The notes below the pieces were generated by a model. The model was not told where the DNA came from, made no database searches, and worked only from the letters and a program-made list of their open reading frames with translations. The translations under genes and the position numbers were made by a program. From Humidesulfovibrio sp. (GTDB lineage: Bacteria; Desulfobacterota; Desulfovibrionia; Desulfovibrionales; Desulfovibrionaceae), in NCBI GenBank assembly GCA_031292175.1, contig JARLHQ010000010.1:1-64000 (forward strand): DNA of 64,000 bases, written 5' to 3'. This document shows, one piece after another, positions 1 to 64,000 of this stretch. Positions within the stretch are counted from its first letter, which is position 1. Every line of letters begins with the position of its first letter.

Positions 1-1005
1 GGCCTCGCGTACGGTTACGAGCCCCTTGTGCAGTTGCACGAACTCCTTGACGATGGCCAGACCGAGTCCGGTGCCGCCGTGGCTCCGCTCCGTGCCGCCC
101 TCGAGCTGGCGGAAGCGTTCAAAGACCGCCTCGCGCATGGATTCCGGGATGCCGGGGCCGGTGTCCTGCACGGTCAGCACCGCCTCGGCCCCATGCTGCC
201 CCAGGGCCAGGGTTATGCTGCCACCCGGCGGGGTGAACTTGAAGGCGTTGGAGAGAAGATTCACCAGGATGCGCAGTATCTTGTCCGAATCGACCTCGGC
301 CAGGACCGGCGCGTCGGCGTGGAGGGAGTACGTGATGTCCCGGTCATGGGCGAGGCTTTCAAAATGAGACGCCGCGATGCGGGCGAGTTCCGCGAGGTCG
401 ACCAGGGCGTAGCTGATGGTCATGCGTGCGGCCTCCAGGCGCGACACATCCAGCAGGTCCGTCACATGGCGGTATAAAAGCCGCGCGTTGCGGTCCATAA
501 GCTCCAGCTCGCGGCGTTGCGTCACATTCAGGTCGGGGCGGCCGAGCTGCCGGGCAAGCGGTCCCATGATCAGTGTGAGCGGGGTGCGCAACTCGTGGCT
601 GACATTGGCGAAGAATTGGCTTTTGAGGGTGTCCAGCTCGCGGGACCGCTCCAGGAGCAGCCGGACATGCGCGTTGGCCTTGCGCAGGCGTTCGTGGGTG
701 GAGGAGAACAGCGCGCCCATGATGATGAAGAAGCCGATGGAGACGAGGTTCCCGGGGTGGGCAAGGGAAAGGCCGGATTCCGGCTGGATGAAAAAGACGG
801 CGACAATCGCGGCGGAGAGGACCGTGGCGAGCATTCCGCCCACGAAGCCGCTGATCTGGGAGCTGAAAAAAACGGCCGGAAAGAACAGGAACCAGACGTA
901 GGGCCGGATGGCATCCCAGAACGTCCACTGCAGCGCGAAGGCCACCAGTGGAATGAGGAGTGCCAGCAGCATCTGGCGGGAGGCATGTTTCGAAGGGCCT
1001 GGCAT
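1..1005 (-). CDS. Sensor histidine kinase, C-terminus cut by window edge
   Basis: 335 codons are visible from an ATG at 1005 and the frame is still open at base 1. The N-terminus (about residues 10-95) has several hydrophobic segments resembling the KdpD-type DUF4118 membrane region. A short coiled linker leads to the H-box FFANVSHELRTPL, the phosphoacceptor His of a HisKA domain. An HATPase domain follows, with the N-box LLSNAFKF, DTGPGIP and GGTGLGLAIV. It should be a membrane kinase that autophosphorylates and passes the phosphate to a receiver. The frame may continue into a receiver (hybrid kinase) left of the window; that cannot be seen. The signal is unknown. A candidate promoter lies just upstream. 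Confidence 0.88.
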   Translation of the reverse strand, partial: MPGPSKHASRQMLLALLIPLVAFALQWTFWDAIRPYVWFLFFPAVFFSSQISGFVGGMLATVLSAAIVAVFFIQPESGLSLAHPGNLVSIGFFIIMGALFSSTHERLRKANAHVRLLLERSRELDTLKSQFFANVSHELRTPLTLIMGPLARQLGRPDLNVTQRRELELMDRNARLLYRHVTDLLDVSRLEAARMTISYALVDLAELARIAASHFESLAHDRDITYSLHADAPVLAEVDSDKILRILVNLLSNAFKFTPPGGSITLALGQHGAEAVLTVQDTGPGIPESMREAVFERFRQLEGGTERSHGGTGLGLAIVKEFVQLHKGLVTVREA

Positions 1006-1069
1006 GACAGCCTACCGATCCCTTGAATTATTTAAATGATATAGGATAAGAATATTCTATTTCAGAAGA

Positions 1070-1099
1070 ACAATACTCCCTGTTCAAGATTTGGGTCAA
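1070..1099 (-). promoter_or_regulatory. Candidate sigma-70-type promoter of the histidine kinase
   Basis: Read leftward, TTGACC (1094-1099) and TATTGT (1070-1075) are 18 bases apart in an AT-rich stretch that stands out from the GC-rich surroundings. The kinase ATG at 1005 is about 65 bases downstream. The -35 is good and the -10 moderate. The rest of 1006-1218 holds a GAATATTC palindrome (1050-1057) and no convincing gene. Confidence 0.4.
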
Positions 1100-1218
1100 G
1101 GGGATGGCGCAGAAATGCGGCGAAACTTGGCGGAAAGATGTGACAAGGCTCGCGTGCGGCGGCGTTGAACGCAGTTGTTTCGCGGTGTTGTGCGCGTATC
1201 CTCTGGGCACTGGCCCGG

Positions 1219-3156
1219 CTATGGAGCCGGGTCCAGCTCCTTGAGGCGCGCCTCGACCTCTTCCCAGCGGGCGAAGGCGGCCTCCAGCTCCATCTCCATG
1301 GCGGAGAGCTCGTTGCGCGCGGCGGCGAGGACCTTGGGCGCTTTCTTGTACAGCTCCGGGTTGGCCAGGCTCTCCCCGGTCTGGGCGATGTTCCGCTCCA
1401 GGATTTCGATGCGCTCCGGGAATGCGGCCAGCTCCGCGCGCAGGCTCTCCAGCTCGCGCTGCTCCTTAAAGCTGAGCTTGCGAGGCTTGCCGAGCGCGTC
1501 GGCCTGCACGGGCGTTTCGGGCTGCTTCACCAGTGTGGGCTTTGCCGCGGCCTTGCCCGTGGCGGGGTCGGACGGCTCGGGCCGCTGGCGCAGCCAGTCG
1601 TCGAAGCCGCCCACGTACTCGCGCACCACGCCGTCGCCCTCGAAGGCCAGGGTGCTTGTGACCACGTTGTTCAGGAACGCGCGGTCATGGCTCACCAGGA
1701 TGAGCGTGCCGGGATACTCCAGCAGGCGGTCCTCCAGGAGCTCCAGCGTCTCGGCGTCCAGGTCGTTGGTCGGTTCGTCCATGACCAGCACGTTGCAGGG
1801 CCGGGTGAACAGCCGCGCCAGGAGCAGGCGGTTGCGCTCCCCGCCGGAGAGCACGCGCACCGGGCTGTTGGCGCGCTCACCGGAGAAGAGAAAGTCCTTC
1901 AGATAGCCCATGACGTGCCGGGTGTGCCCGCCGATGGTCACCTGGTCCGAGCCCTCGGCCACGCTTTGGCGCACGGTCAGGTTTGGGTCCAGCTCCTCGC
2001 GGTGTTGGTCGAAATAGGCCACTTCAAGGTTGGTGCCCAGACGCACGGTGCCGCTGGTGGGCTTGAGCTTGCCCAGCAACACCTGGATGAGGGTGGTCTT
2101 GCCCGCGCCGTTGGGGCCGATGAAGCCCAGCTTGTCGCCGCGCATGATGGTCAGGTCGAGGTCCTGGAACACGGCGTCGGCCGCGTTGCTCCAGCGGAAG
2201 CTGATGTTCTGGGCCTCAATGACCAGCCTGCCGGAGCGCTCGGCCTCCTGCACGATGATTTTGGCGTTGCCGGAGCGCTCGCGCCGATTGGCGCGCTCCT
2301 CGCGCAGCTTCTTGAGCTCGCGCACGCGGCCCTCGTTCCTGGTGCGGCGGGCCTTGACGCCCTGGCGCACCCAGACTTCCTCGCGCGCCAGCTTCTTGTC
2401 GAACTCGGCCCAGGTTTTTTCCTCGGAGGCGAGCTGGGCCTCCTTGCGCTCCAGGAAGGTGTCGTAGTCGCAGGTCCAGTCGGCCAGCTTGCCGCGGTCC
2501 AGCTCGATGACGCGCGTGGCGATGCGCCGGAGGAACATGCGGTCGTGGGTGATGAAGATGAGCGTCTTCACGTGGCGGAGCAGGAAGTCCTCCAGCCAGG
2601 CGATGGAATCGATGTCCAGGTGGTTGGTGGGCTCGTCCAGCAGCAGCACGTCGGGCTCGCCCACCAGGGCGCGGGCCAGGAGCGCGCGGCGCTTGAGCCC
2701 GCCGGAAAGGTCTTCGAAACGCTGCTCCGGGTTCAAGGCCAGCCGGGAAACGGCCGTGTCCACGTCGGAAAGCGCGCCCCAGCCGTTCAGCTCGGTCAGG
2801 TCCGTCTGGGCCTGCTCCAGCAGGGCCGCATCGCCGGTGGTCTGGGCGCGGTGGTGGTCGGCCACGGCGCGGCCCATCTCGCCCAGGCCCTGGGTCACCA
2901 CCTCATAGATGGTGCCGGTCAAGACCTCGGGCACCTTTTGCGAAAGCCGGGCCACGCGCAGGCCGACGGCGCGGGAAACCTCGCCGCTGTCTGGGGTGAG
3001 GTCGCCGGAGAGCAGGCGCAAAAGCGTGCTTTTGCCCTCGCCGTTGCGGCCTACGAGGCAGACGCGCTGCCCCGGCTCGATCTGGAAGGAGATGCCGTCG
3101 AGCAGCTTGGGGCCGCCGAAACTCATGCACAGGTTGTTTACGCTGATAAGTGCCAT
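1219..3156 (-). CDS. uup: ABC-F family ATPase Uup
   Basis: 645 residues from the ATG at 3156; the frame extends further upstream, but homology begins at MALISVNNLCMSFGG. There are two ABC domains in tandem: Walker A GRNGEGKST, signature LSGG and LLLDEPTNHLD in the first, then GPNGAGKTT, LSGGERNR and VMDEPTNDLD in the second. Between them is a charged linker rich in Arg, Lys and Glu. There are no membrane segments, so this is a soluble ABC-F protein. The C-terminal roughly 80 residues form a predicted coiled coil (ERIEILERNIAQ, AMEMELEAAFARWEEVEARL), the feature of Uup rather than EttA. Uup proteins act on ribosomes and on branched DNA intermediates. The gene follows the isochorismatase-like gene by 50 bases on the same strand. 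Confidence 0.9.
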   Translation of the reverse strand: MALISVNNLCMSFGGPKLLDGISFQIEPGQRVCLVGRNGEGKSTLLRLLSGDLTPDSGEVSRAVGLRVARLSQKVPEVLTGTIYEVVTQGLGEMGRAVADHHRAQTTGDAALLEQAQTDLTELNGWGALSDVDTAVSRLALNPEQRFEDLSGGLKRRALLARALVGEPDVLLLDEPTNHLDIDSIAWLEDFLLRHVKTLIFITHDRMFLRRIATRVIELDRGKLADWTCDYDTFLERKEAQLASEEKTWAEFDKKLAREEVWVRQGVKARRTRNEGRVRELKKLREERANRRERSGNAKIIVQEAERSGRLVIEAQNISFRWSNAADAVFQDLDLTIMRGDKLGFIGPNGAGKTTLIQVLLGKLKPTSGTVRLGTNLEVAYFDQHREELDPNLTVRQSVAEGSDQVTIGGHTRHVMGYLKDFLFSGERANSPVRVLSGGERNRLLLARLFTRPCNVLVMDEPTNDLDAETLELLEDRLLEYPGTLILVSHDRAFLNNVVTSTLAFEGDGVVREYVGGFDDWLRQRPEPSDPATGKAAAKPTLVKQPETPVQADALGKPRKLSFKEQRELESLRAELAAFPERIEILERNIAQTGESLANPELYKKAPKVLAAARNELSAMEMELEAAFARWEEVEARLKELDPAP

Positions 3157-3206
3157 GCCGGGGTTCGTATGCTGGCGCGGCGTTTGGGTCAAGTCGCGGC
3201 GTGCCG

Positions 3207-3797
3207 TCAGACCTTCGCGGGCTCTTCCTTCAGGATGCGTGGCAGCTCGGCCAGGGCCGCGCACTCCACGCCCATGCGCGAGAGGTCGTAGACGTTGGCG
3301 GCGGCCACTTCCGGGGTCTGGGCCGAGCAGGCGTCGGTGACGATGACGGTGCGGTAGTCGCGCGCCATGGCGTCCACGGCCGTGCCGCGGATGCAGTTGG
3401 GGTACTGGGTGCCGCCGAGCACCAGGGTTGAGACGCCCAGGCGGCGCAGGAGCGCGTCAAACTCCGTGAACAAAAAGGCGCTGAAGCGGAGCTTGACCAG
3501 GAGGTGCTCGCCCGGCAGGGGGCGCAGCTCCGCCACGATCTCCGCACCTTTGCTCCCGGCCACGCAGATGCCCCGGCCAGCTTGGAAGGTCTCGCGGCGG
3601 AACAGCTCCACGTCGCTGCCGTCGGCGCGGTGCTCCCGCGTCACATGGACGACGCGCCAGCCCTTGGCGCGCGCCGTCTCCAGCAACTGGCGCAGGGCGG
3701 GCAGGGTGGCCTGGGCTCCGGCGACGCACGCGGGCGCTCCGGGCAGCACGAAGTCGTTCTGCATGTCGATGATGGCGAGGGCGATGGTGCTTGTCAT
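3207..3797 (-). CDS. Isochorismatase-fold cysteine hydrolase
   Basis: 196 residues; the ATG at 3797 has a near-ideal ribosome site (AGGAGGTGG). The fold is clear from ALAIIDMQNDF (catalytic Asp), LVKLRFSAF (catalytic Lys) and QYPNCIRGTAVDAMARDY, where the Cys is the nucleophile. This family includes nicotinamidases, N-carbamoylsarcosine amidases and isochorismatases, and the substrate cannot be told from sequence. It is only distantly similar to the tandem paralogs near 35-36 kb. There is no signal peptide, so it is cytoplasmic. Confidence 0.85.
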   Translation of the reverse strand: MTSTIALAIIDMQNDFVLPGAPACVAGAQATLPALRQLLETARAKGWRVVHVTREHRADGSDVELFRRETFQAGRGICVAGSKGAEIVAELRPLPGEHLLVKLRFSAFLFTEFDALLRRLGVSTLVLGGTQYPNCIRGTAVDAMARDYRTVIVTDACSAQTPEVAAANVYDLSRMGVECAALAELPRILKEEPAKV

Positions 3798-3909
3798 GTC
3801 CACCTCCTGGTGTCGGCGCAGCCTAGCGCAGGCGGAAGGGACGGGCAAGGGGCGGCAATTGCGCCCCGCGTGCCGCTCCTGTATACGCAAGGCGGGGAGC
3901 GGCCACGCG

Positions 3910-4056
3910 TCAGGCCAGCAGGTGGCGGTAGAGCGTGCGTTCGTAAGCTTGGCTCAGGCGCCTGGCCAGGGGTTCGGTGAGGCCGGCTTCCTGCAGGCGG
4001 CAGTACAGGTGCAGGGGATTCAGGAGGTGTTGCAGATGGCAGCGCAGGGTATGCAT
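3910..4056 (-). CDS. Small His/Leu/Arg-rich hypothetical protein (48 aa)
   Basis: A 48-codon frame preceded by the strong ribosome site AAGGAGGGG about seven bases from its ATG. The product (starting MHTLRCHLQHLLNPLHLYC) is rich in Leu, His and Arg and looks helical, with two Cys and no signal peptide. The ribosome site and codon use support a real gene. I do not recognise a family. It sits alone between the isochorismatase gene (gap 3798-3909) and the divergent cbiR. Confidence 0.6.
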   Translation of the reverse strand: MHTLRCHLQHLLNPLHLYCRLQEAGLTEPLARRLSQAYERTLYRHLLA

Positions 4057-4109
4057 ACGGCCCCCCTCCTTGTCGGGGGACGGGTGTTTACGGATTATAA
4101 GCAAAGGCC

Positions 4110-4886
4110 GTGCCTGTCGTGAAATCCAGAATGAATCCAGACCGGCCGTGGACCTTGGCCGCGCCTTCCTGCGTGCTGCCCGCCGGGATCGCCGAAAACT
4201 GTGCATTTCTTGCCCAGAAATTTGACGAGATCGGCCTGGCTTTCTTTGAAACCGAGGCCTGCCTGGCCTACACTGCGACAGATTTGCCGCCTGGGCTTGC
4301 GCAGCTGCCTGTAGGCTGGCACATCCACCTGCCGCTCGACCTGCCCTGGGCCGAGGGCGTGGACCGCGTGGCCGAGGCTGTCTTGCGCCTGGGGGACCGG
4401 GCCGCGCATGTCGCGCCGCGCTGGTTCGTGCTGCACCCGCCACGGGAACCGGGCGTTCTGGCAGAGCTTATGCATAAGCTTGAGGCCGGGGGGCTGCCGC
4501 CCGCGCAGGTGCTGGTGGAGAACATCGCGGGGCGCGACCTGGCCCGGCACTGGCCGGTCATTGAGGCCGCCGGACTCGGCGTGTGTCTGGATCTGGGGCA
4601 CATGCTGGTGCATGGCCAGCAGGAGTTTCTCGATCTGCCGGGGCTCGCGGCGCGCACGCGCATGGTGCACCTGAACGCCCCGGACCCGCACAAGCCCTCG
4701 CGCCACGCCAGCCTCTCGGTGCTGGACCGGGCGGGACGGGCGCTGTGTCGGCGGCTTCTGGACACCCTGGCTCCCGGAGGGGTGGTGATGCTGGAACTTT
4801 TCAGCGAGGACGCATTATTCGACTCCCTGCGTGTGCTGGACGCCTTGAGCGCCAGCGAAGCCGGGAAAATGGAGGCGCGCGCGTGA
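4110..4886 (+). CDS. cbiR: CbiR-type cobamide-remodelling phosphodiesterase
   Basis: About 258 residues from a GTG at 4110; an ATG at 4131 is equally possible, since neither has a strong ribosome site. The sequence fits an AP-endonuclease-2-like TIM barrel: conserved acidic and His positions occur in WHIHLPLDLPW, FVLHPPREP, VLVENIAGRD, CLDLGHMLVHG, VHLNAPDPHK and VMLELFSED. Proteins of this kind placed beside cobU are CbiR, which cleaves the phosphoester of the lower ligand of cobamides to release cobinamide for rebuilding. The stop overlaps the cobU GTG (GTGA), which supports the assignment. Confidence 0.75.
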   Translation: MPVVKSRMNPDRPWTLAAPSCVLPAGIAENCAFLAQKFDEIGLAFFETEACLAYTATDLPPGLAQLPVGWHIHLPLDLPWAEGVDRVAEAVLRLGDRAAHVAPRWFVLHPPREPGVLAELMHKLEAGGLPPAQVLVENIAGRDLARHWPVIEAAGLGVCLDLGHMLVHGQQEFLDLPGLAARTRMVHLNAPDPHKPSRHASLSVLDRAGRALCRRLLDTLAPGGVVMLELFSEDALFDSLRVLDALSASEAGKMEARA

Positions 4887-5416
4887 TCACATTCGTTATC
4901 GGCGGCAACAAGTCCGGCAAGTCCGACTACGCCATGGGACTGCTTACGGCCGCGCCCGGCCCAGCGCTTTTCCTGGCCACGGGCAAGGCCAAGGACCTGT
5001 CCTTTCGCGACCAGATCGCAGCCCACCGCGAACGCCGCGACCCGGCTCTGCCCGTGGTGGAGGTGGGCTGGGACTTGCCACGCGCCCTGCTGGAGGCTAA
5101 GAAGGATTATCGGACCGTGCTGGTGGACAGCCTGGATTTCTGGCTGTACGTTTGCTCACAGGAAAGCCTCGACCATGAGATCGTCGAGACCTTCCTGGAG
5201 GCGCTCCGGCATTGCCGGGATTGCAATATCATCCTGGTGTCCTGTGAGATTGGCTTCGCGCCGCTGCCCGCTTCCTGTGAGGCCAGGGCTTTTCTGAAAA
5301 AACTCGGGCGGCTCAACCAAGCCGTCGCGGCACTGGCCGATGAGGCCTGGCTTGTCGTGGCGGGCCTGTCGGTGGCGCTTAAAAAGGCGGAACATGGGCG
5401 TATCGAAGCTGACTGA
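4883..5416 (+). CDS. cobU: Adenosylcobinamide kinase / guanylyltransferase
   Basis: 177 residues from a GTG that overlaps the cbiR stop. The P-loop is VIGGNKSGKSDYA (about residues 5-17), followed by FLATGK, AHRERRDP and VLVDSLDFWLYV, the order seen in CobU/CobP. The enzyme phosphorylates adenosylcobinamide and transfers GMP to make adenosyl-GDP-cobinamide, the activated form that receives the lower ligand. The C-terminus (LGRLNQAVAALADEAWLVVAGL) is typical. Length is as usual for the family. With CbiR it forms a cobinamide salvage pair. Confidence 0.88.
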   Translation: MITFVIGGNKSGKSDYAMGLLTAAPGPALFLATGKAKDLSFRDQIAAHRERRDPALPVVEVGWDLPRALLEAKKDYRTVLVDSLDFWLYVCSQESLDHEIVETFLEALRHCRDCNIILVSCEIGFAPLPASCEARAFLKKLGRLNQAVAALADEAWLVVAGLSVALKKAEHGRIEAD

Positions 5417-6389
5417 CGAGAAAGTCCAGGCGCTTTTGCCCTTGCTCAACAAGGACGAACGCTGGCTCATCGTCATCAACGCCGACCCGGACTCCATGGG
5501 CGCGGCCCTGGGGCTCAAGGCCATCCTTGCGCGACGTGTGCACGACATCGGCATCGGCCACGTGAACGAGATCAACCGCCCGGACAACCTGGCCATGATC
5601 CGCTACCTGCGCGTGCCCACGCGCAAGCTCATCCCGAACCTCATCGCCCAGTACGACCGCTTTGCCCTGGTGGACTCCCAGCCGCACCACCATCCCGATC
5701 TGGCCAAGCTTGAGTACACCGTGGTCATCGACCACCACCCCATCCTGCCGGACAAACCCGTGAACGCGCCGCTGGTGGACATCCGGCCCAAGTTCGGGGC
5801 CACCTGCACCCTGCTCACCGAATACCTGCAGCGCCTGCAGTTGCGCCCGCCCAAGCTGCTGGCCTCCGCGCTTTTGTACGGCATCAAGGCCGATACCATG
5901 AATTTTCAGCGCAAGTTCATCGACGCGGACATCAATGCCTTCAAATATCTCTCGAAGTACGCGGACCATCTGCTGATCACGCGCATCGTGCGCAGCGAAT
6001 ACCATCTGGAATGGATGCGCTACTTTTCCCGCGCCTTCTACAACCTGCGGCGCATTGGCACCGGGCTCACCGCGCATCTGGGCAAGGTCATGAGCCCGGA
6101 CATCCTCGTGGTCGTGGCCGACTTCTTCATGCGCGTGCACTCCATCTCCTGGGACGCGGTCTCCGGCATCGCTGGCGACAACCTGGTGGTCATCTTCCGG
6201 GGCGACGGCATCCGCAAGGACATGGGCAAGTTCGCGGCCTCGCTCTTCGGCGACATCGGCTCCGCAGGCGGCCACAAAGGCGCGGCCCGGGCCGAGATCC
6301 CGCTCGCGGCGCTGGATGGCAAGGACCCGGAGACCTATGTGCTGAAGAAACTTTCGCGTGGCAAGACCACCGGCTTCCAGCGGATCTAG
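5394..6389 (+). CDS. DHH-family phosphoesterase (NrnA-like)
   Basis: 331 residues from the ATG at 5394 (AAAAAGG upstream), overlapping the cobU end by 23 bases. Motif III VVIDHHPI is intact and the C-terminal DHHA1 signature GSAGGHKGAA is present. Motif I reads INADPDSMGAALG where NrnA-type enzymes usually have HxxPDxD, so one His and one Asp ligand are replaced. The family degrades short oligonucleotides, pAp or cyclic dinucleotides. Three bases separate it from polA, suggesting coupled expression. Whether it is an active nuclease is uncertain because of motif I. Confidence 0.8.
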   Translation: MGVSKLTDEKVQALLPLLNKDERWLIVINADPDSMGAALGLKAILARRVHDIGIGHVNEINRPDNLAMIRYLRVPTRKLIPNLIAQYDRFALVDSQPHHHPDLAKLEYTVVIDHHPILPDKPVNAPLVDIRPKFGATCTLLTEYLQRLQLRPPKLLASALLYGIKADTMNFQRKFIDADINAFKYLSKYADHLLITRIVRSEYHLEWMRYFSRAFYNLRRIGTGLTAHLGKVMSPDILVVVADFFMRVHSISWDAVSGIAGDNLVVIFRGDGIRKDMGKFAASLFGDIGSAGGHKGAARAEIPLAALDGKDPETYVLKKLSRGKTTGFQRI

Positions 6390-6392
6390 CGC

Positions 6393-9233
6393 ATGTCCCT
6401 GCGCGCGCGCCTCAACCTCTCCGGCCAGGCCGATCCGCTGTTTTTGGTGGACGGCACCAGCTTCCTGTATCGGGGTTTTTACGCCTACCCGGACCTGAAG
6501 CGCTCCGACGGCCTGCCCACCAACGCCATTTTCATCGTCCTGCGCATCCTGCTGCGCATCCTGAAGGAAGAACGTCCGAAGTATCTCGGCTTCTTCATGG
6601 ACGGCAAGGGCCCGACCTTCCGGCACACCATGTTTGAGCCCTACAAGGCCCAGCGGCCCAAGATGCCCGAGGACCTGGCCGTGCAGATCGAGCCCCTGCG
6701 CGAGGCCGTGCGGCTCCTGGGGCTTTCGCTCACGGTCTCCGACGGCATTGAGGCCGACGACTGCATCGCCAGTCTGGCCGCCGCCAACCAGGCCGAGCGG
6801 CCAGTGGTGCTCGTGGCCTCGGACAAGGATCTGAAGCAGTGCCTGACGCCCAACGTGTACCTGTGGGACCCGGCGGGCAAGGCCGAGAAGGTCACGAGCG
6901 CGGCGGACTTCTCTGCGGAGCTCGGCATTGAGCCCGCGCAGTGGCCGGATTTGCAGGCCCTCATGGGCGACAGCTCGGACAACATCCCCGGCCTGCCCGG
7001 CGTGGGGCCCAAGACCGCCCTCAAGGTCATCCATGATTTTCCCACGCTGGAGACCCTGCGCGAGGCCGAGGAGAGGGGCGACAAGCGCCTGCCGGAGAGC
7101 TTTCGCAAGAAGTTGGCGGGCCGCATGGACGATGTGTTCCTGTACCGCGAGCTGACGCGCCTCAAGACCGGCTGCTGCGCGGACCTGGGCCTGGAGCAGC
7201 TTGCCGTGCGCCCGCCGGACGTGGACAAGTTGGCGGAGTTCCTGCGGACGTACGAATTCATGAGCCTGCTGCGCGAGATTCCCCTGCCGCGCCAGTCCGC
7301 CGAGCAGGAGGCGCTGGAGATCCAGCCCACCTCCGCCAGCTACACCGGCCCGGCGCCGTGGGAAGGACCGGGCTCGCCGCTCGCCGTCCAGAGCCCGGCG
7401 CCGAAGAAGGTGTCCGCCAAGGCCAAGGCGGCCGCGTCCGGACAGCTTCCCCTTTTTGCCATGAGCGCCGCGCCGGCGGCGGCTCCGGGCCCTGGGCTGC
7501 TGGATTTCGCGTCCGTCGCGTCCGTCGCGCCCGCGCCGGACGCCCTGCCGCTGCGCCATGTGGCCGACGCTTCGGCCCTGCCGGACTTTACCGGCCGCGT
7601 GGTGGGTCTGGTGCCCCTGGGCGAGGCGGGCGGCTTCCGCATCGCGCTTGAGGGCGAGGCGGGCGAGTTGGCCTTCGCCGGACCGGACGAGACGCTGGCC
7701 GCGCGTCTGGTCCAGGCCGAGGCCATAGCCGCGCCCAGCCTGCAGGATCTGCTGCGGCGCAGCCGGGCCTGGGACGCCGTGCCCCTGGACCGTTGGTTCG
7801 ACCTCGGCCTGGCCGCGTACCTGCTGAATCCCGAGGACCGTAATTATTCCTTTGAACGTCTGCGGCTGGCGCTGTTCATCGCGCCCGATCCCTTCGTCGA
7901 CCCAGAGGACGCGGAAGCCGCCGTTGACGAGCCCGCGCCGCACCCGGAGGCCCAGGGGCAAGCCGCGCTGGCTTGCCGCCGCACGCTCTCGCGCCGTCTG
8001 CGCGACGCCGGGCTCGACGCCCTGATGCGCGATCTTGAGATTCCGCTCATTCCTGTGCTGGCGGCCATGGAGCGCCGGGGCGTGCGCATCGACTTCGCGG
8101 CCTTCAAGAGCTTTCTGGCCGAGGTGACGACCGAGGTGGAGGCGCACACAAGGCGCATCCAGGAACTGGCGGGCGGGCCGGTGAACGTGCGCTCCAGCCA
8201 GCAATTGGCGGAGGTGCTGTTCAAGAAGCTCGGACTCAAGCCCGCGGGCAAGACTCCGGGCGGCGCGCTCTCCACGGGCAGCGAGGCCCTGGAGAAGCTT
8301 TCCGGGCAGCATCCGATCGTTGAAGAGATTCTGGCCTTCCGCGTGCAGGAGAAGCTGCGCTCCACCTACCTGGAGCCCATGCCGCGCCAGGCCGATGCCT
8401 CCGGCCGGCTGCACACGCGCTTCAACCAGCTGGCCACGGCCACGGGGCGGCTTTCCAGCTCCGGCCCGAATCTGCAGAACATCCCCATCCGGGGGCCGCA
8501 GGGCGTGCGGATGCGGGCCTGTTTCGTGGCCTCGCCGGGTATGCTTTTTGTCGGCGCGGACTACTCCCAGGTGGAGCTGCGCGTGCTGGCGCACTTCTCC
8601 AAGGACCCCGCGCTCATCGACGCCTTCCAGAAGGACGAGGACATCCACAGCCGCACGGCCGTGCTGCTCTTCGACAAGGACGCCGCCGCGATCACCCCGG
8701 ACGAGCGGCGCGGGGCCAAGACCATCAACTTCGGCCTCATCTACGGCATGGGGCCGCAGAAGCTGGCGCGTGAGCTGTCCATCAGCACCAATCAGGCCAA
8801 GGACTTCATCGCCCGCTACTTCGAGAAGCTGGGCACGCTCAAGGCCTTCTACGAGGATCTCATGCAGGAGGCGCTCGCGCGCGGGTATGTGACGACCCTG
8901 GCGGGCCGCCGCAGACTCTTGCCGGAGCTCTACTCGCGCAACCAGCAGGTGCAGGCCCAGGCCCGGCGCCAGGCCATCAACACCGTCATCCAGGGCAGCG
9001 CGGCCGACGTCATCAAGCTGGCCATGCTGCGCGTGTACAGCAGCCCGGAGCTGGCGGCGCTTGACGCCAAGCTCATCCTGCAGGTGCACGACGAACTGCT
9101 GCTGGAGGCGCCGGAGGCCAATGCGCCCGCCGCCGCCGCCGAACTTGGCCGGCTCATGCAGACCGTTATCCGCCTCGCCGTGCCCCTCAAGGTGGACGTG
9201 GGCCAGGGCCGCAACTGGGCCGAGGCGCACTAG
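6393..9233 (+). CDS. polA: DNA polymerase I
   Basis: 946 residues. The 5'-3' exonuclease (about 1-295) keeps its acidic residues (FLVDGTSFLYRGF, IEADDC, SDKDLKQ, LMGDSSDNIPGLPGVGPKTA). A long Ala/Pro linker (about 305-365) precedes a 3'-5' exonuclease-like domain (about 370-570) in which I see no acidic exo motifs, so proofreading is probably lost. The polymerase domain has motif A ADYSQVELRVLAHFSKD, motif B RRGAKTINFGLIYG and motif C LQVHDELL. It fills repair gaps and removes RNA primers. The stop TAG shares its G with the GTG start of cbiK. Confidence 0.96.
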   Translation: MSLRARLNLSGQADPLFLVDGTSFLYRGFYAYPDLKRSDGLPTNAIFIVLRILLRILKEERPKYLGFFMDGKGPTFRHTMFEPYKAQRPKMPEDLAVQIEPLREAVRLLGLSLTVSDGIEADDCIASLAAANQAERPVVLVASDKDLKQCLTPNVYLWDPAGKAEKVTSAADFSAELGIEPAQWPDLQALMGDSSDNIPGLPGVGPKTALKVIHDFPTLETLREAEERGDKRLPESFRKKLAGRMDDVFLYRELTRLKTGCCADLGLEQLAVRPPDVDKLAEFLRTYEFMSLLREIPLPRQSAEQEALEIQPTSASYTGPAPWEGPGSPLAVQSPAPKKVSAKAKAAASGQLPLFAMSAAPAAAPGPGLLDFASVASVAPAPDALPLRHVADASALPDFTGRVVGLVPLGEAGGFRIALEGEAGELAFAGPDETLAARLVQAEAIAAPSLQDLLRRSRAWDAVPLDRWFDLGLAAYLLNPEDRNYSFERLRLALFIAPDPFVDPEDAEAAVDEPAPHPEAQGQAALACRRTLSRRLRDAGLDALMRDLEIPLIPVLAAMERRGVRIDFAAFKSFLAEVTTEVEAHTRRIQELAGGPVNVRSSQQLAEVLFKKLGLKPAGKTPGGALSTGSEALEKLSGQHPIVEEILAFRVQEKLRSTYLEPMPRQADASGRLHTRFNQLATATGRLSSSGPNLQNIPIRGPQGVRMRACFVASPGMLFVGADYSQVELRVLAHFSKDPALIDAFQKDEDIHSRTAVLLFDKDAAAITPDERRGAKTINFGLIYGMGPQKLARELSISTNQAKDFIARYFEKLGTLKAFYEDLMQEALARGYVTTLAGRRRLLPELYSRNQQVQAQARRQAINTVIQGSAADVIKLAMLRVYSSPELAALDAKLILQVHDELLLEAPEANAPAAAAELGRLMQTVIRLAVPLKVDVGQGRNWAEAH

Positions 9234-10030
9234 TGCCGAGTCCGGAAAAAGCCATACTCCTTGCCGCCTTCGGCTCCCGCCTGCCCGGGGCCGAGGCCTC
9301 CCTCGAAATTTTGCGCCTGCGCACGAAAGAACGCTACCCGGACTTCCGCGTGGAGACGGCGCTGACCTCCGGCACGGTGCGCCGTCACAAGGGCGTGGCG
9401 AGCCGTCAATCGCGCTCACCCGAGGACATTCTGAAGGGCCTTGCGCGCGAGGGCGTGAAGCGTCTGGCCGTGCAGTCCCTGCATGTGATCCCCGGCGACG
9501 AGTTCAAGAGCCTGGAGCGGCTGGTGGCCGGGCTGAAAGGGGCGGACGGTTTCGAACGCATCGAGCTTGGGCGTCCGCTTCTGGGCAACGCGGATGATGT
9601 GGCGCTTGTGGCGCGGACCTTGCTTTCCGTGTTGCCGGAGCACCGCCAGGGCGGCGAGGCCGTGCTGCTCATGGGCCATGGCACGCGTGGCCGGGCCAAC
9701 CTCGTGTATCTGGATCTGGCCGACGAGCTGCGCGTGCTCGATCCCTGCGTGCTCATCGGCGCGCTGGAGGCCGAGCCGGGCCTGGCGGCCAAGGTGGACG
9801 AGCTGCGCGAACTCGGCGTCGCCAAGGTGCACCTCATGCCGCTGTTGTTCGCGCGTGGGGTGCACGCCACGCGTGACATGGCGGGCGAAGGCGGCGGCTC
9901 TTGGCGGACCGGGCTCACGGCCGCGGGCTTCGCCTGCGAGGCCCACGTGCGCGGCGCGGGCGAGCACCCGGAACTCGCGGAGATCTGGCTGGACCACCTG
10001 CGCGAGGCCGTGGAGAAGCTCTTTGCTTGA
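9233..10030 (+). CDS. cbiK: Sirohydrochlorin cobaltochelatase, cytoplasmic type
   Basis: 265 residues from a GTG overlapping the polA stop. It inserts Co2+ into sirohydrochlorin, the first committed step of anaerobic cobalamin synthesis. Expected metal and proton-relay residues are visible: His in LLMGHGTRG, Glu in IGALEAEPG and His in ARGVHATRDMAGEG. The fold begins ILLAAFGSRLPGA. There is no signal peptide, so this matches the cytoplasmic form; Desulfovibrio vulgaris has both a periplasmic and a cytoplasmic CbiK. It may also supply siroheme-pathway ferrochelation, which sequence alone does not settle. Confidence 0.9.
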   Translation: MPSPEKAILLAAFGSRLPGAEASLEILRLRTKERYPDFRVETALTSGTVRRHKGVASRQSRSPEDILKGLAREGVKRLAVQSLHVIPGDEFKSLERLVAGLKGADGFERIELGRPLLGNADDVALVARTLLSVLPEHRQGGEAVLLMGHGTRGRANLVYLDLADELRVLDPCVLIGALEAEPGLAAKVDELRELGVAKVHLMPLLFARGVHATRDMAGEGGGSWRTGLTAAGFACEAHVRGAGEHPELAEIWLDHLREAVEKLFA

Positions 10031-10060
10031 AAGGTGCGGAAGACGGGCGGGGTGGGCGGC

Positions 10061-11418
<1,358 letters not shown>

Positions 11419-11422
<4 letters not shown>

Positions 11423-12894
11423 GCGGGGGCTCCGCCATCGGCCGCGTTGGCCTCCTGGAACACGGGCAGGGCCAAAGGCAGGCGCAGGATGAAGCGCGCG
11501 CCCTGGCCCGGGGCGCTCTCCACGGCGACCTCGCCCTGGTGCTTCTCCACGATGCCGAAGACGATGGACAGGCCGAGGCCCGTGCCCTTGCCGACTTCCT
11601 TGGTGGTGAAGAAGGGATCGAAAATGCGCGCGATGTCCTCCGCCTCGATGCCCGCGCCTGTGTCGGCCACGGTGATCACGGCCTGGCCGTGCTCGGTGTC
11701 GCGCGCGGCGGTGATGGCGATGCGCCCGCTGCCGTCCTTGATGGCTTGCAACGCGTTGATGAGCAGGTTCAAAAAGACCTCCTGCATGCGCTGGGCGTCC
11801 ATGGGCAGGATGAGGTCCGGCGGCACTTCCCGGGTGATCTCGATGCCGGCGGGCACCTGGCTGGACACCAGGCGCACGGAGCGCTCCACCACGTCGGCCA
11901 GGGACGTTGGCTTGCGCTCGAAGTCCTTGGCCCGGGAGAATTCCAGCAGCCCTTTCACGATGTCGCGGGCGCGGGCCACCTCCTGGTCGATGTTGCCCAG
12001 GAGTTTACGCGAAAACGCGGGTTCAACCTCCTGCCCTTCCTCCAGCAGGATCTGGCAGGAGGTGGAGATGTTGTTCAGCGGGTTGTTCAACTGGTGCGCC
12101 ACGCCGCTGGTGAGCACGCCGAGCGAGGAGAGCTTTTTCTCGCGCACCAGCTGCTCCTGCCGTTTCTGCAGTTCCGCGATCATGTGGTTGAAGGCCCCGA
12201 TGACGCGTTCCACCTCATCGTCGGACTCGGAGGGTGCGAGGGCCTTGAAGCGGCCCTTGGCAATCTCCCGCGTGGCCTGTTCGATGCTGCGCAGGGCGGC
12301 GATGGCCTTGCGCCCCAGCAGGAACAGAAAACCGCTGCCCAGGGCGAGAAACACCACCACCGAGAACAGCAGCTGGCGCTTCAGGGAATGCACGATGGTG
12401 AGGATGCGGGCGCGTTCGTGGGTCACCAGCCGCTGCGAGAGGTCCACCAGCTGCTTGCCCGTGTCGCGCAGACGTTCGCGCTCGGCCTGGTGTCCTCCCC
12501 GGCCCTGGCCGCGTTCCTGGAACAGTCGTTCGGACACGGCTTCGTACTCGGCCAGCACGGACTTGAGCGCCGCATGCTCCTGCGCGAGGCCGAACTCCGC
12601 AGCATTGCCTTCGAGCTTCACCAGGATGCCGCTCGCCTTGGCCGCGTAAGCCCGGCTCGCGTCGAAGTCCTCCTCGTGGCCGTAGAGCATAAAGTTTTTT
12701 TCGTAACGGCGGATCTCCAGGATGGTGTTCCCCAGGTCATCGATGACCTCGATGAACCCCATCTTGCGCTCTATTTGCGCCAGGGAATGGTAGGAGAAGG
12801 TGCCGATGAGCCCCGCGATCACAACCGAGAGCAGCATCCCCAAGAGGACGCGGCGACGGATGTTCAGTCGGAGAAGGGGCTTCGGCGGAAACAC
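11419..12894 (-). CDS. Membrane sensor histidine kinase, partner of the sigma-54 regulator
   Basis: 491 residues from a GTG at 12894 with GAGGAG six bases upstream. TM1 is about residues 14-35 and TM2 about 172-193; between them is a helical periplasmic domain of about 135 residues rich in charged residues, of the four-helix-bundle kind. A HAMP linker follows, then the H-box GVAHQLNNPLNNIS and the HATPase boxes NLLINALQAI, DTGAGIE and GKGTGLGLSIV. The H-box class (HQLNNPL) is usual for kinases paired with NtrC-class regulators. The overlapping gene order with the regulator makes the pair very likely. The ligand is unknown. Confidence 0.93.
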
Positions 12895-13187
12895 GGTCGC
12901 TCCTCATGGTCGGCGGCATTCAATGGGGGCAGTCCTTTGCATATGCTTAAGGCGAAAGCGCAGTCAACCTCCGTGGGCCGGACGCTTGGCGCGGGCGGAT
13001 GCCCGCTTTGCCTCTTCCGGCCTCGAAATGCGCGCGACGGCGGAGGATCCACAGACGGATCACGCAAAATACATAAATAGGAACAGTAATAAAATTATGG
13101 CCTTGCTTGACCGGAATCGTGGAAGTCCCTAACGGAATAGACACGTGCGCGCAGCGCGCGCGAGCAACCCGGAACGGGGGAGGCAAA
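12895..13187. other. Divergent intergenic region, kinase / DUF364 operon
   Basis: 293 bases with no supported gene. An AT-rich block (13066-13099) probably carries the leftward promoter of the kinase. A weak rightward promoter can be drawn with TTGACC (13107-13112), 17 bases, then TAACGG (13130-13135). No ModE-like palindrome is visible. Confidence 0.4.
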
Positions 13188-13916
13188 ATGCCGGAGAAGA
13201 CTATTGAAACCCTGCGTGCCAAGGCGCTGGAGCTGTGGGAGGACAAGGGGCTGCTCCGGGAGCCCGTCTCCGTGCGTGCGCGGACCCTCTCGGCCGAAGA
13301 GGCCATCGGCGACCCGGAGGGCGGCGACTTCCCGCTGCGGAAGGGCAAGGAGCGGCTCATGGAGGCCGCGTTCCAGGGGGTCAGGGGCCAGGCCTTCACG
13401 GACATGTTCGGGGACTTTTCCGGCACCCTGGCCGACATCGCCGCCATGCCCCTGGAGAACAACTTCCGCCGCGCGGTGTTCGTCTCCACCCTGAACGCCA
13501 GCCTGCGCAGCCTGGGCCTGTGCGACCACACCGTACACTGCCGCGACGAGGGGCCCACCCAGTGTGCGCTCAAATTGCGTGAGCACATCAGCGAGCGCTA
13601 CGGCGACGTGCGCATCACCCAGGTGGGATTCCAGCCCAAGTTCGTGGCTGCACTCGCCCCGGCATTCAAGCTCCGCGTGCTCGACCTCGACCCGGACAAC
13701 ATCGGCAAGACCCTGCATGGCGCGAGGATCGAGGGCCCGGAGACGCGGGCCGAGGCCGTGGCCTGGGCCGACCTCGTCCTCGTCACCGGTTCCAGCGTGG
13801 CCAACGGCAGCCTGGGCAGCTTTCTGACCGGTCGCCCGGTCCTGGTTTTCGGCGTCACTGGGGCGGCCGCGGCCACGCTGCTCGGCCTGGACCGCTTCTG
13901 CGTCAATGCGGCCTGA
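13188..13916 (+). CDS. DUF364-family Rossmann-like protein
   Basis: 242 residues from the ATG at 13188, preceded by GGGGGAGG. The frame runs further upstream but lacks another ribosome site. The C-terminal half matches the DUF364 putative metal-chelation domain: VTQVGFQPKFV-like, LRVLDLDPDNIG and WADLVLVTGSSVANGSL. The N-terminal half has conserved Cys and His (GLCDHTVHCRDEG) of the associated DUF4213-like part. Such proteins accompany molybdate, tungstate or siderophore-type ABC genes; the exact role is not known. It overlaps the next gene by 11 bases and is clearly its operon partner. Confidence 0.75.
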   Translation: MPEKTIETLRAKALELWEDKGLLREPVSVRARTLSAEEAIGDPEGGDFPLRKGKERLMEAAFQGVRGQAFTDMFGDFSGTLADIAAMPLENNFRRAVFVSTLNASLRSLGLCDHTVHCRDEGPTQCALKLREHISERYGDVRITQVGFQPKFVAALAPAFKLRVLDLDPDNIGKTLHGARIEGPETRAEAVAWADLVLVTGSSVANGSLGSFLTGRPVLVFGVTGAAAATLLGLDRFCVNAA

Positions 13917-14664
13917 GATTTTGATGCTTTCGGCCCGGGTGCGCAAGAAGCTGCCGCATTTCACGCTCGACGTGGACATCACATGCCCGGCGGGAGCCAT
14001 CCTTGTGCTCACCGGGCCGTCCGGGTCGGGCAAGACCACACTCCTGCGCCTGCTCGCCGGGCTGGACCAGCCGGACGAGGGGCGCATCCGCCTGGGCGGG
14101 GCCGTGTGGTGCGACACGTCCGCCAGGGTGCGGCAAAAACCGCGGCAGCGCGGCATCGGACTGGTGTTCCAGGAGTATTCGCTGTTCCCGCACATGACCC
14201 TGGCCCAGAACGTGGCCTATGCCACCAACGACCACGCGCACGCGGCCGCGTTGCTGGATTTGTTCGGCATCGCCCATCTCGCCGGGGCGAAACCCGGCGC
14301 CATGTCCGGCGGGGAGCGCCAGCGTGGCGCGCTCTGCCAGGCCCTGGCGCGGCGGCCCAAGGCGCTCCTGCTCGACGAACCGTTCTCCGCCCTGGACGCG
14401 GCCACGCGCGCCGCCCTGCGCGGGGAGCTTTTGCGCGTGCGCGACCGCTTCGCCATGCCCATCATCCACGTGACGCACGATCTGGCCGAAGCCGCGCTGC
14501 TCGGCGACACGGTCTTGTCCATCAACGCCGGGGCGGTGGACCCGCATTGGTTTGACGTCCAGGCGGCCCAGCGCCTGGACGAGGAGACGGTCCTGCGCGG
14601 GCGTCTTGCCCGGTCCGCCCCCCCGCCCGGCCTGTTCCCAACCCCCGAAGGAGTCCCGGCATGA
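13906..14664 (+). CDS. ABC transporter ATPase, molybdate/tungstate-like (ModC/TupC type)
   Basis: 252 residues from an ATG at 13906; an internal ATG at 13924 is an alternative. Walker A is GPSGSGKTT, Q-loop VFQEYSLFPHMT, signature MSGGERQRGAL, Walker B ALLLDEPFSALD and H-loop IIHVTHD. The protein ends soon after the nucleotide-binding domain and lacks the C-terminal molybdate-binding TOBE region of classic ModC. It energises the permease encoded two genes downstream. The stop overlaps the start of the binding-protein gene (ATGA). Confidence 0.87.
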   Translation: MRPEILMLSARVRKKLPHFTLDVDITCPAGAILVLTGPSGSGKTTLLRLLAGLDQPDEGRIRLGGAVWCDTSARVRQKPRQRGIGLVFQEYSLFPHMTLAQNVAYATNDHAHAAALLDLFGIAHLAGAKPGAMSGGERQRGALCQALARRPKALLLDEPFSALDAATRAALRGELLRVRDRFAMPIIHVTHDLAEAALLGDTVLSINAGAVDPHWFDVQAAQRLDEETVLRGRLARSAPPPGLFPTPEGVPA

Positions 14665-15380
14665 GGAAATTTGTTTTGGCTGTGCTCTTGGTGTTCGCGT
14701 TCGCCAGCCTGGCCCAGGCCGGGCCGCTCATCGTGGCCGCCGGGGCGGGCTACAAGAAGTTCGTCACCGAGCTGGCCGGGACCTATGAGCAGCAGAGCGG
14801 CCAGAAGCTGGAGCTGGTCTTCGGCAACATGGGCCAGGTCGTGGCCCAGGCCAAGGGCAGCGGCAAAATCCAGCTGATCATTGGCGAACAGGGCTTTTTG
14901 CAAAAGACCGGCCTGGCCTTCGCATCCTTCCATGAACTGGGGCGCGGCGCGCTGGTGCTGGCCTGGCCCAAGGGCCGGGGCGTGACGACGCTGGACGACC
15001 TGGTCAAGCCGGAGATCAAGCGTCTGGCCATGCCCGACCCGCAGAAGGCCATCTACGGCGCGGCGGGCGCGGAGGCGCTCGCCCGGAGCGGCCTGTCCGC
15101 CAAGGTGCGGGACAAGCTGCTTGTCGTGGCCACCGTGCCCCAGGTGACGTCGTATCTGGTGCTGGGCGAGGTGGACGCGGGGCTGACCAATCTGACGGAC
15201 GTGATGGACCTGGGCCAAAAGATCGGGGGCTGGAGCAGGGTGGACGAACGCCTGTATGCGCCCATCGTCATCGGCGCGGGTGTGCTGGCCGACGCGCGGG
15301 ACCAGGCGGCCGTGAGCGCCTTCACTGTCTTCCTGGCCTCGCCCAAAGCCAGGGAGATCGCCCGGAAGCACGGCCTGTAG
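14661..15380 (+). CDS. Periplasmic substrate-binding protein, ModA-like
   Basis: 239 residues with a signal peptide (MRKFVLAVLLVFAFASLAQA, cut near residue 20). The mature part begins GPLIVAAGAGYKKF and resembles the ModA / type II binding-protein fold, with FGNMGQVVAQAKGSGKIQLI and DAGLTNLTDVMDLG. ModA proteins bind molybdate or tungstate. The oxyanion-contacting residues cannot be assigned with certainty here, so the substrate is inferred from the permease and ATPase types. Two bases separate it from the permease gene. Confidence 0.8.
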   Translation: MRKFVLAVLLVFAFASLAQAGPLIVAAGAGYKKFVTELAGTYEQQSGQKLELVFGNMGQVVAQAKGSGKIQLIIGEQGFLQKTGLAFASFHELGRGALVLAWPKGRGVTTLDDLVKPEIKRLAMPDPQKAIYGAAGAEALARSGLSAKVRDKLLVVATVPQVTSYLVLGEVDAGLTNLTDVMDLGQKIGGWSRVDERLYAPIVIGAGVLADARDQAAVSAFTVFLASPKAREIARKHGL

Positions 15381-15381
15381 G

Positions 15382-16068
15382 ATGTTCGAGTCCTGGTTGA
15401 GGGCGGGCATGGACCCGGCTGTGGGCTTCTCCGTGGGGCTTACGCTGCGGGTCATGGCCGTGGCCGTGCCCTTGCTCTTCGTTTTTGGCGTGCCCCTGGG
15501 CTACCTGCTGGGCCGGGGGCGCGGCAGGCTTGTGGGCCTGCTCGACGTGCTCGTGTCCCTGCCGCTCATCCTGCCGCCCATGGCCGTGGGCTTTGGGCTG
15601 CTTCTGCTGTTTGGACGGCAAGGGCCGCTCGGCGCGCCGCTTTTGCGCCACCTGGACGTGGAGGTCATCTTCAGCTTCGCGGGCCTGGTGCTGGCTGCGG
15701 TCACGGCGGGCATTCCGCTCATGGTGCGGCCCATCCAGGCCGCGGTGCGCGGCGACCTGAGCCGGCTCATCGAGCTTTCCAGCGTGCTCGGCAAGCCCTG
15801 GTTCGTGACCTTTCTGCGCGTGGTGCTGCCCCATTGCCGCCGCAGCGTGGCCGCCGGGCTGTTCCTGGCCACGGGCCGCGCCCTGGGCGAGGTCGGTGTG
15901 AGCCTGCTTTTAGGCGGCGACATCATCGGCCGCACCAACACCGTGTCGCTGGAGATATACAACGCCGTGTTCACCGGCGACTTTCCCCGCGCCGGAGTGC
16001 TGGCCTGCCTGCTGGCCCTGGTGTCCATCGGCCTGACCGTGGCGCTCAAGCGCACAGGCGGCGAATAG
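15382..16068 (+). CDS. ABC transporter permease, ModB-like
   Basis: 228 residues, strongly hydrophobic, with five or six membrane segments. The cytoplasmic coupling loop reads ATGRALGEVGVSLLLGG, the EAA-type motif of ModB and sulfate/molybdate permeases. The segment LPLILPPMAVGFGLLLL is also typical. It completes the transporter whose gene order is DUF364, ATPase, binding protein, permease. The gene ends eight bases before the end of the convergent Lon-receiver gene, with no clear terminator between them. Confidence 0.87.
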   Translation: MFESWLRAGMDPAVGFSVGLTLRVMAVAVPLLFVFGVPLGYLLGRGRGRLVGLLDVLVSLPLILPPMAVGFGLLLLFGRQGPLGAPLLRHLDVEVIFSFAGLVLAAVTAGIPLMVRPIQAAVRGDLSRLIELSSVLGKPWFVTFLRVVLPHCRRSVAAGLFLATGRALGEVGVSLLLGGDIIGRTNTVSLEIYNAVFTGDFPRAGVLACLLALVSIGLTVALKRTGGE

Positions 16069-16076
16069 CCCGCGCC

Positions 16077-18107
16077 TTACGGCTTCGGCTCCAGCACCAC
16101 GTCCACCAGCTCCGCCGCCTCGTCGGCCAGCACGATCTTGATGGCCGCGCGGATGTCCGGCTCCAGGGTGTCCGCCTCGGGCCGGTTGCCTGCGGGCAGG
16201 GCCACGGTGTGCACACCGCCGCGCTGCGCCGCCAGCACCTTTTCGCGGATGCCCGCCACGGGCAGCAGCGTGCCGCCAAGCGACATCTCGCCCGTAAGCG
16301 CCACGCCCGGCCTGGCGGGGCGGCCGGTCAAGAGCGAGAGCAGGGCCATGAGGATGGTCACGCCCGCCGAGGGGCCGTCCTTCGGGATGGCTCCGGCCGG
16401 GATGTGGATATGCAGGTCCTGGGCGGCGAAGAAGTCCGGGGCGAGTCCGAAGGTCTCCGCGTTGCCCCGGATGTAGCTGAGCGCCGTCTGTGCGGATTCC
16501 TTCAAGACCGCGCCGAGCGAGCCCGTGAGCAGCAGTTGGCCGGTGCCGCGCATCTTGGCCGCCTCCACGAGCACGATCTCGCCGCCCGTGTCGCTCCAGA
16601 CCAGGCCGTTGACCACCCCGGGGCGCGGGGCCGGCCGGGCGGATTCGTGCGTGAAGCGGCGCGGGCCGAGAAGACTCGTCACCAGTGCGGCGTCCACGGT
16701 CGCCGGATAGCCGCCGCCCTGCTTCGGGTCGATGCCGTCCTTGAGAGCCATGCGCGCCAGCTTGCGGCACACGGAGCCGATCTCGCGGTCCAGGTTGCGC
16801 ACGCCCGCCTCGCGCGTGTAGTCGCGGATGAGGCCGCGCACAGCCTCCGGCGTGAAGGTGGGGTAGGGGTGCGTCAGCCCGTGCTCCACACATTGACGGG
16901 GAACCATGTGCCGGAGTGCGATCTGCTCCTTCTCCGCCTCGGTGTAGCCGGGAAAGCGCACCACCTCCAGGCGGTCCTGCAGTGGGGCGTCCAGGCGGGA
17001 AAGGTCGTTGGCCGTGGCGATGAACATCACCTGCGAAAGATCGAAGGGCACGTCCACATAGAGGTCCATGAACTGGCGGTTCTGCTCGGGGTCGAGCACC
17101 TCCAGGAACACCGCGCCGGGGTCGCCCCGGAAGTCCTGGCCCACCTTGTCGATCTCGTCGAGCATGATGACCGGGTTGTTGACCCCGAGTCTGCGGATGG
17201 CCTGGATGATCTTGCCCGGCATGGCTCCGACGTAGGTGCGCCGGTGGCCGCGCAGCTCGGCCTCGTCGCGCATTCCGGCCATGGACATGCGGTGGAACTT
17301 GCGGCCCAGGGCCTCGGCGATGGCCATGCCGATGCTCGTCTTGCCCGTGCCCGGGGGGCCGGTGAAGCAAAGCACCGGGCCGCGCGCCGGGGCCAACGCC
17401 TTCCTGTGGCCCAGGGCCTCGCGCACGCTCGCACGCAGGTCGTCCAGGCTGATGGGTTTGGTGAGGTAATGGGCCGCGCCGGTGCGCATGGCCTGCACGG
17501 CGGAGTTCACCGTGGCGTAGCCCGTAACGATGATGATCTGCGTGCCCGGAGACAGCTGCCCGGCCTCGGCGAGCAGCGTCATGCCGTCCATCTTGTCCAT
17601 CTTAAGGTCCGTGACGATGAGGTCAAAGCTCCAGGCGCGCACCAGCTCCAGGGCCTCCAGGCCGTTGGACGCCGTGCGCACGGCGTAGCCCTCTTTCTTC
17701 AGCACATGCTCCAGATTCGTGCGGGCAATCTCCTCGTCGTCCACCACGAGCACATGCGGAGGCGCGCTGGCGGCCAGCGTGCGCCCGGCCAGATACTCCA
17801 GCAGGCGCTCCTTCACGTGGTCCAGGCCGAAATGGCGGCCGCTCAGGACGCGCTCCACCTTGGGGAAGTCCAGGCAGTCCTCGGTGTCTTTGGCCCAGGG
17901 CAGACCGCTCAGCCAGTCGATGTAGTTGAGCCCGATGGCGTACTCGGCCACCGCGGGATCGGTCTTGTCCAGGCGTTCCAGCTCCTTGGCCACCACCGCG
18001 GCCACATGGTCCGGCAGGGCCGCGCCGCGCACCTGGCCGCGCAGTTCGTCGAGCCCTTTGGCCGCGCCCGGCGCCTCCTCCTCTTCAGTCTTGCGGAAAA
18101 AAATCAT
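16077..18107 (-). CDS. Lon-family protease with embedded response-regulator receiver domain
   Basis: 676 residues; ATG with AAGGAG upstream. Order of parts: a short Lon helical region (about 30-113, ending [14 protein letters not shown]), a complete receiver domain (about 118-235), the AAA+ domain with Walker A GPPGTGKT (250-257) and Walker B VIMLDEID (about 313-320), and the Lon protease domain with Ser580 in [10 protein letters not shown] and Lys623 in [10 protein letters not shown]. The Ser-Lys spacing of 43 equals that of E. coli Lon. The receiver keeps VVDDE, Asp167 (IVTDLKM), Thr195 and Lys217. The usual N-terminal substrate-binding LAN domain is missing. ATP-dependent proteolysis controlled by phosphorylation is the likely role; no kinase is adjacent. 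It is divergent from the TSUP operon. Confidence 0.93.
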
Positions 18108-18229
18108 GCAGGCTCCTTATCCCCGCCCTCTGTCGGCGGGCTGTTTCGCCAGTCCTGTCCCGTTTACGCCCGCGTTTCCCTGTGTGTAAAGCGGATGAGC
18201 GGGTGTCCAAAGCCTTGCGCACCAGCAGC

Positions 18230-18333
18230 GTTGCAATTTGCAACACTTTTCATCTCTCTGTGTTGCAAAAATTATATCCTATAAAATCTGTGTGTTGCTT
18301 GATTGCTGTCACCGCGGTGTTGCGATCTGCAAC
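18230..18333. promoter_or_regulatory. Pair of GTTGC-N5-GCAAC palindromes
   Basis: GTTGCAATTTGCAAC at 18230-18244 is a perfect 15-base dyad around a central T. GTTGCGATCTGCAAC at 18319-18333 is the same with one mismatch pair. Their centres are 89 bases apart, and single GTTGC half-sites lie at 18262 and 18293. Paired dyads upstream of a candidate sigma-54 promoter are what enhancer sites for an NtrC-class activator look like, but the binding protein is unknown. Confidence 0.55.
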
Positions 18334-18409
18334 ATATGAAGTCCGTTCCGGTTGTCCTGCTATATCACTAGTGGCAGCTATTTCAATATGTTGTTCAAAA
18401 TTCATTCTG

Positions 18410-18425
18410 CGGCACGTCCCTTGAA
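18410..18425 (+). promoter_or_regulatory. Sigma-54-like promoter element of the TSUP operon
   Basis: CGGCACGTCCCTTGAA fits the -24/-12 pattern TGGCACG-N4-TTGCA, with GG and the -12 dinucleotide correctly spaced. The -12 reads GA instead of GC, which weakens it. Transcription would start near 18437, about 29 bases before the first ATG. Confidence 0.35.
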
Positions 18426-18465
18426 AAGAAGGTGCTGATTGAAAACGTCAACCCAGGGGGCCGCC

Positions 18466-18639
18466 ATGAACAGCCTGCGTGACACACTGCAAAACACCTT
18501 CGCCGCCGTCGCCTTTGCCGAGAGCAACCTGCCTCAGGAAGCCCGCGAACTGTTGGGAGTCGGAGCGCAGCCCCGCAACCAGCAGGGCGTCCGCCCCGAT
18601 AAGAAGGGCAAGCGCCAGCGCCCCAGCCTCAAGGCCTAA
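18466..18639 (+). CDS. Small basic hypothetical protein (57 aa)
   Basis: ATG at 18466 with a G-rich ribosome site (AGGGGG); the frame also extends to a TTG at 18439. The N-terminal half (RDTLQNTFAAVAFAESNLPQ) is likely an amphipathic helix. The C-terminal half is disordered and basic (RPDKKGKRQRPSLKA). There is no signal peptide. I do not recognise a family. It is the first gene of the TSUP operon, 20 bases before the next gene, so it may be a partner or regulator of that module. Confidence 0.65.
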   Translation: MNSLRDTLQNTFAAVAFAESNLPQEARELLGVGAQPRNQQGVRPDKKGKRQRPSLKA

Positions 18640-18659
18640 CCGCGAACCGGAGCACCATT

Positions 18660-19199
18660 ATGTCCAAGTCCGACAACAAGCCCCGCCAGACGGGCCAGCC
18701 GCCCAAGGCGCAGCCAGGGATCTCCCTGCGCCCGCGCCGCGGCTGGCGCGAGGTCATCGAGACCTACGGCGAGGCCCTCTCCATGGCCGAGGCCGGCGAG
18801 GGCGATCTCGCCCGCGAGATCCTGGGCGACTTCTACGCCGAGCACCGCAAGATCCTGGTGCTGGCCGAGGCCGACGGAGTGCCTGAGGCCATGGTCACCT
18901 ACAGCGTGAACTTGGCCGAGCGCCTGGGCTTTGATCTGGTGCTCCTGAGCGTGGACACCGGTGGCCGGAGCGCGCGGAGCTTCGAGGCCAGGGCGAAGGA
19001 CGGCGCGACGCCGCTCTTTGCCGAGGCCGCCCGGCGTGGCGTTTCCTGTGCGCACGTTCTGCGCCGGGGCAAGCGCAACGAGGTGCTCTCCGCCGTGAGC
19101 GTGGAGCTCCGGCGCGTGGAGTTCGTCATTTCCCGTCGGCCCGAGGCCGAGCGGCGCCAGGCCGCGTTGCTGGTGCCGGAATTTTCCCTCAAGTGCTGA
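18660..19199 (+). CDS. Universal-stress-protein-like domain protein
   Basis: 179 residues, GGAG ribosome site. After a basic, disordered N-terminus (1-28) and a helical stretch containing WREVIETYGEALSMAEAG, the region from about residue 65 resembles a USP / adenine-nucleotide alpha-hydrolase fold: KILVLAEADGVPEAMVTYSVNLAERLGFDL, then LLSVDT and a C-terminal EFVISRRPEAE strand. The nucleotide-binding GxxGSxS motif is not evident, so nucleotide binding is doubtful. It is soluble and part of the TSUP operon. The role is inferred only from position. Confidence 0.65.
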   Translation: MSKSDNKPRQTGQPPKAQPGISLRPRRGWREVIETYGEALSMAEAGEGDLAREILGDFYAEHRKILVLAEADGVPEAMVTYSVNLAERLGFDLVLLSVDTGGRSARSFEARAKDGATPLFAEAARRGVSCAHVLRRGKRNEVLSAVSVELRRVEFVISRRPEAERRQAALLVPEFSLKC

Positions 19200-19277
19200 A
19201 CCGCCCCGAGCGGCGGATGTTGTTGTTCGAAATGATGGCGGCAGAGCCGTCAACCACACTGCAGAACGGAGGATGAC

Positions 19278-19574
19278 ATGGCCCACGAAATGACGAAGAA
19301 GCAGGCCCTGGTGCGGATGATCGGCTTCGGCATCGCCAGCGCCGCGGTTTACGGGACGATTTTCCAGCATGCCAACGCCTTCACCGAATTGTGCTCGCGC
19401 GGGGGGATCTACGCCGCCATGCCGATCGCCGCGGTGTTCCTGGTTTCCTATGTGCATGGGGGCTTCGCCTCCAATCTCTGGACCGCGCTCGGCATCAACG
19501 CCAAGAGCCCGGCCAAGACCGTGCAGGCCACCCAGACCAAGCGCCCCGAAGTGCGCGCCACCGTCAACGCCTAA
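19278..19574 (+). CDS. Small membrane protein (98 aa)
   Basis: The ribosome site CGGAGG lies seven bases before the ATG. Two hydrophobic segments are visible (about residues 12-33 and 44-62), followed by a basic, disordered tail (NAKSPAKTVQATQTKRPEVR). It precedes the TSUP exporter by 27 bases and could be a small subunit or assembly partner. I do not recognise a family. Confidence 0.72.
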   Translation: MAHEMTKKQALVRMIGFGIASAAVYGTIFQHANAFTELCSRGGIYAAMPIAAVFLVSYVHGGFASNLWTALGINAKSPAKTVQATQTKRPEVRATVNA

Positions 19575-19601
19575 CCGCGCGCAAACCCAAGGAGACACCC
19601 C

Positions 19602-20666
19602 ATGGACGTCGCCCTCGACAGCCTGAAGTTCATCGACCTCACCACGTCCTCCATCATCTTCCTGTTCATCGTCGGCTTCATCGGCGGTCTGGTGAGCGGC
19701 TTCATCGGTTCCGGCGGGGCCTTCGTGCTCACCCCCGGCATGATGAGCCTGGGCGTGCCCGGCACCGTGGCCGTGGCCAGCAACATGTGCCACAAGTTCC
19801 CCAAGGCTCTCGTGGGCGCCATCAAGCGCTTCCGCTACGGCCAGGTCGACATCAAGCTCGGCCTCGTCATGGCCGCCAGCGCGGGCATTGGCGTGCAGGT
19901 GGGCATCAAGATCCAGAACATGATCCTGGCTGCCTGGGGCCAGGCTGGCTCCAATCTGTACGTCAGCCTGTCCTTCGTGGCCGTCCTGGTCGTCGTGGGC
20001 AGCTACGTGTTCTACGACGCCATGAAGTCCCGCAACAACGAGGGCAAGGACACAACGCCCGCCCTGGCGCTGAAGCTGCAGAAGATCAATCTCTGGCCCA
20101 TGATCCATTTCAAGACGGCCAACGTGCGCATCTCCCTGTGGTTCACCATTCCGGTCGGCTTCGCCACCGGCATGCTGGCCGCCACAATCGCCGTGGGCGG
20201 GTTCATCGGCGTGCCCGGCATGATCTACGTCATGGGCGTGGGCGGCCTGGTCTCTTCCGCCAGCGAGCTGGTTATCGCCTTCGTCATGGGCCTGGGCGGC
20301 ACCATCAACTGGGCCATGCACGGCATGGTCGACATCCGCCTCACCCTTATCATCCTGGCCGGCTCGCTTCTGGGCGTGCAGCTTGGGGCCATCGGCACCA
20401 CCCTGGTGCGCGAGGTCATGATCAAGATCGTCATGGGCAGCATCATGCTCATCGTGGCCGTGAGCCGCGCGCTGGCCACGCCCAAGTACCTGGTCCAACT
20501 GGGCCTCATGGACATCGCCCCGGAAAAGGTGGCCATTCTGGACAAGACGAGCTTCGTCATCATGTGCGCCGCCCTCACCTTGGGCGCGGTGATCATCCTT
20601 GGCAGCATGCTCAAGGCCCGCAGGGCCATGGCCCGGCAGGCCCAGGAGGCTTACGGCCAGGTCTAG
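19602..20666 (+). CDS. TSUP-family (TauE/SafE) transporter
   Basis: 354 residues with about eight membrane segments, preceded by AAGGAG. The TSUP signature appears twice: FIGGLVSGFIGSGGAFVLTPGMM near the N-terminus and TGMLAATIAVGGFIGVPGMIYVMG in the second half, reflecting the internal repeat of the family. A cytoplasmic loop of about 60 residues lies between the halves. TSUP proteins export sulfite, sulfonates or other organic anions. In a sulfate reducer sulfite or another sulfur anion is a reasonable guess but is not shown by the sequence. It is the last gene of its operon and is followed by a terminator. Confidence 0.9.
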   Translation: MDVALDSLKFIDLTTSSIIFLFIVGFIGGLVSGFIGSGGAFVLTPGMMSLGVPGTVAVASNMCHKFPKALVGAIKRFRYGQVDIKLGLVMAASAGIGVQVGIKIQNMILAAWGQAGSNLYVSLSFVAVLVVVGSYVFYDAMKSRNNEGKDTTPALALKLQKINLWPMIHFKTANVRISLWFTIPVGFATGMLAATIAVGGFIGVPGMIYVMGVGGLVSSASELVIAFVMGLGGTINWAMHGMVDIRLTLIILAGSLLGVQLGAIGTTLVREVMIKIVMGSIMLIVAVSRALATPKYLVQLGLMDIAPEKVAILDKTSFVIMCAALTLGAVIILGSMLKARRAMARQAQEAYGQV

Positions 20667-20700
20667 GCGCCCCCCAAAACAAACGCGCCCTCTCCCGTGT

Positions 20701-20739
20701 CCGCGCCCCGCGTCCTCATCGAGGCTGGGGCGCGGTTTT
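20701..20739 (+). terminator. Rho-independent terminator after the TSUP gene
   Basis: CCGCGCCCC (20701-20709) pairs with GGGGCGCGG (20727-20735) and is followed by TTTT. It lies 35 bases after the TSUP stop. Confidence 0.8.
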
Positions 20740-20890
20740 GATTTCGAATGCGGCGGCTCCTGGCCCGGTGGGGTCAGACGCCCGCAGCCCCCTCGACGAA
20801 GCCCCGTGGATGTGGCATGGAATGAAGGTTGCGGGCGCATGGCCCGCGCCCCGGGCTTGGATGGCCCAAACGACAGGCAAGGAGTGCGCG

Positions 20891-20977
20891 ATGGGCGAAG
20901 AGACCAGGGTCATGGACGGGCATTCGAACAGCATCCGCTCCGCCTGCGGCCGTCGCGCGGCGGCCACGGGGCTGTAG
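20891..20977 (+). CDS. Possible 28-aa leader peptide
   Basis: An ATG preceded at good spacing by AAGGAG (20878-20883) opens a 28-codon frame that stops eight bases before the FAH-family gene, which itself lacks a strong ribosome site. Translational coupling is possible. No family is recognised, and such a short frame can arise by chance. The rest of 20740-20984 shows nothing else. Confidence 0.35.
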   Translation: MGEETRVMDGHSNSIRSACGRRAAATGL

Positions 20978-20984
20978 GCCAGCC

Positions 20985-21761
20985 ATGCGCATCATCCGCG
21001 TGCGCTACCAGGACCGTTCGTTCTACGCCGCCATAACCAGCCCGGACACGGTGCGTTGCCTGAACCTGGAGGAAAACCTCCCGGACGACATCCCGCTTGC
21101 CGAGGTGGAGCTTCTGCCCCTGGTGCGCCCCAGCAAGATCGTCTGCGTGGGGCTCAACTACCACGACCATGCGCGCGAGATGGGCTTGCCCGTCCCGGAG
21201 GAGCCGGTGCTCTTTCTTAAGCCGCCGTCCTCCGTCATCGGCCCGGGGGACGCCATCGTCATGCCCGCCTGCTCGGAGCGCGTGGACTACGAGGCCGAAC
21301 TCGCGCTCGTCATGGGCAAGGCCGCCCACTTCGTGAGCGAAGCCGAGGCCCTGCACCACGTGTTCGGCTTCACCTGCGCCAACGACGTGACCGCCCGCGA
21401 CCTGCAGAAGAAGGACGGCCAGTGGACCCGGGCCAAGAGCTTCGACACCTTCTGTCCGGTCGGGCCCTGGATCGAGACCCAGGTGGAGGACGTGCGCGCC
21501 CTGGCCCTGCGGACCGTGGTGGGGGGGGAGGTGCGCCAGCAGGGCAACACGGCGGACATGATTTTTCCGCCCGCCCGGCTCGTCAGCTTCATTTCCCGCG
21601 TGATGACCCTGCTGCCCGGGGATGTGATTCTGACCGGCACCCCGGCGGGCATCGGGCCGTTGAAGGATGGCGACGAGGTGACCATCGAGATCGACCAGGT
21701 GGGTTTTCTGGTCAATTCCGTGGTGAGCGAAGGGCCGACCGACCCCGCCGCTGTGCAGTAG
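20985..21761 (+). CDS. Fumarylacetoacetate hydrolase family protein
   Basis: 258 residues from the ATG at 20985. The FAH fold is clear: KIVCVGLNYHDHAREMG, the metal ligands in YEAELALVMG, FTCANDVTARDLQ, GPWIET and DVILTGTPAGIGPLKDGD. The family hydrolyses or decarboxylates small oxo-acids (oxaloacetate decarboxylase, acylpyruvase, hydratase-isomerases) with a bound Mg2+. The substrate is not determinable. It may be coupled to the upstream 28-codon frame. Confidence 0.87.
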   Translation: MRIIRVRYQDRSFYAAITSPDTVRCLNLEENLPDDIPLAEVELLPLVRPSKIVCVGLNYHDHAREMGLPVPEEPVLFLKPPSSVIGPGDAIVMPACSERVDYEAELALVMGKAAHFVSEAEALHHVFGFTCANDVTARDLQKKDGQWTRAKSFDTFCPVGPWIETQVEDVRALALRTVVGGEVRQQGNTADMIFPPARLVSFISRVMTLLPGDVILTGTPAGIGPLKDGDEVTIEIDQVGFLVNSVVSEGPTDPAAVQ

Positions 21762-21833
21762 CCTTGGGCTAAATTTCTGGTTCAGTTTGAACCCGCCGGA
21801 AGGGGGGGGCTGTTTGGCGTGCGCATTTTCCCC

Positions 21834-21862
21834 TTGCCAAGCGCGCGCGTTCGACGTAAAAG
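21834..21862 (+). promoter_or_regulatory. Candidate rpsB promoter
   Basis: TTGCCA (21834-21839) and TAAAAG (21857-21862) are 17 bases apart. The leader down to the rpsB start at 21963 contains two small hairpins (CCCAG/CTGGG and CCGGA/TCCGG), which could serve autogenous S2 control. Confidence 0.4.
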
Positions 21863-21962
21863 CAGCCGTTTTACAAATCACACGCCCCAGCTTTTTACTG
21901 GGTGCTCCGGACGTTCCGGGGCCGGCCATGCGCTAGGGCGGAGGAAAAACCCAGGAGGAATT

Positions 21963-22739
21963 ATGGCTTACGTTACCATGAAGCAGATGCTGGAGACCGG
22001 CGTCCATTTCGGTCACCAGACCCGCCGTTGGAACCCCAAGATGCGCACCTACATTTTCGGCGCGCGCAACGGCATCCATATCATCGACCTGCAGCAGACC
22101 GTGAAGCTGTTCCAGAAGGCCCACGACTTCATCGTCGAGAGCGTGGCCCAGGGCGGCAAGGTGCTCTTCATCGGCACCAAGCGTCAGGCGCAGGAGGCCA
22201 TCAAGGCCGAGGTGGAGCGCTGCGGCATGCACTGCGTCACCCAGCGTTGGATGGGCGGCACGCTCACCAACTTCCAGACCATCAAAAAGAGCATCGACCG
22301 CCTGAAGAGCCTGGAAGGCATGTTTGCCGACGGCACTATTAATAAGTTCCCCAAGAAGGAAGTGGTTCAGCTCGCCCGCGAAGTCGAGAAGTTGAATGAT
22401 GCCCTGGGCGGCATCAAGGACATGAACGGCGCTCCGACCGTGGCCTTCGTCATCGACCCCAACCGTGAGCACATCGCGGTGAAGGAATGCCGCAAGCTCG
22501 GCATCCCGGTCGTGGCCGTCGTCGACACCAACTGCGACCCGGACCTGATCGACTACGTCATTCCGGGCAACGATGACGCCATCCGCGCCATCAAGCTCTT
22601 CGCCACCCACATCGCCGACGCTTGCATTGAAGGCGCCGCGGTCCTGAAGGAAAACGCCCCCGGCGGCGCCAAGAACGCCCCGGGCAAGGAAGAACTCGAA
22701 GTTGAAGCGGCCGCCGAGAAAGCCGCCGGGGAGGAGTAG
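21963..22739 (+). CDS. rpsB: 30S ribosomal protein S2
   Basis: 258 residues from an ATG with a perfect AGGAGG site. [20 protein letters not shown] is the S2 N-terminus, and [15 protein letters not shown] and [20 protein letters not shown] are diagnostic. The Ala/Glu-rich C-terminal tail ([16 protein letters not shown]) is variable among S2 proteins. It binds the 30S subunit head-body junction. The rpsB-tsf-pyrH-frr-uppS order is a conserved bacterial arrangement. Codon use is more biased than in the neighbours, as expected for a highly expressed gene. Confidence 0.98.
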
Positions 22740-22742
22740 ATC

Positions 22743-24177
<1,435 letters not shown>

Positions 24178-24179
24178 AC

Positions 24180-24734
24180 ATGCACGCGGTAATCGACGAC
24201 GGCAAAAAACGCATGACCGGCGCGCTCTCCAGCCTCAGCAAGGAATTTGCACGGCTGCGCACGGGCCGGGCCTCGGTGTCCCTCATCGAGCCCATCATGG
24301 CCGACTACTATGGCAATCCCACGCCCGTGGGCCAGATCGCCTCGCTCTCCGTGCCGGACGCCCGCACCATCACCATCCAGCCCTGGGACAAGGCCGCCTT
24401 CAGCGCCGTTGAAAAGGCCATCCAGAAGTCCGACCTGGGCCTCAATCCCGTGAACGACGGCAAGCTCATCCGCATCTGCATCCCGCCCCTGACCGAGGAG
24501 CGCCGCAAGGATCTGGTGAAGATGGCCAAGAAGTTCACCGAGGAATCGAAGGTGGCCGTGCGCAACGTGCGCCGTGACCTCAACGAGGATCTGAAGAAGC
24601 TTTTGAAGGACAAAACCATCACCGAGGACGAGCAGCACAAGCTCACCGACGAGGTGCAGAAGCTCACCGACGAGACCATCAAAAAATGCGACCAGGCCTT
24701 CTCCGCCAAGGAGAAGGAGATTCTGGAGCTGTAG
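24180..24734 (+). CDS. frr: Ribosome recycling factor
   Basis: 184 residues, the usual length. [52 protein letters not shown] and [16 protein letters not shown] are the RRF signatures; the protein is a three-helix bundle with a small beta domain. Together with EF-G it splits the post-termination ribosome. The stop is followed after three bases by the uppS GTG. Confidence 0.98.
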
Positions 24735-24737
24735 CGC

Positions 24738-25457
24738 GTGGCGGAGGCACCAGGCGCGCCCGCGCACATCGCCATCATCATGGACGGCAACGGCCGTTGG
24801 GCCACCCGCAGGGGGCTCTCGCGCAGCGAGGGCCACCGCGCGGGCACGCGCACGGCCAGGGCCATCGTCACGCGCTGCCGTGAACTCGGCGTGCGCCATC
24901 TCACGCTTTACACCTTCTCGCGCGAGAACTGGTCGCGCCCCAAGGACGAGGTCGGGCTCATCTTCGATCTGCTCGTGGAGTACATGAGGGGCGAGCTTTC
25001 GAACCTGCTGGAGCAGGACATCCGCCTGAAAGTCCTGGGCGAGTTGGACGGTCTGCCTTTCGTGGTCCGGCAGGCGCTCACCCACGTCATGGACAAGACG
25101 GTCAACTGCCGCAGCATGACGCTGAATCTGGCCCTCAATTACTCCGGGCGCGAGGAGATCCTGCGCGCCTGCCGCCGTCTCGTGGCCAAGGGCGCAGCGC
25201 CCGAGGCCATCACCGAAGAGGCCTTCGCCGCCGAACTGTACACGGCGGGGCAGCCCGACCCGGACCTCATCATCCGCACCAGCGGGGAGCTCAGGCTCTC
25301 CAACTACCTGCTGTTCCAGGCCGCCTACGCCGAGTTCTACTTCACCGAGACCCTCTGGCCCGATTTCGACGCGGCCGAGTTGGAGCGCGCCCTGGCCGAC
25401 TACCAGAGCCGGCAGCGCCGCTTCGGCAAGACCGGCGCCCAGCTGCAGCCCGAGTAG
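24738..25457 (+). CDS. uppS: Undecaprenyl diphosphate synthase
   Basis: 239 residues from a GTG. It is a cis-prenyltransferase making the C55 lipid carrier for peptidoglycan and O-antigen. HIAIIMDGNGRWATRRG holds the catalytic Asp. YTFSRENWSRP, NLALNYSGREEI and PDLIIRTSGELRLSNYLLFQ follow in the usual order. cdsA and dxr, which often follow uppS, are absent here; the next genes are unrelated. Confidence 0.97.
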   Translation: MAEAPGAPAHIAIIMDGNGRWATRRGLSRSEGHRAGTRTARAIVTRCRELGVRHLTLYTFSRENWSRPKDEVGLIFDLLVEYMRGELSNLLEQDIRLKVLGELDGLPFVVRQALTHVMDKTVNCRSMTLNLALNYSGREEILRACRRLVAKGAAPEAITEEAFAAELYTAGQPDPDLIIRTSGELRLSNYLLFQAAYAEFYFTETLWPDFDAAELERALADYQSRQRRFGKTGAQLQPE

Positions 25458-25533
25458 ACGCCCGACCCAGGTGGCTTCCTGCTTGCCTTTCCCCGCAAAG
25501 CGTGCTTGTTCTTGTCGAACCACAGGAGGCACC

Positions 25534-26079
25534 ATGCGCCATATCCCATACGCTCTTGTTTTGTCCTTCTGCATCCTTGCCGCGATCCCCTCGGCCTCTA
25601 GTCCGGCCCTGGCCGCTGGGCCGGATAACGCCGGGCAGAAGGCGATCCCGGCCGATGCGCCCCAGACGGCGGACGTGCTGGAGTACATCCGGCTCTTCGG
25701 TTACCGGCAGATGTTCCAGGCGGGCGCAGAGAACCAGCTGGATTCGGTCATTGAGCTGGTGCGCCAGTCCCACCAGGACGTCGCCCCCGGGATCCTGGAC
25801 CTCATCCACAAGGAACTGCGCGACGAGGTCAAGGCGGCCACGGATGAGGCTGTCCTGGAGATGGTGCCTGTGTTCCAGCGCCATCTGACGCGCGCGGATG
25901 TGGCCTATCTGCTCAGTGTGGGCCGCGACCCGCGCATGCAGAAGGTGGTGGCCCTGCAGCCCAAGATCGCCGAGGACATGGACGCCGTCGGGGAGCGTCT
26001 GGCCGAACGCATCACGAACAGGGCCGCGCCCAGGATCGAGGAGCGCTTGCAACAGCTTGAGAACGGGCAGCAGCTCTAG
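25534..26079 (+). CDS. Exported DUF2059-like hypothetical protein
   Basis: 181 residues from the ATG at 25534 (AGGAGG site). A signal peptide of about 30 residues ends near SSPALAA. The mature part is helical: VLEYIRLFGYRQMFQAGAENQLDSV-type helices, then EMVPVFQRHLTRADVAYLLS, which resembles the DUF2059 repeat seen in the next gene. It is probably periplasmic. The pair appears to be a diverged tandem duplication. The function is unknown. Confidence 0.7.
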   Translation: MRHIPYALVLSFCILAAIPSASSPALAAGPDNAGQKAIPADAPQTADVLEYIRLFGYRQMFQAGAENQLDSVIELVRQSHQDVAPGILDLIHKELRDEVKAATDEAVLEMVPVFQRHLTRADVAYLLSVGRDPRMQKVVALQPKIAEDMDAVGERLAERITNRAAPRIEERLQQLENGQQL

Positions 26080-26115
26080 GCCGCCCGGCACATCCTAAAC
26101 CATCGAGGACGAGAA

Positions 26116-26643
26116 ATGTTCAGACGGATTTTTTGCGCCGCGCTGCTGTCCCTGTTGCTGTGCTCCAGCGCCCTGGCGGCTGACCTGAGCCCGGAAAATC
26201 GCCAGGAGGCCCTGCGCCTGATCGATGCCATGGGCGGCAAGGATATGATTCTGCAATACGTGCGGCGGAATATGAACGTGGTGAAGAAGTTCCGGCCGGA
26301 CATCACGGCGGACAAGATGCCTATGGTGGAGCGGGAGATTTCGGCCTGCGTGACCGAAAAGATCGTCGCCCCCGGCGGTCTGGCCGAGCAGCTGGCCCCC
26401 GTGTTCGCCAAGCACTTCACGCCGAAGGAAATGAGCGAGCTGGTGGCCTTCTACGAGTCGCCCCTGGGCAGGAAGGCCGTGGCCGTTATGCCTTCGGTCA
26501 TGCGTGATGCCAGGGACGTGGCGCAGCGCATGGCCATCGGCATGATCCCGGAACTGAACCGCCGCGTGACGGAAGCGCTGCAGCGCGACGCCCAGGCCCA
26601 GGCCACAGCGGGCGCCACCTCCGCGGAGCCTGCGGCGCAGTAA
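26116..26643 (+). CDS. Exported DUF2059 protein
   Basis: 175 residues with a signal peptide (FCAALLSLLLCSSALAA, cut near residue 22). The DUF2059 core is APVFAKHFTPKEMSELVAFYESPLGRKAV, preceded by helices and followed by an Ala-rich tail. DUF2059 proteins are small periplasmic helical proteins of unknown role. It lies 36 bases after its paralog and ends 26 bases from the convergent radC. Confidence 0.82.
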   Translation: MFRRIFCAALLSLLLCSSALAADLSPENRQEALRLIDAMGGKDMILQYVRRNMNVVKKFRPDITADKMPMVEREISACVTEKIVAPGGLAEQLAPVFAKHFTPKEMSELVAFYESPLGRKAVAVMPSVMRDARDVAQRMAIGMIPELNRRVTEALQRDAQAQATAGATSAEPAAQ

Positions 26644-26669
26644 CCCCTTTTGCCCTTGGCCGGCGGCTG

Positions 26670-27380
26670 CTAGAGCAGCCCGGCATCCTGGAAGCTGAAA
26701 TGCCCGGATTCGGCCACAATGAGGTGGTCGAGCACGCGCAGGCCCAGTTCCTTGGCGGAGTGGGCGATGCGCCGTGTGAGGTCGCGGTCCTGGATGGACG
26801 GCGAGGGGTCGCCGCCGGGATGGTTGTGGGCAAGAATGAGGCCCGAGGCCTGGTGCTTCAGGGCGAGGGTAAGCACCTCGCGCGGATACACTTGGGTTTC
26901 GTCCACCGTGCCCTTGCCCACGCGTTCCCAGGCCATGAGCCGGTTCTTGTTGTCCACCAGCGCCACCCAGAATTCCTCCACCAGCAAGTGGCCGATGCGC
27001 GCCCGGGCGGCCTCGGCCACCATCTCTGGCCCGGAGAACACCTGCCTCTCGCGCACCGGTGCTTCGACCAGCCGGGCGAAGACCTCGCCCAAAAGCGCCC
27101 AGTGCCCGGCCAGACTTTCGCCGAAGCCGCTGACCTCGGTCAGGGATTCGATCCGCGCCGTGAGCACGCCGCGCAAACTGCCGAAGCGCGTCACCAGCTC
27201 CTTGGCGAGAGGCTTGGTATCCCACCGGCGCAACACCTGGCCCAGAAGAAGTTCGAGAAGCTCGTAGTCCGCCAGGGCCTTGGGCTCGGCGAGGAGCTTC
27301 TCGCGCAGGCGCTGGCGGTGCCCCAGGTAGTGCGGGGACTCTGCGGCCTTGCCGGGCTTGGACTTCTTGACCGGGCTCAT
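26670..27380 (-). CDS. radC: RadC family JAB-domain protein
   Basis: 236 residues from the ATG at 27380, which overlaps the holA stop. The N-terminal UPF0758 helical region is HYLGHRQRLREKLL to LLELLLGQVL. The C-terminal JAB/MPN metalloprotease-like domain has GLILAHNHPGGDPSPSIQD, whose His-x-His...Asp is the zinc-binding JAMM motif. RadC was named for a repair phenotype that was later withdrawn; the true role is unclear. It is the last gene of the ribBA-to-radC operon. Confidence 0.93.
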   Translation of the reverse strand: MSPVKKSKPGKAAESPHYLGHRQRLREKLLAEPKALADYELLELLLGQVLRRWDTKPLAKELVTRFGSLRGVLTARIESLTEVSGFGESLAGHWALLGEVFARLVEAPVRERQVFSGPEMVAEAARARIGHLLVEEFWVALVDNKNRLMAWERVGKGTVDETQVYPREVLTLALKHQASGLILAHNHPGGDPSPSIQDRDLTRRIAHSAKELGLRVLDHLIVAESGHFSFQDAGLL

Positions 27381-28432
27381 GCTGGGCGTCCTGGCTGGGA
27401 CGGCTGCAGCAGGGTGGAAAGCTGGGCCACGTAAGACTCCAAAGTGTCGTCCGGGCGGCGCGCCCCGCTGATGACGCCCAGGTTGGCGTCGAGCGTCAGC
27501 TCGATGATCCGCGCGATGCCCGCGCGGCCCAGCTGTTTGGCCATGCGCGTCAGCGCGGGCTTGTCGCGCGGGTTCATGCGCACCTTGTGCTCCTCGCCTT
27601 CGCAAAGCATCCACATCTGCCGGGCCTGCCAGGCCACGTAGCCCAGCAGCTGGAAGAGAATCTTGTCGCCGCTCGGGCGCAGCTGGTCGTCCAGCACGCG
27701 GGCCCACACGCCGCGCACGGCCTCGGGATCGCTTTCCGGCCGGGCGGCCAAGCCCCGCATGAAGTCGAAGAAATCCATGTCGCCGTGCGGCGCGATGAGC
27801 TCCGCCATGTCCGCCGTGACGCGTTTGGCGTCTCCCGCGGCCAGCTCCAGCTTGTCCAGCTCCAAACCAGCGGCCAGGGCGTCGTGGGGGAGGGCGTCCA
27901 AAAGCGCGCGCTTGGCCTGGCTATCCAGATCGAGGGCCTTTTCCTTGGCCCAGGCGTCCAGGAACTTGGGCAGCGTCGCTTCCGTGAGGCCGGACGACTG
28001 CCAGACCCAGGCGCGCTCCTCCGCCGTTTGCCAAAGCTTGCGCTTTGGCAGGAACACGGGCACAGGCGGCTTGCCGTCTTTCCAGCGGCCCTCCAGGCAG
28101 AACACGGGCAATACCGTGGAGGCCTGCAGCCGCAGACCCTCGTCCAGGCGGTCCCAGACCTCGGCCTTGAGCATTTCCGCCCTGCGGAGCACGAGCACCG
28201 TGGGAGTGGAGAAGAGATTCTGCGTCGTGAGTTCCGGCCAGAACCCCTGGGGGAAGGGCTCATCGTCGCCCCAGAAGACCTTGCGCGCCACCGTGTCCAC
28301 GGGGCCCATGCCCGCCGCCAGCTTGGTCATCTGTCTGCGGAGCAGTTCGGCGTCCGGGCAGATGAGGAAGCGATGCCCCCAGCGGGTGCTGCGGCCTGGG
28401 GCTTGGGTGGGGCGGGCCGGGGGCGAAGCCAT
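27377..28432 (-). CDS. holA: DNA polymerase III delta subunit
   Basis: 351 residues. HolA opens the beta clamp during loading. The sequence is divergent, but the pattern fits: FLICPDAELLRRQM near the N-terminus, VFWGDDE and TPTVLVLRRAEML in the AAA+-like part, and a C-terminal helical collar (LLGYVAWQARQMWMLCEGEEHKVR). The long context lptE-holA is conserved in proteobacteria, which strengthens the call. It overlaps radC by four bases and follows lptE by nine. Confidence 0.82.
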   Translation of the reverse strand: MASPPARPTQAPGRSTRWGHRFLICPDAELLRRQMTKLAAGMGPVDTVARKVFWGDDEPFPQGFWPELTTQNLFSTPTVLVLRRAEMLKAEVWDRLDEGLRLQASTVLPVFCLEGRWKDGKPPVPVFLPKRKLWQTAEERAWVWQSSGLTEATLPKFLDAWAKEKALDLDSQAKRALLDALPHDALAAGLELDKLELAAGDAKRVTADMAELIAPHGDMDFFDFMRGLAARPESDPEAVRGVWARVLDDQLRPSGDKILFQLLGYVAWQARQMWMLCEGEEHKVRMNPRDKPALTRMAKQLGRAGIARIIELTLDANLGVISGARRPDDTLESYVAQLSTLLQPSQPGRPA

Positions 28433-28441
28433 GGCGGGCTC

Positions 28442-28963
28442 CTAATAGTTTTCGGTCATGAGGTCGGCCATGCGGCGTACCGTCAGGTCGGTGATCCGCT
28501 GATCCGCGCCGTCGGAGTCGCCGGGATAGTAAGACTCGGTCTGAGTCTGCTCCCCGGAGTCGTAGATGACGGCGCCGTCGCTGGCGCGGGTCACGCGGAA
28601 GCTCAGGGTGATGGCCGCCTGCAGCTTCACGGACTGGTCCTGCTGGCCGGCGATGGAGGTCGCCCGGCTGTATCTCTTGATGACGATGGTCAACAGGCTC
28701 GTGGCCTTGGACTTCTCCGTCCAGGTGACGAGCCGGCGTCTGTTGAATTCGTCGCGGATGAGCGAGCGCAGCCGGGGCTCAAGCCAGGCTTCGGTGGTGG
28801 GATTGTCCACACGCACCAGGGTCATGTGGCGCAGCTCCGGCGCCAGACGTGAGGCCGCGTCTTCGGCATCCGGGGAGCCCATGCCCGTGAAGGTGTAGCC
28901 GCAGCCGCAAAGGGCCAGGGCCAGGGCCGCCAACAGGGCCAGATTCAGAACGAGCCTGCGCAT
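28442..28963 (-). CDS. lptE: LPS-assembly lipoprotein LptE
   Basis: 173 residues. The signal peptide ends in the lipobox LALCGC, with lipidated Cys near residue 19. The mature start CGYTFTG and the sheet/helix pattern with LEPRLRSLIRDEFNRR are typical of LptE, which plugs the LptD barrel and helps insert lipopolysaccharide into the outer membrane. The position between leuS and holA is that of LptE in many proteobacteria. Confidence 0.88.
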   Translation of the reverse strand: MRRLVLNLALLAALALALCGCGYTFTGMGSPDAEDAASRLAPELRHMTLVRVDNPTTEAWLEPRLRSLIRDEFNRRRLVTWTEKSKATSLLTIVIKRYSRATSIAGQQDQSVKLQAAITLSFRVTRASDGAVIYDSGEQTQTESYYPGDSDGADQRITDLTVRRMADLMTENY

Positions 28964-28979
28964 AAGCCCCCTCCTGGCC

Positions 28980-31490
<2,511 letters not shown>

Positions 31491-31520
31491 CTCTCGTATG
31501 CCTCCCCTTGAAGCGTGCGG

Positions 31521-32054
31521 CTATTTGGCCGCGCCGGCCTTGGTCCCGGCCTTTGCTTCGGTGCCTTTTTCGTGCTTCTTGTCGATCTTCTTGTCCACAT
31601 CGCCGAAGCGGCCCTGGTCCACAGCCTTGGCCACGGCGTCCAGGATGCCGTTGACGAAGGCGCGCGAGTTCTCGTCGCCGAAGCCCTTGGCCAGCTCAAT
31701 GGCCTCATTGATGGCCACCTTCAGCGGGATGTCCTGGCGGTGGAGGATCTCGTAGAGCGACAGGCGCAGGATGGCCAGCTCCACCTTGCCAATGCGGCTG
31801 ATCTTCCAGTGGTCGGAATGCTTGCCGATGACCTTGTCGATGACGGCCATGTGTTCGCAGGCCCCCATGACCAGCTGGGAGGCGAAGGAGACAGCCTCCT
31901 CGGACTCGCAGTCCTCCACGGCGGGGTTGCGGGCGAAGGCGCGCCGCAGCGCGGCCTGTTCGTCCTGCGGGTCGAAGCCCAGGCCAAAAATGACCTGGAA
32001 GGCCAGGGTGCGTCCCTGGCGGCGCGAGCCTTTACTCTTGTCCGTTACTGTCAC
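31521..32054 (-). CDS. nusB: Transcription antitermination factor NusB
   Basis: 177 residues from a GTG at 32054 with an ideal CAGGAG site. The frame extends upstream, but the homology begins after KSKGSRRQGRTLAFQ. The NusB helical core is SRIGKVELAILRLSLYEIL and KVAINEAIELAKGFGDENSRAFVNGILD. The C-terminus has an extra Lys/Ala-rich tail. It binds boxA RNA with NusE for antitermination of rRNA. In the gap to ribH two small GC hairpins (32070-32084 and 32097-32112) are seen, without a T-tract. Confidence 0.94.
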   Translation of the reverse strand: MTVTDKSKGSRRQGRTLAFQVIFGLGFDPQDEQAALRRAFARNPAVEDCESEEAVSFASQLVMGACEHMAVIDKVIGKHSDHWKISRIGKVELAILRLSLYEILHRQDIPLKVAINEAIELAKGFGDENSRAFVNGILDAVAKAVDQGRFGDVDKKIDKKHEKGTEAKAGTKAGAAK

Positions 32055-32121
32055 CGGGTGCTCCTGCCGGGGGCCTTTGCGGCCCGCCGGAAATGCGCCC
32101 GCTTGCGCGGGCGGAATGCTA

Positions 32122-32592
32122 TTAGATTTGCGAGGCGACGCGGGCGGTCTCAAGCATGGCCATGGCGGCGTCCACGCCCTTGTTGCCCGCCTTGGAGCCG
32201 GCGCGTTCGATGGCCTGCTCCAGGTTGTCCGTGGTGAGCACGCCGAAGCCCAGCGGAATGCCGAACTCCAGGCTGACCTGGGCCAGGCCCTTGGCGCACT
32301 CGTTGGCCACGAAGTCGAAGTGCGGGGTGGCGCCGCGGATCACCGCGCCCACGCAGACGATGCCGTCAAACTTGCCGGTGGCGGCCAGTTTCTTGGCGAT
32401 GAGCGGCATCTCAAACGCGCCGGGGATCTTCACCAGGGTCATGTCCTCGCGGCTGGCGCCATGGCGGGCAAGGGCGTCCACCGCGCCGCCGATGAGCTTG
32501 TCCACGATGAAGTCATTGAAACGGCTGGCGATGATGGCCACCTTGAGGCCTTTGGCGTCGAGCTGTCCCTCGATGGTCTTGATGTGGTGCAT
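32122..32592 (-). CDS. ribH: 6,7-dimethyl-8-ribityllumazine synthase
   Basis: 156 residues, GGAGGAG site. It condenses 5-amino-6-ribitylaminouracil with 3,4-dihydroxybutanone phosphate in riboflavin synthesis. Motifs are [56 protein letters not shown] and [18 protein letters not shown]. The catalytic His is in the TPHFDFV segment. It follows ribBA by 47 bases. Confidence 0.97.
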
Positions 32593-32639
32593 GTTTGTCT
32601 CCTCCGTGCGGAAGGTAGGGTGCGGATATGGGGTGGCCG

Positions 32640-33857
<1,218 letters not shown>

Positions 33858-34261
33858 GGATGAACCTCTCTCTTGGCGGCGCGGCGTGGGCCTGCAGCCT
33901 GCCGGGCCGGATTCTCAAACAACGGAATCTGATCGTCTACCTCAAAACAGCACGCCTGTGAAGAGTGAAAATATGTGTGTTAAATCGCTTAACTATATAT
34001 GCATATGGCCGCTGGCGATCGCGGCGCGTCCCCGGGTGCCGGGCTTTTTCGTGGGGCCTGCGGCCAATTCGTGCCTAGCCACTTTACGCTACGCGTGGAG
34101 TATGGGACATGGGCGGCAGGGATCGTTTCAGGGTGGCGGGCGCGGGGCGCGCCGCCGGAGGCATTGGGTCGGCCCTCTTCTCCTTTTCGCCCTCCGGGAC
34201 TTGCGCCAGCTCGCGCATGGCGCGGTGTCGCGTTGTCCAACCACAAACAGGGGGAAGGGAC
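33858..34261. other. Divergent intergenic region, ribBA / lipoprotein
   Basis: 404 bases. An AT-rich core (33925-34010) probably holds the divergent promoters and contains the dyad GTTAA-N5-TTAAC at 33979-33993. A small stem CCCGG/CCGGG followed by CTTTTT (34031-34049) could be a weak terminator or leader hairpin. No supported gene and no riboswitch consensus is seen. Confidence 0.45.
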
Positions 34262-34735
34262 ATGAAAAGATTTGCGGTGTCGTGCTGTGTTGTCGCCGCC
34301 ATTATGCTGTCGGGCTGTGCCCGGTTGGATTTCGGAAAGGACAAGGGGCTCACATATTATGAGGCCAAGCCGTATCTGCTTGTCTCCGTGTCCAAGGGCT
34401 GCGTTCCCACGGCGTCGGTCCTGATGCTGCCCGCCGAGAAGAAGCAGGTGCGCTTCGTGTCTGGCCTCGGCGGCGCAGATCTTACCGTGGCCCTGAACAA
34501 CGGCATGATCACGAATGTCGGCCAGAAGACCGACACCGTGGCCCCAGCGGCCCTGACGAGCCTTGTGGGGCTGGCGACAGCCTTGCCCCCGCTGCTGAAG
34601 TCGGCGCGCGAGGGTGAGGAGAAACCGGCCGCGGTGGCCTGTCCGCAAGCGGTTTTGTATCCCATCGAGGACGGCGTGCCGGACTGGAGCAAGCCGAATG
34701 GCATCCCTTTGCTGAAGAATCCGACGCGGCAATAG
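34262..34735 (+). CDS. Hypothetical lipoprotein
   Basis: 157 residues with a GGGAAGGGA ribosome site. The signal peptide ends in the lipobox IMLSGC, lipidated Cys near residue 20. The mature protein contains [13 protein letters not shown] and two further Cys ([15 protein letters not shown]), plus a short hydrophobic stretch. YYxxKPYLxV-type sequences occur in small bacterial lipoproteins of unknown role. No confident family can be named. It appears monocistronic, with a terminator downstream. Confidence 0.75.
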
Positions 34736-34766
34736 TCCGCATCCGTTTGAGGGCCCGGACTCGTCT

Positions 34767-34795
34767 GGCCGCTCCGCCTCCGGGGGCGGCCTTTT
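34767..34795 (+). terminator. Rho-independent terminator after the lipoprotein gene
   Basis: GGCCGC (34767-34772) pairs with GCGGCC (34786-34791), with an inner CCGCC/GGCGG option, followed by TTTT. Confidence 0.7.
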
Positions 34796-34940
34796 GCCAT
34801 GTCCTTGTCCCGGTCCCGCGCCGGGGGAATAACGCCCTGTTTTTCCGCCTCGGCGTCGCATGGGGCCTTTAAGGCCGCGCCGGATTCTGATAGCAAGGCG
34901 GCGCAGGCCCGACACTCCTTACCCCTTCGCGAGGTTCGCC

Positions 34941-35486
34941 ATGTCCGACGTGTTGCTGCTCATCGACATCCAGAAAGACTACTTCCCCGGCGGGCGCATG
35001 GAGCTTGTGGGCGCGGAGGAGGCTGGACGCGTCGCGGGCGCCGTGCTGGGCCGCTTCCGCGCGGCGCGGCTCCCGGTGGTGCACATCCGCCACGAGAACG
35101 TGCGCCCCGGCTCCACGTTCTTCCTGCCCGGCACGGCGGGCGCGGAGATCCACCCTTGCGTGGCCCCGCAGTCCGGCGAGGCGGTCCTCCTGAAACATTT
35201 TCCGAACTCCTTCCGAGAGACGGCGCTGCTTGAGACCCTGCGCGCGTTTCCCGCCACGCGGCTCGTCGTCTGCGGCATGATGACGCACATGTGCGTGGAC
35301 ACCACCGTGCGCGCGGCCTTTGACCTGGGTTTCGACTGCCGCTTGTTGGCGGACGCCTGCGCCACCCGCGATCTGGCCTTCGCGGGCCGCACGGCCGCAG
35401 CCGCCGATGTCCAGACCGCCTATCTCGCCGCCTTGGGCGCGGTGTTCGCCAAGGTCGCCGACGCGGCGGAGCTTGAGTTGGCCTGA
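34941..35486 (+). CDS. Isochorismatase-fold cysteine hydrolase, tandem copy 1
   Basis: 181 residues, GAGG site. LLLIDIQKDYFPGGRMEL holds the catalytic Asp, LLKHFPNSF the Lys, and VCGMMTHMCVDTTVRAAFDLG the nucleophilic Cys. DIQKDYFPGG with HIRHENVRPGSTFFLPGT resembles proteins annotated as nicotinamidase-related or YcaC-type amidohydrolases. The substrate is unknown. It is a close paralog of the gene at 35832, and the similarity includes the ribosome-site region, so the duplication is fairly recent. Confidence 0.87.
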   Translation: MSDVLLLIDIQKDYFPGGRMELVGAEEAGRVAGAVLGRFRAARLPVVHIRHENVRPGSTFFLPGTAGAEIHPCVAPQSGEAVLLKHFPNSFRETALLETLRAFPATRLVVCGMMTHMCVDTTVRAAFDLGFDCRLLADACATRDLAFAGRTAAAADVQTAYLAALGAVFAKVADAAELELA

Positions 35487-35831
35487 TTGCGCCCCGGCCT
35501 TTGGCCGCGTGGCTTTGCATAACGCACGGCCGCGCCGCCGCGCCGTCGTTCTGTCGCTTGGGCGTTCGGGTGCTTGAACGCTTGGACGAAATGTTTGGAA
35601 AAAGTTTTGCGCCAGGTTCGCGGTCTTTCGTCCTTGTGCGATTGGATTTCGAAATCGTTTCGCGTTCGGATTGACTGTTTTTGTTTGATCTCTTCACTCA
35701 GGAGAGCCCAGCGGTGGGGGCGTTTGCCTCCGGAAATCGACCAACTTCCGCACATTGGCCTGCCCGAAGAATGCTGGTAGGGACCCCCCCCGAAGTTGGT
35801 CAGACATCCTAAACCGTTCGCGAGGCACACC
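35487..35831. other. Gap between the tandem isochorismatase genes
   Basis: 345 bases, less GC-rich in 35600-35700. It contains a perfect 10-base inverted repeat, listed separately, and a TTGACT -35-like hexamer (near 35672) without a convincing -10. No supported ORF. Confidence 0.5.
35740..35801. repeat. Inverted repeat GACCAACTTC / GAAGTTGGTC
   Basis: The arms at 35740-35749 and 35792-35801 match perfectly across a 42-base loop, and the right arm ends 30 bases before the second isochorismatase gene. No T-tract follows, so an operator or a remnant of the duplication is more likely than a terminator. Confidence 0.6.
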
Positions 35832-36437
35832 ATGAGTGAAGCGCTGATCCTCATCGATATCCAGAAGGACTATTTCCCCGGCGGGCGCATGGAGCTCGTC
35901 GGCGCGGAGGAGGCCGCCCGGAAGGCCGCGTTCGCGCTGGGCCGCTTCCGCGCGGCGAAGCTTCCGGTGGTGCACATCCGCCACGAGAGCGCGCGTCCCG
36001 AGGCCACGTTCTTTCTGCCCGGCACGGCGGGCGCGGAGATCCATCCCCTGGTGGCTCCGCTGCCCGGCGAGGTCGTCATCAGCAAGCACGACCACAACTC
36101 CTTCCGCCACACGGGGCTGATGGCGGTCCTGCAGCGTTGCGCCGCCACACGGTTGACCATGTGTGGCATGATGACGCATATGTGCGTGGACACCGGCGTG
36201 CGCGCGGCCTTCGATCTGGGCTTCGACTGCCGCCTTGTGGCCGACGCCTGCGCCACCCGCGACCTTGAGCACGACGGGCGCAAGGTGCCCGCCGCCGACG
36301 TGCAGGCCGCATATCTGGCCGCACTGGGCGAGGTGTTCGCCAAGATCGTCCTCGCCACGGAGCTCGATTTTCCCAGAACCAGGAGGTTCCATTCATGCGT
36401 TTCAAGTCCCTTCTTGCCGGCCTCGCTCTCGCACTGA
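35832..36437 (+). CDS. Isochorismatase-fold cysteine hydrolase, tandem copy 2
   Basis: 201 residues. The catalytic Asp (LILIDIQKDYF), Lys (VISKHDHNSF) and Cys (MCGMMTHMCVDTGVRAA) are intact. Roughly three quarters of positions match copy 1. Copy 1 ends at AELELA, but here the frame runs on for about 22 residues (beginning FPRTRRFHSC), overlapping the start of the next lipoprotein gene by 43 bases. The extension is of odd composition and looks like loss of the ancestral stop. The substrate is unknown. Confidence 0.85.
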   Translation: MSEALILIDIQKDYFPGGRMELVGAEEAARKAAFALGRFRAAKLPVVHIRHESARPEATFFLPGTAGAEIHPLVAPLPGEVVISKHDHNSFRHTGLMAVLQRCAATRLTMCGMMTHMCVDTGVRAAFDLGFDCRLVADACATRDLEHDGRKVPAADVQAAYLAALGEVFAKIVLATELDFPRTRRFHSCVSSPFLPASLSH

Positions 36438-36640
36438 CCGCCCTGGGGCCGCTTTACGGCTGCATGCCGTCCAAGGACTGGATGCATCCGCGCATCGCCG
36501 ACCCGCGCAAGGAGGACAAGCAGTTCGTCGAGGACACCCAGTTCTGTGAGGACAAGATCGGTCCGCAGAAGGACGAGGCGGCGCACAAGGCCGCCCTGGA
36601 CGACTGCTACCGCCGCCTGGGCTGGCAGAGGAAGGACTAG
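36395..36640 (+). CDS. Small lipoprotein (81 aa)
   Basis: An AGGAGG site lies inside the preceding gene. The signal peptide ends in the lipobox GPLYGC (Cys near residue 23). The mature part is short, charged and has two more Cys (DTQFCEDKIG, LDDCYRRLG), which could form a disulfide. No family is recognised. It sits four bases before the SDR-DUF2867 gene. Confidence 0.75.
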   Translation: MRFKSLLAGLALALTALGPLYGCMPSKDWMHPRIADPRKEDKQFVEDTQFCEDKIGPQKDEAAHKAALDDCYRRLGWQRKD

Positions 36641-36643
36641 CCG

Positions 36644-38182
36644 TTGCGGGGGGGCGCGGTCTTTGTCGCCGGGGCCACCGGCTATGTGGGCGGCAGGCTC
36701 GTGCCGCTCCTGCTCTCGCGCGGGTACGCCGTGCGCGCCGGGGTGCGCAGCCCGCGCAAGCTCGCCGCGCGGCCCTGGAGCAGCCATCCCTCCTTGACCG
36801 CGCTGCCCGCCGACGTGGCCGACAAGGCGAGCCTTGTGGCGGCCATGCGCGGCTGCGCCGCGGCCTATTATCTGGTGCACTCCATGGGCGCGGGCGGAGA
36901 CTTCGCCCAGGCCGACCGCGCGGCCGCGCGCAACATGGCCGAGGCCGCGGCTGAGGCCGGGGTTTCGCGCATCATCTACCTGAGCGGCCTGGGCGATGAC
37001 GCGCCGGGGCTCTCGGAGCACCTGCGCTCGCGCTCGGAGGTGGGGCGCATTCTTTCCGAAGGGCCGGTGCCCGCCACCGTGCTGCGCGCCGCCGTGATCC
37101 TGGGCTCGGGCAGCGCCAGCTTTGAGATCATCCGCAACCTGGTGGAGCGCCTGCCGCTCATGATCACCCCGCGCTGGGTGCGCACGCGCTGCCAACCCAT
37201 CGCCGTGTCAAACGTGCTGGGCTACCTGGTGGGCTGCCTGGAGAATCCGGCCACCTCCGGGCTCACTCTGGACATCGGCGGGCCGGACGTCCTCACCTAC
37301 GCCGAACTTTTCCGCACCTACGCGCGGGCCGCGCATATCCGCGCGCCGCTCATCATCCCCGTGCCGTTCCTGACGACGGCCTTGAGCGCCTCCTGGGTGA
37401 ACCTCATCACCCCGGTGCCCGCGCATCTCATCCAGCCGCTCATCGAGGGGCTGAAGAACGAGGTGGTCTGCCACGACAAACGCATTCTGGATCTGGTGCC
37501 CCAGCAACTGCTCTCCTGCCGGGACGCCATCGCTCAGGCGCTTTCCGAGGTCAGCCAGGGGCCCGCGCCCAGCTGCTGCTTCGACGCGGGCCAGGCTTGC
37601 GCGCCTTCCTTCCTGGCCGAACGCGCAGGCTGTCCGGCGGAATGGACCAAGGCGGGCGACGCACCCTTCGCGGGGGGCGCGCTCTTCACCGCCGACTACG
37701 CCGTGACCCTGGACGCGGCCCCGGCCCAGGTCTGGGAGGCGGTCACACGCATCGGCGGGGACACTGGCTGGTATGCGGGCGACCTCCTCTGGCGCGTGCG
37801 CGGTCTGGTCGACAAGCTCGTTGGCGGACCGGGGCACATGCGCGGCCGCCGCGACCCCGTGCGCCTGGGCCCGGGCGATGCCCTGGACTTCTGGCGCGTG
37901 CTCGACGCGGCGCCGGAGCAACGGCTGCTGCTCCTGGCCGAGATGAAGGTGCCGGGTGCGGCCACCCTTGAGCTGCGCCTGGAGCCGGCGGACCAGGGCA
38001 CGCGGCTTTCGCTGCTCACCAGTTTTCATCCGCGCGGCTTGCTGGGCCTTGTCTACTGGTGGAGCATGTATCCGGCGCACGGCCTGCTGTTTCCGGCCAT
38101 GTTGCGGAATGTTGCCCGGGCCGCGCACGCGCGCGTCACGGTCGGCCCGGTGAAGCTCGCGCCCAAGGCGGCCCGCCCGTGA
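36644..38182 (+). CDS. NAD(P)-binding SDR-type protein with C-terminal DUF2867
   Basis: 512 residues from a TTG with AGGAAGGA upstream. The N-terminal Rossmann domain (1-300) has GATGYVGGRLVPLLL, a LVHSMG segment and IIYLSGLG, resembling atypical NAD-dependent epimerase/NmrA-like reductases. The C-terminal domain (about 350-500) is DUF2867-like, with DAAPAQVWEAVTRIGG and GWYAGDLLWRVRGLVDKLVGG, and has the feel of a START/SRPBCC lipid-binding fold. The substrate is unknown. It overlaps cbiD by a GTGA junction, so it may be co-expressed with cobalamin genes. Confidence 0.85.
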   Translation: MRGGAVFVAGATGYVGGRLVPLLLSRGYAVRAGVRSPRKLAARPWSSHPSLTALPADVADKASLVAAMRGCAAAYYLVHSMGAGGDFAQADRAAARNMAEAAAEAGVSRIIYLSGLGDDAPGLSEHLRSRSEVGRILSEGPVPATVLRAAVILGSGSASFEIIRNLVERLPLMITPRWVRTRCQPIAVSNVLGYLVGCLENPATSGLTLDIGGPDVLTYAELFRTYARAAHIRAPLIIPVPFLTTALSASWVNLITPVPAHLIQPLIEGLKNEVVCHDKRILDLVPQQLLSCRDAIAQALSEVSQGPAPSCCFDAGQACAPSFLAERAGCPAEWTKAGDAPFAGGALFTADYAVTLDAAPAQVWEAVTRIGGDTGWYAGDLLWRVRGLVDKLVGGPGHMRGRRDPVRLGPGDALDFWRVLDAAPEQRLLLLAEMKVPGAATLELRLEPADQGTRLSLLTSFHPRGLLGLVYWWSMYPAHGLLFPAMLRNVARAAHARVTVGPVKLAPKAARP

Positions 38183-39342
38183 GCCGCCAGCACGGCCAGC
38201 CCCTGCGCGAGGGCTTCACCACAGGTTCCGCCGCCGCCGCCGCCGCGCGCGCGGCCACGCTTTTCGCCCTCACGGGCGAGACGCCGCAACGCGTGGACAT
38301 CCCCCTGCCGCCGCCCCACGTGGGGAAACGGCTCACCATCGCCATCGCCGACGCGGTCGACGACGACCTGGGCGTGCGCGCGGGCGTGATCAAGGACGGT
38401 GGCGACGATCCGGACGCCACCCACGGCGCGCGCATCGAGGCCCATGTGACGCTGGACCCGGCCTTCTCCGGCGTGGGCCCCCATGTGCTCATCGGCGGGG
38501 GCAGGGGCGTGGGCACGGTGACGCTGCCCGGCCTGCCCGTGGCCGTGGGGCAGGCGGCCATCAATCCCGGCCCCATGGAACAGATCCGTCAGAGCGTGCT
38601 CGAAGTGTTGCCCGAGGACTTCAAGGGCGTGGTCCTTGTGTTCATTGAGGTGCCGGAGGGCGAGGCCATCGCCAAGCATACGCTCAATCCGCGTCTGGGC
38701 ATCACCGGCGGCATCTCCATCCTGGGCACGGGGGGCATTGTCCGGCCCTACAGCCACGGAGCCTGGGCCGAGTGTGTGCGCCGCAGCCTGGATGTGGCGC
38801 GCGCGGCGGGGCACTCTTGCGCGGTTCTGACCACGGGCCGCCGCAGCGAGCGGTTTTTTCAGGAGCGCTTCCCCTACGCGCCGGACATCTGCCTGGTGCA
38901 GGCGGCGGACTTCTTTGCCGAATCCCTGCGGGATGCGGCCGCGCGCGGATTCACGTGCGTCATCTGGGCTGTGTTTTTCGGTAAGCTGGTCAAACAGGCC
39001 CAGGGCTTCGCGAGCACCCACGCGCGTGAGGCGATGCTTAACTTCGCGCTTTTGGCCGAGTGGGCGCGTGAGGCCGGCGCGGACGCTATGGAAGTCCAGG
39101 CCGTCAGCCAGGCCAACACGGCGGCCCAGGCCCTGGCGCTCCTGCGGGGGCCCGTCGCTTCCCGTCTGACGGTGCTCCTGGCGTCGCGGGCCAGGGACGC
39201 GGCCAAGACCCACACCGGGCCAGGCCTGGACGTGCGCTACGTGGTCTTCGGTCTGGACGGGCAATGCCTGTACGAAGATGTCGTGCCCGAATCGCTGTTT
39301 TTCCCGGTTTCCCCCCTTCACCCCGGCACAGGTTCGCGATAA
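38179..39342 (+). CDS. cbiD: Cobalt-precorrin-5B C1-methyltransferase
   Basis: 387 residues from a GTG overlapping the previous stop. LREGFTTGSAAAAAARAA is the CbiD N-terminus, followed by GGGRGVGTVTLPGLPV, INPGPMEQI, NPRLGITGGISILGTGGIV and PYSHGAW. CbiD adds the C1 methyl group in the anaerobic corrin pathway using S-adenosylmethionine. It opens the cbiD-cbiET-cbiG-cbiH run. Length is normal. Confidence 0.95.
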   Translation: MSRQHGQPLREGFTTGSAAAAAARAATLFALTGETPQRVDIPLPPPHVGKRLTIAIADAVDDDLGVRAGVIKDGGDDPDATHGARIEAHVTLDPAFSGVGPHVLIGGGRGVGTVTLPGLPVAVGQAAINPGPMEQIRQSVLEVLPEDFKGVVLVFIEVPEGEAIAKHTLNPRLGITGGISILGTGGIVRPYSHGAWAECVRRSLDVARAAGHSCAVLTTGRRSERFFQERFPYAPDICLVQAADFFAESLRDAAARGFTCVIWAVFFGKLVKQAQGFASTHAREAMLNFALLAEWAREAGADAMEVQAVSQANTAAQALALLRGPVASRLTVLLASRARDAAKTHTGPGLDVRYVVFGLDGQCLYEDVVPESLFFPVSPLHPGTGSR

Positions 39343-39351
39343 GGGGAACCC

Positions 39352-40596
39352 ATGTTCGAAAAGAGCCAGAACCCTGTGCATGTGGTGGGCCTGCGGCCCG
39401 GAGCGCTGACCCCGCCGCCGGGCGTTGAGGACGTGCTTGCGCGCGCCCAGGTGCTGGTGGCCGGACGCAGGCTGCTCGACGCCGCGCCGCGCGCCTGCCA
39501 GCCAGAGCGCGCCATCCCTATCGTCGGCCCCCTGGGCCCCATTCTGGAGGACATCGAGCGCGAGCGCGCCGCGGGCAAGGCCGTGGTGGTGCTGGCCGAC
39601 GGCGACCCTCTGTTCTTCGGCCTGGGCAAGCGGCTCATCGAGGCCCTGGGCGCGGCGCTCGTGGTGGTGCACCCGAACCTGTGCACCCTGCAGATGGCTG
39701 CGGCCCGCGTCGGCTTGCCCTGGCACGACGTGCGCGTCGTCTCCCTGCACGGCCGAAACGACTTCACCCCGCTGTTCGCCGCCTTGGCGCGTTTTGAGCG
39801 CATCGCCGTGTTCACGGACCCGGAGCACACCCCGGCCGTGGTGGCCCAGGCGCTCCTGGAGCGCGGCGTGGTGGACGCCCAGCTCATCGTGCTGGAGAAT
39901 CTGGGCGGAGCGGGCGAGACCGCCCGGCGCATGCGCATGGAGGAGGCCTGGGATTTGCCGTTCTCGGACCTCAACCTGGTCCTGGTGGAGCGCACCGCGC
40001 CCCCGGAGATTCCGCTCATGCTCGGCATCCCGGACCATTATTATTTCCACGAGAAGGGGCTCATCACCAAGCTGCCCGTGCGCGCCGCTGGGCTCGCCAT
40101 GCTGGGCGTGATGCCCGACAGCGTGGTCTGGGACCTGGGCGCGGGCTGCGGCTCCGTGGCCATCGAGGCCTCGCATCTGGCGCATGAGGGCCGCGTCTTC
40201 GCCGTGGAGCGGGAACCCCGGCGCGCGGCCGTGATCCGCGAGAACGTGCGGCGCATCGGGGCCTGGCTGGTGGAGACCGTGCAGGGCGAGATGCCGGAGT
40301 CGCTTGTGGAGCTGCCGGATCCGGACCGGGTGTTCTTCGGCGGCGGCCTGGGGCAGGACACCCGAACCCTGGCCCACGCCTGCCGCAGGCTCAGACCCGG
40401 CGGCCGCGTGGTCATCCATGCCATACTCCTCGACACGCTCATGCGCGTGAAGGACTACTTCCACACGCACAACTGGAGCTTCGGCATCACCCAGCTGCAG
40501 GCCAGCACGGCCGACCGGCTGGCCGGGGATTTCATGCTGCGGGCCCAGAATCCGGTGTTCATCATCTGGGCGGACAAGCCCGCCCCGGCACTGTGA
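39352..40596 (+). CDS. cbiET: Fused precorrin-6B C5,C15-methyltransferase / decarboxylase
   Basis: 414 residues. The N-terminal CbiE part (1-205) is a tetrapyrrole methylase with VHVVGLRPGA and VVLADGDPLFFGLGKRL. The C-terminal CbiT part has the SAM-binding motif VVWDLGAGCGSVAIEAS and GGGLGQDTRTL. The fusion (as in CobL) methylates C5 and C15 and decarboxylates the C12 acetate. An AAGGGG site precedes the ATG. It overlaps cbiG by four bases. Confidence 0.95.
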   Translation: MFEKSQNPVHVVGLRPGALTPPPGVEDVLARAQVLVAGRRLLDAAPRACQPERAIPIVGPLGPILEDIERERAAGKAVVVLADGDPLFFGLGKRLIEALGAALVVVHPNLCTLQMAAARVGLPWHDVRVVSLHGRNDFTPLFAALARFERIAVFTDPEHTPAVVAQALLERGVVDAQLIVLENLGGAGETARRMRMEEAWDLPFSDLNLVLVERTAPPEIPLMLGIPDHYYFHEKGLITKLPVRAAGLAMLGVMPDSVVWDLGAGCGSVAIEASHLAHEGRVFAVEREPRRAAVIRENVRRIGAWLVETVQGEMPESLVELPDPDRVFFGGGLGQDTRTLAHACRRLRPGGRVVIHAILLDTLMRVKDYFHTHNWSFGITQLQASTADRLAGDFMLRAQNPVFIIWADKPAPAL

Positions 40597-41645
40597 CGCG
40601 GATCACCGCCCTCTATGCCTTTTCCGCCCAAGGGCTGGCCCTGGCCCAGGGGTTGGCCGGAACGCTGGACGCCGACGTGTACGCGCCGGAACGCCTCGCC
40701 GCCGCATCGGGCGGGAACGTCATCCCCTTCACCGGCCTGCCCGAATTGCTGGCCGGGACCTTTGCCCGCTACCCGCGCCACGTGTTCGTCGGGGCGGCGG
40801 GCATCGCCGTGCGCGCCATCGCCCCGCAGCTGCGCGGCAAGGCCACGGACCCGGCGGTGGCCGTGCTGGATTTGGCCGCGCGCTTCGCCATAAGCCTCGT
40901 GTCCGGCCACGCGGGCGGGGCCAATGAGCTGACGCGTGAGCTGGCGCGTCTCACGGGCGCAACGCCGGTCATCACCACGGGCACGGACGCCGCGGGCTTG
41001 CCGGGAGTGGACGAATTGGCCGTGGCCAAAGGCATGTCCGTGGCCAACGCCGGGGCGGCCAAGGCCGTCGCCGCGGCGCTTTTGGAAGGCCGTCGCGTGC
41101 AGTGTTATGATCCCGCAGAGCGCTTGCTCGGCGGTGACGACGCGGGCGGGCTGCTTGCCCCAACGGAACCGGAGGCCTGGGACCCGGACGCGCCGGGCGT
41201 GTGGTGCCACTGGCGCGCGGGCGGGGAGCATCCGCAGACCTTCCGCGCGTATCCGCGTTGCCTGTGTCTGGGCCTGGGCTGCCGCAAGGGCGTGGAGGCG
41301 GCGGAAATCCTCGCGCACGTTGCGCAGGTCTTCGCGCGGGAGGGCCTGGCGCTGGAAAGCATCGGCGCGGTCGGCACCGCGAGCATCAAGCGGGACGATC
41401 CCGGCCTGTGCGCCGCTGCCGCGGCCCTTGGACCGGAGTGCGTATTTTTTGAGCCGGAGGCCTTGGCGCGCGTGGAAGCGGCCGGGCAGTCCGAAACGGT
41501 CCGGCTGCGCGTCGGCGCCGGGAGCGTGTGCGAGGCTTCGGCTTTGCTGCTTTCCGGAGCGGACGGGCTGCTTGCGGCCAAGGCCAAGACCAGCCGCGTG
41601 ACCTGCGCCGTGGCCCTCAGCCCTGCGCAGCGCCGCGAAACATAA
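40593..41645 (+). CDS. cbiG: Cobalt-precorrin-5A hydrolase
   Basis: 350 residues from a GTG. CbiG opens the delta-lactone and releases acetaldehyde. The N-terminal part has HVFVGAAGIAVRAIAP and VSGHAGGANELTRELA; the C-terminal CobE-like part has LCLGLGCRKGVEA and AVGTASIKRDDPGLCAAA. The middle linker is less conserved. The order cbiET-cbiG-cbiH matches the pathway block. Confidence 0.95.
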   Translation: MTRITALYAFSAQGLALAQGLAGTLDADVYAPERLAAASGGNVIPFTGLPELLAGTFARYPRHVFVGAAGIAVRAIAPQLRGKATDPAVAVLDLAARFAISLVSGHAGGANELTRELARLTGATPVITTGTDAAGLPGVDELAVAKGMSVANAGAAKAVAAALLEGRRVQCYDPAERLLGGDDAGGLLAPTEPEAWDPDAPGVWCHWRAGGEHPQTFRAYPRCLCLGLGCRKGVEAAEILAHVAQVFAREGLALESIGAVGTASIKRDDPGLCAAAAALGPECVFFEPEALARVEAAGQSETVRLRVGAGSVCEASALLLSGADGLLAAKAKTSRVTCAVALSPAQRRET

Positions 41646-41654
41646 GGAGCAGGA

Positions 41655-42437
41655 GTGCTGAAACGCATCACCGTTGTGGGACTTGGGCCGGGCGCCGCCG
41701 CCCTTTTGCCGCCGCTGGCCAGGGAGGCGCTCCTGCGCGCCCAGGCCATCGTGGGCTACAAGGGCTACATCGAGCTGCTGGAGCCAGACATCCTGGTCGG
41801 GCGGCGGGTGTTGTCCACGGGCATGACCGGCGAGGTGGAGCGGTGCAACGCCGCCATCGACCTGGCGCTTGGGGGCGTGGAGACGGCGGTGGTCTCCAGC
41901 GGCGACGCGGGCGTTTACGCCATGGCCGGGCTGGTTCTGGAGCTTTTGGAGACGCGCGGCCTGTTGGACGCCCTCGACCTGGAGGTCGTGCCGGGCATCC
42001 CGGCCCTGTGCGCCGCGGCGGCGCTCCTGGGCGCGCCGCTCATGCACGACTTCGCGGTGGTGAGCCTCTCGGACCTGCTCACGCCCTGGGAGGTCATCGA
42101 GAAGCGGCTGGCCGCCGCCGCCGCCGCTGATTTTGTGGTCGTGCTCTATAACCCGCGCTCCGGCAGACGCAGGGACCAGTTGCCCAAGGCCCTGGCGGTG
42201 CTGGCCGGGCACCGGCCGGGCACCACCCCCGTGGGGCTGGTGAAACGGGCCTACCGGCCGGGGCAGGAGGTTCTCACCGCGACCCTGGCGGACTTCGACC
42301 CGGAGGCCGTGGATATGCAGAGCATTCTGGTGATCGGCAACGCCGCGACCAGGATGGCGGGGGGGCGCATGCTCACGCCGCGCGGCTACGCAGGGAAATA
42401 CGGACTGGCGGACGCCGGGGGCACATCGGGATTGTGA
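41655..42437 (+). CDS. cbiH: Cobalt-factor III / precorrin-3B C17-methyltransferase
   Basis: 260 residues from a GTG with an ideal AAGGAG site. It is a tetrapyrrole methylase that contracts the ring by methylating C17. TVVGLGPGAAALL, GYKGYIELLE, VVSSGDAGVYAMAGLVLELL, VVPGIPALCAAAALLGAPLMHDF and VVLYNPRSGRRRDQL are diagnostic. It is the last gene of the cbiD operon before the cytochrome c3 promoter region. Confidence 0.95.
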   Translation: MLKRITVVGLGPGAAALLPPLAREALLRAQAIVGYKGYIELLEPDILVGRRVLSTGMTGEVERCNAAIDLALGGVETAVVSSGDAGVYAMAGLVLELLETRGLLDALDLEVVPGIPALCAAAALLGAPLMHDFAVVSLSDLLTPWEVIEKRLAAAAAADFVVVLYNPRSGRRRDQLPKALAVLAGHRPGTTPVGLVKRAYRPGQEVLTATLADFDPEAVDMQSILVIGNAATRMAGGRMLTPRGYAGKYGLADAGGTSGL

Positions 42438-42604
42438 AAAAAATCCTGGAAAAGTGCGCCCTCTCCCTTGCCAGAATGCGCGTTTTGGGAGTATCTCGTT
42501 GGCTGTTCGTCTCGGAATGGCTCCCCGGGTACACGGGGAGATGCTTCCATAAGGCTGTGGTAGAGTGGAGTTCTCACGTACGTGAAGAAGGAGGATTGAG
42601 GAGC
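42438..42604 (+). promoter_or_regulatory. Cytochrome c3 upstream region with hairpin and operator-like palindrome
   Basis: CTCCCCG/CGGGGAG forms a 7-base hairpin (42521-42540) without a T-tract. The perfect 12-base palindrome TCACGTACGTGA (42574-42585) ends just before the ribosome site. A loose promoter TTGCCA (42468-42473) - 18 - TATCTC (42492-42497) can be drawn. Confidence 0.4.
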
Positions 42605-42997
42605 ATGAAACGTTCTCTCTTTATGAGCCTGATTATTGCGGCGCTTGCTATTGCCATGGCGCTGCCCCTGTATGCCGCTGGCAAGGCCGCCCCTGCTGGC
42701 GACATTCCTGTCCAGGGCCCCGAGGGCATGAAGACCACCAAGCCCGTGGTGAAGTTCTCGCACAAGCAGCACACCGCTGATAAGTGCGTCGACTGCCACC
42801 ACAAGAAGGCTGGCAACAACGACAACGCCAAGTGCAACACCAAGGGTTGCCACGACAATGGCACCGCCAAGACGGGCGCGAATTCGTTCTACGCCGCTTT
42901 CCATAGCAACAACCCGCGTTCCTGCGTGGGCTGCCACAAGGCCAAGAAGGCGACCAACCCCAAGGCCCCCACTGCTTGCAACCAGTGCCACGTTTAA
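42605..42997 (+). CDS. Tetraheme cytochrome c3
   Basis: 130 residues from the ATG at 42605 (AAGGAGG site). The signal peptide ends near LPLYAAG. Four c-type heme sites are visible: CVDCH, CNTKGCH (the CX4CH variant typical of one cytochrome c3 heme), CVGCH and CNQCH, with extra His for bis-His ligation (FSHKQH, CHHKK, FYAAFHSNN). The mature protein of about 105 residues has the expected size. It is the periplasmic electron shuttle between hydrogenases or formate dehydrogenases and membrane complexes in Desulfovibrio. A terminator follows. Confidence 0.96.
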   Translation: MKRSLFMSLIIAALAIAMALPLYAAGKAAPAGDIPVQGPEGMKTTKPVVKFSHKQHTADKCVDCHHKKAGNNDNAKCNTKGCHDNGTAKTGANSFYAAFHSNNPRSCVGCHKAKKATNPKAPTACNQCHV

Positions 42998-43021
42998 TAG
43001 CAGGACGTTAGCTCACCACGG

Positions 43022-43052
43022 GGGGGAGCTGCGCAAGCGGCTCCCCCTTTTT
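43022..43052 (+). terminator. Rho-independent terminator after cytochrome c3
   Basis: GGGGGAGC (43022-43029) pairs with GCTCCCCC (43040-43047), followed by TTTTT. It lies 24 bases after the stop. Confidence 0.88.
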
Positions 43053-43078
43053 AACTTTTCCTCCTGGAGGAGAAGACC

Positions 43079-44932
43079 ATGCCGCCGACTCCCCCTTCTC
43101 ATGACGATGCCCTGGACTTTGACGGCCTGGACATGAAGCCTTCGGGAGCTAAAAAGTCCACGGCCGAAGAAAGCGACTTCGAGAAAGAGCTGGAAGCCCT
43201 TTTCGCTGAGGAGCTGGCCTCCTCCGAGGAGAAGCCCGCGTCGGCTCCGCCCGTGGGCGCGCCGGAATTCGAAGAGGACGCCTTGCTGCTGGACGATCTG
43301 GTCGAAGACGCGACGCCTGCGCCCGCGCCGAAATCCGCGCCCGCGCCCATTGCCGAGGCTGACGCCGAGGACGAGGATATCCTTGACCTGAGCGCCTTCG
43401 AGGCTGGCGGTGGGTTGGAGCTTTCCTTGCCCGAGGATACCCCCGGCGGCAAGGAAGGCGCCATCGACCTTGGCGGGCTGGACGAACTCATCTCCGGCCT
43501 GGGCGACACGAAAGCGCCCGCCGCTCCGGTTGCGGCCTCTCTTCGAGAGGAGCCGCAAGGCGCGGATGTGGACGCCCTGCTGGAGAATCTGGACGTTTCC
43601 CAAGCCGCCGCCCCGGCCTCCGCAGCCGAGCCGATCGGGCTGATCGAGCTGACCGAGCCAATCGAGCTGACCGAGCCAATCGAGCTGGCCGAACTGATTG
43701 AATCGGCCGAGCCGGTCAAGGCCCCCCCAGCGGCCGAAGCGGAAGACGAGTTTTTGGAGCTCTCCCTCGGTGATCTTGTGGCGGACGCGCCCGAAGCGCC
43801 GCCTTTGGATCTCGAGGCCCCGCCGTTTGACCTTGAGGCCACTGCGCCCGCTGCTCTCGAGGAGGACGCCTCCGTCCTGGACCTGACCCTGCCAGATCTT
43901 TCCGATCCTGAACCGGGCCGCGACCTTGTGGCTGAGCAGGAACAGGCGGACATGGGCGGGGATCTCAACCTTTCCCTAAGCGAAATGGCGGAACCGGCAC
44001 CGGCCGCCGCTGCCGTGGATCAGCTTCTGGAAGGCGATCTGGGCATGGGCGATCTCATGGAAGGTCTCCCATCCTCCGATGCCGAGCCCGCCGCAGAGAC
44101 GTCGCTCAATCCCGAGGAGCTGCTGGCCCAGATTCCCGATGCCGCGCCGCAGCCCGAAGCCGTGTCCGAGGCCGAGTTGGCCCTGGAGCCCGTGTCCGAG
44201 CCCGTGCTTGCGCCCGAGGCGTTCATCGCAGAGGAGCTGATCAGCGAACCCGCGCCGGGGTTGGCCGCGCCCGAGATGGCGTTCGAAGAAATCCTGCCCT
44301 TGGCCGATGCCGCCCTTGCGGGCGCCGCTGCTGTGGCCGAGCCCGCCGCCGCGCCTGTCGTGGGCGTGTCCGACGAAGCCCTGGCCATCCTTCAGGAGCG
44401 CCTGGCGCAGCTCGCCACACAGATGACGGGCAACAGCGTCGCCGTGGTGCGCCTGGAAGGCAAGCTGGCCGAGCGTGAGAAGAATCTGGCCGACTTGGAG
44501 GAGCGCTTGCAGGCCTCCCAGACCGAGGCGCAGTCCCTGCGCGAGGAGTTGGCCACCCTGCGTGCGCACCTGGAGAAAAGCCTGCGGGTGCAGGACGAGT
44601 CCGTGCACCAGGAGTTGGCGCAGGCCGCCCAGGCTGCCGCCGATAAGTCCCAGGCCGCCATGGACAAGGCCCTTGGCGCCATGGACAAGGCCCTGGCCGC
44701 GTTGGACAAGGCGCAGGGCGCCGCGGACAAGGCCGACGCCCTGACCCCGAGGGTGGAAAGCGCGGAGATGACCGTGCGCGGCGCGGGCGCGCGCCTGGCC
44801 CAGATGGAGAACCGTCAGACGCAGCTCGACCGCGAGGTGTTCGCGGAGATCACCCGGGCCGTCCCGCGCGAGGCCGCCAAGGTCATCCGCGAGGAGATCG
44901 CGCACCTGGCCGCCTCCATGCGCGACGAGTAG
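43079..44932 (+). CDS. Large acidic, mostly disordered coiled-coil protein
   Basis: 617 residues, GGAGGAG site. Residues 1-430 are extremely rich in Glu, Asp, Ala and Pro, with short hydrophobic motifs of the type (D/E)-hydrophobic-L-(D/S)-L repeated many times (LDLSAFE, LELSLPED, LELSLGDL, LDLTLPDL). A perfect EPIELT repeat occurs near residues 187-200. Residues 434-510 form a heptad coiled coil and 515-556 an Ala/Lys repeat (AMDKALA). There is no signal peptide or membrane segment. It looks like a scaffold, perhaps a polar-organising or chemotaxis-cluster protein; I recognise no characterised homolog. Confidence 0.72.
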   Translation: MPPTPPSHDDALDFDGLDMKPSGAKKSTAEESDFEKELEALFAEELASSEEKPASAPPVGAPEFEEDALLLDDLVEDATPAPAPKSAPAPIAEADAEDEDILDLSAFEAGGGLELSLPEDTPGGKEGAIDLGGLDELISGLGDTKAPAAPVAASLREEPQGADVDALLENLDVSQAAAPASAAEPIGLIELTEPIELTEPIELAELIESAEPVKAPPAAEAEDEFLELSLGDLVADAPEAPPLDLEAPPFDLEATAPAALEEDASVLDLTLPDLSDPEPGRDLVAEQEQADMGGDLNLSLSEMAEPAPAAAAVDQLLEGDLGMGDLMEGLPSSDAEPAAETSLNPEELLAQIPDAAPQPEAVSEAELALEPVSEPVLAPEAFIAEELISEPAPGLAAPEMAFEEILPLADAALAGAAAVAEPAAAPVVGVSDEALAILQERLAQLATQMTGNSVAVVRLEGKLAEREKNLADLEERLQASQTEAQSLREELATLRAHLEKSLRVQDESVHQELAQAAQAAADKSQAAMDKALGAMDKALAALDKAQGAADKADALTPRVESAEMTVRGAGARLAQMENRQTQLDREVFAEITRAVPREAAKVIREEIAHLAASMRDE

Positions 44933-44959
44933 AGCGCGCAAGCGACACACAAACAATGC

Positions 44960-44997
44960 AAAAAGGCCGCCCCCGGCAATCGGGAGCGGCCTTTTTT
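44960..44997. terminator. Bidirectional terminator
   Basis: AAAAAGGCCGC (44960-44970) pairs with GCGGCCTTTTT (44986-44996), with T-runs on both strands. It serves the acidic-protein gene and the convergent receiver gene. Confidence 0.9.
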
Positions 44998-45018
44998 GTG
45001 TCTGGGGCCTGGCCGGCG

Positions 45019-46134
45019 CTAGGCCCTGGCGGTCGGCACCAGAACCGACACAGGCTCCACGATGTCGAACGAGGTCTTGGACTCGATGAGCCGGTAGATG
45101 TTGGCCTCGTTCAACTCCGCGTCTTTGGCCAAGAGCAGCATGCCGTCCACGGACACGATGTCCTCCTCGAGGATCATGTTGACCTTGAGTTCGCGCATGG
45201 TCACGCGGCGGCGCACATGTCCGGATTCCACGGGAATGGTGCTCTCAAAGGCCTTGAGGATCTCAGGATCGTAGATGCCCAGCGCGCCGTGCATCTGGGT
45301 AAAGATGGCCCCGGTATGCAGGGCGCGGTTCGCGAGCATGTCGTAGTCGAGCACGACCTTGAGCACCCGCGCGCCGAAGGGGGGATTCTCATCGAAGCGG
45401 GCGTGCTGCTTCAGGATGATCTCCGCCACCAGCTCCAAACGTGGAATGTGCGCCAGAAGTCCCGCCCCGATGGTCGGGTGGCTCTCGAAGAGCTTGCGCT
45501 CGCCGGTGGTCAGATCCTTGCCCGCGCGGATCTTTTCCAGCGTAAGCGGGGGCAGGGACACGCAGCCGATGTGCGAGAGCATGGCCGCCATGTCCACCTC
45601 CCAGAACTGTGGAACGAGCAGGACCTCCGACAGGCGGCGCACCAGACCCTGGATGCGCAGGGAGCGGCCAAAGGCCGCGGGGTTGGCCAGGCTCAGGACA
45701 TCGGTCAGGGCCTGCACCGCGCCGTGCATGGTCTCCCGCAGAAAGCTCTGCTCGGCGGTGAGCAGCTTGTGCTGCGCCAGCGCGGCCTTGATGCACCGGG
45801 CCAGGCAGTCCACGGAGGCGGGCTTTGGCAGGCAGCGGAAGGCCTTATCGTCCATGATGGCGCTCATGGCCAGATGCGTGTCGGCCTGGGAGGCCATGAT
45901 GAGGCCCACGGTGTGCGGGTGCGCGGTGCGGATGAGGTCGAGAAGGGCCGCGCCGTCCATTCTGGGTAATCTCAGGTCTGTGAGCACCACGGCGAAAGGC
46001 CCGTGCTTCCGTACGGCCTTGAGCGCATCCTCCACCCCGACGGCGCAGGTTAAATCGAAGCGCTTGGCCAGAAGCTCACACGTGGAGCCAAGCGGGTTGG
46101 CCGCAGCCTCGACCATAAGCACCTTCTCAGCCAT
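45019..46134 (-). CDS. Response regulator with degenerate HD-GYP domain
   Basis: 371 residues from the ATG at 46134. The receiver (1-125) keeps the phosphoacceptor Asp (VVLTDLRLP) and Lys (CLPKPAS), but its acidic pocket reads MVEAA instead of xxDD. The C-terminal domain aligns with HD-GYP phosphodiesterases, but LHDIGK is replaced by LSHIGC and the HHE..D-GYP region by KQHARFDENPP, so metal binding is probably lost. One His (ESHPTIGAGLL) remains. It is likely a non-catalytic adaptor or effector. It is convergent with the acidic scaffold gene. Confidence 0.8.
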   Translation of the reverse strand: MAEKVLMVEAAANPLGSTCELLAKRFDLTCAVGVEDALKAVRKHGPFAVVLTDLRLPRMDGAALLDLIRTAHPHTVGLIMASQADTHLAMSAIMDDKAFRCLPKPASVDCLARCIKAALAQHKLLTAEQSFLRETMHGAVQALTDVLSLANPAAFGRSLRIQGLVRRLSEVLLVPQFWEVDMAAMLSHIGCVSLPPLTLEKIRAGKDLTTGERKLFESHPTIGAGLLAHIPRLELVAEIILKQHARFDENPPFGARVLKVVLDYDMLANRALHTGAIFTQMHGALGIYDPEILKAFESTIPVESGHVRRRVTMRELKVNMILEEDIVSVDGMLLLAKDAELNEANIYRLIESKTSFDIVEPVSVLVPTARA

Positions 46135-46451
46135 CAGTTTTTCAGTCTCCTCGCTTTCAGGGGGTCGCGCCGTTGCGGCGCGGCAGAAGTGAGATAACGC
46201 CGGAGGCCGGGCTCTGCAACTGCGTAGGCGTAGCGGCAATCTTCCGCCTGGAAGCGGTGCGCGCCGCACTCGACGAATGGGGTTTGGCCGTGCTAAAGCT
46301 GCCGGACCAAACAAAGGGGGAGGGGTCTTGCCGGTTTCTTCCCCTTTCCCGCCCGGGGTCCACCGCGTGGTGCGGTCACGGCCATTTCCCACCGGGCGGG
46401 TTTTTCGAATGCACAGCCGGGCCAGCATGGCCCGGAACGTGGGAGAAAGGC
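46135..46451. other. Divergent intergenic region with structured leader
   Basis: 317 bases without a supported protein gene. The part from 46282 to 46405 is a series of hairpins ending in a T-tract, listed separately; the part from 46150 to 46280 is also rich in short palindromes such as CTTCC/GGAAG. Confidence 0.55.
46282..46405 (+). promoter_or_regulatory. Three-hairpin leader ending in an intrinsic terminator
   Basis: Hairpin 1: GTTTGGCCG (46282-46290) with CGGACCAAAC (46303-46312), one bulged A. Hairpin 2: AAAGGGG (46313-46319) with CCCCTTT (46341-46347). Hairpin 3: CCCGCCCGG (46348-46356) with CCGGGCGGG (46392-46400), followed directly by TTTTT. The three are contiguous, and the terminator sits 47 bases before the small ORF. 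This is the layout of a transcription attenuator or a riboswitch expression platform. It matches no riboswitch consensus I can recall. Confidence 0.5.
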
Positions 46452-46646
46452 ATGGATTCGCTGGAGAAGCAGGCCTTGCAGGTGGCCAAGGAAATCGTGG
46501 TCAAGTTTATCGAAGTCGGCCGCATTTCCCCGGCGAATTTCGCTGAGCACTTCTCGGAAATCTACGACGAAATCCTCACCACGGTGTCCGGCGGCGCGGT
46601 GTGCGACCCCGGCGCTGTGGCGAAAAAGAAGGACAGAGGCGATTAG
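46452..46646 (+). CDS. Small hypothetical protein (64 aa) upstream of menG
   Basis: ATG with GAGAAAGG upstream. The sequence is helical (SLEKQALQVAKEIVVKFIEVG, then SPANFAEHFSEIYDEILTTV) and ends with a Cys and a Lys-rich tail. There are no signal or membrane segments. The gene lies four bases before menG, so co-expression is likely. Short proteins with this helix pattern are common in Desulfovibrio genomes; no function is known to me. Confidence 0.7.
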   Translation: MDSLEKQALQVAKEIVVKFIEVGRISPANFAEHFSEIYDEILTTVSGGAVCDPGAVAKKKDRGD

Positions 46647-46650
46647 TCCC

Positions 46651-47514
46651 ATGCAGCGTCCGCCCTCCACGGAGCAGAGCCAGAGAGATCAGCTGCACGG
46701 CCGCCAAGTGGCGGCCATGTTCGGCCGCATCGCGCGCTGGTACGATTTTCTTAACCACACCCTGAGCCTCGGTCTGGACATCTACTGGCGCTGGCGGCTG
46801 GCCCGTGTCGCCCTGCCAGAGCCCGGCGGCGCGGTGCTCGACCTCGCGGCGGGCACCCTCGACGTGTCCCTGGCCCTCATCCGGCAGTATCCGGACATCC
46901 GCGTCGCCGCTGTGGACTACACCCTGCCCATGCTGGTGCGCGGCAAGCACAAGCTTACGGGCGGGCCGGACAAACGCATCCTCCCGGTGCAGGGCGACGG
47001 CCGCAAGCTGCCCCTGGCCGACGAGTCCATGGATGCGGCCACCATAGCCTTCGGCATCCGCAACATCCGCCCGCGCATGGCCGCCCACCGGGAGGTGCTG
47101 CGCTGCCTCAAGCCTGGCGGTCGCTTCTGCATCCTGGAGTTTGGCACCGGCCGCCGCAAGGTCTGGGGCGGGCTGTACAATTTTTATCTGGAATCGGTGC
47201 TGCCCGCCCTGGGGCGGCTCGTCTCCGGCGACCGCGCGGCCTACCGTTATCTGGCGGAGACCATCCGCGAGTTCCCGGATGAACGCCAGCTTTCGCGGGA
47301 GCTTATGGACGCCGGGTACGCGCGCGTGTTTCACGTTGCCATGCTCTCGGGCATCGTGTACCTGCATGTGGCGGAAAAGGCGGGCCAACTGTGCGCCGAT
47401 GCTGACAAGGAAGCGGGCGTGAAAACGCAAGCCAGGGCCGTTTCAGCCGGCCGTGACGGCATTCTGCGCTGCTTTACCCCGCAGGACCCGGGCAAGGGCC
47501 CGGACGAGGAATAG
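46651..47514 (+). CDS. menG: Demethylmenaquinone methyltransferase-type enzyme (UbiE/MenG)
   Basis: 287 residues. A class I SAM methyltransferase: FGRIARWYDFLNHTLSLGLDIYWR is the UbiE/MenG N-terminal motif, VLDLAAGTLDVSLAL is the SAM site, and FGIRNIRP plus LKPGGRFCILEFG follow. It methylates demethylmenaquinone in the last step of menaquinone synthesis. The C-terminal roughly 40 residues (after VAEKAGQL) are an extra tail not needed for the fold. The menaquinone role fits mqnB and the prenyl synthase downstream. Confidence 0.88.
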   Translation: MQRPPSTEQSQRDQLHGRQVAAMFGRIARWYDFLNHTLSLGLDIYWRWRLARVALPEPGGAVLDLAAGTLDVSLALIRQYPDIRVAAVDYTLPMLVRGKHKLTGGPDKRILPVQGDGRKLPLADESMDAATIAFGIRNIRPRMAAHREVLRCLKPGGRFCILEFGTGRRKVWGGLYNFYLESVLPALGRLVSGDRAAYRYLAETIREFPDERQLSRELMDAGYARVFHVAMLSGIVYLHVAEKAGQLCADADKEAGVKTQARAVSAGRDGILRCFTPQDPGKGPDEE

Positions 47515-47553
47515 CGCGCGGACTTTCTTGGAATTGGCTTGGCCGGAATTTGT

Positions 47554-47754
47554 CTAGAAGGACCGGCCCAGGGCCACCAGCAGTACGCCCAGGATGATGG
47601 ACGTGAGGCCCAGGACGCGCAGGGCGCGCGGCGGGCGGCTGGCCAGGGTGAGCAGGATGCCGGGCATCCGCTCGGCCAGGATGAAATAGGGCAGGCCCTC
47701 AAGCACGAAGGCCAAGCCAAGGGCGATAAAGAAGAGCGGCCAGTTGAGGTTCAT
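47554..47754 (-). CDS. DUF2065 family small membrane protein
   Basis: 66 residues from the ATG at 47754 (AAAGGG site). Two membrane segments: LFFIALGLAFVLEGLPYFI and LRVLGLTSIILGVLLVALG. LNWPLFFIALGLAFVLEGLPY is the DUF2065 signature. The role of this family is unknown; in other proteobacteria it is often next to hflC or purA. Here it is alone, facing menG. Confidence 0.85.
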   Translation of the reverse strand: MNLNWPLFFIALGLAFVLEGLPYFILAERMPGILLTLASRPPRALRVLGLTSIILGVLLVALGRSF

Positions 47755-47830
47755 GCGGCCCTTTGTATCCAGGCGGACACGGGTTGTCCACAGGAGGGGG
47801 GACGCGCTCTGAAGCGAGGAAGGAAGACGC

Positions 47831-49150
47831 ATGGGGTTGACTACTCTTGAGGACCTGAAAGCCGGACGCGCCAGCATCGCCGTGGTGGGCCTGGGCTATG
47901 TGGGCCTGCCGCTGGCTGTGGCTCTGTCGCGGCATTTTCCGGTCATCGGGTTTGATATTTCGCAAAAGCGCGTGGACGAGCTGGAGAAGGGAACCGACCG
48001 CACCGGCGAGGTGCTGGCTCCCGACCTCAAAAGCGCCAAGGTCGCCTACACCTGCGATCCGGGGCGCCTGAAGGCGGCGGCCGTCATCATCGTGGCCGTG
48101 CCCACGCCCATCGACGCGCACAGAAGCCCGGACCTGCGCCCCGTGGTGGGCGCCACGCGCACCGTCGGCGCAAACCTCGCCCCCGGCGCGGTGGTGGTCT
48201 ACGAGTCCACCGTGTACCCCGGCCTGACCGAGGAGGTCTGCGTGCCCTTGCTTGAGGAGCACTCCGGCCTCAAGTGCGGCGAGGGCTTCTTCGTGGGCTA
48301 TTCGCCGGAACGCATCAACCCCGGCGACCGTGCGCACACGCTCGAAACCATCGTCAAGGTGGTGGCCGGGCAGGATGCGCCCACGGCCGACCTGCTGGCC
48401 GGCATGTACGGCGCGGTGGTCAAGGCGGGCATCGCCCGCGCCTCGTGCATCAAGGTGGCCGAGGCCGCCAAGGTCATTGAGAACACCCAGCGCGACCTGA
48501 ACATCGCGCTCATGAACGAACTGGCCGTGATCTTCGAGCGCATGGGCATCGACACCCTGGAGGTGCTTGAGGCCGCTGGCACCAAATGGAATTTCCTGCC
48601 CTTCCGTCCCGGGCTGGTGGGTGGCCACTGCATCGGCGTGGACCCCTACTACCTGACCTTCAAGGCTCAGGCGCTGGGCTTTTCGCCCCAGGTCATCCTG
48701 GCTGGCCGCTCCATCAACGACGGCATGGGCAAATTCATCGCCGAAACCTGCGTGAAGAAGCTCATCGCGGCCGACGTGAAGGTCAAGGGCGCGCGCGTGG
48801 GCGTGCTTGGCTTCACCTTCAAGGAGAACGTGCCCGATCTGCGCAACACCAAGGTCATCGACGTGGTGCGCGAGCTTGAGGAGTACGGCGTGACCGTGCT
48901 GGCGCACGACCCCATGGCCGATCCGGCCGAGGCCCGGCACGAGTACGGCATCGAGCTTGCAAACCTCGCCGATCTGCGCGACCTGGACGCCGTCATCCTG
49001 GCCGTGGCGCACGAGCAGTACGCGGACATCGGCCTCGCCGACCTGCGCGCCTGGTTCCGTAATCCCGCCGCGCCGCTGGTGCTGGACGTGAAGGGGCGCT
49101 TCGACCCCGCCGAGGCCAAGGCCGCGGGCTTCACGCTCTGGCGGTTGTAA
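47831..49150 (+). CDS. Nucleotide-sugar dehydrogenase (UDP-HexNAc dehydrogenase type)
   Basis: 439 residues. The NAD-binding fold is VVGLGYVGLPLAVALS, with the central motif YSPERINPGD and the catalytic Cys in GGHCIGVDPYYL. The C-terminal UDP-binding domain has GFTFKENVPDLRNTKV. The sequence type (TviB/WbpO) oxidises UDP-GlcNAc or UDP-GalNAc to the uronic acid for surface polysaccharides. It stands alone here, without glycosyltransferases nearby. The exact sugar is not certain. Confidence 0.92.
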   Translation: MGLTTLEDLKAGRASIAVVGLGYVGLPLAVALSRHFPVIGFDISQKRVDELEKGTDRTGEVLAPDLKSAKVAYTCDPGRLKAAAVIIVAVPTPIDAHRSPDLRPVVGATRTVGANLAPGAVVVYESTVYPGLTEEVCVPLLEEHSGLKCGEGFFVGYSPERINPGDRAHTLETIVKVVAGQDAPTADLLAGMYGAVVKAGIARASCIKVAEAAKVIENTQRDLNIALMNELAVIFERMGIDTLEVLEAAGTKWNFLPFRPGLVGGHCIGVDPYYLTFKAQALGFSPQVILAGRSINDGMGKFIAETCVKKLIAADVKVKGARVGVLGFTFKENVPDLRNTKVIDVVRELEEYGVTVLAHDPMADPAEARHEYGIELANLADLRDLDAVILAVAHEQYADIGLADLRAWFRNPAAPLVLDVKGRFDPAEAKAAGFTLWRL

Positions 49151-49170
49151 GGGCGTAGGGGAGGCGCGCC

Positions 49171-49881
49171 ATGCCTGTGCTGGTCGTTGCCGCCACCGGG
49201 CTGGAGCTTTCCGCCGCCCTTGGCGTACGGGCTGATTTGCGGCAGGGCGAGATTCTGGAGACCGACGTCTTCGGCCGCCGGGTGCTGGCGCTGGCGACGG
49301 GCATCGGTGTGGTGAACGCGGCTCTGGAGTTGGGGCGGGCTCTGCGGCCGGGCATCAGCGGGGTGCTGAACCTCGGTGTCGCGGGCAGCTTTGATCTGGG
49401 CGCGCATCCGGTGGGCGCTGTGCGGCTGGTGGAGCGGGAGTGCTGGCCCGAATACGGCCTGCTGGCCACGGGCGCGGTGGCGGCCGATGTGCGGGGCCTG
49501 GGCTTTGCCCTGAACGCCGTGGCCAAAGCGCCGCCGGCTGATGGCGCGGAAGCGATTTTTGAGAGTCTGGCCTGGGACGCCCAGGCGGCGCTTGCGGCTC
49601 TGGGCCTTGCGGCCGGGGGCTGGGGAACGGCGTCCTCCCTCACGGTGAGCGGCGTCACGGCGGACGCGCAGCGCGCGGGCGCGCTTCATGAGCGCTTCGG
49701 CGCGGGCCTGGAGAACATGGAGGGCTTTGCCCTGGCCTATGGGGCCAGGCGGGCCGGGCTGCCCTTCGCGGAGTTGCGCGCGGTGTCCAACGCCGTGGGC
49801 GTGCGGCCGCCGGAGAGCTGGGATCTGCCCGGCGCACTCTCCGCCCTGGGCCAGGCCGCGCGGCGGCTTCTCGCGCCATAG
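49171..49881 (+). CDS. mqnB: Futalosine hydrolase
   Basis: 236 residues. A purine-nucleoside-phosphorylase-fold enzyme with LVVAATGLELSAAL, LATGIGVVNAALELGRAL, VLNLGVAGSFDLG and ENMEGFALAYGARRAGLPFAELRAVSN, the hydrolase motif with catalytic Glu and Asp/Asn. It removes the base from futalosine or aminodeoxyfutalosine in menaquinone synthesis. The GGGGAGG site is good. It is 20 bases after the dehydrogenase and 26 before the prenyl synthase, supporting the quinone role. Confidence 0.9.
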   Translation: MPVLVVAATGLELSAALGVRADLRQGEILETDVFGRRVLALATGIGVVNAALELGRALRPGISGVLNLGVAGSFDLGAHPVGAVRLVERECWPEYGLLATGAVAADVRGLGFALNAVAKAPPADGAEAIFESLAWDAQAALAALGLAAGGWGTASSLTVSGVTADAQRAGALHERFGAGLENMEGFALAYGARRAGLPFAELRAVSNAVGVRPPESWDLPGALSALGQAARRLLAP

Positions 49882-49907
49882 GCGCGGCGGAACCCTATAA
49901 CCAGCGG

Positions 49908-50888
49908 ATGCGGGACGGCATGAACGAACTGCGCGCCTATTTCGCCGGGGAAATTCCCGGCATCAACGCCTTCCTCTCGGCGGAGGCGGACAAGTTCGAC
50001 GGCCTGGTGCGCGAAGTCGCGCGCCACGTGCTGCTTTCCGGCGGCAAACGCATCCGTCCCATGCTGACCATCCTTTTCGCCCGCGCCCTGGGCCACAGCA
50101 AGAACGACATGCTGGCGATAGCCTGCGCCATCGAGATGCTGCACACGGCCACGCTCCTGCACGATGACGTGCTGGATCAGGCCGAGACGCGCCGAGGCCG
50201 GACCTCGGCCCACGTAGCCTTCGGCGTCACGGAGACCATCCTCGCGGGGGACGTGCTGCTGGCCCTGGCCAACAAGCTTGGCGCGGACTATGACATCCCG
50301 CGCCTCAACTCCCTTTTGGCGCGCGGCATCATGGCCACGGCGGAGGGCGAGATCCTGGAGCTGGCGCACACCGCCAGGCCCACCGTGGACCGCGACACGT
50401 ACCTCGCCATCGTCATCGGCAAGACGGCCCGGCTCATCGAGACCGCCTGCCGATGCGGCGCGGCGCTCACCAACCGCGAGCGCGGCGTGGAGGACATGGC
50501 CGGCGCCTATGGCCTGAACCTGGGCATCGCCTTCCAACTGGTGGACGACGCGCTCGACTACACCATATCCGAGAGCGAGATGGGCAAGCCTGCCGGCGGC
50601 GACCTGCGCGAGGGCAAGATGACCCTGCCGCTCATCTTGCTGCTGGAGTCCCTGCCGGACGCCGAGTCCCGCGATCTGCTGGCGAAGCTTAAGGACAAGC
50701 GGTTGACGGAGGCGGAGGCCGGGCGCATAATCGTCATGATCCGCGAACAGGGCCTGGCAGAAAAGACCCGCGAGGCTGCTCAAGCGTATATTTCCGAGGC
50801 CTTGCGTGAACTGGACGCCCTGCCGGATTCGCCGGAGCGGCTGGTTCTGGCCCAGGCCGCGGAGTACGTCCTCACCAGACGCAAGTGA
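49908..50888 (+). CDS. Polyprenyl (heptaprenyl/octaprenyl-type) diphosphate synthase
   Basis: 326 residues; ATG at 49908 or 49920. The trans-prenyl synthase motifs are LSGGKRIRPM, the first Asp-rich motif LLHDDVLDQA with RRGRTSAH, GDVLLALA, and the second Asp-rich motif QLVDDALDY. The small residues before the first motif do not block chain growth, which fits a medium-to-long product for menaquinone. It follows mqnB in the same direction, so a menaquinone side-chain role is likely. Product length is not determinable. Confidence 0.9.
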   Translation: MRDGMNELRAYFAGEIPGINAFLSAEADKFDGLVREVARHVLLSGGKRIRPMLTILFARALGHSKNDMLAIACAIEMLHTATLLHDDVLDQAETRRGRTSAHVAFGVTETILAGDVLLALANKLGADYDIPRLNSLLARGIMATAEGEILELAHTARPTVDRDTYLAIVIGKTARLIETACRCGAALTNRERGVEDMAGAYGLNLGIAFQLVDDALDYTISESEMGKPAGGDLREGKMTLPLILLLESLPDAESRDLLAKLKDKRLTEAEAGRIIVMIREQGLAEKTREAAQAYISEALRELDALPDSPERLVLAQAAEYVLTRRK

Positions 50889-50898
50889 CGGGGGGCCG

Positions 50899-53415
50899 AT
50901 GGCCGAGAATCTGCTGCTCAACTCGCCGCACCTGCTTCAAAGAATATCACTGTCGCCGGTGATGCTCCGGCTCATGCAGGAGGCTCTCAAGCCGGAGCCG
51001 GATTTCGCGGTCATGGCCGAGACCATCCGCCTGGACCCGGCGCTGGCCACCACGGTCCTGAATCTGGTGAACTCCGCCTTCTACGGTCTGCCACAGAAGG
51101 TCACCGACCTGCACCGCGCGGCCCTGGTCCTGGGCAGCCGCGAGATCCTTAAGGTGGCCGTCTCCATGACCCTGCACAAGGATCTGGAGCATGGCTTTCC
51201 CGAATGCCACTACGATTTCTATCCCGACTGGCGGCTCATCGTCTGGTCGTCCATCGCCGCCGAGCTTTTGGCCGTGCGGATGTGCCCGGAACAGACGGAC
51301 CAGGCTTATTTGTGTTGTCTGCTCAAGGACGTCTCGCTGCTGTTTTTGCGCTGCGCGGCCAGAGAGCTGCTGCCGGAGCCGGAGCAGCACGACCGCATCA
51401 CCGTGCTGGGCAAGGGACAGCTGGAGTGCGAGGCCGAGGCCTGGGGCCTGCACCACGCCGCGCTTTCGCAGATGCTGCTCCTGCGCTGGGGCATTCCGCT
51501 TGAAATGTGCGAGAGCATCCGTTTCCACCACGACCTGGATGGGCTTTCGGGCCATGCCCCCCTCACCCAGGCCGTGATCCTGGCCACGCAGTGGTCGGAG
51601 ATGGAGCTGGGCCACGCCAGCGGGCCATTCGGCGTGGTGCAGTTCGAGGGCATGTTGCGCAACATCCTGGGCCTGACCGAGCGCGAGGTGGACGGCCTGC
51701 GCAGCGAGTGCCTGACGAAGTTCCGCTCCATGCTCCAGTCGCTGGGCATAGGCGAGGGCGATGAGAAGCGGGCCTACTACCGGCACTCCGTGAAGGCCAT
51801 GCAGGGCTATTGCTTCCTCAGCATGGACATCCTGACCGCCGAGGGGGGGCTGGCTTCCGTGGCCCAGGTGCTGGGCAAGCACATCCGGCTCAACTGGGAC
51901 GTGAGGTCCTGGGATGTGGCCCTCAAGTCTCCCCACCGGGACCTCTACCGGCTCTATCACCTGACGCCGGAGGGCAAGCTCGAGCGCGCGGAAGAGCGCT
52001 ATCCGATCAACCAGATACCTTGGCGCATCCATACGCCGGGGCTGGAGATCAGCTCCTCCGGGCAGCACCTGGGCGAACTGCGTCTGGGCGAGGCTGGCCT
52101 GCCCAAGGACGAGCTGGATAATCTGGCCTTGTACCTGCGCTTCTTCGGGCAGGGATTTGAACACTATTGCGCCCGGCAGGCCGTGCTGGAGGAGAAGGCC
52201 CTGGCCTTCGACAAGATCCCCATCGGCGTGGCCCGGCTGGACCCCTCCGGGCATGTCTTGGAGGCCAACCGCAAATTCGTCGAGTTCCTGAGCCTGGCGA
52301 ACCCGGCCAAGGGGCGTCTCATGGCCGACCTGTTGGCCCGGCGCCTGCCCCAGGAAACCATCAGCGAGTTCGCCAATTTCGTCGCCGATCCCGCGCGCGG
52401 CAGCTTCGGCAAAATCGACTACTTCCAGACCAGGGACGCGGCCGGAACCTCCTCCGACGGAGCGTTGTACCTCTCGGCCCATCGCATGGAGGACGTGCAC
52501 GGGCGGAGCGTTCTGGCGCTCATCGAGGACTTGCGCGAGCTTTCCGAGGTGGAGGTGCAGACCCTGCGCCGCAAGAATTTCCTGGAGCGGCTCATCGGGT
52601 CCATGCACGAACTGGTGCTCACCGTGTCCGGTGACGGCGTCATCGGCTTCTGCTCCCGGCAGGATCTCGGGCTGGTGGGCAGCGCCTTTTTCAAGGCCTT
52701 CCAGCCGGTGGAGTCCTGCGTGGACGCCTGGACCCCCAGCCTGTTGACAGCGGAGAGCCCGGGCCACGTCGAGGCCGTGCTGCATCCAGAAGGGGGCGAG
52801 GAGCTGGCCTTTGAGCTGTCCTTTGCGCCGCTGGGCGGCCCGGCCCGCGCCGCCACCGACGGAAACGGCCTGGACCGCGAATGCCTGGTTGTGGGCCGCG
52901 ACCTGACGCAGATCCGCCGCCTGGAGGCCAAGCTTAAGGTGCGCGCCATGCTCGACGGTCTGACCGGACTCTATAATCACTACCAGTTCCACACCACCCT
53001 GGAGCGGGAGGTGAGCCGCTGCCGGCGCAAGGAGCGCGGCATGGGCCTGGTGTTCTGCGACCTGGACAAGTTCAAGGACGTGAACGACACGCAGGGCCAT
53101 CTGGCGGGCGACCAGGTGCTCAAACGCATGGGGACGCTCTTGCTGCGCCTGGTGCGCCAGGGCATGGATTTCCCCTGCCGCTATGGCGGGGACGAGTTCG
53201 CGGTCATCGTCACCGAGGTGGACGAGGCGCATCTGCTGGTCATCGGCCAGCGCATCCTGGCCGATGTGCGCGAACAGCTGAACGGAACCGTGAGCGCCAG
53301 TGTGGGCGTGACCATGCTGCGCGCGGATGACACCCCCCAGAGCCTGCTCGGGCGGGCGGACAGACTGGCCTACAAGGCCAAGGCGGCCGGGGGCGACACC
53401 CTGGCGGGGGGGTAG
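50899..53415 (+). CDS. HDOD domain / PAS-like / GGDEF diguanylate cyclase
   Basis: 838 residues from the ATG at 50899. Residues 1-210 are an HDOD domain (LSPVMLRLMQEA, IRLDPALATTVLNLVNSAFYGLP). The middle includes a PAS-like segment (GVARLDPSGHVLEANRKFVEFL, about 440-560) and a second sensor-like stretch. The C-terminal GGDEF domain has DGLTGLYNHYQF, CDLDKFKDVND and the active site RYGGDEFAV. No canonical RxxD inhibition site is seen four residues before the active site. It should make cyclic di-GMP. HDOD combined with GGDEF links several signals; the input is unknown. Confidence 0.87.
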   Translation: MAENLLLNSPHLLQRISLSPVMLRLMQEALKPEPDFAVMAETIRLDPALATTVLNLVNSAFYGLPQKVTDLHRAALVLGSREILKVAVSMTLHKDLEHGFPECHYDFYPDWRLIVWSSIAAELLAVRMCPEQTDQAYLCCLLKDVSLLFLRCAARELLPEPEQHDRITVLGKGQLECEAEAWGLHHAALSQMLLLRWGIPLEMCESIRFHHDLDGLSGHAPLTQAVILATQWSEMELGHASGPFGVVQFEGMLRNILGLTEREVDGLRSECLTKFRSMLQSLGIGEGDEKRAYYRHSVKAMQGYCFLSMDILTAEGGLASVAQVLGKHIRLNWDVRSWDVALKSPHRDLYRLYHLTPEGKLERAEERYPINQIPWRIHTPGLEISSSGQHLGELRLGEAGLPKDELDNLALYLRFFGQGFEHYCARQAVLEEKALAFDKIPIGVARLDPSGHVLEANRKFVEFLSLANPAKGRLMADLLARRLPQETISEFANFVADPARGSFGKIDYFQTRDAAGTSSDGALYLSAHRMEDVHGRSVLALIEDLRELSEVEVQTLRRKNFLERLIGSMHELVLTVSGDGVIGFCSRQDLGLVGSAFFKAFQPVESCVDAWTPSLLTAESPGHVEAVLHPEGGEELAFELSFAPLGGPARAATDGNGLDRECLVVGRDLTQIRRLEAKLKVRAMLDGLTGLYNHYQFHTTLEREVSRCRRKERGMGLVFCDLDKFKDVNDTQGHLAGDQVLKRMGTLLLRLVRQGMDFPCRYGGDEFAVIVTEVDEAHLLVIGQRILADVREQLNGTVSASVGVTMLRADDTPQSLLGRADRLAYKAKAAGGDTLAGG

Positions 53416-53473
53416 GCCCCCTTGATGTTGCTAGAAACGGCCGGACTTCCGGCTTCCTGAAGGAGAGCTTCCT

Positions 53474-56400
53474 ATGCTTTTGCGCTTTGAATTGGGCCTC
53501 AAGCCCCAGGTGCGCGATGTGGTTGGCGAGCGTGTGGCTCGCAATATCAAGAGCGAGCTGGGCCTTGGCCTGGCTGGCGTACGCATCGTGCGCGTGTACA
53601 CGGTGGAGGGCATCGACGCCGCGCAGGCGAAAGCCGTGCTGGACGCTGGCGCGCTGCATGACCCCGTGCTGCACGAGGCCTCCCTCGCGCCCGCGGCGAA
53701 AAACTTCGACTGGGTGCTGGAGGTCGGCTTCCGCCCCGGCGTGACCGACAACGAGGCCAAGACCGCGCGGGAGACCATCCTGCTGGTGCTGGGCCTTGAG
53801 GGCCAGGCCGCCAAGAACGTCAGCGTGTACACCAGCGTGCAGTATCTGCTCTCCGCCGCGCCGGGCCAGAACCTTGATGAAAAGACCGTGCTGCACATCG
53901 CGCGCGATCTGCTGGCGAACGAGCTCATCCAGCGCTTCGAAATGAAGTCCGCAGCCGACTGGGCCAAGGAGCCCGGCTTCGCGGCCAAGGCCGCGCGCGT
54001 CACCGGTCAGGCCAGCGACGCCGTGGCCGTCATCCCGCTGACCACCATGACCGACGCGGAGCTTGCGGCCTTCAGCCGGGCCAACACGCTCGCCCTCTCC
54101 TTAGGCGAGATGAAGACCATCGTGAACCATTACAAGGACCCGGCCGTGCGCGCCGCGCGCAAGGCCGCCTGTCTGTCGCCCGAGCTGGTGGAAAATCCCA
54201 CCGATGCCGAGGTGGAGGTGCTGGCTCAGACCTGGAGCGAGCACTGCAAACACAAGATTTTCACCGCGAACATCGACTACGAGGATGCGGAGCAGGGCAG
54301 GAGACGCACGCTGAGCAGCCTGTTCAAGACCTGCATCCAGGGCAGCACCAAGGCCATCCGCGCGGCCAAGGGCAAGGACGACTTCTGCCTGTCCGTGTTC
54401 AAGGACAACGCGGGCGTCATCCGCTTCAACGACAACCTGAACGTCTGCATCAAGGTGGAGACGCACAACTCGCCCTCCGCACTCGACCCTTACGGCGGAG
54501 CGCTCACGGGCATCGTGGGCGTGAACCGCGACCCCATGGGCACCGGCCTGGGCGCGAACCTTTTGTGCAACACCGATGTGTTCTGCTTCGCCTCGCCGTT
54601 TTACGAGGGCGAACTGCCGCCCCGGCTCCTGCATCCCCGCCGCGTGCTCGAAGGCGTGCGCGAGGGCGTGGAGCACGGCGGCAACAAGAGCGGCATCCCC
54701 ACGGTCAACGGCTCCATCGTGTTCGACGAGCGTTACCTGGGCAAGCCGCTGGTCTACTGCGGCACCGTGGGCACCATGCCTACCAAGGTGGCCGGGCGCC
54801 CAAGCCATGAGAAATGCGCGCGCCCCGGCGACGTCATCGTCATGATCGGCGGGCGCATCGGCAAGGACGGCATCCACGGTGCGACCTTCTCCTCCGAGGA
54901 GTTGCACGAGGGCTCGCCCGCCACGGCCGTGCAGATCGGCGATCCCATCACCCAGCGCAAGATGTACGATTTCCTCATGCGTGCGCGCGACCGCGGGCTA
55001 TACAACGCCATCACTGACAACGGCGCGGGCGGCCTGTCCTCCTCCGTGGGCGAGATGGCCCAGGACTGCGGCGGCTGTGATCTGGACCTCTCGAAGGCCC
55101 CGCTCAAGTATGACGGCCTGAAGCCCTGGGAGATCCTCATCTCCGAGGCCCAGGAGCGCATGACCTGCGCCGTGCCGCCCGAGAAGCTGGAGGCGTTTTT
55201 GGCTCTGTCGAAGGAGATGGACGTGGAATCCACCGCGCTCGGCACCTATACGGACTCCGGCCTCTTCAACGTGCGCTACGGCGCGAAGCCCGTCACCTGC
55301 CTGTCCATGGAGTTCCTGCACGAAGGCCTGCCGCAGATGGAGCTGACAGCGCGCTGGGAGCGTCCCGAAGTCAAGGCCGACCCCCTGCCGCAGAACGTGG
55401 ACCAGGCGGCGCTGCTGCACCGCATGCTGGGTCGGCTCAACATCTGCAGCAAGGAATACGTCATCCGCCAGTACGACCATGAGGTGCAGGGCCGGAGCAT
55501 CGTGAAACCGCTGGTGGGCGTGAAGCGCGACGGTCCGGCCGACGCCGCGGTTATCCGGCCCGACTACGCCAGCGACGAGGGACTCGTGCTCTCCCATGGC
55601 ATCTGCCCCAAGTTCAGCGACCTGGACACCTACTGGATGATGGCCAACGCCATCGACGAGGCCGTGCGCGGGGCTGTGGCCGTCGGCGGCGACCTGCGCT
55701 ACATGGCCGGCACGGACAACTTCTGCTGGTGCGATCCTGTGGAAAGCGAGACCACGCCCGATGGCAAGTACAAGCTGGCCCAGCTGGTGCGGGCCAATGA
55801 GGCCCTGGACCACTTCTGCCGTGGCTTCGGCGTGCCCTGCGTGTCCGGCAAGGACTCCATGAAGAATGATTACAAGGGCGGCGGGGTCAAAATCTCCATT
55901 CCGCCCACGGTGCTGTACTCCATCATGGGCAAGATGCCCGATGTGAAGCTGGCCGTGACCTCGGACTTCAAGCGCGCGGGTGACTTCGTCTACGTGCTGG
56001 GGTTGACCCGGCCGGAACTGGGCGGCTCGGAGATGGCCAGCGAGTTCGGTCTCGCGGGCGGCCAGGTGCCGCAGGTGGAGCTGGTGAGCGCGCGCGAACG
56101 CTATCTCACGTACTTCAAGGCCACCCAGGCGAAGCTCGTGAACGCCTGCCATGACTGCTCCGACGGCGGCCTTGGCGTCGCGCTGGCCGAAATGTGCGTC
56201 GGCGGGCGGCTGGGCGCGGACATCGACCTTGCGAACGTGCCCCAGTGCGGCTGCGACTCGGTGCTTGAGCTTCTGTACAGCGAGTCGGCCAGCCGCTTCG
56301 TGGTCGGCGTGGCGCCGGAGAATGCGGCGGCCTTCGAAGCCCTGTTCGCGGGACAGCAATGCGCGAGAATCGGCATGGTGACGCCCGGCGATTTGCGTCT

Positions 56401-56479
56401 GGTCCGGTCGGGCGCGGCTGTTCTTCAGGCCCCTGTGGAAGGCTTGGCCCAGGCATTTAAAGCCACCCTGGACTGGTAG
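53474..56479 (+). CDS. purL: Phosphoribosylformylglycinamidine synthase without glutaminase
   Basis: 1001 residues, GAAGGAG site. Residues 1-170 look like a tandem PurS-like N-domain (DWVLEVGFRPGVTDNEAKTA, SVQYLLSA). The synthase core has TWSEHCKHKIF (about 255), NDNLNVCIKVETHNSPSALDPYGG, MIGGRIGKDGIHGATFSSEE and DNGAGGLSSSVGEMA. The second half repeats the ATP-binding and dimer regions (VSGKDSMKND, ELGGSEMASEFG). There is no GATase domain, so ammonia must come from a separate PurQ outside the window. It makes FGAM in purine synthesis. A strong terminator follows. Confidence 0.95.
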   Translation: MLLRFELGLKPQVRDVVGERVARNIKSELGLGLAGVRIVRVYTVEGIDAAQAKAVLDAGALHDPVLHEASLAPAAKNFDWVLEVGFRPGVTDNEAKTARETILLVLGLEGQAAKNVSVYTSVQYLLSAAPGQNLDEKTVLHIARDLLANELIQRFEMKSAADWAKEPGFAAKAARVTGQASDAVAVIPLTTMTDAELAAFSRANTLALSLGEMKTIVNHYKDPAVRAARKAACLSPELVENPTDAEVEVLAQTWSEHCKHKIFTANIDYEDAEQGRRRTLSSLFKTCIQGSTKAIRAAKGKDDFCLSVFKDNAGVIRFNDNLNVCIKVETHNSPSALDPYGGALTGIVGVNRDPMGTGLGANLLCNTDVFCFASPFYEGELPPRLLHPRRVLEGVREGVEHGGNKSGIPTVNGSIVFDERYLGKPLVYCGTVGTMPTKVAGRPSHEKCARPGDVIVMIGGRIGKDGIHGATFSSEELHEGSPATAVQIGDPITQRKMYDFLMRARDRGLYNAITDNGAGGLSSSVGEMAQDCGGCDLDLSKAPLKYDGLKPWEILISEAQERMTCAVPPEKLEAFLALSKEMDVESTALGTYTDSGLFNVRYGAKPVTCLSMEFLHEGLPQMELTARWERPEVKADPLPQNVDQAALLHRMLGRLNICSKEYVIRQYDHEVQGRSIVKPLVGVKRDGPADAAVIRPDYASDEGLVLSHGICPKFSDLDTYWMMANAIDEAVRGAVAVGGDLRYMAGTDNFCWCDPVESETTPDGKYKLAQLVRANEALDHFCRGFGVPCVSGKDSMKNDYKGGGVKISIPPTVLYSIMGKMPDVKLAVTSDFKRAGDFVYVLGLTRPELGGSEMASEFGLAGGQVPQVELVSARERYLTYFKATQAKLVNACHDCSDGGLGVALAEMCVGGRLGADIDLANVPQCGCDSVLELLYSESASRFVVGVAPENAAAFEALFAGQQCARIGMVTPGDLRLVRSGAAVLQAPVEGLAQAFKATLDW

Positions 56480-56501
56480 CAAACTGGGGAAAACAAATGG
56501 T

Positions 56502-56537
56502 AGCCAGCGGCGCCTTGCAAGGCGCCGCTGGCTTTTT
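56502..56537 (+). terminator. Strong intrinsic terminator after purL
   Basis: A 15-base stem AGCCAGCGGCGCCTT (56502-56516) with its perfect complement (56519-56533), then TTTT. Confidence 0.93.
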
Positions 56538-56653
56538 GCGCATACAGGGGATGCAATTTTGTGGTGACGGAATGCGCGTTCTGTAGTAGTAAATTTTGGC
56601 CTTAAGTATAAGACGAATCGGTCGATAGAGCGGGTGAATCCGGAGGGACTGCC

Positions 56654-57130
56654 GTGAAAATATCTACGTATATTATTTTTTGTGCGCTGGCATTGTGTCT
56701 TTTTGCCTCAACGGCTATTGCCGCAGATCAGGGTGATGCAAAGTACGTAGGCTCCGCCGCCTGCGAGGGCTGCCACGACAAGGAATACGCGAATTTTACA
56801 AAATTTGCCAAAAAAGCGCACTCCGACCGAAGCGTAAAGATAATGACCAAGAAGCTCACCCCGGACGAGCTGAAGGGCTGCTACGTCTGCCACACCACGG
56901 GCTATGGCAAGCCTGGCGGCTTTGAAAGCTTCGAGAAGACCCCGGACCTGGGGCATGCCGGTTGCGAGGTCTGCCACGGTCCCGGCTCGGCCCATGTGGA
57001 CTCCGGCGGAAATAAAGCGTTTATCAAGGGCAGGGGGCGCATGAACGTCAAGGATTGCGAGGCCTGCCACAATTCCGAGCGCGTGGCCAACTTCCGATTC
57101 AAGCCCATGCTCTTTGGCGGGGCGCACTAG
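56654..57130 (+). CDS. Periplasmic multiheme c-type cytochrome (four CXXCH)
   Basis: 158 residues from a GTG with GGAGGG upstream. The signal peptide ends near STAIAA. Heme sites are CEGCH, CYVCH, CEVCH and CEACH; the spacing and the segment YVGSAACEGCHDKEY resemble the cytochrome c554 / c-prime domain rather than cytochrome c3. It lies nine bases before the heme-bearing chemoreceptor gene. Electron donation to the receptor or joint redox sensing is an inference. Confidence 0.88.
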   Translation: MKISTYIIFCALALCLFASTAIAADQGDAKYVGSAACEGCHDKEYANFTKFAKKAHSDRSVKIMTKKLTPDELKGCYVCHTTGYGKPGGFESFEKTPDLGHAGCEVCHGPGSAHVDSGGNKAFIKGRGRMNVKDCEACHNSERVANFRFKPMLFGGAH

Positions 57131-57139
57131 GAGGCGGCC

Positions 57140-59167
57140 ATGATGATATCAGCTGAAACCATCCGCAAGTCGTTGACCGCCAAAGTCCTGCTGCTGACCC
57201 TCGCCATAAGCGGCGTGGTGTTCCTCTGTCTGTTTCTGGCCACCTCCTTCTGGCAGAAAAAAGCCATGCTGGGCGAGGTGGAGCACAGCTCCCAGCGTTC
57301 CAGCCGCATGATCTCCATGGCCGTGGAGGAACCCATGCGCCTGGGCGACAACGAGGCCACCCGGGCCCGTTTCGCCGAACTCGCGCGGCAGGACAAGGAC
57401 GTCGACATCTACATGGTGGATTATGATGGCAACATCACCTATTCCACCGACAACGCCACGGAGCGCAAGGGCGTCAACGACGTGCTGAACCATGAGGACT
57501 GCCGCGTCCTGGTGGCGAAGAGCCTCAAGGACAAGATCGAGGACGGCGGCCTTATGAACATGGCCGGCACGAATTTCTACACGGAAGTGAAGACCATCCC
57601 AAATGAGCCCGCTTGCTACCACTGCCACGGCAAGAGCAAGCCCATCCTTGGGGCGCTCATCACCCGCCAGAACCTGACCAGCCAGTTCGCCTCGCTGCAT
57701 CTTACGCAGCTCCTCACCTCCATGCTTTCCCTGGCCGGGATGCTGGCGCTCAGCTTCGTCATCTTCCAATTCATCAAGCGCACGGTCATCGCCCGCGTCA
57801 CCTCCATTGAGCGCAGCGCCGACGAGGTCATCCAGGGCAATCTGAACGCGCGTTTCGCCGTGTCCGGAGAGGACAGGCTCGCCGTGCTGGCCTCCCACCT
57901 GGGGAGCATGGTGGAGCGCATCAAGGACCAGCTGGAGTACAACAAAGGCCTGCTTGACGGCATCATCGTGCCCATGATGGTCTGCGACGAGCTGGGCGTC
58001 ATCACCTTCGCCAACACGCCGCTTCTGAACATTCTGGGTCGGCCGGAGAAGGACGTGCTCGGCCAGTGCCCGGACATGGTTTTTCATGGCGAGAAGCGTG
58101 AAACCGCCACCTCAAAGGCGCTTGCGACCTGCGCCAACGTGAGCGGCAATCTGACCTTCAAGCGCGCCGACGGGGTGAGCTTCCCCCTGCACGCCGAGGT
58201 CTCGCCTCTCAAAAATGCCCACGGCAAGCTGGTCGGCGCCATCACCATGCTGGTGGACCTGACCCATGAGGAGCAGACCAGACAGCGCATTGAGGCGCAC
58301 CGTGAGGTGTTGCTGTCCGTGGCCCACGAGGTCACCCAGGTGGCTTTGCGCCTGGAGCAGGCCTCCGAGCACCTGACAGGCCAGATGGAGGAGCTTGCCC
58401 GGGGCATGGACAACGCCTCCGACCGCACGCACAGCATGGCCACGGCCATGGAGGAGATGAACGCCACGGTGCTTGAGGTGGCGAGAAACGCCGGTGAGAC
58501 TGCGGAAGCCTCCGGCAAGGCCAACAGCGTCGCCCGCGAGGGCGGCGATATCGTGCAGAGCACCCTGTCGGAAATCCGCCATGTGGCCACCACCACCACC
58601 AGCCTTTCCGGGGCTTTGGGTGAGCTCTCCAAGAGCGCGCAGGGCATCGGCCAGGTCATGGGCGTCATCAACGACATTGCCGACCAGACGAATCTGCTGG
58701 CCCTGAACGCGGCCATTGAGGCCGCGCGCGCGGGCGACGCCGGACGCGGCTTCGCGGTCGTGGCCGACGAGGTGCGCAAGTTGGCCGAAAAGACCATGAC
58801 CGCCACCAAGGAAGTGGAGACGGCCATCATGCAGGTGCAGCGGAGCACGCAGGACGCCGTGCATGAGATGGATTCGGCGAAGGTGCGCGTGGACAAGACC
58901 ACCGAACTCGCGGGCGGGGCAGGCAACATGCTGACCCAGATCGTGAACGCGTCGGACCGTATCGCGGACATGGTGCGCTCCATTGCCACCGCGGCGGAGG
59001 AACAGTCCGCCACTTCTGAGGAAATCAACCAGAACGTGAGTGAAATCAACAGTCTTTCCGGGCAGATGTCCAAGGACATCCAGACCGCGAACGAGCGCAT
59101 CCGCGAGGTGGCGAGCATGTCTCGAGACTTGGCGCGGCTGGTTGAAAAATTCAGCAGCGAGGAGTAA
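57140..59167 (+). CDS. dcrA: DcrA-like methyl-accepting chemotaxis protein with periplasmic c-type heme site
   Basis: 675 residues. TM1 is about 15-38 and TM2 about 189-212. The periplasmic domain contains one heme-binding motif, CYHCH, near residue 158. A HAMP linker (about 213-265), a PAS domain (about 270-385; [20 protein letters not shown]) and the signalling domain (hairpin [24 protein letters not shown]) follow. Desulfovibrio vulgaris DcrA has the same heme-plus-MCP build and senses oxygen or redox potential. The upstream cytochrome gene is likely in the same operon. Confidence 0.85.
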
Positions 59168-59208
59168 GCTCTTCCATAGTCCAAAACCGGACCAACCGGG
59201 AGCATGCT

Positions 59209-59541
59209 ATGGAAGAATATACTCAAGAACGGCGGCAATATGGACGGCTGAGCTTGCTGGCTTACGGGCAAGGCAGAATCTGTACCCTGGAATTTGACGG
59301 TTTGCGCTGCAAAGCCGATCTCATAGACATCAGCGCGGGGGGAGCGCGCCTTCGGCACACCCCCCCGCCGGACCTGCCGGACGCAAAGACCCTTGTTCTT
59401 ACCATCCATGGGGTGGAGGACGGGGGGCTGCTGCAAAAACTTTCCGCAAGCATCCGTTGGCGCAACGGCCAGGAGATTGGCGTGAAGTTTGCCCAAGACC
59501 TGGAAGTGGGCGTCAGCACCCTTCAGCGCCTGGTTTGTTGA
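59209..59541 (+). CDS. PilZ domain protein
   Basis: 110 residues, GGGAG site. ERRQYGRL supplies the RxxxR part and LIDISAGGARLRH the (D/N)xSxxG part of the c-di-GMP-binding PilZ fold. VRF-like ending GVKFAQDL is typical. It is a single-domain c-di-GMP receptor, possibly acting on motility or chemotaxis, since it directly follows the receptor gene. The target is unknown. Confidence 0.87.
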   Translation: MEEYTQERRQYGRLSLLAYGQGRICTLEFDGLRCKADLIDISAGGARLRHTPPPDLPDAKTLVLTIHGVEDGGLLQKLSASIRWRNGQEIGVKFAQDLEVGVSTLQRLVC

Positions 59542-59569
59542 TCCCCGCATCCCTTCCTGACATGTAGCC

Positions 59570-59605
59570 GCCAACGCGAGTCCCCCCCTGGGATTTCGCG
59601 TTGGC
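59570..59605. repeat. Inverted repeat after the PilZ gene
   Basis: GCCAACGCGA (59570-59579) pairs with TCGCGTTGGC (59596-59605). No T-tract follows, so it may be a weak or Rho-assisted terminator for the dcrA-PilZ unit. Confidence 0.55.
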
Positions 59606-59721
59606 GTTCGCGTGCGGGTATTCGCTGGCGCTATGCGATATAGATAGCGAGTAGGCCTGCTTGGCAAACCCCTTCCGTTTCAGTATTGCCCTGCACACCA
59701 TTTATTGCCGAGGCAAATCGC

Positions 59722-59759
59722 TTGACTTCGGCCGTGCAAGTTATTAGGAATTATTCTCA
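59722..59759 (+). promoter_or_regulatory. perR promoter with operator-like dyad
   Basis: TTGACT (59722-59727) and TAGGAA (59745-59750) are 17 bases apart. The dyad TTAGGAATTATTCTCA (59744-59759; core GAATTATTC) overlaps the -10, the expected place for autoregulation by a Fur-family repressor. Confidence 0.5.
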
Positions 59760-59775
59760 GCAGGGAGAGTCACTC

Positions 59776-60180
59776 ATGGAAATGGAAGAAAAGAAGGGCG
59801 TTCGCCTGTCGCGCCAGCGCGAGACCATCCTCGCGGAGTTGTGCAAGGTGAAGACGCATCCCACAGCGGACGAGGTCTACGACATGGTGCGCAAGATCAT
59901 GCCCCGGATCAGCCTGGGCACGGTGTACCGGAATCTGGACTTCTTGAGCAGCAGGGGGGTGGTGCTGCGTCTGGGGGGTGCCGGAACGCAGAAGCGTTTC
60001 GACGGCAACCCCATGCCGCACCCGCATCTGCGCTGCTCCGCGTGCGGGCGCGTGGACGATCTTGAGTCTTTCTTAAGCCTGCCGGATCTGCCGGTGGAGC
60101 AGTCCATGGGCTACAGCAATCTCCGTTGTGATGTGGAATTCGTGGGGGTGTGCCCCACCTGCGCCGGGAAAGAAATCTGA
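59776..60180 (+). CDS. perR: Fur-family transcriptional regulator, PerR type
   Basis: 134 residues from the ATG at 59776 (GGGAGAG site). The winged-helix part has RLSRQRETILAELCKVKTHPTADEVYDMV and SLGTVYRNLDFLSSRGVV. The metal sites include HPHLRCSACGRVDD and CPTCAGKE, the two CxxC zinc pairs of PerR/Fur. Position ahead of rubrerythrin, desulfoferrodoxin and rubredoxin genes points to PerR, a peroxide-sensing repressor. It probably controls itself and the following oxygen-defence genes. Confidence 0.88.
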   Translation: MEMEEKKGVRLSRQRETILAELCKVKTHPTADEVYDMVRKIMPRISLGTVYRNLDFLSSRGVVLRLGGAGTQKRFDGNPMPHPHLRCSACGRVDDLESFLSLPDLPVEQSMGYSNLRCDVEFVGVCPTCAGKEI

Positions 60181-60295
60181 GCAGCACGTCTCGGACGGTC
60201 ATTTTTTTCTGGCGCTCTCCACACAATCTGGTAATGGTGAATCGTGACAACCAGTCAGGTCATGGCCTGGCCATGTTCAGAAAGGAGCTTGCACT
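60181..60295 (+). other. perR-rbr spacer with palindrome
   Basis: 115 bases containing the perfect 15-base dyad CATGGCCTGGCCATG (60261-60275) just before the rubrerythrin ribosome site. No T-tract follows the dyad. A T-run (near 60201-60207) lies upstream without a stem. Confidence 0.4.
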
Positions 60296-60868
60296 ATGAG
60301 CCTTCGTGGAACCCGCACCGAAAAAAATATCCTGACCGCCTTCGCCGGCGAGTCCCAGGCCCGCAACCGCTACACCTACTTTGCCGCCGCGGCGAAAAAA
60401 GAAGGCTTCGTGCAGATTTCGGCCGTATTCGAGGAAACCGCCAACCAGGAGAAGGAGCACGCCAAGCGTCTCTTCAAGCTGCTTGAGGGCGGCGAGGTGG
60501 AAATCACCGCCGCGTTCCCCGCTGGCGCCATCGGCAGCACCCTGGAGAACCTGAAGGCTTCCGCCGGCGGCGAGAACCACGAGCAGACCAGCATGTACCC
60601 TGAATTCGCCAAGGTCGCGCGCGAGGAAGGCTTCTCCGACATCGCCGTGATCTTTGAGGCCATTGCCGTGGCGGAGCGTTTCCACGAGAAGCGCTTCAAC
60701 GCCCTGGCCGCAAATATCGAGTCCGGCAAGGTCTTCAAGAAAGACAAGAAGGTCAGCTGGCGCTGCCGCAACTGCGGGTACGTTTACGAGGGCGAAGCCG
60801 CCCCGAACAAGTGCCCGGCTTGCGCGCATCCCCAGGCGCACTTCGAGTTGGCTGAAGAAAACTGGTAA
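60296..60868 (+). CDS. rbr: Rubrerythrin
   Basis: 190 residues, AAAGGAG site. The N-terminal ferritin-like diiron domain has TAFAGESQARNRYTYFA and EETANQEKEHAKRLF, then EGFSDIAVIFEAIAVAERFHEKRF, giving the Glu/His ligands. The C-terminal rubredoxin-like domain has CRNCGYVYEG and CPACAHPQ. It reduces hydrogen peroxide in anaerobes with electrons from rubredoxin. It lies in the perR block, 31 bases before desulfoferrodoxin. Confidence 0.97.
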   Translation: MSLRGTRTEKNILTAFAGESQARNRYTYFAAAAKKEGFVQISAVFEETANQEKEHAKRLFKLLEGGEVEITAAFPAGAIGSTLENLKASAGGENHEQTSMYPEFAKVAREEGFSDIAVIFEAIAVAERFHEKRFNALAANIESGKVFKKDKKVSWRCRNCGYVYEGEAAPNKCPACAHPQAHFELAEENW

Positions 60869-60899
60869 CCTGAGCTGAGTACAGGAGCGAGGAGGGACT

Positions 60900-61283
60900 A
60901 TGGGAATCGAATGCGGACAGGTCTACAAGTGTGACACCTGCGGGAATATCGTCATTGTGACCCACGCTGGTGGCGGTGAACTGGTTTGCTGCGGCGCGCC
61001 CATGAAGCTTATGGTCGAAAACACCGTGGACGCGGCCAAGGAAAAGCATGTCCCCGTCATCGAGAAGGTCCCCGGCGGCTACAAGGTGAAGGTCGGCGCC
61101 GTTCCTCACCCCATGGAGGAGAAGCACTGGATCGAGTGGATCGAGCTGATGGCCGACGGCATGGTCATGACCAAGCTGTTGAAGCCCGGCGATGCCCCCG
61201 AGGCCGTGTTCGTCACCGAGGCCAAGAGCGTCTCCGTGCGCGAGTACTGCAACCTGCACGGACTCTGGTCGGCCAAGTCCTAA
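60900..61283 (+). CDS. dfx: Desulfoferrodoxin (superoxide reductase)
   Basis: 127 residues. The N-terminal desulforedoxin-like iron site uses Cys in [11 protein letters not shown] and LVCCGAPM. The C-terminal Fe(His)4Cys centre uses the His in [20 protein letters not shown] and the CNLHGLW segment. This is the 2Fe type. It reduces superoxide to peroxide without making oxygen; rubredoxin supplies electrons. It precedes the rubredoxin fusion gene by 32 bases. Confidence 0.97.
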
Positions 61284-61315
61284 AGGATTGACGCTTCGCG
61301 AGGAGGAGTAGCCGC

Positions 61316-61708
61316 ATGGCCCAGCCGGAAGAAATGTACCAGTGCCAGAACACCAACTGCGGGTACATCTATAATCCCGACAAGGGCGACCGCAAGGGCA
61401 AGATCCCTGGGGGCACAAGGTTCGAGGGCCTGCCAGACGACTGGAAATGCCCCATTTGCGGCGGCGGCAAGAAATGCTTCCGGCCCCTGGCCGGACCAGG
61501 CTCCACCCGCGAGGTGAGCTGCCCCACACCCACTGAAGGAGAATCCCCGATGCAGAAGTATGTGTGCAACATCTGCGGCTATGTGTACGATCCGGAGCTC
61601 GGCGACCCGGACAATGACATCAAGCCCGGCACCAAATGGGAAGCGCTTCCCGATTCTTGGACCTGCCCCATCTGCGGGGCGACCAAAGAGAACTTCAGTC
61701 CAGAATAA
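61316..61708 (+). CDS. Two-domain rubredoxin (Rd2-like + Rd) with internal start
   Basis: 130 residues. The first domain (about 7-57) has CQNTNC, a CX4C instead of CXXC, with CPICGG, as in the extended-spacing rubredoxin-2 of D. desulfuricans. The second (about 79-130) is a standard rubredoxin: [22 protein letters not shown] and [11 protein letters not shown]. There is no stop between them. A perfect AAGGAG lies eight bases before the Met79 codon (ATG at 61550), so a free 52-residue rubredoxin could also be made. It should pass electrons to Roo, Dfx and rubrerythrin. Confidence 0.92.
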
Positions 61709-61751
61709 CCAGTTGGTTACGGCATGCTGGCCGTAAGCATCAGACCTATCC

Positions 61752-61790
61752 GGGAGCGTCTTCTTGACAGGGGGGCGCTCCCCGTGTTTT
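61752..61790 (+). terminator. Possible terminator upstream of roo
   Basis: GGGAGCG (61752-61758) pairs with CGCTCCC (61776-61782), followed by CGTGTTTT. Two TTGACA hexamers (61764-61769 and 61789-61794) in the same stretch may be -35 elements for roo, but no good -10 is seen. A second small stem TTACGGC/GCCGTAA lies at 61717-61736. Confidence 0.45.
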
Positions 61791-61885
61791 GACAAAATAG
61801 AGCAAATGTAGGGTGCCCCGCCTGCCCTGAAGCGGCGTCGGGCTGGCAACAAACCTTTTCTGCATGGACATTGAACGGAGACGGC

Positions 61886-63100
61886 ATGAAACCTGTTGAG
61901 ATTAAAAAAGACATCTTTTGGGTTGGCGCAGTAGACTGGAACAGCCGCGACTTTCACGGCTACGCCCTGTCTCCGCGCGGCACCACCTACAACGCGTATT
62001 TGGTGAAGGACGAAAAGATCACCCTGTTCGACACGGTGAAGGCGGACTTCACCAACGAGCTCATGTGCTCCATCGCCCAGGCCTGCGGTGGGACGCCCCG
62101 CATCGACTACCTGGTGGTGAACCACCTGGAGCCGGACCATGCGGGCTGCCTGGACCGCATCGTGGACCACTACCACCCGGAGAAGATCTTCTGCTCGCCC
62201 ATGGGCGAAAAGGCCCTGCGCTCCTACTACCACAATTCGCAGGACTGGCCCATCGAGGTCGTGCCCACCGGCGCGTCCATCAAGATCGGCAAGCGCACCG
62301 TGCAGTTCATTGAGACGCGCATGGTGCACTGGCCGGACAACATGATCTCCTACATCCCCGAGGACAAAATCGCATTCTCCTCCGACGCCTTCGGCCAGAA
62401 CTGGGCCAGCACCGAGCGCTTTGTCGACGAGGTGGACCGCCACTCGCTGGACGCCGTCCTGGCCGACTACTACGCCAACATCGTGCTGCCTTACTCGCCG
62501 GTGGTGATCAAGCTCCTGGACGCCCTGGCCGGCATGAACCTCGACATCGACATGCTCTGCCCGGACCACGGCCTCATCTGGCGCGGCAAAAAGGACGTGG
62601 CGCACGCGCTGAACTCTTACCGCGAGTTTGCCCTGCAGAAGCCCACGAAAAAGGCTGTCATTGTGTACGACACCATGTGGCACAGTACGGAGAAGATGGC
62701 CCGCGCCATCTGCGACGGCCTGGCCGATGAGGGCATCAGCGTGCGCATCATGAGCGTGAAGCACAACCACCACAGCGCGGTCATGCGCGAGGTGTTCGAT
62801 GCCGCGGCCGTGCTCGTGGGCTCGCCCACGCACAACAATGGCATTCTGCCCATGGTGGCCGACGTGCTGACCTACATGAAGGGCCTGCGGCCCCAGAACA
62901 AGCTCGGCGCGGTATTCGGCTCCTTCGGCTGGAGCGGCGAGTGTGTGAAGATTCTGACCGAGCACCTGTCCGGCATGGGCATGGAGATGGTCGAGCCCGG
63001 CGTGAAGGTGAAGAACCTGCCCGGCCACGACACCTTCCAGGCCTGCTACGAGCTGGGCAGGAAGGTCGGCCAGGCCATCAACGCCAAGCTGTCGGCCTAG
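61886..63100 (+). CDS. roo: Rubredoxin:oxygen oxidoreductase (flavodiiron protein)
   Basis: 404 residues from the ATG at 61886 (CGGAG site). The metallo-beta-lactamase-like domain carries the diiron ligands HLEPDHAG, the His of RMVHWPDNM, the Asp of FSSDAFGQNW and the His of LCPDHGLIW. The flavodoxin-like domain (after about residue 250) binds FMN: IVYDTMWHSTEKMA, VGSPTHNNGI, FGSFGWSGE. It reduces oxygen to water (and often NO) with electrons from rubredoxin. It ends the oxygen-defence block, followed by a terminator. Confidence 0.97.
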   Translation: MKPVEIKKDIFWVGAVDWNSRDFHGYALSPRGTTYNAYLVKDEKITLFDTVKADFTNELMCSIAQACGGTPRIDYLVVNHLEPDHAGCLDRIVDHYHPEKIFCSPMGEKALRSYYHNSQDWPIEVVPTGASIKIGKRTVQFIETRMVHWPDNMISYIPEDKIAFSSDAFGQNWASTERFVDEVDRHSLDAVLADYYANIVLPYSPVVIKLLDALAGMNLDIDMLCPDHGLIWRGKKDVAHALNSYREFALQKPTKKAVIVYDTMWHSTEKMARAICDGLADEGISVRIMSVKHNHHSAVMREVFDAAAVLVGSPTHNNGILPMVADVLTYMKGLRPQNKLGAVFGSFGWSGECVKILTEHLSGMGMEMVEPGVKVKNLPGHDTFQACYELGRKVGQAINAKLSA

Positions 63101-63112
63101 TTCCGTCGAACC

Positions 63113-63145
63113 GGGGGAGGGCCGCGCGCCCTCCCCCTTTTTTTT
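63113..63145 (+). terminator. Rho-independent terminator after roo
   Basis: GGGGGAGGGC (63113-63122) and GCCCTCCCCC (63128-63137) form a perfect 10-base stem with a T8 tract. Confidence 0.93.
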
Positions 63146-63165
63146 GCAACGCCGAGGGGGGCGCT

Positions 63166-63963
63166 ATGGCTGAGCAGACAATGGGCAAGGTCTGGTTCAT
63201 CGGTGCGGGCCCCGGCGATCCGGAACTCATCACCGTCAAGGGCCAACGGCTCATCAGCCAGGCGGACATCATTGTCTACGCCGGATCGCTGGTCCCGCGC
63301 GAGGTGCTCACCGGGGCGCGGCAGGGCATCCGCGTGGTCGATTCCGCGCCGCTCTCCCTGCCGGAGACGCACGCCCTGTTGCGTGACTGCGCCATGAACG
63401 GAGGTCTGGCCGCGCGCGTGCATACGGGCGAGCCCTCCATCTACGGGGCCGTGCGCGAACAGGCCGCGCTGCTCGACGCCGACGGCATCCCCTGGGACGT
63501 GGTGCCCGGCGTGTCCAGCGCCTTCGCCGCCGCCGCCGCGGCCAAGGTCTCCTTCACTGTGCCCGGCGGGCCGCAGACATTCATCCTCACGCGCCTCGCC
63601 GGCCGCACGGCTGTGCCCGCTTCCGAGTCCCTGCCGCTTCTGGCCGCCCATGGCGCGGCCATGGCCGTGCTGCTCAGCGCGGGCGATCCGGAGCGTCTGG
63701 AGGCCCAGCTGTTGGGCGGAGGCTATCCGCCGGAGACGACCATTGTGCTCGGGCACAAGGTGGGCTGGCCCGACGGCGAAGTGCTGCGCGCCCGGCTGGA
63801 CCAACTGGCCCATACGGTGCGCACGCGCGGCTTCACCCGGCAGACGGTGTTTCTTGTGCTGCCCGGCGAGGATCTTGATCCGGAAACCGCGCGCTCGCGT
63901 CTCTACGCGCCGGAGTTCACCCACGGCTGGCGCGAGGGCACGGAAGAGGAGGGCGGCGCCTGA
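63166..63963 (+). CDS. cbiF: Cobalt-precorrin-4 C11-methyltransferase
   Basis: 265 residues from the ATG at 63166 (GAGGGGG site). It is a tetrapyrrole methylase: VWFIGAGPGDPELITVKGQRLI, VYAGSLVPREVL, VRVHTGEPSIYGA-like ARVHTGEPSIYGAVREQ and VPGVSSAFAAAA. It adds the C11 methyl group during anaerobic corrin synthesis, complementing cbiD, cbiET, cbiG and cbiH found 20 kb away. Its stop overlaps the start of the next gene by one base. Confidence 0.95.
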   Translation: MAEQTMGKVWFIGAGPGDPELITVKGQRLISQADIIVYAGSLVPREVLTGARQGIRVVDSAPLSLPETHALLRDCAMNGGLAARVHTGEPSIYGAVREQAALLDADGIPWDVVPGVSSAFAAAAAAKVSFTVPGGPQTFILTRLAGRTAVPASESLPLLAAHGAAMAVLLSAGDPERLEAQLLGGGYPPETTIVLGHKVGWPDGEVLRARLDQLAHTVRTRGFTRQTVFLVLPGEDLDPETARSRLYAPEFTHGWREGTEEEGGA

Positions 63964-64000
63964 TGCGGCGGTTCGGCGTGGCCACGGCCAAACGCGAGGA
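63963..64000 (+). CDS. Start of an unidentified gene, cut by window edge
   Basis: Only the first 12 codons (MRRFGVATAKRE) are present, starting at an ATG that shares its A with the cbiF stop (TGATG). The tight overlap suggests another cobalamin or SAM-pathway gene, but the sequence is too short to identify. Confidence 0.45.
   Translation, partial: MRRFGVATAKRE

Follow-up and report, generated by a model that had tools for sequence, protein, structure and literature searches.

Encoded on the minus strand at positions 16077-18107 of the 64,000-nucleotide stretch of Humidesulfovibrio DNA that we analysed (the window) is a 676-residue protein, here REC-Lon, in which a Lon three-helix bundle, a response-regulator receiver domain, an AAA+ module and an S16 protease domain form one chain. 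The locus is very probably the same kind of system as DVU3303-3305 of D. vulgaris, and the overall best explanation, which we regard as probable, is a three-component phosphorelay in which a phospho-gated REC-Lon would be the proteolytic output arm. DVU3303-3305 was described in 2011 as a three-component system of a Lon-containing response regulator, a kinase and a second regulator, and phosphorylation-dependent proteolysis by DVU3303 was already suggested there (PMC3333781), so that both the kind of system and the hypothesis of phospho-control have been in print since that year. A search for receiver-Lon proteins under other names gave nothing relevant beyond three D. vulgaris papers, and no biochemical test of a phospho-controlled receiver-Lon was found in the literature searched. 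To this record the present analysis adds conservation over 98 loci, a near-fixed register of the receiver and an upstream palindrome.

The REC-Lon frame has an ATG start and zero internal stops, and its Pfam domains each score above their cut-offs: Response_reg at residues 119-228 (103.7 bits), AAA at 246-384, Lon_lid at 408-458 and Lon_C at 471-672 (227.5 bits). From the ORF, Pfam and alignments, the chain divides into a retained Lon three-helix-bundle region (residues about 17-115; 17763-18059), which aligns with MtaLon from residue 244 (4ypl, 4ypn), a receiver domain (residues about 118-236; 17400-17756) with D167, T195, K217 and the acid pocket D123/D124, an AAA+ module with its lid (residues about 245-458; 16734-17375) carrying Walker A K256, Walker B D317/E318, R379 and R437, and a Lon S16 protease domain (residues 471-672; 16092-16697) with the Ser580-Lys623 dyad, all on the minus strand. 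Alignment with the canonical Lon that this genome also encodes reveals that REC-Lon begins within the Lon helical region and that the receiver sits after the three-helix bundle and before the strand that precedes Walker A. Together with Pfam, this bears out the initial annotation, which had placed a receiver at the junction of the helical region and the AAA+ motor. Its claim that LAN, the substrate-binding domain of Lon, has been lost also holds, LAN being missing among 24 Pfam families at E <= 1 and the chain starting in the helical region; the coiled coil is absent too, and the three-helix bundle is kept. REC-Lon has the Walker A/B AAA+ module and S16 Ser-Lys protease in one chain that mark LonA, and the acid pocket, phospho-Asp, Thr/Ser and Lys that mark a response regulator are all there. 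Judged by its sequence, it is a member of the Lon family but no canonical LonA, LAN being absent.

REC-Lon was modelled as a monomer, a single chain outside its ring, from 23 sequences (pLDDT 81.6, pTM 0.74). Model residues 17-676 match residues 244-774 of MtaLon (4ypl chain F) with a Z of 32.0 and an r.m.s.d. of 2.7 over 525 residues, and the receiver of the model, residues 116-237, matches the receiver structure 8fk2 with an r.m.s.d. of 1.0. Among the matches listed, the best solved structures for the receiver include the NtrC-family receivers 4l4u, 1zy2 and 1ny5; no solved receiver-Lon structure is among the best 60 of 316 structure matches. One helix of the monomer model, residues 96-114, leads into receiver strand 1 at residue 118.

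Full-length REC-Lon occurs in 28 of the 59 genomes searched, and matches to the N-region plus receiver in 36 of 297 genomes sampled from the phylum, this genome being included in both counts. The named assemblies with REC-Lon, taken from the best 80 matches, from which no frequency is derivable, belong to Desulfobacterota and Nitrospirota. The full-length occurrences and the named assemblies together dispose of the sequencing artefact that the initial annotation had allowed for. A first list of 106 loci, less 4 that are not REC-Lon and 4 identical copies, gave 98 distinct loci, and in all 98 the residues D123, D124, D167 and K217 are kept, as are Walker A K256, Walker B D317 and R379. T195 is present in 97 of the 98, the remaining one having Ser, and S580 and K623 are present in all 97 readable loci, so that the dyad previously called intact is so. 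The five residues that had been named (Asp167, Thr195, Lys217, Ser580 and Lys623) were all correct and are invariant in 23/23 aligned relatives. These data support a receiver that is intact and, by its sequence, should be phosphorylatable; a degenerate (pseudo-) receiver was considered and rejected, as no degenerate receiver or protease is found in the 98 loci. A divergent REC-Lon at locus L036 (genome G019) has changed E318 (Walker B Glu), N367 (sensor-1) and R437 (sensor-2); its receiver and dyad are intact, and its ATPase may be impaired.

H92 and D124 are 33 residues apart in 98/98 loci, and H92 lies 164-166 residues from Walker A K256, again in 98/98, despite both receiver junctions (residues 112-118 and 237-241) varying freely; the lid-protease linker ranges in length from 33 to 56. 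A near-fixed register with variable junctions points to a rigid seat for the receiver, with Walker A on one side and the helix running to the ATP site on the other. In AAA+ proteins this helix lines the nucleotide pocket. A rigid splice of this kind fits a gate, acting on the ATPase or on ring assembly, better than a loose adaptor, and we lean, if only slightly, towards direct gating of REC-Lon ATPase or proteolysis by phosphorylation. Phosphorylation of D167 would shift the receiver joint, which would turn on the AAA+ ring, through its assembly or its ATP hydrolysis, and with it proteolysis. If true, a direct phospho-switch inside Lon would be a rare case of single-chain signal-controlled proteolysis.

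The alternative that survives best makes the receiver a substrate adaptor fused in cis: once phosphorylated, it would catch a client such as the partner regulator, a 57-residue protein or a stress protein and hand it to a ring that is always active. RssB and CpdR are precedents for such a role, and LAN, the usual substrate-recognition domain, is missing from REC-Lon. MtaLon without its N-domain is narrow in its substrates (PMC8087443), so that another recognition element would be useful. Against this, the register, nearly constant before and after the receiver, favours mechanical coupling over a loose tether, and we consider an adaptor rather unlikely. The MtaLon AAAP construct, which has no N-terminal domain, degrades casein but not test substrates that had been thermally unfolded or aggregated (PMC8087443), which makes general quality control by REC-Lon unlikely; a phospho-gated, LAN-less REC-Lon would be confined to a few substrates that are disordered or tagged.

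The proposed cognate kinase is a 491-residue histidine kinase with HAMP, HisKA and HATPase_c domains (11419-12894, minus strand), whose gene overlaps by 4 bp that of a 453-residue sigma54-dependent response regulator with REC, Sigma54_activat and HTH_8 domains (10061-11422, minus strand). The pair lies 3.2 kb downstream of REC-Lon on the same strand, so the earlier remark that no kinase is adjacent stands for the neighbouring gene, which is no kinase, and fails beyond it. The further claim that the partner is an orphan is not supported, and an orphan receiver was rejected: of the 59 genomes searched, 28 have REC-Lon (this genome included) and 26 of these also have an orthologue of the kinase, against 0 of the 31 without REC-Lon, cases that are not independent, as 13 of the 28 REC-Lon genomes are of one genus. 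The two REC-Lon genomes in which no kinase is seen, G006 and G008, have their loci at contig ends. Orthologues were told from paralogues by neighbourhood, and the separation uses position plus score: kinase matches in the 31 genomes without REC-Lon never exceed 239 bits, in REC-Lon genomes a paralogue can score as high as 269 bits, against 267 for the true orthologue in G056. Two genomes of the same genus, G001 and G009, have neither REC-Lon nor the kinase orthologue, a natural co-absence. Of the 43 loci that span 15 kb or more, 37 have the kinase-regulator pair near REC-Lon, at a median distance of 405 bp and a maximum of 4.8 kb. It is unseen in the other 6, where the stretch ends in some and L107 shows none; for L046, one of the 6, the pair is found in genome G012, some 14 kb away. 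The kinase at 11419-12894 probably phosphorylates REC-Lon.

REC-Lon lies outside the kinase transcription unit here, with an oppositely oriented cassette of four genes intervening (13107-16068, plus strand), made up of a DUF364-like gene and a ModABC-like molybdate/tungstate ABC transporter. The modA profile scores 92.4 bits, above its cut-off, and modB and modC score below theirs. The binding-protein gene of the cassette is seen in 2 of 13 same-genus loci, that of the window and that of G004, some of the loci being cut by contig ends. In two genomes of the same genus, G014 and G010, the order is REC-Lon, kinase, regulator on one strand with no cassette between, so the cassette has probably separated a once contiguous gene group, and we do not think that it is part of the REC-Lon system. 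In D. vulgaris exposed to chlorate, DVU3303-3305 and tungstate uptake and cofactor genes are among 15 detrimental genes (PMC10102598). With the intervening cassette, the receiver-Lon, histidine kinase and sigma54 regulator genes are genomically linked here as in a DVU3303-3305-type system.

The kinship of the receivers, at the level of sequence, favours a kinase shared by REC-Lon and the sigma54 regulator. Within this genome, the nearest of 68 matches to the REC-Lon receiver is the neighbouring sigma54 regulator at 88 bits, the next scoring 77.7. In a receiver tree built on few columns, 19 REC-Lon and 18 partner-regulator receivers cluster with just 4 of 36 other receivers of this genome (support 97/93). 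The REC-Lon receivers split into two supported sets in this tree, one of 15, joined by a stray long row, and one of 4, and a single origin of REC-Lon receivers therefore does not follow. At 19 presumed kinase-contact positions, picked from general knowledge, the neighbouring regulator has 11/19 in common with REC-Lon and the next best receiver 9/19, a modest similarity; the comparison set was 36 framed receivers of 40 taken from 66 other matches in the genome.

Two palindromes of the form GTTGC-N5-GCAAC lie between REC-Lon and the divergent genes, GTTGCAATTTGCAAC at 18230-18244, a proposed operator of the sigma54 regulator, and GTTGCGATCTGCAAC at 18319-18333, a second. Counted within 500 bases upstream of REC-Lon, the palindrome is exact in 41 of 96 loci and present with at most one mismatch in 70 of 96 (two of the 98 loci, with less than 400 bases upstream, were left out); within one mismatch it is missing from 26 of the 96 regions. 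A shuffle control (n=1920) gave 0 exact occurrences and 25 with at most one mismatch, and two control palindromes are each found in 2/96 upstream regions at that tolerance. Four of eight loci titled Nitrospirota or Nitrospirae carry the palindrome with at most one mismatch. From these data we infer that the sigma54 regulator uses it as its operator. A conserved half palindrome, TGTTGCA, is seen in the same-genus alignment between the two full ones (18260-18271). Over the whole window at one mismatch, the palindrome shows no enrichment, with 5 occurrences where 3.8 are expected. This genome has 5 exact places, 2 of them here, and the reversed pattern gives 3; as the 3 other exact places equal this control, no further regulon members are claimed from the palindrome in this genome.

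Beyond the palindromes, a possible -24/-12 element, GGCAC-N5-TTGAA, off-consensus at -12, faces the divergent genes (18411-18425, plus strand). The strict -24/-12 pattern was found in none of 17 intergenic regions, and a looser GG-N11-type pattern in 12/12 same-genus regions and 1/5 more distant ones (L050 yes, L051-L054 no), so that a sigma54 promoter of the divergent genes is no more than probable. In the direction of REC-Lon, no clear promoter came to light. The divergent genes, all on the plus strand, encode a small conserved ORF of 57 residues with no Pfam-level or NCBIfam name (18466-18639), a 179-residue protein that is universal-stress-protein-like by eye only, Pfam and NCBIfam being without a match (18660-19199), a conserved small protein of 98 residues, membrane-like by eye (19278-19574), and a putative anion transporter of the TauE/SafE family (19602-20666), whose TauE-type match recurs in 28 of 43 REC-Lon loci of at least 15 kb. 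Divergent UspA-type and membrane/transporter genes of the DVU3303-3305 kind are present, the UspA-like call being made by eye with no Pfam match. Our guess is that the 57-residue protein might be a regulator or a client of REC-Lon, and it is likewise a guess that the UspA-like protein might be its substrate. In D. vulgaris, DVU3305, listed among the sigma54 regulators (PMC4641369), controls the operon that encodes it as well as DVU3302-3298, some of which have UspA-type domains (PMC3333781); under chlorate, DVU3299, a putative anion transporter, is important (PMC10102598).

In the phosphorelay that we prefer, the one kinase (11419-12894) would serve two response regulators, the sigma54 activator (10061-11422) and REC-Lon, and the activator would turn on the divergent genes after binding the palindromes that lie between them and REC-Lon. 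We infer the phosphotransfer from kinase to REC-Lon, the gating, its sign and the substrate. A more specific version is a phospho-clutch acting in cis, in which one kinase drives both a sigma54 programme and a LAN-less Lon whose receiver directly drives ring assembly or ATP hydrolysis; we put it forward tentatively, as possible rather than likely. If it were true, one stimulus would trigger both the synthesis of new proteins and the removal of old ones, and would do so in Nitrospirota as well as in sulfate reducers.

The tight linkage of REC-Lon with exactly the kinase and sigma54 regulator genes would also suit a negative feedback, in which phosphorylated REC-Lon degrades the regulator or the kinase and so ends the response. 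In the 2023 chlorate study of D. vulgaris, DVU3303, DVU3304 and DVU3305 are all detrimental, with pairwise cofitness >0.9 (PMC10102598). Disruptions of protease, kinase and regulator have the same fitness sign, whereas a protease that removes the regulator should show the opposite sign, unless the insertions are polar. Polar insertions could be the cause of the cofitness if the three genes are one operon; the word 'polar' is absent from that paper (PMC10102598). With this proviso, the shared sign disfavours simple feedback degradation of the regulator, which we hold to be decidedly unlikely. A receiver with no active role, left as a relic or serving as a phosphate sink beside a Lon part independent of phosphorylation, is highly improbable, as not one of the 98 receivers has lost D123, D124, D167 or K217. 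For the phosphorelay with a phospho-gated REC-Lon, the conservation, register and palindrome data now make a testable question, with a defined kinase, defined residues (D167 and S580) and a promoter.

Among known systems, DVU3303-3305 is the closest in kind, with its Lon-containing response regulator, one kinase and one sigma54 regulator (PMC3333781, PMC4641369, PMC10102598), its upstream membrane, hypothetical and UspA-type genes and a putative anion transporter as target; the orthology of DVU3303 and REC-Lon rests on this published description, the 78 loci from named assemblies including no named D. vulgaris chromosome. The present locus differs in that the ModABC-like cassette splits REC-Lon from the kinase pair and in that its transporter is TauE-like. 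With the canonical LonA of E. coli, Meiothermus taiwanensis and Thermus, REC-Lon shares the three-helix bundle, AAA+ module, lid and S16 protease; it differs from them in having no LAN domain, no coiled coil and a receiver inserted before Walker A. The NtrC-class sigma54 regulators likewise carry a receiver directly N-terminal to an AAA+ module, and the REC-Lon receiver matches NtrC-family structures and groups with the receiver of the partner regulator, but the output of REC-Lon is proteolysis and not transcription, and its receiver is flanked on both sides by Lon segments. In RssB and CpdR, which work with ClpXP, a receiver controls an ATP-dependent protease as a separate adaptor, whereas in REC-Lon the receiver is spliced into the protease chain itself, and the protease is Lon.
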